Assembly (NCBI GenBank): GCA_029262875.1
Contig: JAJCYO010000079.1
Location: forward strand, 1 to 36,651
DNA: 36,651 bases
From: Flavobacteriales bacterium
GTDB taxonomy: Bacteria; Bacteroidota; Bacteroidia; Flavobacteriales_E; Vicingaceae
Direction: 5' to 3'
Every line of letters starts with the position of its first letter. Positions within the stretch are counted from its first letter, which is position 1. This document shows positions 1-36,651 of the stretch, one piece after another. The position numbers were made by a program, and so were the translations under genes. A model generated the notes under the pieces. It did no database searches. It was not told the DNA's origin and saw only the letters and a program-made list of their open reading frames with translations.

Positions 1-37
1 AAGAAAAGAGAGAAAAATAAATATTAAATAAATCAAG

Positions 38-45
38 TATATTTG
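38..45 (+). promoter_or_regulatory. Possible -7 promoter box (TATATTTG)
   Basis: Exact match to the Bacteroidota -7 consensus TAnnTTTG. An ATG follows at 56-58 and opens a 29-codon frame that runs straight into the IS21-like repeats at 92-140 and stops there. No clear -33 TTTG lies 19-21 bases upstream, so this is a weak call. It may be the promoter of a gene whose body was lost. Confidence 0.3.
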
Positions 46-91
46 AACTATAATAATGGCTAATAATTACAATTCTTCGCCAGTGTTTTTA

Positions 92-140
92 GGTGGTCAG
101 TTTGCACCGTTTTTTAGTGGTCAATATAACCGTTTTTTCC
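92..140. repeat. IS21-like terminal repeats (remnant)
   Basis: Two imperfect direct copies of a unit of about 24 bases lie head to tail: GTGGTCAGTTTGCACCG plus a T run, then GTGGTCAATATAACCG plus a T run. Repeats of this look (GGTGGTCA...ACCG) are, from memory, typical of the multiple terminal repeats of IS21-family elements in Bacteroidota. No istA or istB gene is visible in the window, so this would be a leftover end or the edge of an element lying to the left. Confidence 0.4.
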
Positions 141-216
141 ACTAATAGCGGCACTTACAAATAATGTTTACCAAGGTATTTTAAGAAAGTTTAAAAAGAC
201 AATAAAGCAATTAAGA

Positions 217-468
217 TTAGATGCAAGACTTCGTGATTTTGTATTTGTTTTTATGACAGTTGCTTGTGAAGTAATTAAAGATACTTATGTGTTTTATGAC
301 ACTGATATTGCGTACGAAAAAATTTGCTAAGGCAATATCCTTAGAGTACTCTGTTTCATATGAAGCGGAGCAATACCTGCTACAAAAATATTTCTTTGTA
401 ACTAAATCATAATATCTATCGTTAATACAAGTCATGAATTGTTCATATAAATGGGGAGTAATCTCCAT
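217..468 (-). CDS. Hypothetical protein, 83 aa (doubtful)
   Basis: An open frame of 83 codons with ATG start. It is rich in Tyr, Phe, Cys and Asn and has no domain I recognise. It starts divergently only 8 bases from the equally doubtful frame at 477. The region is gene-poor and next to an IS-like remnant, so this may be a decayed or chance ORF. Confidence 0.25.
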   Translation of the reverse strand: MEITPHLYEQFMTCINDRYYDLVTKKYFCSRYCSASYETEYSKDIALANFFVRNISVIKHISIFNYFTSNCHKNKYKITKSCI

Positions 469-476
469 CTGATACC

Positions 477-686
477 ATGATTAAATTCGGGTATCAGAAT
501 CGGAACTTCATCTGCTCACTGGAACTTAAAATTTCAGATGTATTTAGGTTTTTACGCCTACTTATATTAGGGATTTTAGTGATTTCACAGACGGTGATGA
601 GTAAGCCTAACGACAGGGATGTCAATGGCGAAAGAGATGTAATCGTTGAAATATATGATTACATAGTAGAAAAATATGACCAGTAG
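477..686 (+). CDS. Hypothetical protein, 69 aa, one possible membrane segment (doubtful)
   Basis: A 69-codon frame with a hydrophobic stretch around residues 22-40 and a charged C-terminus. I do not recognise it. A hairpin terminator lies about 80 bases downstream (768-793), in the right place to end this transcript. That is the only contextual support for a real gene. Confidence 0.25.
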   Translation: MIKFGYQNRNFICSLELKISDVFRFLRLLILGILVISQTVMSKPNDRDVNGERDVIVEIYDYIVEKYDQ

Positions 687-767
687 GTCATGCGGCTTAA
701 AGTTTCTTTAAAAAAAGTAACTTGTACCCCTTGGAAACATTTTATAATTCAAGGAAGGAGTCAAAAC

Positions 768-801
768 AAAAGGTAGCGATTTCGCTACCTTTTATTTTTT
801 G
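768..801. terminator. Bidirectional hairpin terminator
   Basis: The stem AAAAGGTAGCG / CGCTACCTTTT (768-778 with 783-793) closes a four-base loop. On the plus strand it runs into a T-rich tail (791-800). On the minus strand the stem is followed by TTTTGTTTT. It can therefore stop the plus-strand frame at 477-686 and also serve as terminator for the minus-strand tRNA, whose 3' end is about 60 bases away. Confidence 0.65.
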
Positions 802-851
802 CCCTATTTAGACCTGCCAAATTTAGGTCTCAATTGAGAGGCTTTTTTTTG

Positions 852-925
852 TGGGCCCACCAGGGCTCGAACCTGGGACCCCTTGATTATGAGTCAAGTG
901 CTCTAACCAACTGAGCTATAGGCCC
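852..925 (-). tRNA. tRNA, anticodon CAU (probably tRNA-Ile2, possibly elongator tRNA-Met)
   Basis: A full 74-nt cloverleaf can be folded on the minus strand. The acceptor stem is GGGCCTA/TGGGCCC, the D-arm is AGCTCAGTTGGTTAGAGC, the anticodon arm is CTTGA-CTCATAA-TCAAG with CAU, and the T arm is CCAGG-TTCGAGC-CCTGG with discriminator A. CCA is not encoded. A CAU tRNA can be elongator Met or the lysidine-modified Ile2. The acceptor pairs C4-G69 and C5-G68 fit the TilS determinants of E. coli tRNA-Ile2, so Ile2 is favoured but not proven. The gene is the integration target of the element to its right: everything from the anticodon loop to the 5' end is repeated at 9064-9103, so the 5' half present here is probably element-derived. 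Confidence 0.93.
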
Positions 926-983
926 TTTCTAATTAGGACTAGAAATAGACTGCAATTTTACGTATAAGTTGGGAGTTAAGCAA
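886..983. repeat. Left attachment repeat (98 bp)
   Basis: Direct repeat of 9064-9161 with a single difference (C at 939, T at 9117). It begins in the anticodon stem-loop, covers the 5' half of the tRNA (886-925), and continues 58 bases into its promoter. Identity stops at 885/886 and at 983/984. Confidence 0.9.
953..983 (-). promoter_or_regulatory. Promoter of the CAU tRNA
   Basis: Read on the minus strand there is a -33 TTG (983-981), a 20-base spacer, and TAAAATTG (960-953), one mismatch from TAnnTTTG. The start would fall about 20 bases upstream of the tRNA 5' end. The -33 box ends exactly at the outer limit of the 98-bp att repeat, so the repeat carries the entire promoter. Confidence 0.55.
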
Positions 984-1053
984 CAAACCTGACTTAATTT
1001 TTGTTGCTTCCTTTACCTGCTTATTGTAGGGGAATATTTAGTATCTGAATAAC

Positions 1054-1077
1054 TCACCTGCAAATTCACCTGCAAAT
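1054..1077 (+). repeat. Integrase arm-type sites, two tandem 12-mers
   Basis: TCACCTGCAAAT occurs twice head to tail (1054-1065 and 1066-1077). A weaker copy, TTACCTGC, is at 1013-1020. A third close copy, TTACCTGCAAAT, lies inside the right end at 8993-9004 in the same orientation. Short repeated sites just inside both att sites are what tyrosine integrases bind with their N-terminal arm-binding domain. Confidence 0.5.
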
Positions 1078-1094
1078 TTTACTTGACAGTGATG

Positions 1095-1114
1095 TGCTAC
1101 AAAATTAAGTAGCA
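1095..1114. promoter_or_regulatory. Inverted repeat at the integrase start codon
   Basis: TGCTAC (1095-1100) and GTAGCA (1109-1114) are perfect inverted arms around an 8-base loop. The right arm ends on the A of the integrase ATG. This could be an operator for autoregulation or an RNA hairpin that hides the start codon. Confidence 0.4.
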
Positions 1115-2334
1115 TGATACACTTAAAAACTACCTGTGATAAACGCAGGATTAAGAAAGATGGCACCAGTCCAATCGTCTTTAGAATTTCCCTTAACGGT
1201 AAATCCAGAGATGTAGCAAGTGGATTCTCCTGTTTACCTAATCACTGGGATAAGAATAACAGTTGTGTTAAGCCGAAAACACCTGAGTTAAAAATAATGG
1301 GGCAGAGACTTAAAGATAAGGAGTTAATGCTTTTGGACAAGTTAAGGAAGTATGAGCAGAACTTCCCCAACGGATCTGATGTGCAAATGGTGAAGAATCA
1401 TCTTTGTGCAAAAGAGGAGAAGCCCAGAACGGTAGAGAAGCTGTGGTTAGAAGAAGTATCAAGGATGGAGAAAGCCAACCGCTATGGAAATGCTAATAAC
1501 TACAGTAGCGCTTTAGGTGGGGTAAAACAGATTACCTCATTAGATGTTCCTTTTGAAAGAATAGACTACACATGGCTGGTAGAACTTGATACTAACCTTA
1601 GAGCGAAAGGGCTAAAAGTTAATAGTGTTGCAGTTTATATGCGTACCTTAAGAAGCATCTACAACAAAGCTATTAATTACGGAATAGCTGATGCAAATGC
1701 TTATCCTTTCCGTAGATACAGAATAAAATCTGAATCTACTGTACCCAGAGTTGCATCTATAGAAGAACTACGCCAGTTCTTTGACTTCACTCCTGCTGAT
1801 AACAAGCATTATAACGCATGGTGCTATGGTAGACTTATCTTTCTGCTCCGTGGAATCAACTTTACGGATTTAGCTTTACTTACACGTGAAAATCTAAAAC
1901 ACGGCAGGGTGGTGTACAAACGGGCTAAAACACATAAACTGTACTCCATTAAGCTGTTACCTCTTGCTGATGAAATAATCAAAAGCTACATGGATGATGG
2001 TAGAGAGGCACTCCTACCGATTTTAACTAATCAGGAGCTATACAACATCAGCAAACTACCTGAGCGGATAGGACAACAACGGAAGAATACCAATAAGTGG
2101 CTCCGTCAAATTGGAGAGAAACTGGAGCTAACAGAAAAATGTACCAGCTATATGTTTCGTTATAGCCATGCATCAGCTTGCCAGAAACTTGGATATGCAA
2201 AAGAACTTATCAGCCACAGTCTTGGCCATTCTTTTGGCGTGCAAGTAACCAATTGCTACTTGGAGGATTATGATTTAGAGGTTATAGACCAGATGAATAT
2301 GGTAGTGTGTAATAGAGTAATTAGGGGAGTTTAA
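1114..2334 (+). CDS. Tyrosine recombinase/integrase
   Basis: A 406-aa site-specific recombinase that presumably integrates and excises the element at the tRNA. The N-terminal third looks like the arm-binding/SAM-like domain of Bacteroidota phage integrases. The catalytic domain shows R246 (LLRGINF), a Lys near 272 (RAKTHK), R349 in TSYMFRYSHA, H372 (SLGHS) and the nucleophile Y382 (NCYLEDYD). The first His of the classical HxxR box is a Tyr (Y346), as in many Bacteroidetes integrases. The gene sits immediately inside the left att repeat, reading inward, with arm-type repeats and an inverted repeat before it. It ends 8 bases from the convergent lipoprotein gene, and a hairpin can form over both stops (2321-2354). 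Confidence 0.93.
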   Translation: MIHLKTTCDKRRIKKDGTSPIVFRISLNGKSRDVASGFSCLPNHWDKNNSCVKPKTPELKIMGQRLKDKELMLLDKLRKYEQNFPNGSDVQMVKNHLCAKEEKPRTVEKLWLEEVSRMEKANRYGNANNYSSALGGVKQITSLDVPFERIDYTWLVELDTNLRAKGLKVNSVAVYMRTLRSIYNKAINYGIADANAYPFRRYRIKSESTVPRVASIEELRQFFDFTPADNKHYNAWCYGRLIFLLRGINFTDLALLTRENLKHGRVVYKRAKTHKLYSIKLLPLADEIIKSYMDDGREALLPILTNQELYNISKLPERIGQQRKNTNKWLRQIGEKLELTEKCTSYMFRYSHASACQKLGYAKELISHSLGHSFGVQVTNCYLEDYDLEVIDQMNMVVCNRVIRGV

Positions 2335-2342
2335 AAGCTTCT

Positions 2343-2990
2343 CTAATTAAACTCTCTCACTGGTCTACACTTAGCTGGATTTGAAGTGTTTCTCGGGTAC
2401 TCGTCTCCAGTAAAAAAGTTAATTCCCCAAGCTGCTCCTAAGCTTTCTTGGGTCGAGCTATGATAAACCTGACCAGCAAAGTTAGTGGGGTAAAGAGGGT
2501 AAAGTATAGTGTAAATCAATCTTAGTTCATCTATACTGGGTAAAAACCAGTCAGAATAGCCTCCATAACTTAAGGTATCACATAAATATGCCATATTGTT
2601 ACCCGACCCCTGTGCGACTAAAATAGAATCTGTATTTGTGGCACCTGAACCTACTGTAGAATCAGTTGCACCAGTCATTATATAGCTACCGTTCCACCAT
2701 ATTGATGAGAAGTTTGTATTGCCATAAAAATCATAAATGGCTACCAATCCTGAGCCATTAGCAGAATCCACATGAAATATTATTCCTGCCTGATATCTCT
2801 TTCCAATAAAGCTATCCACAGGGTTGTATGATAATAAATTTGAAATATTTACACCTAAGTCTAACTGCTGCTGTATGTGAGTAGGAGCATAATTGGAAGT
2901 GTTTTCAGGTGGTATAGGTCTTTCTTCCTTAGAACATCCTAAGAAAAAAATCAGGAAAGAACAGAATAGTATGTAGTGGACTGGTTTCAT
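2343..2990 (-). CDS. Lipoprotein with Lcl/DUF1566-like C-terminal domain
   Basis: 215 aa. The N-terminus is a lipoprotein signal ending in the lipobox FFLGC, so C19 would be lipidated and the protein anchored in an envelope membrane. The C-terminal part has hallmarks of the Lcl C-terminal/DUF1566 family: a GGYSDWFLPSIDEL box, YHSSTQ, a W-containing AWGINFF stretch and CRPVREF at the end. The family is extracellular or surface-exposed, and its exact role is usually unknown. It is the last gene of a minus-strand cassette (3842 to 2343) inside the element. Its first residues (MKPVHYIL) closely resemble those of the upstream gene (MKPLYYIL), suggesting a duplicated signal-peptide region. It is likely cargo, not mobility machinery. 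Confidence 0.75.
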   Translation of the reverse strand: MKPVHYILFCSFLIFFLGCSKEERPIPPENTSNYAPTHIQQQLDLGVNISNLLSYNPVDSFIGKRYQAGIIFHVDSANGSGLVAIYDFYGNTNFSSIWWNGSYIMTGATDSTVGSGATNTDSILVAQGSGNNMAYLCDTLSYGGYSDWFLPSIDELRLIYTILYPLYPTNFAGQVYHSSTQESLGAAWGINFFTGDEYPRNTSNPAKCRPVREFN

Positions 2991-3014
2991 AATAATAAAG
3001 GTACAGAAATAGTG

Positions 3015-3470
3015 TTATTTTGATACTTCTTCAGGATAGTTCTCTATCTTATCATGAAAAACTTGATGGTTAAAAACTACTTTTTGATCCTGATTAAGTT
3101 TAGGAATTAAGCACCAGTGGCTAAAGACTACTCCATTTTTGAACATTCCATAAACCGTTTCTATGGTATTATGGCTGTATATTCCAGTCTGTCTATCATA
3201 TACGGTTTCACACTTAAAAATAGGTCTACTCCCTGAGCCATAAGTTAGCCCAATGAGGGTGTACTTTTCAAAGTCTATGTAGCCTATGTTTATTGCACAT
3301 CCTGTAAAAAAATCTTGATTCCTCCTGTACTCTTTCTTGGAGGTAAACACTTTTTCACCCTTAACTTGACAACTTACTTCAACTTCTACACAGTCTAATG
3401 TGTCTTGAGAATAACCACTTAATGTTAGCCCCAACAAGCAGCAGATTAATATGTAGTAAAGTGGTTTCAT
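3015..3470 (-). CDS. Secreted hypothetical protein
   Basis: 151 aa when started at the ATG at 3470. A longer reading from 3566 is possible but would overlap the upstream gene by 100 bases. The chosen start begins with a clear signal peptide (MKPLYYILICCLLGLTLSGY, cleavage probably before QDT) and overlaps the stop of the 62-aa gene as ATGA, a typical translational coupling. The mature part has several Cys and no domain I recognise. It is an envelope or periplasmic cargo protein of the element, co-transcribed with its neighbours. Confidence 0.6.
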   Translation of the reverse strand: MKPLYYILICCLLGLTLSGYSQDTLDCVEVEVSCQVKGEKVFTSKKEYRRNQDFFTGCAINIGYIDFEKYTLIGLTYGSGSRPIFKCETVYDRQTGIYSHNTIETVYGMFKNGVVFSHWCLIPKLNQDQKVVFNHQVFHDKIENYPEEVSK

Positions 3471-3655
3471 GACTTCTTCTTTTTTCTCATGCTTATGCCT
3501 AATAAGATTAAACTTAAGACCATAAAACTTGGTCCAGAATAGATTCCTTTGAATGCATCTGGCCAATGCATGACCTTAAACATGCATCCTGTACCTAATA
3601 GCATCAGCCCCATCAACATTACCACCAGTGATATAATGAAAAGAGCTTTTCCCAT
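3467..3655 (-). CDS. Small membrane protein with GldL-like FKxxHWP motif
   Basis: 62 aa with two hydrophobic helices (about 4-26 and 41-56) and a basic tail (RKKKKS). The loop between them reads MFKVMHWPDA. This resembles the GxxFKIxHWPGA motif found in the membrane part of GldL and in many small Bacteroidota inner-membrane proteins of unknown role. Its stop overlaps the start of the next gene (ATGA), so the two are probably translated together. It is not GldL itself, because it lacks the cytoplasmic domain. Confidence 0.6.
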   Translation of the reverse strand: MGKALFIISLVVMLMGLMLLGTGCMFKVMHWPDAFKGIYSGPSFMVLSLILLGISMRKKKKS

Positions 3656-3707
3656 GCTCTAAAGATAACTAATTCTGGTGAGCTTTATTATGTTAAGTAG
3701 AATCTGC

Positions 3708-3842
3708 TCACAAAAAGTACATCAGAAGAAACAGCCCAAGTATTACCATTGCTATAATGCCTAACCCTAACCAGCTATTACCCTGACCTTTGTGCTTTCC
3801 CATCCAGTACCAGCCTTTATTTTCTCCAGGTTCTTTATGCAT
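3708..3842 (-). CDS. Tiny single-pass membrane protein, 44 aa
   Basis: This frame begins MHKEPGENKGWYWMGKHKGQ and continues into one strongly hydrophobic helix (residues about 24-44) that ends the protein. The soluble N-terminus is Gly/Lys/Trp-rich. It lies 52 bases upstream of the 62-aa membrane protein on the same strand and would be the first gene of the envelope cassette. The clean hydrophilic-to-hydrophobic layout supports a real gene. Function unknown. Confidence 0.5.
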   Translation of the reverse strand: MHKEPGENKGWYWMGKHKGQGNSWLGLGIIAMVILGLFLLMYFL

Positions 3843-3913
3843 CACCTAAAAGTACACCTGATTGGTCACATAACAAGAAGCTACTTTTCAGAACTTTTTA
3901 ACAGCTGTTGATA

Positions 3914-4312
3914 TTACTCCAAAAACTTAAACTTATCGTCAGGGAGGTGCCTCATTAAACCTTTATGAATACGTCTAACGCCTTCTAATGTATTTCTTAA
4001 GTAATCTGGGTAGTACACAGGATTAACCTGATATATTCGTGTACCGCCAACATGTACCAACTGACCTGTATAAGCCAAATAATGAAAGGCTTTATACACT
4101 GTTCTAATTCTGGGTTTCTGTACGCTGGGAAGAGTTATAATGAACTCTTTACAAAAGTTTGAATCGGCAGTTACATCTAATCCTATCCGTGCTTCAGCTA
4201 ATATGAACCCCAGTAAGTCTACTGCGCATTTTTCTACTGCTTTAGTTGGCTTTAAAGTGAAGGTTAAGCCAGCATCTATTTCTTCTAATGTTAATTTTTT
4301 CATGTTGTTCAT
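3914..4312 (-). CDS. Hypothetical protein, possible winged-helix fold
   Basis: 132 aa, directly downstream of the polymerase gene (12 bases), so probably co-transcribed. Residues about 70-105 look like a winged-helix: helix TVYKAFHYLAYTG, then a hairpin QLVHVGGTRIYQVNP. This resembles the wing segment of plasmid initiators and small replication-associated proteins. It might assist replication initiation or copy control for the element, but this is inference from position and a short stretch. Confidence 0.5.
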   Translation of the reverse strand: MNNMKKLTLEEIDAGLTFTLKPTKAVEKCAVDLLGFILAEARIGLDVTADSNFCKEFIITLPSVQKPRIRTVYKAFHYLAYTGQLVHVGGTRIYQVNPVYYPDYLRNTLEGVRRIHKGLMRHLPDDKFKFLE

Positions 4313-4324
4313 CTTTTAATAGTA

Positions 4325-5869
4325 CTAAGAACCAAGTGGCTTCCACTCATCTTCTGTTACTGTAGGTGATATTCCAATATGCTGTTGTAACACATCTTCC
4401 ATCACTTTTCTTGCTACAGCTTTATACTGCTCAGGAACAGTAATTGAATCATGGATAGTTATTACTGGTATTTTCAGTTTGGTTAGCTTTTTGGCTATGA
4501 CATCAAGAAACAAGTGGCTCTCCATCCTCTGTAACAACATTGGAGCATTCTTGTAAGCTGTAGTATCTTTATATGTACCACATTTCAACAGCAGTAGCAG
4601 ATTACCCTCAGCTGGGAACAGCTTTAAGAACTCCTGAAATGGTTTCATCTCTTCTCTACTTTTCCTGTTCTTTGGGTTACAGTAAAACATGTGCATCACT
4701 TCTAATTTTGCTTTATCTCGGCTACTAAATAAATCCCCATCTTTATCTAAAAATTTTCCACTGAACTCCTGTTGTAGAAACTCATATAACCCCTGCTGAC
4801 ATAAACTTGAGAAGTTTAAATTCTGTATCCCTTTAGTAGTATGGGATTGAGCTATACTCTGCAACATAATAGATAAAGGCTTAAGCTGTTTACTATTTAC
4901 TGCCTTTACTACTTCATCTCTACTACCTACTGGTATCACTGATGTATCTATTACTACCTTCTTTTCTTTTTTCATCTTCTGTAGGTGGTTGTACATGTCA
5001 ATGTGTAATCCCTTCAAGCTAAACTTACCCTCTCTTATTATGAAATCATCATGTAGAATACCATTCAGGAGATATGGTTGGCTGTTCTTTAAATCTAAGC
5101 TCCACAAGGCTAACCCGTCATACTTAAGGAAGTTTCTAAACTCTGATGGGCTGTAGGTTAATATGCTGTGAAAACGGTTGCCAAAAGCATCTACAGAGCA
5201 GTTATACTTCTGCTGTACGAAATCCTCCAACAATTGTTTATGTCTCTCTAATCTTAAGTTAGGATGCAGCATTTCTTTCTTCTTTATTGTGCCTTTAGCC
5301 ATCATCTGCTGCTCCGATTTGTATTTCACTCTGTAAAGTTTATCCTCCTGATTTATCCAGTTCTCTGTTGCTTTCTTATCTATTGTTAGCTTGCCAGTAT
5401 TTAGCACGTCAGTTAGATGTTTTACTGGCTTCAGATTAATCGATTTTAGCTGCTGTATTTCTGTATCTACTTTTTTAATCTGCCGTAAAACACAAGCATC
5501 TGTAACTTCTAAAGACTGACATGCACCATAGATAAACTTCTCATGGATGCGGTATTTCATGCTTGTTATTCCAGCAATGTAGCTATCTTTAAACTCAATA
5601 ATACCATGCTTAATTAAGGCTTCTCTGTATTTCTTATAATGGTAGCCCATCACTTTTTTAAGGAATTCAGCCTGTAGTGATACCCACAATTTATCACTGG
5701 ATAATTGCTCGTCATCCTTCATTCTGTAGATACAATTGCTGTAAATAGTACCCACCATATACACCAGCCTGTCATGAATTTTGTTTACACTGGCTCCTTT
5801 TTCATACTGCTGTAGTTGTTGAGCAATCATCTTTAAATCAACACCCACAGGAAGAAGATATTTTTTCAT
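4325..5869 (-). CDS. Single-subunit polymerase of the PolA/T7-RNAP superfamily (TV-Pol-like)
   Basis: 514 aa with the three palm/fingers motifs in order. Motif A is LDLKNSQPYLLN with D259 and Q264. Motif B is SSRDKAKLEVMHMFYC with R384, K388, M392 and Y396, the same R-x3-K-x3-M-x3-Y spacing as T7 RNA polymerase (R627, K631, Y639) and PolA. Motif C is TIHDSITVPE with D474 in HDS. Before motif A there is GNRFHSILTYSPSEFR (230-245), and before motif C a helix LLQRMESHLFLDVIAKKL. No 3'-5' exonuclease is present. The N-terminus (about 60-110) resembles a winged-helix DNA-binding region. The pattern fits the TV-Pol family reported from transposons and viruses, which was proposed to combine primase and DNA polymerase activity. 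It probably replicates the element. Confidence 0.7.
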   Translation of the reverse strand: MKKYLLPVGVDLKMIAQQLQQYEKGASVNKIHDRLVYMVGTIYSNCIYRMKDDEQLSSDKLWVSLQAEFLKKVMGYHYKKYREALIKHGIIEFKDSYIAGITSMKYRIHEKFIYGACQSLEVTDACVLRQIKKVDTEIQQLKSINLKPVKHLTDVLNTGKLTIDKKATENWINQEDKLYRVKYKSEQQMMAKGTIKKKEMLHPNLRLERHKQLLEDFVQQKYNCSVDAFGNRFHSILTYSPSEFRNFLKYDGLALWSLDLKNSQPYLLNGILHDDFIIREGKFSLKGLHIDMYNHLQKMKKEKKVVIDTSVIPVGSRDEVVKAVNSKQLKPLSIMLQSIAQSHTTKGIQNLNFSSLCQQGLYEFLQQEFSGKFLDKDGDLFSSRDKAKLEVMHMFYCNPKNRKSREEMKPFQEFLKLFPAEGNLLLLLKCGTYKDTTAYKNAPMLLQRMESHLFLDVIAKKLTKLKIPVITIHDSITVPEQYKAVARKVMEDVLQQHIGISPTVTEDEWKPLGS

Positions 5870-6341
5870 CCTTTAGTAAATTAAGTTAAACCCTTTGCCT
5901 TCATGGCATTAGGTTGATTCCTTAGTAAATTTTCTTAGTTGATTGATTTAGTAGAACCAGAGATTTCTGGTTCATAAAAGACGCAAATGTTAAAAAACAG
6001 TTGCCTCCCATAAAAAATATATTCCACAGCATGAGGTTACCACCTGATAAAACTACCCCCGTCCTTTTATTTTTAGCCCCATCCCCCCGTTAAAAGCAGA
6101 ACAAGAATACATGCCTCCGCTGCTTATATCAGGCGGATGTGTTGAAGTGAGAGAGAGGATACCTCAAACACCACTTTTCTTTATAAAAAGGAATCCAGCA
6201 AACACCCGTTTTTGCACCATCTATATAGCTACAGATTTTACTTTATTAGATTCTTAAACTTTAAAAATGTAATTATCCATTACAAGAACCCTTCACATAA
6301 CTCAGAATTATGGATGATTTCACTAACTTTAACCTCAGATT
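5870..6341. other. Gene-free control region, candidate origin
   Basis: 472 bases between the divergent polymerase and 6342 genes. It contains a perfect 8-bp inverted repeat GAACCAGA/TCTGGTTC (5954-5961, 5966-5973, loop GATT). The direct repeat TTAGTAAATT occurs at 5873-5882 and 5922-5931. A short pyrimidine-rich block lies at 6055-6090, and an imperfect CCGC/GCGG hairpin at 6117-6136. Such a stretch next to a replication gene could hold an origin, operators and two divergent promoters, but no definite iteron array is seen. Confidence 0.35.
5954..5973. promoter_or_regulatory. Inverted repeat upstream of the polymerase gene
   Basis: GAACCAGA GATT TCTGGTTC, 8-bp perfect arms with a 4-base loop, about 85 bases upstream of the polymerase start. 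Possible operator, perhaps for the XRE protein encoded nearby, or a transcript-leader hairpin. Confidence 0.4.
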
Positions 6342-6665
6342 ATGGCAATACCGATAGAATTTTTTAGTGTAATTGTACCAAAACAGGTTATCCAGCAGAA
6401 ATATGATGGTGGCTTAGACCAGTACAAAGCTGATGTACCTAATGCATCTTATAAAGAAGATGAGCACCTTACACGTGTGGGATTAATGGATGATTTAAGT
6501 CTCACTTTCTTCTGTGAAAAGATTATCTCCAAAGGGCTGCACTTCCATGAAGCACCAAATTACTCCACAGATTTTGTTGTGGTTCAACAGCTACAGGGGA
6601 AAAGATGGAAAGCGGAGTGGTTAAATCAAACCGATGATGGTGACTGTGTTAATTATTGTAATTAA
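6342..6665 (+). CDS. Hypothetical protein, 107 aa
   Basis: I do not recognise this protein. It is soluble, acidic and has no signal peptide. The first 60 residues are mixed alpha/beta, and a Trp-rich segment near the end (KRWKAEWLNQTDDGD) is notable. It is divergent from the polymerase gene, across the putative origin region. Its last 17 bases overlap the convergent XRE gene, so the two 3' ends are antisense to each other. It is probably an accessory gene of the element. Confidence 0.5.
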   Translation: MAIPIEFFSVIVPKQVIQQKYDGGLDQYKADVPNASYKEDEHLTRVGLMDDLSLTFFCEKIISKGLHFHEAPNYSTDFVVVQQLQGKRWKAEWLNQTDDGDCVNYCN

Positions 6666-6879
6666 AATCAGCTAAGAACTCCACTAAGGTCATGTCTAAT
6701 CCTTTAGCTACTTGAGTAATTATAAATAAGGACGGTGAGTAACCACCACTTTCTAACTTGTGGAGGTTAGGTCTATCCATTTCTATGATTTCAGAAAAAG
6801 CAGCACCAGTATAGCCTTTAGCTTCACGGTGCTTTCTAATATGTTCACCTATCTTCTCTTGAAACTCAGCCTTATCCAT
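6649..6879 (-). CDS. XRE/Cro-type helix-turn-helix regulator
   Basis: 76 aa, nearly all a single HTH_3 domain. There is an initial helix IGEHIRKHREAKG, helix 2 GAAFSEIIEM, recognition helix DRPNLHKLESG, and a C-terminal helix ending TLVEFLADF. Proteins of this size act as dimeric repressors of integrative elements or as antitoxin-like regulators. Its gene is divergent from 7038 across 158 bases that contain a TAnnTTTG box (6955-6962), and the tail overlaps the 6342 gene. Likely controls the element's genes. Confidence 0.85.
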   Translation of the reverse strand: MDKAEFQEKIGEHIRKHREAKGYTGAAFSEIIEMDRPNLHKLESGGYSPSLFIITQVAKGLDMTLVEFLADFNYNN

Positions 6880-6954
6880 ACTATCAGAGTATAACTTTTA
6901 CTCAAAAAGATGCTTTTTCTTTAATTAAGCTGTTATACTATAGTACACATTTAG

Positions 6955-6962
6955 TATATTTG
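6955..6962 (+). promoter_or_regulatory. Possible -7 box (TATATTTG) for the 7038 gene
   Basis: Exact TAnnTTTG match in the XRE/7038 intergenic region. It would give a leader of about 70 bases before the ATG at 7038. No clean -33 TTTG is visible. The AT-rich surroundings (TATACTATAGTACACATTTAG) could also carry XRE operators. Confidence 0.4.
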
Positions 6963-7037
6963 ATGAGCTAAACACTATAAGTTATAAAAACACTGATAAC
7001 GATATTACTATTATTACCACTGAGCCTATTTTCTCAG

Positions 7038-7349
7038 ATGTATAAAATAACACATTATGAGAAAGTGAACGTGGCAGATGAGCAAGTAATTTCAGCTGGG
7101 AAAATGGAAGGCTTATATGTAGCATTTTCAGAAACAGCAATTATCACGTATAGTTCTACGGATAGGTATTACGATGGAACTTATAAAGTCCTTAAATGGA
7201 GAACTGGAGAAGACGGATTTATAGTGTATACAGCCACGCTAAATGGGCATGCTAAAGAGCTGTATCTGGACAAATCCAGTCTTCTGTTTGCACTAAAGAA
7301 TCCTGGAGAGAATGAGATATATCTGTTTCATTTAGAAACGCTAAAATAA
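7038..7349 (+). CDS. Hypothetical protein, 103 aa
   Basis: A soluble, probably all-beta small protein. I do not recognise a family. Alternating hydrophobic residues (GLYVAFSETAIITYSS, GFIVYTATLNG, EIYLFHLETL) suggest a compact beta barrel or sandwich. It is divergent from the XRE regulator, so it may be the regulated partner. Toxin-like activity cannot be judged from the sequence. It is followed by tiny hydrophobic frames. Confidence 0.5.
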   Translation: MYKITHYEKVNVADEQVISAGKMEGLYVAFSETAIITYSSTDRYYDGTYKVLKWRTGEDGFIVYTATLNGHAKELYLDKSSLLFALKNPGENEIYLFHLETLK

Positions 7350-7359
7350 CTAAAAGACC

Positions 7360-7577
7360 ATGAAGCACTTTTATAAAAAATTAGGAGAATGTACATAGAA
7401 ATACTGGGTTAAGTGTTAGGAGAAACAAATAATGAAAATAGCATAATCTCTGCAGTAGCTTTTATAGCTTCTTTAGGACTGTATCTAATGTATGGAGGAG
7501 TTAGAAATCTTATAGTTACATGCTTGTTATTTGGTTTTTTCTGCTCATTTTTCAGAAAAGTAATTAGAAAAGATTAA
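7360..7577 (+). pseudogene. Broken tiny membrane-protein gene
   Basis: The ATG at 7360 opens MKHFYKKLGECT and then hits TAG (7396-7398), followed by KYW. This parallels the intact neighbour at 7592, which reads MKNFFRNLQEATWKYLGG. The TAG sits exactly where the neighbour has the TGG of TWKY. After a further stop the reading continues in another frame (7413-7577). That 54-codon frame has two hydrophobic helices, a basic tail RKVIRKD, and only a GTG as possible start. It is best read as a nonsense- plus frameshift-damaged paralogue, though the 54-codon frame could still be expressed. Confidence 0.4.
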
Positions 7578-7591
7578 AACACCTACACAAC

Positions 7592-7717
7592 ATGAAGAAC
7601 TTTTTTAGAAACTTGCAAGAAGCTACATGGAAATACTTAGGAGGAGCTATACTTCTGCTTTTAGTTCTACATCTACTGGTTGGAGCGTTCTTCATTATAC
7701 TACGGGAAGTGTTTTGA
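7592..7717 (+). CDS. Tiny single-pass membrane protein, 41 aa
   Basis: The layout is a basic amphipathic start (MKNFFRNLQEATWKYLGG), one long hydrophobic helix (about 19-38, Leu/Val/Phe-rich) and a short REVF tail. The intact ATG and the similarity of the first 15 residues to the broken copy at 7360 support a real gene family. Its size and layout are shared by type I toxin peptides and by small membrane regulators. Nothing in the sequence decides between them. Confidence 0.45.
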   Translation: MKNFFRNLQEATWKYLGGAILLLLVLHLLVGAFFIILREVF

Positions 7718-8246
7718 GTGCTCCTTACAGCCTTCCCTACCACACACCTCCACACAAATCCCCTTCACGGCACACCTAAACCCTACGCTTCTCAAGGTTA
7801 TAAGGTATTCCTCAGAAGTCATCAGCAAAAACTCACGCCAAGATGGATGAACATATATTTCATAGAAGATCACCCACCCAAATGGGCAGAGTCTTGTCAT
7901 GATTTTTGCGTTCTCTCCTTCTTCCTCATGGTAGGTTACTCTTGAATTATAGCACCTTCATTTTGTTGCTCTCCATTCAGAAGCTATAATCCAACCACCT
8001 ACAGTAATTTTGGCTTCGCCTTGCAGTTCATCAAGAGCTGCGGACACTATGTTATTAAGCCTGATGGCATCAGGAAATCCTTGTCCAGTAGAACCAAGAG
8101 CCTCGAAACAAGTTCTCCATTCTTGCCTCTACTTACATACCTCCAATCGTACTTACAGCACTTTGCTTGGAGGACTCTTGTGAAGCTCAGCAATGCGGCT
8201 ACGCCTAAAAGTGTTACCTTTATACAGATTATTTAGATTATAAACT
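7718..8246. other. Gene-poor stretch with decayed open frames
   Basis: 529 bases with no convincing gene. The plus strand is unusually C-rich for this window, hinting at former minus-strand coding. On the minus strand a 56-codon stop-free frame (8128 to 7961) reads like protein (WRTCFEALGSTGQGFPDAIR) but has no start codon. An overlapping frame above it (about 8234 to 8050) also reads like protein but lacks an ATG at the head. These are probably remnants of a lost gene, split by frameshifts. Short frames on the plus strand look like shadows. Confidence 0.35.
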
Positions 8247-8708
8247 ATGTACTGTATAGAATGTGGCACCGAGCTTCCTAATGAAGCAAACTTCTGTTCA
8301 ACTTGTGGTAAGAAACAGGTAAGAATAGATTTTAGCAAGGGTTTTAGAGAAGGGCCGCGGTTGAACTCTACTGAAAAAGAAGAGAGGTTTTCATTTTCAA
8401 GAAGCAATGAAAACTATGATAGGGATGTATATAGTGACCTCGTGGAGTTTCTAAAAGAAGAAGGATATGGAGACATCCCTATTCCCAATTTGGACTGGGA
8501 TTCTGATTCGTGGACTCATAAGATGGTTGAACCTGGTAGTGGCTGTGGGTGGAATGCTTATGTATGTCACCCTATTACTATTTACTGTAATACTGATTTA
8601 CCATTCTCCTATGACCTTACGGTTTACAATGAAAAGCACCCCGCACATGATTCAGTTTGGACAGATGCCATTAGCTGGTTCAAGCCGCACCAGTTAAAAG
8701 ATGATTAA
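8247..8708 (+). CDS. Zinc-ribbon protein of unknown function
   Basis: 153 aa. The N-terminus is a classical zinc ribbon with two CxxC knuckles (C3/C6 and C17/C20 in CIECG...FCSTCGKK). A charged linker (about 22-58) follows, then a C-terminal domain rich in Trp, Asp and aromatic residues (NLDWDSDSWTHKMVEPGSG, CGWNAYVCHPITIYCN) that I do not recognise. It has no signal or membrane segment. It is the last gene before the right end of the element, so it is likely cargo or an accessory factor. Confidence 0.6.
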   Translation: MYCIECGTELPNEANFCSTCGKKQVRIDFSKGFREGPRLNSTEKEERFSFSRSNENYDRDVYSDLVEFLKEEGYGDIPIPNLDWDSDSWTHKMVEPGSGCGWNAYVCHPITIYCNTDLPFSYDLTVYNEKHPAHDSVWTDAISWFKPHQLKDD

Positions 8709-8713
8709 CAGAC

Positions 8714-8764
8714 CAAGCAGAGGAATTTACTCCATCACTTACTATAGCTGTGTAGGTCTGCTTG
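8714..8764. repeat. Inverted repeat CAAGCAGA/TCTGCTTG
   Basis: Perfect 8-bp arms at 8714-8721 and 8757-8764 around a 35-base loop. It starts right after the stop of the zinc-ribbon gene and touches the next, larger inverted repeat. Confidence 0.5.
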
Positions 8765-8765
8765 T

Positions 8766-8850
8766 ACATCAGTTTTAGTATTCAAAGTTGTGGACTACCC
8801 AAATCCTTAAAGCAACCTCCTTGCTCAACTTTAAACACTAAAACAGATGT
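8766..8850. repeat. Imperfect 25-bp inverted repeat
   Basis: Arms 8766-8790 (ACATCAGTTTTAG...) and 8826-8850 (...CTAAAACAGATGT) match at 22 of 25 positions around a 35-base loop. It is too long for a simple terminator and lacks a T run. It could be a protein-binding site, a replication or transfer origin, or a folded RNA. Confidence 0.6.
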
Positions 8851-8992
8851 TTACTCTACTACTTTAGAAGATGCGGATAGATATATCCTTTATAAGCAGA
8901 AAAAAGTACATACAGCTGATAGAACTCTCTAATTTATAACTCACCATCATGGCTGATAAAGTAATTATAAACTAAGCACTTTTACTGTCAAT

Positions 8993-9004
8993 TTACCTGC
9001 AAAT
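8993..9004 (+). repeat. Right-end integrase arm-type site
   Basis: TTACCTGCAAAT, one mismatch from the tandem TCACCTGCAAAT pair at the left end, 60 bases inside the right att repeat. Confidence 0.45.
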
Positions 9005-9063
9005 AATAAAGGTGACTTTCTACATCCCTTTCAGGGTGTGGAGTTCAGAAGCTAAGGAAGTTC

Positions 9064-9161
9064 ATTATGAGTCAAGTGCTCTAACCAACTGAGCTATAGG
9101 CCCTTTCTAATTAGGATTAGAAATAGACTGCAATTTTACGTATAAGTTGGGAGTTAAGCAA
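9064..9161. repeat. Right attachment repeat with tRNA 5' half
   Basis: Copy of 886-983. It holds 40 bases of the tRNA (anticodon loop to 5' end, 9064-9103) plus the promoter segment. The orphan tRNA promoter (-33 TTG at 9161-9159, TAAAATTG at 9138-9131) points into the element. It is probably the original chromosomal 5' half displaced by integration. The HAD/mtnA operon begins 34 bases further right. Confidence 0.88.
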
Positions 9162-9194
9162 TTATAAACTTTACTATTTTGTTAGTTTTGTTTA

Positions 9195-9821
9195 GTGGTT
9201 CAATTAACAGGAATAAAAAATATCATATTGGATTTAGGAGGCGTTATCATTAACCTAAACCCTGAAGCAACGATTAATTCTTTTAAAAGGATTTTTAACG
9301 ATCAATTCGATGCAATGCAGAAAGACCTGCATCAAAAAAACGTATTGGATAAGTTTGAAACAGGTGAACTTAGTTTAGATGAGTTTATTTTATTTTTTCA
9401 AACTCATCAGCCAACACTTTCTTCGGAAAAAATTATTAATTCATGGAATAGTATGTTATTAGATATCCCAAAAGAAAGATTAGCATTAATTCAAAATTTA
9501 TCAAAACGTCACCGCGTTTTTTTATTGAGCAATACCAATCCTATTCATTTGGAATTTATCGATAATTATGTCAGGCTAAATTTCGAGTTGAGTTCCATGG
9601 CTACTCCTTTTGAAAAAGCATACTACTCTCATCAAATGGGATTAAGAAAACCTGATCCTAAAATATTTGAAACGATAATAGAGGATAAAAATCTATTAAC
9701 AGATGAAACCTTATTTATAGATGATTCAGAACAGCATATTATTACAGCAAAACAATTAAATTTGAAGACGCACCATTTATTAGAAACAGAAAATATTGTA
9801 GATTTATTCAATGCTAATTAA
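9195..9821 (+). CDS. HAD-family phosphatase
   Basis: 208 aa, GTG start (the only plausible one near the front). HAD motifs are in order: motif I ILDLGGVI with nucleophile D13, where the second Asp of DxD is replaced by Gly as in YihX-like HAD-IA proteins. Then motif II LLSNTN (S113), motif III RKPDP (K153) and motif IV FIDDS (D177/D178). A helical cap lies between motifs I and II. It overlaps mtnA by 11 bases, so it is the first gene of a three-gene operon. It may dephosphorylate a sugar phosphate in the same pathway, but the substrate cannot be read from the sequence. The att repeat ends only 33 bases upstream, so the operon promoter lies at the element junction. Confidence 0.85.
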   Translation: MVQLTGIKNIILDLGGVIINLNPEATINSFKRIFNDQFDAMQKDLHQKNVLDKFETGELSLDEFILFFQTHQPTLSSEKIINSWNSMLLDIPKERLALIQNLSKRHRVFLLSNTNPIHLEFIDNYVRLNFELSSMATPFEKAYYSHQMGLRKPDPKIFETIIEDKNLLTDETLFIDDSEQHIITAKQLNLKTHHLLETENIVDLFNAN

Positions 9822-10920
9822 CGGGAAACATCAGCAAACCATTTGGGTAAATGAACAAGATGAAATCTTAATACAGGTTTTCGATCAACGTCATTTTCCG
9901 CATAAAGTTGAGGTATTTGACATTAGAACGACTAAGGATGCTGCCTTTGCCATTAAAGAAATGGTGGTTAGAGGAGCACCATTAATAGGAATAACAGCAG
10001 CTTACGGAATGTACTTGGCTTGCATTGAGGCAAGAGGTGAAAAGAAACCTAATCTATATTTGGCCGAAGCAGCTACTGAATTAAATGCGACAAGACCTAC
10101 AGCGATTAATTTAGCTTGGGCAGTTCATGAATTGTTGAGCGCTGTACATAAAGTAAAAGATCCTGAAGAACGGATAAAAGTGGCATTACAAAAGGCCAAC
10201 CAACTAAAAGAAGAAGATGTTGCCATTAGTAAAAACATTGGGTTACATGGTCTTGGAGTAATAAAGGAAATAGCAGCAAAGAAAAATGGTGAGCCGGTAA
10301 ATATTTTAACGCATTGCAATGCAGGCTGGTTAGCCACCATCGATTGGGGAACTGCTTTGTCTCCAATTTACCATGCACAAGAAGCTGGAATTGATGTACA
10401 TGTATGGGTTGATGAAACCAGGCCAAGAAACCAAGGTGCAAATCTAACTGCATTTGAGTTAAATGAGCAAGGAGTTCGACATACCTTAATCAATGACAAT
10501 ACTGGAGGCCACTTAATGCAGCATGGTATGGTGGATATGGTAATTGTTGGGACCGACCGGACTGTTCGGAACGGAGATGTAGCGAATAAAATAGGAACTT
10601 ACCTTAAGGCCTTAGCTGCCCATGACAACAATGTTCCTTTTTATGTAGGGTTACCTTCTTCAACATTAGATTGTTCCATTGCAGATGGAGTAAAGGATAT
10701 TCCAATTGAAACCAGGGATGGAAATGAAGTGAAATACATGCAAGGTAAAGTTGATGGTGAAATTAAATCAGTTTTGATTTGTTCTGAAGATACGCCAGCG
10801 TTAAACTATGGTTTTGATGTAACACCGGCAAAATACATTACTGGACTAATTACAGAACGTGGAATTTGTGAAGCTTCGGAAGAAGGAATTAGAAGTTTAT
10901 TTCCTGAAAAATTTGGCTAA
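9811..10920 (+). CDS. mtnA: S-methyl-5-thioribose-1-phosphate isomerase
   Basis: 369 aa, the full family length, eIF2B-related fold. It converts 5-methylthioribose-1-phosphate (or the 5-deoxyribose analogue) to the ribulose-1-phosphate form. Diagnostic segments are MVVRGAPLIG (51-60), NILTHCNAG with catalytic C169, TAFELNEQG, and IVGTDRTVRNGD with catalytic D249. These match C160 and D240 of the B. subtilis enzyme. It starts inside the end of the HAD gene, and its stop shares a base with the next ATG (TAATG), giving tight coupling with the class II aldolase that would act on its product. Confidence 0.95.
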   Translation: MLINGKHQQTIWVNEQDEILIQVFDQRHFPHKVEVFDIRTTKDAAFAIKEMVVRGAPLIGITAAYGMYLACIEARGEKKPNLYLAEAATELNATRPTAINLAWAVHELLSAVHKVKDPEERIKVALQKANQLKEEDVAISKNIGLHGLGVIKEIAAKKNGEPVNILTHCNAGWLATIDWGTALSPIYHAQEAGIDVHVWVDETRPRNQGANLTAFELNEQGVRHTLINDNTGGHLMQHGMVDMVIVGTDRTVRNGDVANKIGTYLKALAAHDNNVPFYVGLPSSTLDCSIADGVKDIPIETRDGNEVKYMQGKVDGEIKSVLICSEDTPALNYGFDVTPAKYITGLITERGICEASEEGIRSLFPEKFG

Positions 10921-11513
10921 TGGCAATTGATGAAGGAGTCATAAAATTTAATTGCGATTGGAGTGATGAAGAACTCGCAATATCAGTTCCTAATGAACTG
11001 AAGATCTGGAGAGATAAAATGCATCAATTAAAACTTATTGGGGAATACGATGACATTAAAATTGGTTATGGAAACATTAGCATTAAAATAGCAGAAGGTA
11101 TCTTAATTTCTGGAACTCAAACTGGGAATAGTTACCCAATTCAGAGCAATGATTTTGCTTTGGTGACAGCTTATAGCATGGAACACAATCAAGTAACATG
11201 CAAAGGAAAAATAAAGGCTTCTGCAGAGAGTTTAACACATGCGGCTGTCTATGAATGCGACCACACAATTAAAGCCATTATTCATATCCATAACAAGGAA
11301 CTGTGGGGTAAATTAATAGACACTGTACCAACCTCAAACAGAAACGTTCCTTATGGCACGGCAAAAATGGCTACAGAAATAAAACGACTGTTTGATGAAA
11401 CCAATATAGTCCAAGAAAAGATTATGGTAATGGGAGGTCATGAAGAAGGAATTATTGCTTTTGGGAAAAACTTAAAAGAAGCAGGACAATTGATTCTTAA
11501 TTATGCTACTTAA
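10920..11513 (+). CDS. Class II aldolase/adducin-family protein
   Basis: 197 aa. Zinc-dependent aldolase fold: substrate loop GNIS and SGTQTG, catalytic acid E103 in SAESLTHAA, metal ligands H122 and H124 in IIHIHNKE, and H174 in GGHEEG. These correspond to E73, H92, H94 and H155 of fuculose-phosphate aldolase. Coupled to mtnA, it could be MtnB (dehydratase of the methionine salvage pathway) or the Ald2-type aldolase of the DHAP shunt, which cleaves the MtnA product to DHAP and an aldehyde. No mtnK, mtnC or mtnD is in the window. The 3' end overlaps the convergent epimerase gene by 8 bases. Confidence 0.8.
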   Translation: MAIDEGVIKFNCDWSDEELAISVPNELKIWRDKMHQLKLIGEYDDIKIGYGNISIKIAEGILISGTQTGNSYPIQSNDFALVTAYSMEHNQVTCKGKIKASAESLTHAAVYECDHTIKAIIHIHNKELWGKLIDTVPTSNRNVPYGTAKMATEIKRLFDETNIVQEKIMVMGGHEEGIIAFGKNLKEAGQLILNYAT

Positions 11514-11910
11514 TTTCTTGGCATAATTCTACCAGTACTCCTTTTGTAGACTTAGGGTGTAAGAAGCAAACCAATTTATTATCAGCACCTTTTTTTGGCT
11601 CATCGTTTAATACAACAAATCCTTCGGACTTCATGCGTTCCATCTCGGCTTTAATGTCATCTACTGCATAAGCAATGTGGTGTATTCCTTCGCCTTTCTT
11701 TTCAATGAACTTGGCAATGGCACTTTCAGGATCAGTTGCCTCTAATAATTCAATTTTACTTTCACCTACCTTAAAAAAGGAAGTGGAAACATGCTCACTT
11801 TCAACTGTTTCTGTTTTGTAAGGCTGTGCTCCAAACAGTTTAGCGTAAACTTCATTGGCAGCTTCTAAATCTTTAACAGCGATTCCTATATGTTCTATCT
11901 TGTTCATCAT
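11506..11910 (-). CDS. mce: Methylmalonyl-CoA epimerase
   Basis: 134 aa, glyoxalase/VOC fold, two tandem beta-alpha-beta-beta-beta modules. It interconverts (R)- and (S)-methylmalonyl-CoA in propionyl-CoA/succinyl-CoA conversion. Metal-binding positions are visible: H7 (IEHIGIAV), a Glu in KIELLEA (where some homologues have Gln), a His in IHHIAYAV, and a Glu near the end in VLVELCQ. The length is normal for the family. Either of the two initial Met codons could be used. No mutase gene is nearby. Confidence 0.9.
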   Translation of the reverse strand: MMNKIEHIGIAVKDLEAANEVYAKLFGAQPYKTETVESEHVSTSFFKVGESKIELLEATDPESAIAKFIEKKGEGIHHIAYAVDDIKAEMERMKSEGFVVLNDEPKKGADNKLVCFLHPKSTKGVLVELCQEIK

Positions 11911-11913
11911 TGG

Positions 11914-11942
11914 GCAAAAAAAAGTCCCGAAAAACGGGACTT
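11914..11942 (-). terminator. Rho-independent terminator of the 12752 gene
   Basis: AAGTCCCG (11922-11929) pairs with CGGGACTT (11935-11942) around AAAAA. On the minus strand the hairpin is followed by a run of eight T. It lies 21 bases after the stop of the secreted-protein gene and just before the epimerase gene. Confidence 0.85.
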
Positions 11943-11963
11943 AAATTTAATATGATTGTCTGA

Positions 11964-12752
11964 TTATTTCTTTACGAAAGTATCAGTTTTGTTGTCATAA
12001 TTTAAATAGTAAATCCCTTTCTTAAGGTTAGCAACATCTACCTTTTCTCCAAATCCTTTCTTCACAATGTTACCATAACTATCGTAAACTTCAAATAAAG
12101 TTTCACCAGTAAAGATTACTTCAGTTTTAGCTTTAATAGGGCTAAAAGAAATCTCACCTACAGGAGAAATGAACCTTGAAGCTTGAGAATATCTTGGCTT
12201 ACCAGAATAATCAATTTGCTTCACTCTAAATTTGTTTTCACCAGAATGAGGAGTGATTTTAAATTGGTAGCTGTTTTCAGCGTTTGTTCCGTTTCCATCA
12301 ACTTCACCAACTTTAATCCATTTGTTCCATCTGAATTGCTCAACGATAAATGTTAATTTACCTGTTTCGCTTTTGGTAGTCCAATCAAAGTTACCATCCT
12401 TAGAAATTTTCATGGTAACAATTTCGAAAGTACTTTTTGGTTTTAATACCTCTGGGTTTAAAACTTTAGGTTTACAATCATCTTTATGTTTGATTTTTAC
12501 AATAACTGGATCTCCAACTTTCATTTGAAAATTAGCGAAATCAATCTCAAAAGCACTAGAGTTAACTTCGTCAGTAGTTACTTCACCATTAATGGTTACC
12601 TCAAACGTACAGAATCCAACGCCACTTCCAGCAAATGGATTTTGAACATATAGGTTTTTTCCCTGGTAGTGTCCTTCTAAAACAATAACTCCTGTAGCAT
12701 TAACTTGCAATGCAAAAAGAGATATTAGTAGTACGAAAAATAATCGTTTCAT
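11964..12752 (-). CDS. Secreted protein with T9SS-like C-terminal domain
   Basis: 262 aa. Signal peptide MKRLFFVLLISLFALQVNA. The body is all-beta: a first module with TFEVTINGEV, then a fibronectin-like segment around 130-195 (FIVEQFRWNKWIKVGEVDGN, SYQFKITPHSG), a pattern common in Bacteroidota secreted proteins. The last 60 residues resemble a type IX secretion C-terminal sorting domain (TLFEVYDSYGNIV, VDVANLKKGIYYLNYDN, TDTFVKK). Function unknown. It is a monocistronic gene with its own terminator. Confidence 0.75.
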   Translation of the reverse strand: MKRLFFVLLISLFALQVNATGVIVLEGHYQGKNLYVQNPFAGSGVGFCTFEVTINGEVTTDEVNSSAFEIDFANFQMKVGDPVIVKIKHKDDCKPKVLNPEVLKPKSTFEIVTMKISKDGNFDWTTKSETGKLTFIVEQFRWNKWIKVGEVDGNGTNAENSYQFKITPHSGENKFRVKQIDYSGKPRYSQASRFISPVGEISFSPIKAKTEVIFTGETLFEVYDSYGNIVKKGFGEKVDVANLKKGIYYLNYDNKTDTFVKK

Positions 12753-12979
12753 AGTTGATGTTGTTATACCTGTTTAATTAGTATGCAATATTAGAAACTT
12801 CTATCTTAGTTTCAAAACTTTTTTTCACTTTTATCGCAATTAAAACCAGTTTAGTCGATTTTGTTAAATATTTCATGTGTAACTCAATATTGCCGTGTTC
12901 AATTTTTTCTATCAAAATATACTGTTTTTTAACCATAAAAAAACATTAATTTCGCTTTGATTAAAATTCTACGAATAAA

Positions 12980-14443
12980 ATGATGAAAAGAGTAACAGTT
13001 GCAGCGCTATTAAAAAATCCAGAGATCGGATCAGAAACCTTAGTTAGAGGGTGGGTAAGAACATTTAGAAGCAATCGATTTATTGCAATTAATGATGGAT
13101 CTACTATAAATAATATCCAAGCAGTTGTAGATTTTGAGAATGAAGACGAAAATGAGCTGAAAAGAATTACTACGGGAGCCGCAGTTGAGGTTATTGGAGA
13201 ATTGGTTGAGTCGCAAGGTAAGGGACAGTCAGTAGAATTGGTGGTGAAATCATTTAAGGTGATTGGTGATGCTGATCCAGATGAATACCCGTTACAGCCT
13301 AAAAAGCATTCGTTAGAGTTTTTAAGAGAAATTGCTCATTTACGTTTTAGAACCAACACTTTTGGTGCCGTAAACAGAGTAAGACATGCAATGATTTTTG
13401 CGGTACATAAGTTCTTTAATGATAAAGGGTTTTATAACATTCATACCCCTATTGTAACAGGTTCTGATGCAGAAGGAGCCGGGGAAATGTTTCGGGTGAC
13501 CACATTCGATTTAGACAATGCACCAAAAAATGAGGCTGGAGAGATTGATTTCAAGGAAGATTTTTTCGGAAAAGAAACAAATTTAACGGTGTCTGGTCAG
13601 TTAGAAGCCGAATTAGCAGCATTAGCTTTGGGTCAAGTATATACATTTGGACCAACATTTAGAGCAGAAAACTCAAATACAACGCGTCATTTGGCTGAGT
13701 TCTGGATGATAGAACCAGAGGTAGCCTTCAATGATTTGCACGACAACATGGATTTGGCAGAGGAAATGTTAAAGTATTGTGTTCAATATGCCTTAGATCA
13801 TTGTAAAGAAGATTTAGCATTTTTAAGTCAGCGCGTAACTGAAGAAGAAAAATCAAAACCACAAGATCAACGTTCTATGGAATTGGTTGAGAAATTGAAA
13901 TTTGTTGCAGACAATGATTTTGTAAGATTAACGTATACCGATGCGATTGATATTTTAAGAAATTCAAAGCCGAACAAGAAAAAGAAGTTCAATTACCTTA
14001 TAGAAGGATGGGGTGCTGATTTACAATCAGAACACGAACGGTTTTTAGTAGAGAAGCATTTTAAAAAACCGGTTATCTTGACCAACTACCCAGCAACCAT
14101 TAAAGCATTTTACATGCGGCAAGATGATGAGTTGCCGGAAGCAAAACCAGGAATGGAAGTTGGTCCAACCGTTAGTGCTATGGATATTTTGTTCCCTGGA
14201 ATTGGCGAAATTGTTGGAGGTTCTCAAAGAGAGGAAAGATTGGATGTACTTAAACAGAAAATTGCAGACTTTAATATACCAGAAGAACATGTGTGGTGGT
14301 ATTTAGATACCCGTAAATTTGGTTCAGTTCCACATTCAGGGTTTGGGTTAGGGTTTGAGCGAATGGTATTGTTTGTAACGGGAATGACCAATATTAGAGA
14401 TGTAATTCCTTTCCCAAGAACACCCAAGAACGCTGAGTTTTAA
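12980..14443 (+). CDS. asnS: Asparaginyl-tRNA synthetase
   Basis: 487 aa, class IIb aminoacyl-tRNA synthetase that charges tRNA-Asn in the cytoplasm. The N-terminal OB-fold anticodon-binding domain is at about 5-105 ([20 protein letters not shown]). The catalytic core has motif 2 around [19 protein letters not shown] and motif 3 near the C-terminus ([16 protein letters not shown]). Length matches bacterial AsnRS. The start may be either of the two adjacent Met codons. A short AACCT/AGGTT hairpin follows the stop (14442-14454), a weak terminator. Confidence 0.97.
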
Positions 14444-14494
14444 CCTCATAGGTTTCTAAAACACAGCGTATTCAACTTGTATTTCCCAATTATA

Positions 14495-14526
14495 TTTGGA
14501 ATTGACACAAAGTGTTAATAGTTTTG
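14495..14526 (+). promoter_or_regulatory. Promoter of the metH riboswitch transcript
   Basis: TTTG (14495-14498), a 20-base spacer, then TAGTTTTG (14519-14526). Both boxes match the Bacteroidota consensus at normal spacing. Transcription would start near 14531, giving a leader that holds the complete riboswitch. Confidence 0.7.
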
Positions 14527-14563
14527 TCTTATCGTTCTTTTCAATAATCAGCATCAGTATGGT

Positions 14564-14669
14564 GCTTTATCAAGAAAGGTGGAGGGATTAGGCCCCTTGA
14601 AACCTTGGCAACCTCTTATGAAAGAAAGGTGCTAAATCCTATTCCGAATAACGGAAAAAGATAAGTAGA
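14564..14669 (+). ncRNA. SAM-I (S-box) riboswitch
   Basis: The conserved S-box core is plain: TTTATCAAGAAAGGTGGAGG, then GGCCCCTTGAAACC, TTGGCAACC, AAAGGTGCTAAATCC and ATTCC...ACGGAAAAAGATAAG. Helix P1 is TTTATC (14565-14570 region) with GATAAG (14660-14665). It senses S-adenosylmethionine and controls methionine synthase just downstream. Confidence 0.95.
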
Positions 14670-14712
14670 GAAATATATGTTACCCTTCTACTTATAAATA
14701 GAAGGGTTTTTT
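14661..14712 (+). terminator. Riboswitch expression platform: terminator with antiterminator
   Basis: The terminator stem ACCCTTCTA (14682-14690) / TAGAAGGGT (14699-14707) is followed by a T run. The competing antiterminator pairs ATAAGTAGA (14661-14669) with TCTACTTAT (14686-14694), 9 bp. This uses the 3' strand of P1 and breaks the terminator. With SAM bound, P1 forms, the antiterminator cannot, and transcription stops 10-15 bases before the metH ATG. This is transcriptional OFF control. Confidence 0.88.
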
Positions 14713-14721
14713 GTTTTTTAT

Positions 14722-17700
14722 ATGAGCATAGAAAAAGAAATAGAAAAGAGAATTTTGGTGTTGGATGGTGCCATGGGTACAATGATTCAGCGGCATAATT
14801 TAACGGAAGAAGATTTTAGAGGGACTGTTTTTACTGACAGTAAAATTCCTTTACAAGGAAACAATGATTTACTCTCTATAACGCGTCCCGAAATTATTAA
14901 GTCAATTCATGCAGAATACTATTCGGCTGGAGCAGACATTGTAGAAACCAATACCTTTAGCGGAACAACCATTGCTCAAGCAGATTATGAATTAGAAAAT
15001 GCTGTTTATGACATTAATTACCAATCGGCTAAAATTGCCAAAGAAGTAGCAGCAGAATTTACCGCAAAAGAACCAACTAAACCTCGTTTTGTTGCTGGTG
15101 CTATGGGTCCAACAAACAGAACGGCATCCATGTCACCTGATGTGAATGATCCGGGTTATAGAGCAATTACTTTTGATCAATTAGTAGTAGCATATAAAGA
15201 ACAGGCAAAGGGCTTAGTTGAAGGAGGAGTAGACTTATTATTGGTAGAAACTATTTTTGATACCCTAAATGCAAAAGCAGCATTATTTGCCATTGATGCT
15301 TATTTCGAAGAGAGTGGAACTAAACTTCCAATCATGGTTTCAGGTACCATTACCGATGCCAGTGGGAGAACACTATCAGGGCAAACGGTAGAGGCATTTT
15401 TAATTTCAGTTTCACATATACCATTATTAAGTGTAGGGTTTAACTGCGCATTAGGAGCAAAACAATTAAGACCACACATTCAAACCATAGCAGAAAGAAC
15501 TGATTTTTATGTGAGTGCATATCCGAATGCTGGATTGCCAAATGAGTTTGGTGAATACGATGAAGAAGCACCAGAAACAGCAAGCCAAATTGAAGATTTT
15601 ATCAAAGATGGACTAATTAATATTATTGGAGGTTGTTGTGGAACAACACCAGAGCATATTAAAGCCATGGCAGAGGTGGCTGCTAACTATACACCAAGAA
15701 CAAAACAAAAAACATCATCATTGCCTAATTTTAGTGGATTAGAGCCATTATTGGTGAGGCCAGAAAGTAATTTTGTGAACGTTGGAGAACGAACCAATGT
15801 AACAGGATCATTAAAATTTAAACGATTAATTAAAGAAGAAAATTACGAAGAAGCGATTTCTGTTGCCTTAGATCAAGTTGAAGGTGGTGCTCAAGTCATT
15901 GATGTAAACATGGATGAAGGAATGATTGAGTCAGAAGAAGTGATGACTCGTTTCTTAAATTTGATAGCATCAGAACCAGACATTGCCAAATTGCCAATAA
16001 TGATTGACTCTTCTAAATGGTCCGTGATTGAGGCAGGATTAAAATGTACTCAAGGAAAGTCCATTGTCAATTCGATATCCTTAAAAGAAGGGGAAGCTGT
16101 ATTTTTAGAAAGAGCGAAACTCATTAAAAGGTATGGAGCCGCGGCAATTATTATGGCTTTCGATGAAAAAGGACAGGCAGATTCCTATGAAAAGAGAATT
16201 CAAATATGTGAAAGGGCCTACCACCTCTTAAGAGATAAATTAGATTTTCCTGCACACGATATTATTTTTGATCCTAACATTTTAACCGTTGCTACAGGGT
16301 TAGAAGAACACAATAATTATGCGGTAGATTTTATAGAATCTACTCGTTGGATAAAACAAAATTTACCAGGAGCTTTAGTAAGTGGAGGTGTAAGTAACAT
16401 TTCATTTTCTTTTAGAGGAAACAATGTAGTACGAGAAGCCATGCATTCTGCATTTCTTTTTCATGCGATAAAAGCAGGGATGGATATGGGAATTGTAAAT
16501 CCTGGAATGCTTGAAGTTTATGCAGATATTCCAAAAGAATTATTAGAGCATGTAGAGGATGTATTATTGAATAGAAGAGATGATGCAACAGAACGATTGG
16601 TTGATTTTGCTGAGACGGTTGGAGCAAAAAAAGAGGTAGAAAAGGAAACTCAGGAGTGGAGAAACGAGTCAGTAGAAAAGAGATTGTCTCATGCTTTAGT
16701 AAGAGGGATAGTCGAATTTATTGATGAAGATGTAGAAGAATGTCGCCAGAAATTTGACAGACCAATTGAGGTGATAGAAGGTCCTTTAATGGACGGGATG
16801 AATGTAGTAGGAGACTTGTTTGGAGAAGGAAAAATGTTTTTGCCTCAAGTAGTGAAAAGTGCACGCGTAATGAAAAAAGCGGTTGCTTATTTGTTGCCTT
16901 ATATAGAAGCAGAAAAAGGAGAAGGAAAACGTTCTGCAGGAAAAATATTAATGGCTACAGTAAAAGGTGATGTTCATGACATAGGTAAAAACATTGTTGG
17001 AGTGGTTTTGGGTTGCAACAATTATGAGATTATCGACTTAGGAGTGATGGTCCCTGCTGAAAAAATTATAGAAGTTGCCAAAGAAGAAAATGTAGATATT
17101 ATTGGGTTAAGTGGACTAATTACGCCTTCTTTAGATGAGATGGTTCACGTGGCAAAAGAGTTAGAAAGAGAAGGAATGGAAACTCCCTTGTTGATTGGTG
17201 GCGCAACCACATCTAAGGTACATACCGCAGTAAAAATTGAAGAAAATTTTACAAAAGGGCAAACGGTTCATGTACTGGATGCCTCCAGAAGTGTTCCTGT
17301 TGTTGGGAAATTGTTAAACGAACATAAAGTAGGGTTTGTAAAAGAAATACAAGACGATTATCAGCGTTTACGAGATCAGCACAACAAAAAAAGAGCAAGA
17401 AAAGAATTTCTTCCCATAGCGTCAGCGCATCAAAATAAATTTCAAATTGATTTTGAGCAAGAAAAACCAATTGTCCCTAAATTTTTGGGAACAAAGGTTT
17501 TTGAAGATTTTGATTTAGACGAAATTTCATCCTACATTGATTGGAGTCCTTTTTTCAGAACCTGGGAATTGGCAGGAAAGTATCCAGCAATTTTAGAAGA
17601 TGAAATAGTTGGTGAACAAGCCCAGCATTTATTTGAAGATGCTCAAAGAATGTTGAGCCAAATCATTAGCGAAAAATGGTTGAAAGCGAAAGCGGTCATT

Positions 17701-18372
17701 GGAATTTGGGAAGCAAATACGACCAATGATTCAAAAATAAAAATTAATGGAAGTGGAGTTGAATTGAACCAACTTCGACAACAGGCAAAAAAAGCAGCTG
17801 GGGTTCCAAATATCTCATTGGCTGACTTCGTTGCACCAGAAAGTTCTGGTATCCAAGATTATGTAGGAGGATTTGTGGTAACAACTGGATTAGGGATAGA
17901 AGAGCACATTAAAAAATTTGAAGCAGATCACGATGATTACAATGCTATTTTATTAAAAGCGTTAGCCGATCGATTAGCTGAAGCTTTTGCAGAACTAATG
18001 CATAAAAAAGTTAGAATAGAATATTGGGGTTATGCAGGTGATGAGCAATTAGACAATGAAGCGTTAATCAAAGAAAATTATAAAGGGATACGTCCGGCTC
18101 CTGGGTACCCTGCCTGTCCTGATCATACCTTAAAAAGAGAATTGTTTAGACTGCTGGATGCAGAAAAAAACACCGAAGTAGAATTGACAGATGGTTTGGC
18201 GATGTATCCTACTGCCTCTGTTAGCGGCTTTTATTTTGGACATCCTCAAGCTAAATATTTCGGATTAGGAAAGATAGAAAAGGATCAAATAGAGCAGTAT
18301 TCAAAGCAAAAAAGCATTACTACAGCAGAAGCTGAAAAATGGCTGGCACCGAATTTGAGTTATAATCCTTAA
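14722..18372 (+). CDS. metH: Cobalamin-dependent methionine synthase
   Basis: 1216 aa, close to E. coli MetH (1227). It transfers a methyl group from methyltetrahydrofolate to homocysteine through cobalamin. Domains: homocysteine-binding 1-330 with zinc ligands C242 (GFNCALG) and C305/C306 ([10 protein letters not shown]). Then pterin-binding about 345-620 ([12 protein letters not shown]), the B12 cap about 640-735, and B12-binding about 740-880 with axial H752 ([10 protein letters not shown]). The reactivation domain is about 890-1216 ([12 protein letters not shown]). All modules are present and intact. It is single in its transcript, under the SAM-I riboswitch. Confidence 0.98.
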
Positions 18373-18386
18373 ATCAATTAACTTTG
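18354..18386 (+). promoter_or_regulatory. Promoter of the OmpA-family gene
   Basis: TTTG (18354-18357, inside the last codons of metH), 21-base spacer, TAACTTTG (18379-18386). The -7 box ends 5 bases before the ATG at 18392, so the transcript should begin at or next to the start codon. Confidence 0.65.
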
Positions 18387-18391
18387 TGTTA

Positions 18392-19642
18392 ATGAATAAG
18401 GTAAATTTTCATATTGTCTTTTTTGTAATTCTTATTTTGAATTCAACATTTCTTATTGGCCAACATGCTGATTGCAGTAATATGTTGATTATGAAAGATA
18501 CCATCCACCATAGTAAAGCAATTTCAGGATATGGTGAGAAAAAAGAATTTGATGGAAATGAATTGGAGAATAAGGTAAAATTCGAAAAAGAAAAAAACTC
18601 CATGTGGTATTTTATTAAAGTACCAACTGATGGTGTTTTTACTTTTGATATCATTACCGAAAATAAATCAGATGATTGGGATTTTTTATTGTTTGAGTAC
18701 AAGAAGAACCTTTGCAAAGAAATTGGAACGAATAAAATAGCTCCTATCCGATCGAATTTGTCACGAAGCCCAATAACAGGGTTGTCAAGGAAAGCAAAAG
18801 AGAATTTTGTAGGAGCAGGCGTTAATAATAATTATAGCAGACCTTTGCATGTTCATGAAGGTGATCGCTATGTGTTGATTGTAAATAATCCTAAAAGATC
18901 AGGAGGAAAACATACCCTAATACTTCATTATCCTAAGAAGAAGAAACCAGTACAAAAGGTTATTGTAAGAGAAACTAAAATAGAGAAAAAGGAGGTCGTA
19001 AAAACCCATTTTAAACTCTCTGTAAAGGATGCATTAACAAATGAATTAGTGGCTAGTTATGTTAGTATTTCTGGACTTCGTAAAAAGGTAATCGAATTAG
19101 ATTCAATTACAAATTATGAAACAGACATTATTAAAAAATCCCATACAGTCTATATAAATGTCCATTCAAAAGGATATATGTTAACCTCGAAAGGATTTAA
19201 AATTGCCAAAACAGAATTAGAATATTCCACGGAGGTACTATTAGAAAAAATAGCACCAGGTAAAAAAGTAAACTTAAAGAACATTCAATTTTATGGCAAT
19301 CGGGCAGATTTTTTACCAACCGCTAAAAGTTCTTTGAACTCTCTTTTATCTTTCATGAATCAAAACGCTAAAGTGGTGATAGAGGTTGAAGGACATGTCA
19401 ATGGACCTGGTAAAAGTAATTCGCAGAGTTATAAAGATCTATCTTACAGCAGAGCCTATGCGGTAAAAGCATATTTGATTAAAAATGGAATTGATGAAAA
19501 ACGTATAGATTTCATTGGGTATGGAAATTCTAAGATGTTGTACCCAGATCCTAAAAGTGGTTTTCAAGAGTCGGCAAATAGAAGAGTTGAAATAAAAATA
19601 TTATCAAATGAGTATAATCCTGGGGATAGAAACATCGACTAA
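18392..19642 (+). CDS. OmpA-family outer-membrane/peptidoglycan-binding protein
   Basis: 416 aa from the ATG at 18392. A GTG two codons earlier overlaps the promoter and is unlikely. Signal peptide about 1-24 (VILILNSTFLIGQHA). The N-terminal part (about 30-185) looks like a beta-sandwich pre-peptidase-like domain. The middle segment is Lys-rich and extended. The C-terminal OmpA domain (about 295-410) has the expected peptidoglycan-binding pattern: VEGHVNG, SRAYAVKAYLIKNGI, IDFIGYGN and NRRVEIKIL. It likely links the outer membrane to peptidoglycan. The last 35 bases overlap tsaB. Confidence 0.85.
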   Translation: MNKVNFHIVFFVILILNSTFLIGQHADCSNMLIMKDTIHHSKAISGYGEKKEFDGNELENKVKFEKEKNSMWYFIKVPTDGVFTFDIITENKSDDWDFLLFEYKKNLCKEIGTNKIAPIRSNLSRSPITGLSRKAKENFVGAGVNNNYSRPLHVHEGDRYVLIVNNPKRSGGKHTLILHYPKKKKPVQKVIVRETKIEKKEVVKTHFKLSVKDALTNELVASYVSISGLRKKVIELDSITNYETDIIKKSHTVYINVHSKGYMLTSKGFKIAKTELEYSTEVLLEKIAPGKKVNLKNIQFYGNRADFLPTAKSSLNSLLSFMNQNAKVVIEVEGHVNGPGKSNSQSYKDLSYSRAYAVKAYLIKNGIDEKRIDFIGYGNSKMLYPDPKSGFQESANRRVEIKILSNEYNPGDRNID

Positions 19643-20291
19643 AATATGTTCTGTTGCTATTTCTGATGGTGACAAACTTTTAGCCATTAAAGAAGAAGGT
19701 GGCGCTTATTCTCATTCAGAAAAACTAACAAGTTTTATTCAGGAGGTGTTGGTAGAGGCTAAACTAAAATTAGCGGATATAACTGCTGTTGCAGTGAGTA
19801 AAGGTCCAGGATCATATACCGGATTAAGAATAGGAGTTTCGGTAGCAAAGGGATTATGTTATGCATTAGACAAACCGTTAATTGCTGTTGATACGCTTCA
19901 ATCAATGGCATTAGGAATGTCAAAAGTTAATCCGTCAGATATGTATTGTCCAATGATAGATGCAAGAAGAATGGAGGTCTATACTGCGCTTTATGATGCT
20001 AATAATAACATTGTTGAGCCCGTTTCCGCAAAAATTATAGAAGAAGGTTCTTTTGCTGACTATCTACGAGACCATAAAATTGTTTTTTTTGGTGATGGGG
20101 CGGATAAATGTCAAGATGTGCTAACCAATCACTCAAACGTTTCATTTAGCACAAAAGGATTGCCATCAGCTGCCTACATTAATGAAATAGCATTGGTAAA
20201 ACTTAGCAAACAAGAAGTTGAAGATGTAGCTTATTTTGAGCCATATTATTTAAAAGATTTTGTAGGAACTAAAGCAAAAAAATTACTCTAA
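19608..20291 (+). CDS. tsaB: tRNA t6A biosynthesis protein TsaB
   Basis: 227 aa, ASKHA-fold protein that partners with TsaD and TsaE to make threonylcarbamoyladenosine at position 37 of ANN-decoding tRNAs. Diagnostic segments are the first strand with GIETSTKICSVAI, the SKGPGSYTGLRIGVSVAKGL box (around 64-83) and PMIDARRMEVYTA. Length is normal. The ATG lies inside the end of the preceding OmpA-type gene in another frame (35-base overlap), so translation may be coupled. Confidence 0.95.
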   Translation: MSIILGIETSTKICSVAISDGDKLLAIKEEGGAYSHSEKLTSFIQEVLVEAKLKLADITAVAVSKGPGSYTGLRIGVSVAKGLCYALDKPLIAVDTLQSMALGMSKVNPSDMYCPMIDARRMEVYTALYDANNNIVEPVSAKIIEEGSFADYLRDHKIVFFGDGADKCQDVLTNHSNVSFSTKGLPSAAYINEIALVKLSKQEVEDVAYFEPYYLKDFVGTKAKKLL

Positions 20292-20297
20292 ATAACA

Positions 20298-20783
20298 TTA
20301 TTCCTCACAATCAAAAACCTTATTGGTAGTCTTAAAAATAACTTCTTTTTTCGATTTTTTAAGTTCAATAATCTGATAAGGAAATGTCATTACGTCAGAA
20401 GTAGCACAAGATGCTCCCGGTTTTGTTTCAAGCACAGTTAGTGTAATGTCAGAGTCGGTTTCTATTCCTGTAGAAACCTTAATGGAATAACCACCAGAAT
20501 TTTGTATTCCCATTGTCACTAAAACAATCATCTTATTTTCAAAATCTATTCTTGGCGGTTTCTGTGGATCAGAAAATCTTTCAAAAGCGGCCTCCCACAT
20601 TATATTAAACGTAGTCTGATCAGTAATAACCTTATGAGACTTTTCAGGAAAGCCTCCATTTGTTCCAGAATTCAACTCCACAAAACTAACAACTTGAGGT
20701 TTAGATTCAATCGGAGTTATTACTTGATTTGATTTACATGAAATCAGGAAGAAAAGTGCTATAAATAAAAAAAATACCCTCAT
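20298..20783 (-). CDS. Lipoprotein with PrcB-like C-terminal domain
   Basis: 161 aa from the ATG at 20783. An upstream reading from 20834 would overlap the small lipoprotein gene and lacks a signal at its front. Signal MRVFFLFIALFFLISC with lipobox LISC. The mature C-terminal half matches the PrcB_C type pattern: MIVLVTMGIQNSGGYSIKV, then TVLETKPGASCAT and FPYQIIELKKS. This domain occurs in protease-complex-associated and other bacterial lipoproteins. It follows the small lipoprotein gene by 5 bases, forming a two-gene unit. Confidence 0.75.
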   Translation of the reverse strand: MRVFFLFIALFFLISCKSNQVITPIESKPQVVSFVELNSGTNGGFPEKSHKVITDQTTFNIMWEAAFERFSDPQKPPRIDFENKMIVLVTMGIQNSGGYSIKVSTGIETDSDITLTVLETKPGASCATSDVMTFPYQIIELKKSKKEVIFKTTNKVFDCEE

Positions 20784-20788
20784 AATGA

Positions 20789-20914
20789 TTACATATTCCC
20801 CATAGGAGTTTTTATTCCACGGTTGCCATTGCATTTTTTATTACTTGCACAAGATGTAAATGCTATTGCAGCTACAAAAAGAAGTAATAAGCTCAATATT
20901 TTTATCTTTTTCAT
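20789..20914 (-). CDS. Very small lipoprotein, 41 aa
   Basis: The frame reads MKKIKILSLLLLFVAAIAFT and then SCASNKKCNGNRGIKTPMGNM. It has a full lipoprotein signal with lipobox FTSC (C22), leaving a mature peptide of only 20 residues with a second Cys. Short Bacteroidota lipoproteins with a KKCNG...PMG tail are common. The role is unknown. It sits 5 bases upstream of the PrcB-like lipoprotein gene. Confidence 0.7.
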   Translation of the reverse strand: MKKIKILSLLLLFVAAIAFTSCASNKKCNGNRGIKTPMGNM

Positions 20915-20967
20915 AAGATTTTGTTTGTCAATTTTAAAACAAATGTAACAAATTGTGTTCCAATATT

Positions 20968-21681
20968 TTATTTGAGGCAGTTGAGGTATTTTTCTATGGT
21001 GTTTTCGAGTCCGTAATACAACGAATCACAGATTAGAGCATGTCCTATAGAAACTTCCAGGAGCGCCTTAATATTGTCTTTGAAAAAACTTAGGTTGTTT
21101 AAATTTAAATCATGCCCAGCATTTATTCCTAACCCTAACTTGTTAGCAAGATCAGCTGCTTTTGTGAATGAAAGAATTGCTTCATCCCTATTTGAATCAA
21201 AAATTTCTGCATAAGGACCCGTATACAATTCAATCCTGTCAGTTCCTGTTCCAACAGCATTTTCAATGTTAGTCATTGCTGTATCTACAAATATCGAGGT
21301 TCTTATTCCTGCAGCTTTAAATTCTGAAATAATCTCCTTCAAAAAATCTTTTTGTTTAGCAGTGTCCCAACCTGCATTAGAAGTAAGTACCCCGGGCGGG
21401 TCCGGAACCAGTGTTACTTGTTGTGGTTTTACATCTAAAACCAAATTGATAAAAGAAGTATTCGGGAACCCTTCGATGTTAAATTCAGTGGTTACTACAG
21501 GTTTTAAATCATAAACATCTTGATAAGTAATGTGTCTTTCATCTGGTCTTGGATGAACAGTTATGCCTTGTGCACCATATTTTTCACAATCAATGGCAAC
21601 CTGAACCAAATCGGGTAAATTATTACCTCTGGCATTTCTAATGGTAGCAACTTTATTGATGTTTACACTTAACTTAGTCAT
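20968..21681 (-). CDS. pdxJ: Pyridoxine 5'-phosphate synthase
   Basis: 237 aa TIM barrel that condenses 1-deoxyxylulose-5-phosphate with 3-amino-2-oxopropyl phosphate in the last ring-forming step of vitamin B6 synthesis. Key parts are [16 protein letters not shown] at the N-terminus, H43 with R45/R48/H50 in [11 protein letters not shown]70 in TEFNIEG, and H190 in GINAGHDLN. These correspond to E. coli H45, E72 and H193. It is divergent from the CBS gene. A -7 box TACTTTTG (21731-21724, minus strand) precedes it. Confidence 0.96.
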
Positions 21682-21690
21682 TGTAATTAG

Positions 21691-21731
21691 TACTTTTGGT
21701 ATAGATAAATCGTATAATTAGTACAAAAGTA
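21691..21731. promoter_or_regulatory. Face-to-face promoters between pdxJ and the CBS gene
   Basis: TACTTTTG lies on the plus strand at 21691-21698 (for the CBS gene) and its exact inverse CAAAAGTA at 21724-21731 (minus-strand -7 box for pdxJ). The two -7 boxes point at each other, so the divergent transcripts would overlap over a few bases at their 5' ends. AATTAGTAC is also repeated here. No clear -33 boxes. Confidence 0.45.
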
Positions 21732-21748
21732 GAAACTATTCAACTAAT

Positions 21749-22411
21749 ATGATTGCTTCAGAATTAATATCTTATGACATACCCCCCTTAAAGCTTTCTG
21801 ATACTGGGATTAAAGCATTGGATTGGATGGAAGAGTTTAAAACATCCGAGCTACCGATTGTGGATGAGAATAAGTATGTAGGATTAATTAGTGAATCAGA
21901 GGTATTGGATAGAAATAATGTGGATGATGCGATTAAGGATTATAACTTAACCTTTAAAACGCCAAGTGTATACGAGAATCAACACCTATTTGAAGTAATT
22001 TCATTGATAGTGCAGCATGATGTTAATTTGCTACCCGTTGTAGATCAAAATGAACAGTATTTAGGATTAATTACTACCAAAAAAATTATTCAATATTTTT
22101 CACAGGTTGTATCTGTCGCTAATGCTGGGAGTATTTTAACATTAGAAGTAAATGTTAAAGATTATTCATTGTCCGAAATTTCCAAGATGGTAGAATCGGA
22201 TGATGCTAAAATATTAGCTTCTTTTATTACATCTCATGAAGATTCAAATAAATTAGAGGTCACCTTAAAGATTAACAAAACAGAAATAAGTAGAATCCTT
22301 CACACTTTTGAGCGATTTAATTATACTGTGCTGGCTTCATATAACGAAAGCGAATACCATAAAGACCTCCAAGATCGATACGATGAATTTATGCGTTTTT
22401 TAAACCCCTAA
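21749..22411 (+). CDS. CBS-domain protein with ACT-like tail
   Basis: 220 aa. Two CBS modules are at about 1-55 (LSDTGIKALDWMEEFKTSELPIVDE, GLISESEVLD) and 65-120 (VISLIVQHDVNLLPVVDQ, GLITTKKIIQYF). The C-terminal 90 residues look like an ACT fold (SILTLEVNVKDYSLSEISKM, LEVTLKINKTEISRIL). This AcuB-like layout implies a soluble sensor of adenosyl or nucleotide ligands. It leads the envelope block and is one base from the Omp85 gene, so they are co-transcribed. Its position next to nadK is common in Bacteroidota. Its partner is unknown. Confidence 0.85.
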   Translation: MIASELISYDIPPLKLSDTGIKALDWMEEFKTSELPIVDENKYVGLISESEVLDRNNVDDAIKDYNLTFKTPSVYENQHLFEVISLIVQHDVNLLPVVDQNEQYLGLITTKKIIQYFSQVVSVANAGSILTLEVNVKDYSLSEISKMVESDDAKILASFITSHEDSNKLEVTLKINKTEISRILHTFERFNYTVLASYNESEYHKDLQDRYDEFMRFLNP

Positions 22412-22412
22412 A

Positions 22413-23819
22413 ATGTTCCCCCAAGTAGTTAAATTTTCACTGGTATTCACCTTTCTTTTAAAGTTGTGTTTTAGTTCTTATTCTCAGGAAAATGCTGATG
22501 AACTAATAATTGTAAAGGAGTTTAAAATAATTGGGAATAAAACAACCAAAGAGAACATTATCATACGTGAAATACCGTTTAGCATAAATGACTCAATTAC
22601 TGCATCGGGTCTTAAGAATAAATTGGAAAGGATAAAAAGTAACCTAATCAATACTTCTCTTTTTAATTTTGTTACCGTAGAACCAGTTTATTTTGATGAC
22701 CACAATATATCAATATACATAACAGTTGAAGAGAGGTGGTATTGGTGGCCAATTCCAATTTTTGAAATTGAAGAGACTAACTTTAATACTTGGTGGGAAA
22801 ATAAAGATTACAATAGGGTGAACTATGGATTGTTTGTAGCCAAAGAAAACTTTAGAGGAAGAAAAGAGGAATTAATGTTCTTATTTCAAGCTGGGTATAC
22901 AGAAAAGATAGGAATAAAATATGTTGTTCCATATGTCAATAAAAATAAAACGAATGGACTCAGTTTAAAATTCACCTATAGCAGAAACCATGAAATAAGT
23001 TACGGAACTACCAATAATTTAAGGGACTTTTTTCGGTTGGAAGATGCTTATGTTAAAAAAGAAATTTACGCAAATGTAGGTTATGAATTAAGGCCTAAAC
23101 TATACAATAAGCATATTTTTAATTTAGAGTACACAGACATAGAAGTTACAGATTCTGTGGAATTTTATAATGACGATTTCCTTTCAGATGAAGATAATTC
23201 CATGCAATTTTTGAGTTTAAATTATGCCGTAAAAAGAGATAAAAGAGATAATAAAAATTATCCAACAAAGGGGTATTATTATGATATGAACTTAAATAAG
23301 GATGGACTTGGCTTATTAAGCAACAAATTAAATTCCCTCTATGTTACATCTCATTTTAAGCGATTTTGGGAACTATCCAATCGCTTTTATTTTGCAGCTT
23401 CTTTAAAGGCAAAATTCACCATAAAAGATGGGCCCTATTACTTGTATAGAGGGTTAGGTTATAGAAACGATTTGGTTAGGGGATATGAGTTATACGTAAT
23501 AAATGGAGAACATTTTAGTGTGTTTAAAACTCAATTGAGGTATGCTTTGTTAAAGAACAAAGTTTTTAATGTAAAAATGTTGAAGGCAGATAAATTCAAT
23601 AAAATTCCATTAAACATATATTTAGGGGCCTATTTTGATGCTGGTTATGTTAATTCAAAAGTAAACACAACTGCAAATCCATTAGTGAATACAACTTTGT
23701 TTGGAGGGGGAGTTTCTATTGATTTTGTAAGCTATTACGACATGGTTTTTAGAATGGAGTATTCGGTTAATAAGCGAAACGAAAAAGGACTCTTTTTACA
23801 TTTCATAGCACCAATTTAA
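22413..23819 (+). CDS. Omp85-superfamily outer-membrane protein
   Basis: 468 aa. Signal peptide to about residue 24 (SSYSQ). One POTRA-like module is at about 30-110 (VKEFKIIGNKTTKENIIIREI, NTSLFNFVTVEP, ISIYITVEERW). Then comes a 16-strand-type barrel with the strand motif YPTKGYYYDM and the L6 lock motif LVRGYELYVINGEHF. It is much shorter than BamA (832 aa, 27337), so it is not the main assembly factor. It may be a TamA-like or specialised exporter. Length fits single-POTRA Omp85 proteins. Confidence 0.8.
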   Translation: MFPQVVKFSLVFTFLLKLCFSSYSQENADELIIVKEFKIIGNKTTKENIIIREIPFSINDSITASGLKNKLERIKSNLINTSLFNFVTVEPVYFDDHNISIYITVEERWYWWPIPIFEIEETNFNTWWENKDYNRVNYGLFVAKENFRGRKEELMFLFQAGYTEKIGIKYVVPYVNKNKTNGLSLKFTYSRNHEISYGTTNNLRDFFRLEDAYVKKEIYANVGYELRPKLYNKHIFNLEYTDIEVTDSVEFYNDDFLSDEDNSMQFLSLNYAVKRDKRDNKNYPTKGYYYDMNLNKDGLGLLSNKLNSLYVTSHFKRFWELSNRFYFAASLKAKFTIKDGPYYLYRGLGYRNDLVRGYELYVINGEHFSVFKTQLRYALLKNKVFNVKMLKADKFNKIPLNIYLGAYFDAGYVNSKVNTTANPLVNTTLFGGGVSIDFVSYYDMVFRMEYSVNKRNEKGLFLHFIAPI

Positions 23820-23855
23820 ATTATTGATTAATTTCACGTTGTAAAATTTTAGAAA

Positions 23856-24734
23856 GTGAAAATTGCGATTTACGGTAAAAAATTAGATGAAAACTATTTG
23901 TCATTTATTCAGCACTTATTTAAGAAGCTGTTAGAAAAACAAGTAGAGGTTTTAGTTTATAGTACATTTTATGATGATTTAAATCAAAAAATGGCTTTAG
24001 ATAAAAGTTTGAAAACATACAGTACTCATGAGGATATCAGCGATGCAAACTATTTGTTTGGTATTGGTGGAGATGGAACACTTCTAAAAGCAGTCACTTT
24101 TGTACGAGCTACTAAGATTCCGATTTTAGGGATCAATACAGGGAGATTAGGGTTTTTAACCAGCATTAACACAGAAGAAATTGATAATGCCATTGATGAT
24201 GTATTAGCTGGGGATTATGATTTAGATACAAGAACGTTATTAAGTTTAGAAACAGAGAACAATCTTTTTGGAGAGGTTAATTATGCACTCAATGAAATAA
24301 CATTACAGAAAAAGGATACATCATCCATGGTAACCATTCAGGTTTACCTGGGAGACGATTTCCTAAATTCTTATTGGGCAGATGGGTTGATTATTTCTAC
24401 TCCAACTGGTTCTACTGCATATTCGTTAAGCTGTAATGGTCCTATTGTTCTTCCAGGTTCGGGGAACATTATTATTACCCCTATTGCACCACATAATTTA
24501 AATGTTCGACCCTTAGTAATTCCTGACGATACAGAATTAACGTTGAAAATTGCTGGGCGGACAGAAAATTTTTTAGTGGCTTTAGATTCAAGGTCACTGA
24601 CAGTACCCTTGTCTATTGAATTGAAAATTAAAAAATCACCACACCAAATAAATTTGATTCGATTAAAGAACTATAGCTTTTTAAATACCCTAAGAACTAA
24701 ACTGATTTGGGGCTTAGATAAAAGAAATTACTAA
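23856..24734 (+). CDS. nadK: NAD kinase
   Basis: 292 aa, GTG start. It phosphorylates NAD to NADP in the cytoplasm. Motifs are GIGGDGTLLKAV (GGDGT at 71-75), GINTGRLGFLT, NEITLQKK, and STPTGSTAYSLSCNGPIVLP, all hallmarks of the family. The gene is 36 bases after the Omp85 gene. Confidence 0.96.
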   Translation: MKIAIYGKKLDENYLSFIQHLFKKLLEKQVEVLVYSTFYDDLNQKMALDKSLKTYSTHEDISDANYLFGIGGDGTLLKAVTFVRATKIPILGINTGRLGFLTSINTEEIDNAIDDVLAGDYDLDTRTLLSLETENNLFGEVNYALNEITLQKKDTSSMVTIQVYLGDDFLNSYWADGLIISTPTGSTAYSLSCNGPIVLPGSGNIIITPIAPHNLNVRPLVIPDDTELTLKIAGRTENFLVALDSRSLTVPLSIELKIKKSPHQINLIRLKNYSFLNTLRTKLIWGLDKRNY

Positions 24735-24775
24735 CGTAAATATTACGGTGTTAATTAATTACACAGAAATAAAAA

Positions 24776-24807
24776 TTGGCTATTTATAAAATAAAGTAAT
24801 ATATTTG
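24776..24807 (+). promoter_or_regulatory. Promoter upstream of the first DUF6089 gene
   Basis: TTG (24776-24778), 21-base spacer, TATATTTG (24800-24807). Transcription would start near 24812. A TTG start for the gene at 24805 would lie inside this box, which argues for the ATG at 24844. Confidence 0.65.
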
Positions 24808-24843
24808 CAAACGGTCATATATTTTAAGGATTATAACGACAAC

Positions 24844-25782
24844 ATGCAGAAGGTATTTATACTAATATTAACCATTTTACTTCTCCCTATTTTTTCCCAA
24901 GCTCAAAAGTGGAAAAGGCAAAGAGTAGAATATTCATTTGGATTAGGAGCAACCAACTTTCTTGGTGATTTAGGAGGTAGAAATCAGGTAGGAACCGATT
25001 TTATAATGGATTTTGAATTAAAGGCTACTAGATATGCTGCGAGCTTAGGCTATCGTTATCAGATAGGAAAAGATTGGTATGTAAAAGGTAATTTAATATA
25101 TGCAGTAGTTAGTGGAAATGATAATTTGACCACACAACCTGCAAGAGCTAGAAGAAAATTGAATTTTAGGGCTGACATTGTTGAGCTTTCAGGACAATTG
25201 GAGTACATGTTAATTAAACAAAAATCTGGGCACTTATACAGGTTAAGAGGTGTAAGAGGTAAAAGGTGGTTTAGGTTTGAAGTGTACCTTTTAGGAGGTA
25301 TAGGCGGTATTTGGTATGACCCTAAAGGATTAAAGGATAATAAATGGCACAGGTTAGCCCCATTAAATACTGAAGGGCAAGGATTACCAGGAGGACCAAA
25401 AGATTACAGTGGTTTTACAGCAGTTGTTCCTTATGGGATTGGTATTAGAAGAAATTTAAGCGGTGGAGCAAGGTCGAGGCATTTTGGTTCTTGGAGTATT
25501 AGCTTAGAGTTAACCATGAGAAAAACATTTTCTGATTATATAGACGATGTAAGCAGTACTTACTATCAAGATGCAAATGGTGGAACGAATCAGATTGAAG
25601 TTGCTAATGGTGCAGATGCTGCTTATTTCGCTGATCCTTCTGGAAATGCTAGTATATATGGAGGTCTCTATGGTGAGCCTCAACAAAGAGGGGATGTTAC
25701 CGATAAGGATGCATACATGTTAGGGATATTGTCTATAAACTACAAACCTGCAAGAAGAAGAAGAAATCTTCCTAAATTCTAA
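24844..25782 (+). CDS. DUF6089-type outer-membrane beta-barrel protein (PorG-like)
   Basis: 312 aa from the ATG at 24844, chosen because the upstream promoter covers the earlier TTG and because MQKVFILILTILLLPIFSQA is a proper signal peptide. The body has repeated amphipathic beta strands (EYSFGLGATNFLGDLGG, YAASLGYRYQIGKDW, YLLGGIGGIWYDP) and the segment ELTMRKTFSDYIDDVSSTYY, typical of the DUF6089/PorG-like group. Homologous to the next gene, which has MRKTFTDEIDG in the same place. PorG of Porphyromonas is part of the type IX secretion system and sits beside uppS/bamA, as here. Confidence 0.75.
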   Translation: MQKVFILILTILLLPIFSQAQKWKRQRVEYSFGLGATNFLGDLGGRNQVGTDFIMDFELKATRYAASLGYRYQIGKDWYVKGNLIYAVVSGNDNLTTQPARARRKLNFRADIVELSGQLEYMLIKQKSGHLYRLRGVRGKRWFRFEVYLLGGIGGIWYDPKGLKDNKWHRLAPLNTEGQGLPGGPKDYSGFTAVVPYGIGIRRNLSGGARSRHFGSWSISLELTMRKTFSDYIDDVSSTYYQDANGGTNQIEVANGADAAYFADPSGNASIYGGLYGEPQQRGDVTDKDAYMLGILSINYKPARRRRNLPKF

Positions 25783-25844
25783 CGAACCCACTAATAAGTT
25801 TACCATCGAGTAATTTATTGGCCTAAACTTCGTTATAGTTCATA

Positions 25845-26549
25845 ATGATAAGAATGAGGTTTTACAAATCGATAATAGTATTCTTTTTTCTGTTTAGCGT
25901 TGCTGCCACTGGACAGCATTCGGAAATAGGCTTTTTAGGAGGTTCTTCTTACTATTTAGGAGAATTAAACCCTTCCGCACAAGTTATAAATAAAGTTAGG
26001 CCTGCATTGGGGGTCTTTTATAGGAAAAACACCAGCAAAAGGTACGCATTAAGGTTTGGAGTTAATTATGCTCAATTGGCGGCAACAGACAAGTTTAGTT
26101 CAACAGAATTGAGTCAGTTTCGTCAGTTGTCATTTTCATCTAACCTTTTGGAAGGTTATGGAATTCTCGAATTTAATTTCATTCCCTATCAAATAAACAA
26201 TTACACCACTTCAAGTTTTACCCCTTATGTTTTTATTGGAGCTGCTGCATTTTGGGTAAAACCGAGTGTCGAAGGAGGAACGACAGAATTAGAGAAAGGA
26301 GATGTTATTGCACCTTCAATGCCTTTTGGTTTTGGGGTCAAATTTAACTTCATAAGAAATTTAGGACTTGCTGTAGAATGGGGAATGAGAAAAACATTCA
26401 CAGATGAAATAGACGGTCTTTCCGAAACTTACAATAGTGGCTACCAATTAAGTAACACCCAAAACAAGGATTGGTATTCAATTGTTGGAATTACATTAAA
26501 TTATAAAATTTTAACAAAAACAGACCACTGTCCAGGCGTTATTAATTAG
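25845..26549 (+). CDS. DUF6089/PorG-like outer-membrane barrel protein
   Basis: 234 aa (start at 25845, or at 25854 giving MRFYKSIIVF). Signal peptide to about residue 23 (AATGQ). The first strands read HSEIGFLGGSSYYLGELNPS, the classical DUF6089 start. Later come VFIGAAAFWVKP and EWGMRKTFTDEIDGLSETY. Of the two tandem barrels this one is the closer match in size to PorG (about 230 aa). It directly precedes uppS and bamA. It is probably the T9SS component and the larger upstream copy a paralogue. Confidence 0.75.
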   Translation: MIRMRFYKSIIVFFFLFSVAATGQHSEIGFLGGSSYYLGELNPSAQVINKVRPALGVFYRKNTSKRYALRFGVNYAQLAATDKFSSTELSQFRQLSFSSNLLEGYGILEFNFIPYQINNYTTSSFTPYVFIGAAAFWVKPSVEGGTTELEKGDVIAPSMPFGFGVKFNFIRNLGLAVEWGMRKTFTDEIDGLSETYNSGYQLSNTQNKDWYSIVGITLNYKILTKTDHCPGVIN

Positions 26550-26558
26550 TAATAATAC

Positions 26559-26566
26559 TATCTTTG
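26559..26566 (+). promoter_or_regulatory. Possible -7 box (TATCTTTG) before uppS
   Basis: Exact TAnnTTTG match 28 bases upstream of the uppS ATG. No clear -33 TTTG. If real, uppS-bamA can be transcribed separately from the DUF6089 genes. Confidence 0.45.
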
Positions 26567-26593
26567 TCCGACCTTGAAAAAAGGTCATTGTAA

Positions 26594-27337
26594 ATGGATT
26601 ATAAATCTTTAATAAATACTTCAGAACTACCTGGTCATGTTGCTATCATAATGGATGGTAATGGTCGATGGGCTAAAGAACACAATAAACCTAGGATTTT
26701 TGGGCATAAAAATGGAGTGCTTTCCGTTAGGAGTGTAGTAGAAGGAGCGGGAGAGATTGGTTTAAAGTATTTAACGTTATATGCTTTTAGTACTGAAAAT
26801 TGGAATAGACCAAAAGTTGAGGTAACCGCTTTGATGCAATTGTTAGTGGCTACAATTAGTAAAGAAGTGTCAACATTAAATAAAAACAATGTTCGTTTAC
26901 TAACCATTGGTGATATAGAAAGTTTGCCAGGTAATTGCGAAAAAGAATTAGAAAAAGCAAAAGAAAAGACAAAGAACAATACTGGGTTAAACTTGGTGTT
27001 AGCTTTGAGTTATAGCTCAAAGACGGAAATAGTTAATACCGTTAAAGCGATTGCAAAAGATGTATCAGAAGCTAAAATAGGGTTAGATGAAATAAATGAT
27101 ACCCTCATTGATGATTACTTGGAGACCGCTACAATTCAGGATCCTGAATTATTAATTAGAACAAGTGGAGAATATAGAATAAGTAATTTTTTATTGTGGC
27201 AAATAGCCTACTCTGAGCTTTATTTTACAGATAAACTTTGGCCAGATTTTACAAAAGATGACTTGTTTGAAGCGATAGTAAATTATCAGAAAAGAGAAAG
27301 AAGGTTTGGGATGACAAGTGAACAATTAACCAATTAA
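26594..27337 (+). CDS. uppS: Undecaprenyl (isoprenyl) diphosphate synthase
   Basis: 247 aa cis-prenyltransferase that makes the C55 lipid carrier for peptidoglycan and O-antigen. It shows IIMDGNGRWAK with catalytic D21, GHKNGVLSVR, LTLYAFSTENWNRP, LLIRTSGEYRISNFLLWQ and AYSELYFTDKLWPDF. Normal length. Its stop overlaps the bamA start by one base (TAATG). This is the conserved uppS-bamA-ompH order of Bacteroidota. Confidence 0.97.
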   Translation: MDYKSLINTSELPGHVAIIMDGNGRWAKEHNKPRIFGHKNGVLSVRSVVEGAGEIGLKYLTLYAFSTENWNRPKVEVTALMQLLVATISKEVSTLNKNNVRLLTIGDIESLPGNCEKELEKAKEKTKNNTGLNLVLALSYSSKTEIVNTVKAIAKDVSEAKIGLDEINDTLIDDYLETATIQDPELLIRTSGEYRISNFLLWQIAYSELYFTDKLWPDFTKDDLFEAIVNYQKRERRFGMTSEQLTN

Positions 27338-29835
27338 TGAAAAAATATTTATACATAACATTATTATTGATACTGCCTTCTTTTGTTGAGGCTCAGTTTT
27401 CAATAAACACTGGATTAGATGATATAAGTTATTCTAACCCAAAAGAATATGAAATAGGTGGAATAACCATTTCAGGGACAAGTTATTTTAATCCGTCAAC
27501 GATTAGAGCGATTTCTGGATTGGCAATTGGAGATAAGATAAAAGTGCCAGGGGATAAAACGACCAAGGCCATAAAAAAATTATGGGATCAAAAATTATTT
27601 GCTGATGTTGCTTTAAAAGCTACAAAGATTGAAGGAGATAAGATTTTCTTAGACATTCACATTACAGAATTGCCAAGATTATCTAAGTTTAAGTTTACAG
27701 GTGTTAAAAAGGCAAAACAGAAAGATTTAAGGGAAGAAATAGAGTTGATAAGAGGAAAAGTAGTAACGGAGAATTTATTGATAAATACCAAAAACACGGT
27801 AACAAGTTTTTTCGTAAAAAAAGGATATTTAGATGCTGAGGTTACCATCATACAAGAAGATGATACAAGTGCAACCAATAACGTTATTCTAACCATTAAC
27901 ATCAATAGAGGGAAAAGAATAAAAGTTAAGAACATTAATTTTACCGGTAATAATGCGTTGAAATCAGGAAAATTAAGGAGATCTTTTGAAGATACAAAGG
28001 TAAGTAGACCTTATAACATATTTACTACATCTAAGTATATTCCACATACTTACAATACAGATAAGCCTGCAATTATTGATAAATATAATGAGAAGGGATA
28101 TCGGGATGCTAAAATTGCATTTGATACGGTTTACCGAGTAAGTAGTAAAAGAATAAATATAGATATTACCATAGAAGAAGGAAACCAATACTATTTTAGA
28201 GACATTAAATGGGTTGGGAACACTGTTCATTCAACGAAGGTGCTGAATAGAATTTTAGACATTAAGAAAGGCGAAGTTTACAACAAAAAGACATTGGATT
28301 CTAGGCTATTTATGAATCAGAAAGGAAGAGACGTTAGCTCTTTATATTTAGATGATGGATATTTATTTTTTCAAGTTAATGCAGTTGAGGTTAAAATAGA
28401 AAATGATTCCATTGATTTTGAAATGAGGGTTTATGAAGGAAAACAAGCTCGAATTAATAGAATTATAATTATTGGAAATGATAAGACCAATGATCATGTA
28501 ATAAGACGTGAAATAAGAACACTCCCAGGTGAATTATTTAGTAGATCAGATATTATTAGAACACAGCGAGAATTAGCTCAATTAGGATATTTTAATCCAG
28601 AAACAATGGGTGTGAATCCAAAGCCTAATCAAGAAAACGGGACTGTAGACATTGAATATGTGGTGGAAGAAAAACCTTCAGATCAAATTGAACTCTCCGG
28701 TGGATGGGGAGGAGGACGTGTTGTTGGTTCTTTAGGTGTCTCGTTTAATAATTTCTCTGCTCGTAATTTGTTTAAAAAGGGAGCATGGAGACCGTTACCT
28801 GCAGGTGATGGACAACGGTTAAGTTTAAGAGCCCAATCAACAGGGTTAGGATTTCAGGCTTATAGCATGTCTTTTACAGAACCATGGTTAGGAGGTAGAA
28901 AACCTAATTCATTGAGTGTTAGCTTAACACATACAAACCTAAATAATACGTCTGGTGATTTTACACAATCGTTTAAATCATATGGAATATCATTAGGGTT
29001 AGGAAGAAGGTTGAAATTCCCAGATGATTTCTTTACACTTTATAATGAAGCTTCTTACCAATATTATGTAATAGACAATTATACTGTATTGGATGGGTTT
29101 TCTAATGGATTTGCGAATAACTTGAGTTTTAGACATGTCCTTTCAAGAAATTCAGCCGGACCGAGCCCAATTTACCCTACAACAGGTTCGACAACTACAT
29201 TAACGTTACAACATACATTGCCTTATTCATGGTTTAGAGCTTCTGATACTGATTATGATGCGATGACAGTACAGGAAAAAAACTTATTTGTTGAATACCA
29301 CAAATGGAAATTTCAAACATCATGGTTCTCTCAATTGACTCATAGTAAGAGATCTTTTGTATTAAATACAAAAGCTGGGTTTGGTTATTTAGGTTCTTTT
29401 AATAAAGAGTTGGGAACTTCTCCATTCGAAAGATTCTATTTAGGGGGAGATGGTTTAACTGGGTTTAATCAATTTGTAGCAAGAGAAGTTATTGCGCTTA
29501 GAGGTTATGGAGCTGGAGATTTATCCCCAGGAGCAGGAGCAACATTTGTTACCAAATATACAGCAGAATTAAGGTATCCATTCTCTTTAAATCCAAGTGC
29601 AACAATTTATGGCTTGGTATTTGGAGAAGCTGGTAATTCATGGGACAGCTTTGACCAAGTGAATCCTTTTGAGGTATATAAATCTGCCGGTGCAGGAATT
29701 AGAATTTACATGCCAATGTTTGGATTGTTAGGGTTAGATTGGGGTTATCGTTTTGATGACATACCTGGAAGAACAGATCCTAATAGTCACTCTGAAATAC
29801 ACTTTAGTATAGGAGGAAACATAGGTGGCTGGTAA
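27337..29835 (+). CDS. bamA: Outer-membrane protein assembly factor BamA
   Basis: 832 aa Omp85 protein that inserts barrels into the outer membrane. Signal peptide to about residue 19 (PSFVEAQ). Five POTRA-like repeats cover about 35-440 (YEIGGITISGTSYFNPSTIR, KFTGVKKAKQKDLREEI, VKNINFTGNNALKSGKLRR, RDIKWVGNTVHS, INRIIIIGNDKTNDHVIRRE). The C-terminal barrel includes ELSGGWGGG, SFTEPWLGGRKPNSLSV, the VRGY-equivalent ALRGYG, and a terminal strand ending in GNIGGW. Its C-terminal aromatic Trp is typical. It is followed 48 bases later by two Skp/OmpH chaperones. Confidence 0.96.
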   Translation: MKKYLYITLLLILPSFVEAQFSINTGLDDISYSNPKEYEIGGITISGTSYFNPSTIRAISGLAIGDKIKVPGDKTTKAIKKLWDQKLFADVALKATKIEGDKIFLDIHITELPRLSKFKFTGVKKAKQKDLREEIELIRGKVVTENLLINTKNTVTSFFVKKGYLDAEVTIIQEDDTSATNNVILTININRGKRIKVKNINFTGNNALKSGKLRRSFEDTKVSRPYNIFTTSKYIPHTYNTDKPAIIDKYNEKGYRDAKIAFDTVYRVSSKRINIDITIEEGNQYYFRDIKWVGNTVHSTKVLNRILDIKKGEVYNKKTLDSRLFMNQKGRDVSSLYLDDGYLFFQVNAVEVKIENDSIDFEMRVYEGKQARINRIIIIGNDKTNDHVIRREIRTLPGELFSRSDIIRTQRELAQLGYFNPETMGVNPKPNQENGTVDIEYVVEEKPSDQIELSGGWGGGRVVGSLGVSFNNFSARNLFKKGAWRPLPAGDGQRLSLRAQSTGLGFQAYSMSFTEPWLGGRKPNSLSVSLTHTNLNNTSGDFTQSFKSYGISLGLGRRLKFPDDFFTLYNEASYQYYVIDNYTVLDGFSNGFANNLSFRHVLSRNSAGPSPIYPTTGSTTTLTLQHTLPYSWFRASDTDYDAMTVQEKNLFVEYHKWKFQTSWFSQLTHSKRSFVLNTKAGFGYLGSFNKELGTSPFERFYLGGDGLTGFNQFVAREVIALRGYGAGDLSPGAGATFVTKYTAELRYPFSLNPSATIYGLVFGEAGNSWDSFDQVNPFEVYKSAGAGIRIYMPMFGLLGLDWGYRFDDIPGRTDPNSHSEIHFSIGGNIGGW

Positions 29836-29883
29836 TTTTTATTAAATTCGCTGCGGTTTTCGGCTAATAAATAAGGAGATAAT

Positions 29884-30435
29884 ATGATGATTAAACAAAT
29901 GAAAAATCTGAAAAAAATAGGAATAGTTGTTTTGCTTCTGGTAACAACTTCAATGGCCTATAGCCAAAATTTTGCTTATGTTGACACCGAGTATATTTTA
30001 GAAAATATACCCGATTATAAAGATGCGCAAGGAGAATTAGATAAACTTTCTATTGAATGGCAAAAACAGCTTGAAAGAAGGTATTCCGAAATTGATAAGA
30101 TGTATAAAAATTACCAGGCAGAACAAATCTTGCTTACTGAGGATATGAAAGTGAAGAGAGAAGATGAGATAATTAAAAAAGAAAAAGCAGCGAAAGAATA
30201 TCAAAAGACTAAATTTGGTGTTGATGGTGAGCTTTTTCAGAAACGAAAAGAATTAGTAAAACCTATACAGGATAAAGTATATAAGGCTATTAGTGAAATA
30301 GCAAATTACAAAAAGTTAGGAGTAGTGTTTGATAAATCAAGTGCGCTAACGATGCTTTATACAAACCCAAAATACAACATTAGTGATGATGTATTAAAAA
30401 AAATGGGTTATAAACCAGGTGAAACAAAAGAATAA
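29884..30435 (+). CDS. OmpH/Skp-family periplasmic chaperone (first copy)
   Basis: 183 aa. The start at 29884 is backed by AAGGAG 5 bases upstream, a strong ribosome site for this phylum. Signal peptide ends about residue 27 (TSMAYSQ). A long alpha-helical hairpin (about 50-130, Lys/Glu/Gln-rich) forms the tentacles, and the ends (NFAYVDTEYILENIPDY, LGVVFDKSSALTMLY) form the beta core. It carries unfolded outer-membrane proteins to BamA, encoded just upstream. Confidence 0.88.
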   Translation: MMIKQMKNLKKIGIVVLLLVTTSMAYSQNFAYVDTEYILENIPDYKDAQGELDKLSIEWQKQLERRYSEIDKMYKNYQAEQILLTEDMKVKREDEIIKKEKAAKEYQKTKFGVDGELFQKRKELVKPIQDKVYKAISEIANYKKLGVVFDKSSALTMLYTNPKYNISDDVLKKMGYKPGETKE

Positions 30436-30437
30436 TA

Positions 30438-30445
30438 TATATTTG
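30438..30445 (+). promoter_or_regulatory. Possible -7 box (TATATTTG) before the second OmpH gene
   Basis: Exact TAnnTTTG match 19 bases upstream of the ATG at 30465, suggesting an extra promoter inside the operon. No clear -33 element. Confidence 0.45.
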
Positions 30446-30464
30446 GCACTTAATTAAAAGAAAA

Positions 30465-30977
30465 ATGAAAACACTTAAGATAACATTATTGATGCTTGTA
30501 GTTGCATTGTCGACTACAGCAATGGCTCAAAAAGGAGTTAAAGTTGGACACATAAATTCTAACGACTTATTAACTGCAATGCCAGAAAGAACGGCAGTAC
30601 AAAAAGAATTGGAAGATTATGCAAGCCAGTTAAAAGTTACATTGGATGCAATGAGAAAAGAATACGAGACAAAAGTAGGAGAGTTTCAGAGCAAACAGGA
30701 TGTAATGACGGACATTATTAAGGATACAAAAATCAAAGAGATTACGGATTTAGAAAAGAGAATTACTGATTTTCAACAAACTGCTGAAGCAGATTTACAG
30801 AAAAAAGAACAAGATTTGTTACAGCCAATCATTGATAAAGCTAAAACGGCAATTAATGATGTAGCGAAAGAAAATGGATTTACTTACATTTTGGATTCAA
30901 GCGTTGGGGTTGTTCTTTACTCTATTGATAGTGATGACATTCTACCTAAAGTAAAAAAGAAATTAGGAATTGAATAA
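30465..30977 (+). CDS. OmpH/Skp-family periplasmic chaperone (second copy)
   Basis: 170 aa. Signal peptide ends about residue 21 (STTAMAQ). Beta core at KVGHINSNDLLTAMPER and FTYILDSSVGVVLYSID, with a charged helical hairpin at about 45-125. Paralogue of the preceding gene, 29 bases downstream of it, in the tandem arrangement usual for Bacteroidota. A terminator follows. Confidence 0.88.
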   Translation: MKTLKITLLMLVVALSTTAMAQKGVKVGHINSNDLLTAMPERTAVQKELEDYASQLKVTLDAMRKEYETKVGEFQSKQDVMTDIIKDTKIKEITDLEKRITDFQQTAEADLQKKEQDLLQPIIDKAKTAINDVAKENGFTYILDSSVGVVLYSIDSDDILPKVKKKLGIE

Positions 30978-30996
30978 AAGTTTTTATTCTAACTTT

Positions 30997-31030
30997 AAAG
31001 CTCCTTTGATAACTCTTAGGAGCTTTTTTA
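30997..31030 (+). terminator. Terminator after the bamA-ompH operon
   Basis: AAAGCTCCT (30997-31005) pairs with AGGAGCTTT (31018-31026), 12-base loop, followed by TTTTA. It separates the OmpH gene from murI. Confidence 0.85.
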
Positions 31031-31040
31031 TGCTCATTAT

Positions 31041-31847
31041 TTGAAGAAAGAAATAGAAAATATAAACGAAGCACCAATCGGAATTTTTGATTCTGGATTG
31101 GGAGGATTGTCTATTTGTAAAGAGATTATTAGTACACTGCCTCACGAATCTATTGTTTATTTGGCAGACAGTGCGAATACTCCTTATGGTGAAAAAAGTA
31201 AACAAGAAATAATAGACTTAAGCATTAAGAATACCGATTTACTTTTGGAAATTGGCTGCAAGGCAATTGTTGTAGCTTGTAATACTGCCACAACCAATGC
31301 AATTGAGGTTTTAAGAGATAAATACAATGTTCCTTTTGTTGGAATAGAACCAGCAACTAAACCAGCGGCATTACAAACAAAATCAGGAAAAATTGGTGTT
31401 TTGGCAACCAAAGGAACACTTAATAGCGACTTATTCTTGTCTACATCTAATCAGTTTAGGGATGAGTTAGAAATTATTGAAGCAGAAGGTGAGAACTTGG
31501 TTCGTTTGATTGAAAAAGGGCAATTGGCCGCAACTAAACCATTATTAGAAAAATACCTTATGCCAATGATTGATCAAGGTGTGGATAATATTGTGTTGGG
31601 ATGCACTCACTATCCATTTTTGATCCCTATCATAAAAGAAATAATTCCAAATGACATTACTATAATTGATTCTGGAGAAGCGGTTGCGAAACAAACGCAA
31701 AATGTTTTAGAACAAGAGGGTTTATTAAACCATAGGGCAAAATCAGGTGTAAATACATTTTACACCAATAATAACCTCCATGTTTTACAAGATTTTTTAA
31801 ATAGGATTGAATTAACGGCTAATAATATCGCTTTCCGAGAGTTTTAA
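31041..31847 (+). CDS. murI: Glutamate racemase
   Basis: 268 aa, makes D-glutamate for peptidoglycan. It shows IGIFDSGLGGLS (D17, S18), VVACNTATT with catalytic C80, and VLGCTHYPF with catalytic C188 and H190. The start is TTG. The only nearby ATG (31030) is followed at once by a stop in frame, so TTG at 31041 is the sensible choice. It lies 15 bases after the operon terminator, implying a promoter of its own or readthrough. The 3' end overlaps bshA by 4 bases, tail to tail. Confidence 0.95.
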   Translation: MKKEIENINEAPIGIFDSGLGGLSICKEIISTLPHESIVYLADSANTPYGEKSKQEIIDLSIKNTDLLLEIGCKAIVVACNTATTNAIEVLRDKYNVPFVGIEPATKPAALQTKSGKIGVLATKGTLNSDLFLSTSNQFRDELEIIEAEGENLVRLIEKGQLAATKPLLEKYLMPMIDQGVDNIVLGCTHYPFLIPIIKEIIPNDITIIDSGEAVAKQTQNVLEQEGLLNHRAKSGVNTFYTNNNLHVLQDFLNRIELTANNIAFREF

Positions 31848-32968
31848 TCAATCAAGCTTTTGTACAATTTTTCGTATTGAGGAAGTACCGTATGAATATC
31901 AAATTTTTTAGCTTGTTGATAAGCTCCATCTTTAAATTTTTCTAACGTAGCATCATCAGAAAGAATTTTCAATGCATTTTCGGCCATACTTTTAACGTCT
32001 CCTACATTGCTTAAAAATCCAGAGATACCATTTTTATTTACTTCAGGAATACCTCCGGTATTTGTTGATATTACGGGTGTTTTAGCAGCCATGGCTTCTA
32101 AAGCGGCTAACCCAAAACTTTCTGATTCTGAAGGTAGAATAAACAAATCAGAAGCAGATAAAATACGTTCAGTGTCCTTAACTTTCCCCAAATATTTAAC
32201 CAAATGGCAGGTATCTAATTCCCTACATAATTCTTCTAATCGATGCCTCTCAGGACCATCACCTACCATCAATAGTTTCGCTGGAATTTGCTTTCTTACA
32301 ATATCAAACACTTTAATGACGTCTTCTGTTCTTTTCACCTTTCTAAAGTTAGAAATGTGAACCAACAATCTTTCATTATTAGGAGCAAAGGAGTTTTTGA
32401 TCGATGTTACACTTCCATTATAATTATAATGGTCTAAACATACAAAATTTGGAATCACGTCAATATTTCTTTTAACGTTAAAGTGCTTTAAAGTATCTTG
32501 TTTTAAACTTTCAGAAACCGCGGTAACGGCATCAGATTCATTAATGGCAAAAGTAATAACAGGTTCAAACGAAGAATCTTTACCTACCAATGTAATGTCT
32601 GTTCCATGTAATGTTGTTACGAACGGGATTTTAATTCCTTGAGATTTTAGAATATGTTGAGCCATATAAGCCGCAGAAGCATGTGGAATGGCATAATGAA
32701 CATGTAAAAGGTCTAATTTTTCGAATTTGACGACATCAACTAATTTACTGGTAAGGACTAATTCATAGGGTTGATAATCAAATAATGGATAATCAGAAAC
32801 CTTTACTTCATGATAGAATATGTTTTCAGAAAAGATATCTAACCGAACCGGTTGCTGATAAGTAATAAAATGAATTTTATGTCCTTTAGATGCTAATGCT
32901 TTACCTAATTCTGTTGCAACAACTCCACTTCCTCCAAATGTTGGGTAACAAACAATCCCTATATTCAT
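31844..32968 (-). CDS. bshA: N-acetyl-alpha-D-glucosaminyl L-malate synthase BshA
   Basis: 374 aa GT4-type glycosyltransferase, first enzyme of bacillithiol synthesis (UDP-GlcNAc plus malate). The N-terminus MNIGIVCYPTFGGSGVVATE is characteristic of BshA. Also present are LLHVHYAIPHASAAYMA, TTLHGTDITLVG, AVTAVSESL, and the donor site PSESESFGLAALEAMA with GGIPEV. A -7 box lies just upstream (32999-32992, minus strand). Bacillithiol is known in Bacteroidota. Confidence 0.93.
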   Translation of the reverse strand: MNIGIVCYPTFGGSGVVATELGKALASKGHKIHFITYQQPVRLDIFSENIFYHEVKVSDYPLFDYQPYELVLTSKLVDVVKFEKLDLLHVHYAIPHASAAYMAQHILKSQGIKIPFVTTLHGTDITLVGKDSSFEPVITFAINESDAVTAVSESLKQDTLKHFNVKRNIDVIPNFVCLDHYNYNGSVTSIKNSFAPNNERLLVHISNFRKVKRTEDVIKVFDIVRKQIPAKLLMVGDGPERHRLEELCRELDTCHLVKYLGKVKDTERILSASDLFILPSESESFGLAALEAMAAKTPVISTNTGGIPEVNKNGISGFLSNVGDVKSMAENALKILSDDATLEKFKDGAYQQAKKFDIHTVLPQYEKLYKSLID

Positions 32969-32991
32969 AATACACTGGTCAAATTTCTATA

Positions 32992-32999
32992 CAAATATA
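32992..32999 (-). promoter_or_regulatory. -7 box of bshA (TATATTTG)
   Basis: Exact TAnnTTTG on the minus strand, 23 bases upstream of the bshA ATG. No convincing -33 TTTG. Confidence 0.5.
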
Positions 33000-33047
33000 G
33001 CTAATTAGAACCATGGTTTTTGTCAGGGAGAAGATAACATAACCTTA

Positions 33048-33560
33048 TTATTGGATGGCTGTCAGGATTTTTTTTCCTCGACTTTTTACACCCGAACTTG
33101 CATTTGGCATTAAGGACTCAAGGCTGGCTCTTAATTCAGGAATAATATCTGGATATTTTTTAGATAAATTATAAATAACAGTCATGCTAAATGCTTTTAC
33201 AGCAATTGGCTCATCAGATGAGTTTAATAATTTAAAGCTTACGTCTAAAACCTTTCCTTGGTGTTTTTCTGGAATTTCAACAAATTGAAATGCACGCAAA
33301 ATATTTCTATTGATGGCATCATGTTTATTTGGTTGGTTCAATAAGTCAATTAATAAATCATAATACTTCAATAACAATTCAGGGTGCTTTTGAGCAACAA
33401 ATGACATTGGCCATGCAGCACGTTGTGTAATTTGAACGGGTCCTTCAATAAAACACTTCATTAATTCGTCCATTTTTTTTGAGGACTTGCAGATGGCATT
33501 CACTATTTCGGTGGTGGTTGTTTTAGAATGGCCTTGCTCTAATTTTTCCCTAAAATTCAT
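33048..33560 (-). CDS. HEAT-repeat-like protein
   Basis: 170 aa, all-helical, no signal peptide. Successive helix pairs (AAWPMSFVAQKHPELLLKYY, NRNILRAFQFVEI, AVKAFSMTVIYNLSKKYPDI, ELRASLESLM) are spaced like HEAT/ARM repeats. Similar short Bacteroidota proteins are conserved but uncharacterised. The role is probably protein binding in the cytoplasm. Monocistronic, 79 bases upstream of bshA on the same strand. Confidence 0.65.
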   Translation of the reverse strand: MNFREKLEQGHSKTTTTEIVNAICKSSKKMDELMKCFIEGPVQITQRAAWPMSFVAQKHPELLLKYYDLLIDLLNQPNKHDAINRNILRAFQFVEIPEKHQGKVLDVSFKLLNSSDEPIAVKAFSMTVIYNLSKKYPDIIPELRASLESLMPNASSGVKSRGKKILTAIQ

Positions 33561-33611
33561 AATGTAAAATTATGGAATAATATCTTGAAACGATTTTACG
33601 TTATTTTATCG

Positions 33612-33619
33612 TAAATTTG
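33612..33619 (+). promoter_or_regulatory. -7 box (TAAATTTG) of the 33637 gene
   Basis: Exact TAnnTTTG. A TTG at 33585-33587 is 24 bases upstream, slightly wide for a -33 box. The leader would be about 12 bases. Confidence 0.5.
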
Positions 33620-33636
33620 AACCAATACCTAATTTT

Positions 33637-33939
33637 ATGGAAGCTCCAAAAATACCATCTATGTTTGGTTTCAGGTCTAAAAAGCCTGATCAGTTTTATT
33701 TTGAACCTCGCTATTATGATGAGCGAAAAGAAAAAATGAAAAAACGATATGAGCAAATTGGTAGAGAAGTAAATAATAATCCGTCTTATGAAAAATCTCA
33801 CACGGAAGATTTCAAATCTACTATAAGAGAAAATTGGGGGAACAGTTATAGTAGAACTAGAGCTGGAAATAACATGAACAAAAGAGTGATTATTTACATT
33901 ATAGCACTTTTGGCCTTAGCTTATTTTATTCTTTTTTAA
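33637..33939 (+). CDS. Small tail-anchored protein conserved in Bacteroidota
   Basis: 100 aa. The N-terminal half is basic with FEPRYYDERKEKMKKRYEQI, a motif of a conserved small Bacteroidota family of unknown role. The C-terminus is a single hydrophobic helix (about 82-100, VIIYIIALLALAYFILF) after a basic NKR, fitting a tail-anchored inner-membrane protein facing the cytoplasm. Its stop is 3 bases from the convergent RemB-like gene. Confidence 0.7.
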   Translation: MEAPKIPSMFGFRSKKPDQFYFEPRYYDERKEKMKKRYEQIGREVNNNPSYEKSHTEDFKSTIRENWGNSYSRTRAGNNMNKRVIIYIIALLALAYFILF

Positions 33940-33942
33940 GTA

Positions 33943-35556
33943 CTAAAAATCAAAATAGCGATTGGTTATTGCTGTTTTTATTCCTATAAAAAACATGTTT
34001 GTTGAAGAGTTCTCAATGTTGTTTTTATAGCTTCGATTGGTTACACCAACTTGAAAAAGAAATTGTGATTTAGGGTTAATCACATAAGAAATTTTTAATG
34101 TACTGTTAATAATATCAGTCGTTAATCCTTGAGTAGTATTGTACCCATAATCGACACGATTTCCATTAGCATCTGTTGCTCGATTGTCATTTGGAATGTA
34201 AATATTTTGACCAACACTTGTTGTACTGTTAGTATCAAATCCCACTTTTGCAATTGTTGACATTGCTTCAAAAACCCATCTTTTTTTATGATAAGTTAAA
34301 CCTGCTAATGCTTCATTGAAATTAGCTCCTAAAGGGTGTGCTAATGGTGAATTAAAATGAGCATAATTTTGTAACGTACTAATGCTCGTAGGGTTGTAAC
34401 TATGCGTGTAGGTAAAAGGCCGAACCATATTATACTCTAATTGTAATCTTAAATTTTTTATCCATAAAAAATCGTAAGACTTTAACCCAAACTGATAGCC
34501 ATATTTATTCGCCCACCAACCTGTCCCAGCTTTTAATTCATTCAGTTTAAATTCATCTAAAATTAATTGTCCATATAAAATATTCTTTTTCCTTATTTTA
34601 AATTTCATGCTACCACCCAATAAAGCATTGTCTGCAGAACCTTGTGAGTATTCAGCTGGACGCAAAAAGATAACAGGATTGAAATAGTTAATGTCATAAC
34701 CTCTGTAAAAATTATCTTCTTGTGATTGCCAGATAATACTCTCAAACAACCCAATGTTCCACCATTTGGCAACATTCAAGCTTAGGTAATGGGCAGTAGA
34801 TAATTTTTGAAAATAATTTTTAATGTTACCATCAGAACCCCTAATGTCTTGATAATTGGTATACAGCGCCATGTATTTTAATTTCCATATGTTAGCTGTA
34901 ACTTTTAAGTAGGGATAACTGTTTGCATTGTCAGATAAAAATAAAGAACGGTACCCATCCCCGATAAAATTTTTGCCATAACCCAATTGGAAAGTGAAAT
35001 TTTTGTCAGCCGTAAAAGTAATGTTCCCCTGCCCATAAAATGCCTGTCCATCTTTAGTATAGCCATAACCAGGGCTAATATTTTTATTTTGAACTAATGA
35101 GTCTACAAATGAGGGGTATTTAGAATGGTCTGACAAAAAAACGAGTTGCGTACTCCATTTTTTACCGATACTACCATTTAAATTCAATCCAAAGGATAAT
35201 TCCGATAGGTTTTGCGATATGAGTTCATTTTTTTCCATCATGAACCCAGTGTTAAGAATCGGAGAAAGTTCTAATGCTATGCTCTTTTCATGAGGAGTGA
35301 TACCCCCATAATTAAATAGAGCTGAAACAAAATTTGATTCCGTAGTAAGGTCTAATGAAGTCATTATTGAATCATAATTACTCACTTCGTTTTTTGCAAA
35401 AGGCCTGATGCTTGTGTGAAAATTTTCTAATGTATCAACATTTTGGTTGAATAAAGATGAAAATGTTCGTTCATTCGTAATGTTAAAATTTTGAGCGTTC
35501 ACATTAAATGTCAACACAAGTAATAAAAAAGATATGACAACTAATTTTCTATTCAC
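33943..35556 (-). CDS. RemB-like outer-membrane barrel protein
   Basis: 537 aa. Signal peptide ends at about residue 21 (NVNAQ). The opening segment NFHTSIRPF and later barrel strands (FTFQLGYGKNFIGDGYRSLFLSDN, YFNPVIFLRPAEYSQGSADNALLGGS) match my memory of RemB/capsule-assembly Wzi-like proteins of gliding Flavobacteriia. It ends in an aromatic residue (YFDF), as barrel proteins do. It overlaps the upstream phosphoglycosyltransferase gene by 8 bases, so the two are co-expressed, suggesting a role in surface polysaccharide or adhesion. It could also be another porin-like protein. Confidence 0.6.
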   Translation of the reverse strand: MNRKLVVISFLLLVLTFNVNAQNFNITNERTFSSLFNQNVDTLENFHTSIRPFAKNEVSNYDSIMTSLDLTTESNFVSALFNYGGITPHEKSIALELSPILNTGFMMEKNELISQNLSELSFGLNLNGSIGKKWSTQLVFLSDHSKYPSFVDSLVQNKNISPGYGYTKDGQAFYGQGNITFTADKNFTFQLGYGKNFIGDGYRSLFLSDNANSYPYLKVTANIWKLKYMALYTNYQDIRGSDGNIKNYFQKLSTAHYLSLNVAKWWNIGLFESIIWQSQEDNFYRGYDINYFNPVIFLRPAEYSQGSADNALLGGSMKFKIRKKNILYGQLILDEFKLNELKAGTGWWANKYGYQFGLKSYDFLWIKNLRLQLEYNMVRPFTYTHSYNPTSISTLQNYAHFNSPLAHPLGANFNEALAGLTYHKKRWVFEAMSTIAKVGFDTNSTTSVGQNIYIPNDNRATDANGNRVDYGYNTTQGLTTDIINSTLKISYVINPKSQFLFQVGVTNRSYKNNIENSSTNMFFIGIKTAITNRYFDF

Positions 35557-36595
35557 CTTTTTTAGGTTTAATTAAAAATGGAATCTGAATAATCAAAATA
35601 ACACTAACCATTATGACAACAAAAGAATAGCTTGGATCGAAACGCTGAGCAAAAACACAAGCCCCTATTATTAGCAAGTTAAATAAATATATAATGATTA
35701 CCGTTTGTTTATGGGACAATCCCAAATCGATCAAACGGTGATGTATGTGGTTTCTATCTGCTGTAAATGGAGAAACTCCTTTTACTGCCCTCAAGGTAAA
35801 AACTCTCATGGTATCAATTAAAGGGTATACTAAAATGGACATCGATAGAATAGGCTTCGAAATATTATTGATGATATGTGGTAATTCTTGAGCCTCATAT
35901 TCTACCAATTCAATTGCCATTACAGCAATTAAAAATCCTATGGTTAGCGAACCTGAATCACCCATAAAGATTTTGGCTGGATTAAAATTAAACCTTAAAA
36001 ACCCGAGTAAACCACCAGCAAGAGAAAATGATAATACCGCATAAGTCCAATCACCTGCATAATAAAACCAAAAACCAAAAACAGTAGAAGCAATTAACCC
36101 AACTCCAGCAGCTAAACCGTCAACCCCATCTATTAAATTAAAAGCATTAATTACGACAATGTAGGTAAATACGGTTAACATAATTCCCGTCCATTCTGGT
36201 ATTTCCCTGACCCCAAACAAACCATGTAAACTAGTTAGTTTAACTTCAGCCATAAAGACCATTATAAAGGCAACTATGATATGGGCGGCTAATTTTTTTA
36301 CGGGGGCGGTACCAATGATATCATCCTTCATTCCAACAAAAAACATGATAAGTAAAGAAGGGACTAAATATTTTATTACGCCCATTTCATTAATAGGTAG
36401 CCACAATAAGAAGGAAAAAAGTGTTCCAGCAAAAATCATCATACCACCCATCAGAGGAACCTTTCGGGTATGAATTTTTCTGTCATCAGATGGGTCATCA
36501 AACAAATGTTTGAGTTTCGCAATTTTTATAAATGATGGTGTCGAAAGCAACACAATTATAAAAGAGGTTAATATGGGAAGAATTAGTTCTTGCAT
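35549..36595 (-). CDS. WecA/MraY-type polyprenyl-phosphate phosphoglycosyltransferase
   Basis: 348 aa polytopic inner-membrane enzyme, about 10-11 helices. It transfers a sugar phosphate (probably GlcNAc-1-P) from UDP-sugar to undecaprenyl phosphate, starting surface-glycan synthesis. Motifs are DDRKIHTRKVPLMGG, the acidic pair D91/D92 in GMKDDIIG, NAFNLIDGVDGLA with D156 and D159, FMGDSGS with D213, and HIHHRL (H283-H286), which points to WecA-type over MraY. It uses the carrier made by uppS. The ATG is at 36595, and the window ends 56 bases upstream. Confidence 0.9.
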   Translation of the reverse strand: MQELILPILTSFIIVLLSTPSFIKIAKLKHLFDDPSDDRKIHTRKVPLMGGMMIFAGTLFSFLLWLPINEMGVIKYLVPSLLIMFFVGMKDDIIGTAPVKKLAAHIIVAFIMVFMAEVKLTSLHGLFGVREIPEWTGIMLTVFTYIVVINAFNLIDGVDGLAAGVGLIASTVFGFWFYYAGDWTYAVLSFSLAGGLLGFLRFNFNPAKIFMGDSGSLTIGFLIAVMAIELVEYEAQELPHIINNISKPILSMSILVYPLIDTMRVFTLRAVKGVSPFTADRNHIHHRLIDLGLSHKQTVIIIYLFNLLIIGACVFAQRFDPSYSFVVIMVSVILIIQIPFLIKPKKGE

Positions 36596-36651
36596 AATTA
36601 TTTAAAAGTCATCATATAAATTTCTTAGCGATGTCCTAAAGCCAAAATAAA

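Follow-up and report, generated by a model that had tools for sequence, protein, structure and literature searches.

The TV-Pols were described in 2008 by Iyer, Abhiman and Aravind from elements that carry integrases and that have Bacteroidetes among their hosts (PMC2579912). The CcPol enzymes of SCCmec are counted among the TV-Pols, and CcPol-MP primes DNA in vitro (PMC7581432, PMC10061031), a reaction that needs dNTPs (PMC7581432). A further group, divPolA2, comprises divergent PolA proteins of Barbavirus, Vibrio and related phages; it was described from phages (Virol J 2024) and suggested to function either in repair or as an RNA polymerase (PMC11348598). Pipolins, finally, are tRNA-integrated elements whose only constant parts are the polymerase and the att sites, accompanied by recombinases and variable cargo (PMC7385651).

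We analyzed a 36,651-nucleotide stretch from a Flavobacteriales bacterium (hereafter, the window) and found that it encodes an intact enzyme of the TV-Pol/divPolA2 kind inside a small integrated element (Table 1). The element shares with pipolins the insertion in a tRNA gene and the overall composition but differs in having a family-A polymerase fold instead of the family-B piPolB, and priming has been demonstrated for piPolB alone (PMC7385651). A family-A polymerase domain in an integrative element is likewise found in CcPol-MP and the PolA-SSB primases (PMC7581432, PMC10061031); CcPol-MP, however, uses an OB-fold partner and a helicase, whereas the window polymerase has an orphan neighbor of 132 aa, and no helicase gene, D5-like ones included, was recognised by Pfam in the window element.

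The polymerase ORF starts with ATG and encodes the motif A, B and C residues named in the original prediction (D259, Q264, R384, K388, M392, Y396 and H473-D474-S475). Comparison of the protein with Pfam, NCBIfam and PDB sequences gave no relevant match, in the case of the PDB either with the single protein or with an 18-row profile; PHROG 4756, a family without an assigned function, matches a segment of about 50 residues near the C-terminus (4e-7). PADLOC gave no match, and the reading as a defence-system polymerase was dropped. Conservation was counted over 121 non-redundant full-length family members, most of which are only 20-30% identical to the window polymerase. Nevertheless, E450 is kept in all 121, D259, K388 and D474 in 120 each, Q264, P265, H473 and R232 in 119 each, and S263 in 118, whereas position 384 is occupied by R in 90 and by K in 23 (R or K in 113/121). 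The near-invariant pattern of the family thus reads hairpin R232, R245, D259-x-x-N-S-Q-P, Y362, R/K384-x3-K388, Q447-x2-E450 and H473-D474-S475, and the motif residues do not reflect chance. Such near-invariance of the catalytic residues at a low mean identity of the relatives indicates that the enzyme works: judged from the alignment, these residues are under strong purifying selection across the 121 relatives, and the retention of D259, K388, D474 and E450 makes it very probable that the window polymerase is catalytic.

Table 1. Features of the integrated element and its junctions (window coordinates)
Feature	Coordinates	Strand	Basis or remark
tRNA-Met (CAT), target; whole at left junction	851..925	-	ARAGORN, Rfam
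Left 101-bp direct repeat (att)	883..983		98% identical to 9061-9161
Integrated element between repeats	984..9060		direct repeats and uninterrupted sites
Two ACCTGCAAA repeats (starts 1056, 1068)	1056..1076		sequence search
Tyrosine integrase, 406 aa (Arm-DNA-bind_5, Phage_int_SAM_5, Phage_integrase)	1114..2334	+	Pfam, PHROG integrase
Lcl_C-domain putative lipoprotein, cargo	2343..2990	-	Pfam; homologue beside related polymerase fragment in G011 (L148)
155-aa ORF, cargo	3015..3482	-	ORF only
62-aa ORF	3467..3655	-	ORF only
132-aa orphan protein, 12 bp downstream of polymerase, same strand	3914..4312	-	no family
Divergent family-A polymerase (TV-Pol/divPolA2-like), 514 aa	4325..5869	-	fold, profile, conservation
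Motif C, H473-D474-S475	4445..4453	-	conservation; β-turn linking strands 470-472 and 475-479 of model
Motif B helix, R384-x3-K388-x7-Y396	4682..4720	-	conservation; helix 384-396 in AlphaFold2 model
Motif A, D259-LKNSQPYL	5069..5095	-	conservation
N-terminal winged-helix domain, aa 1-146	5432..5869	-	AlphaFold2 pLDDT 94; similar to winged helices of initiators and other proteins, Z ~6
Intergenic region between divergent genes, candidate origin	5870..6341		no iteron-like repeats
107-aa ORF	6342..6665	+	ORF; no Pfam match
76-aa HTH_3 (Cro/C1) regulator	6649..6879	-	Pfam
103-aa ORF	7038..7349	+	ORF; no Pfam match
153-aa zinc-ribbon protein, cargo	8247..8708	+	Pfam
Third ACCTGCAAA repeat	8995-9003		sequence search
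Right 101-bp direct repeat (att)	9061..9161		98% identical to 883-983

An AlphaFold2 model built from 68 sequences (pLDDT 85.6, pTM 0.84) has the predicted palm, fingers and thumb of the PolA class, that is, a family-A fold. The top PDB matches are all family-A DNA polymerases, namely apPOL, Klenow, Bst and Taq (Foldseek E from 3e-6) and, ranked by Z score, also T7 DNA polymerase and Pol theta (Z 12.5-14.6 for these and further matches over approximately 275 residues spanning 146-511). Taken together, apPOL, T7 DNA polymerase, Klenow and Pol theta reach Z 13-14.6. In the model, D259, which together with D474 forms the pair of palm aspartates, ends the strand 255-260, R384-Y396 lie on one helix, HD474 is located in a β-turn, and short strands surround R232. 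In PolA, motifs A, B and C typically occupy such a strand end, helix and β-turn, respectively. Thus, the right-hand polymerase of the PolA/T7 class that had been proposed from the motifs was recovered by structure prediction and comparison with known structures, along with the winged-helix front and the missing exonuclease domain, no exonuclease region being present in the model. The window polymerase shares the fold with bacterial DNA polymerase I (Z up to 14.6) but differs from it in the absence of the exonuclease domains, in a sequence similarity that is not significant and in having Gln at the position of the steric-gate Glu. A comparison of the family profile with nine Bacteroidota PolA proteins yielded E values of 0.06-0.08 with motif C alone in register, a match too shallow to serve as proof of kinship, which was set aside as such; over all profile comparisons with PolA the E values were 0.06-0.09, and the kinship to PolA accordingly rests on the predicted fold. 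The structural matches of the winged-helix front are generic, and the front was left without a family because plasmid initiators and ORC2, which are among the best matches, and MarR-type regulators all resemble it.

The profile comparison that was weak for PolA was clear for another group. The family profile matches nine divPolA2-like polymerases with an hhalign E value of 1.2e-19 over 188 columns, with D259, RxxxK and HDS in register. This comparison set, in which proteins from phages and from alphaproteobacterial plasmids are joined by a single Bacteroidota protein, is the divPolA2 group: it includes kin of AUR84708 and of barbaviruses, and the matches of its members include 115 Rheinheimera phage records and AUR84708 itself, the protein modelled in the divPolA2 paper (PMC11348598). 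A FastTree phylogeny separates all 121 family members from all nine divPolA2-like rows with a support of 100, and by profile the window family is a sister of the divPolA2 phage polymerases and the related alphaproteobacterial plasmid proteins. The two groups share the palm motifs A, B and C, the hairpin R, RxxxK, HDS and the absence of an exonuclease; the window family differs in forming a separate clade, mostly of Bacteroidota integrative elements with an integrase, in the N-terminal winged helix and in motif A, which is D-x-x-N-S-Q-P as opposed to DFxALHP in divPolA2. With regard to the conserved fingers aspartate of the TV-Pols, the D-x-Y of the divPolA2-like proteins aligns with G-[FL]-Y362 of the window family, in a gapped part of the alignment. 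The divPolA2 relatives (L237, L238, L239, L029 and L015) come from alphaproteobacterial plasmids and one Bacteroidota genome; the plasmid hosts include Thioclava, Paracoccus, Sphingomonas (with an integrase and an HTH gene) and Neorhizobium.

Compared with the published feature description of the TV-Pols (PMC2579912), the window polymerase agrees in most respects, as the original prediction had it. It has the Arg on a β-hairpin before motif A (R232), the two conserved palm aspartates, RxxxK in the first fingers helix (R384/K388) and, as the mobile-element gene expected nearby (integrase, resolvase, transposase or D5 helicase), a tyrosine integrase. Like the TV-Pols, it is a stand-alone minimal polymerase of an integrase-bearing mobile element, with no fused nuclease in the window protein; a Tenacibaculum-type relative (L006:643-2700) is a 730-aa frame with a C-terminal GIY-YIG homing-endonuclease domain. 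The model also structurally matches a virophage replication protein (Zamilon). In contrast to the TV-Pols, no D5-like helicase is seen beside the window polymerase. The suggestion of an undescribed class holds only in part: TV-Pol elements with integrases have been known since 2008 (PMC2579912) and divPolA2 since 2024 (PMC11348598), whereas in the literature searched we came upon no description of this particular polymerase family or of its broad distribution among tRNA-bounded elements of Bacteroidota. The family and the group of elements that carry it are therefore new and widespread but of a known, TV-Pol-like kind, and the enzyme is not categorically new.

The 101-bp repeat comprises the 5' half of tRNA-Met, as far as the anticodon loop, together with DNA upstream. 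Four genomes of the same genus (L249-L252) lack the element at this site; in them the two flanks are joined through a single copy of the repeat. The repeats and these empty sites show that a mobile element is indeed integrated in tRNA-Met, with a length of 8,178 bp (one repeat copy counted), in agreement with the proposal of a tRNA-integrated Bacteroidota element. The three ACCTGCAAA copies near both element ends look like candidate integrase arm sites. Two other expectations were borne out as well, in that the polymerase is the largest gene of the element and that no relaxase or phage structural genes were recognised, the search for packaging, capsid and terminase genes with Pfam and PHROG being negative. 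The proposed gene-free origin fared less well: the region between the divergent genes contains no sizeable ORF, but neither iterons nor strong repeats were found in it; the gap is there, and as an origin it is at most a candidate. For the 132-aa neighbor, there were no plasmid homologues, only marginal genome matches and no Pfam, PHROG or PADLOC family; it is a possible partner of the polymerase. The host genome carries its own PolA, and the element polymerase is thus an addition.

Searches with the protein and then with the profile showed that related loci are widespread in Bacteroidota elements and phages. Relatives were found in Bacteroidota genomes, at 70 named genome loci, in 80 kept IMG/VR contigs, in two Hymenobacter plasmids and in large uncultured phage genomes of 595-735 kb; viral contigs gave no match to the single protein but did match the profile. 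Among 86 non-redundant cellular Bacteroidota loci, a tyrosine integrase is located near the polymerase in 66, within 2.5 kb in 55 and within 600 bp in 29, against a background of 38 PF13102 integrases in approximately 73 Mb (about 0.5 per Mb) of 21 related genomes. The polymerase and the integrase are thus coupled across loci. Elements of about 9-18 kb that contain the polymerase and are delimited by direct repeats at tRNA genes also occur in Tenacibaculum, Fibrivirga, Phocaeicola, Prevotella, Dysgonomonas, Mesonia and a Chitinophagaceae MAG, seven genera or MAGs besides that of the window. A small HTH_17 gene of a type typical of excision factors adjoins the polymerase in 36 loci, other recurring neighbors are an AAA_24 NTPase, DUF3871 and RadC, and the cargo includes type IIG restriction-modification, a C5 methylase and candidate defence genes. 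The closest sister, in a Crocinitomicaceae MAG (L165), resides at tRNA-Arg, with the integrase 50% and the polymerase 32% identical. In the tree, the window polymerase belongs to a 51-row clade that consists almost entirely of cellular elements, and another clade is that of phages.

Several individual loci deserve mention. Flavobacteriaceae elements at tRNA-Ser(UGA) (L167-L190) have the gene order integrase, HTH_17, polymerase, after which many of them have a conserved block of genes for a TonB receptor and for FUR-like, P-type ATPase and AcrB-type proteins. A contig from the same genus as the window (L148) ends in a polymerase fragment, 63% identical over 41 aa, next to which lies an Lcl_C homologue; it holds either a remnant of a sister element or one that is cut off. 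Internal stops in the matched stretch (one TGA and one TAA in L043, one TGA in L046) seem to mark decaying copies. Both circular Hymenobacter plasmids with a homologue also hold an annotated replication initiator (Rep3 in one of them); the polymerase was accordingly rejected as their sole Rep and is not always the sole initiator.

We hold with moderate confidence that the polymerase is the conserved core enzyme of widespread tRNA-integrated Bacteroidota elements. Because of the association with integrase-bearing elements and by analogy to CcPol-MP and pipolins, it appears most likely that this enzyme primes and/or copies the excised circle, as a predicted A-family counterpart of the pipolin polymerase and of SCCmec CcPol. 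In the model that we propose, the integrase would insert the element at the tRNA gene and remove it, probably with a small HTH protein as excision factor, and the excised circle would then be copied. The winged-helix front could place the polymerase on the element DNA, the palm (D259 and D474, with two-metal chemistry) would make a primer and perhaps the first strand, and the host helicase and replisome would finish the copying. The Hymenobacter Reps speak against a simple Rep role. The lack of a recognised helicase and of iterons in the adjacent gap, the weak profile match to PolA and the repair or RNA polymerase function suggested for divPolA2 (PMC11348598) count against the proposed model more generally.

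The polymerase might instead be an accessory of the element, involved in gap filling after integration or excision, in repair or in bypass of blocks, and not the starter of replication. The coexistence of the plasmid homologues with Rep initiators fits such a role, as do the separate replicative polymerase of the divPolA2 phages and the variable context of divPolA2 (PMC11348598). Nevertheless, examination of bounded elements revealed no recognisable replication initiator besides it, and the polymerase adjoins the integrase in dozens of loci, which makes the accessory role unlikely, although it is the strongest of the competitors. A different product has to be considered as well, namely that the protein is a single-subunit RNA polymerase or an RNA primase. 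The steric-gate Glu of Pol I is E710, and motif C of T7 RNA polymerase is HDS. The window family has HDS, not HDE, and the steric-gate position (D+5) is Gln in 119 of the 121 members; RNA polymerase activity has, moreover, been proposed for divPolA2 (PMC11348598). On the other hand, all 50 of the 50 listed structural matches are DNA polymerases and the SCCmec primase depends on dNTPs (PMC7581432), so we consider synthesis of RNA improbable.

Slightly less credible still is the view of the element as a phage satellite, the polymerase of which drives helper-dependent replication. The small size, the combination of an integrase with a Cro-like regulator, the defence cargo of relatives and the homologues in phages are compatible with a satellite, but the element has no recognised packaging, capsid or terminase gene and no helper phage is known. 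A more far-reaching version of the preferred reading, in which the priming polymerase would define undescribed, widespread, self-replicating Bacteroidota integrative elements built on a minimal family-A primase-polymerase and exchanging it with huge phages, is possible but in our estimate rather doubtful.

Polymerases that start chains are few, and in the literature searched a single complex of the TV-Pol type, SCCmec CcPol-MP, has been shown to prime. The present family offers dozens of cultured hosts (Polaribacter, Winogradskyella, Chryseobacterium, Bacteroides, Phocaeicola and Dysgonomonas), and its compact elements make the prim-pol prediction of 2008 testable. It also links the phage divPolA2 to integrative elements and suggests a way in which elements of Bacteroidota that carry restriction-modification and other defence genes may be copied by an enzyme of their own.

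To the right of the element, HAD-like, MtnA-like and aldolase/MtnB-like ORFs (9195-11513, plus strand), read from the sequence, probably form a methionine salvage cluster that adjoins the tRNA-Met target. In the same direction, a SAM riboswitch (Rfam RF00162; 14564-14667, plus strand) precedes a methionine-synthase-like ORF of 1216 aa (14722-18372, plus strand).
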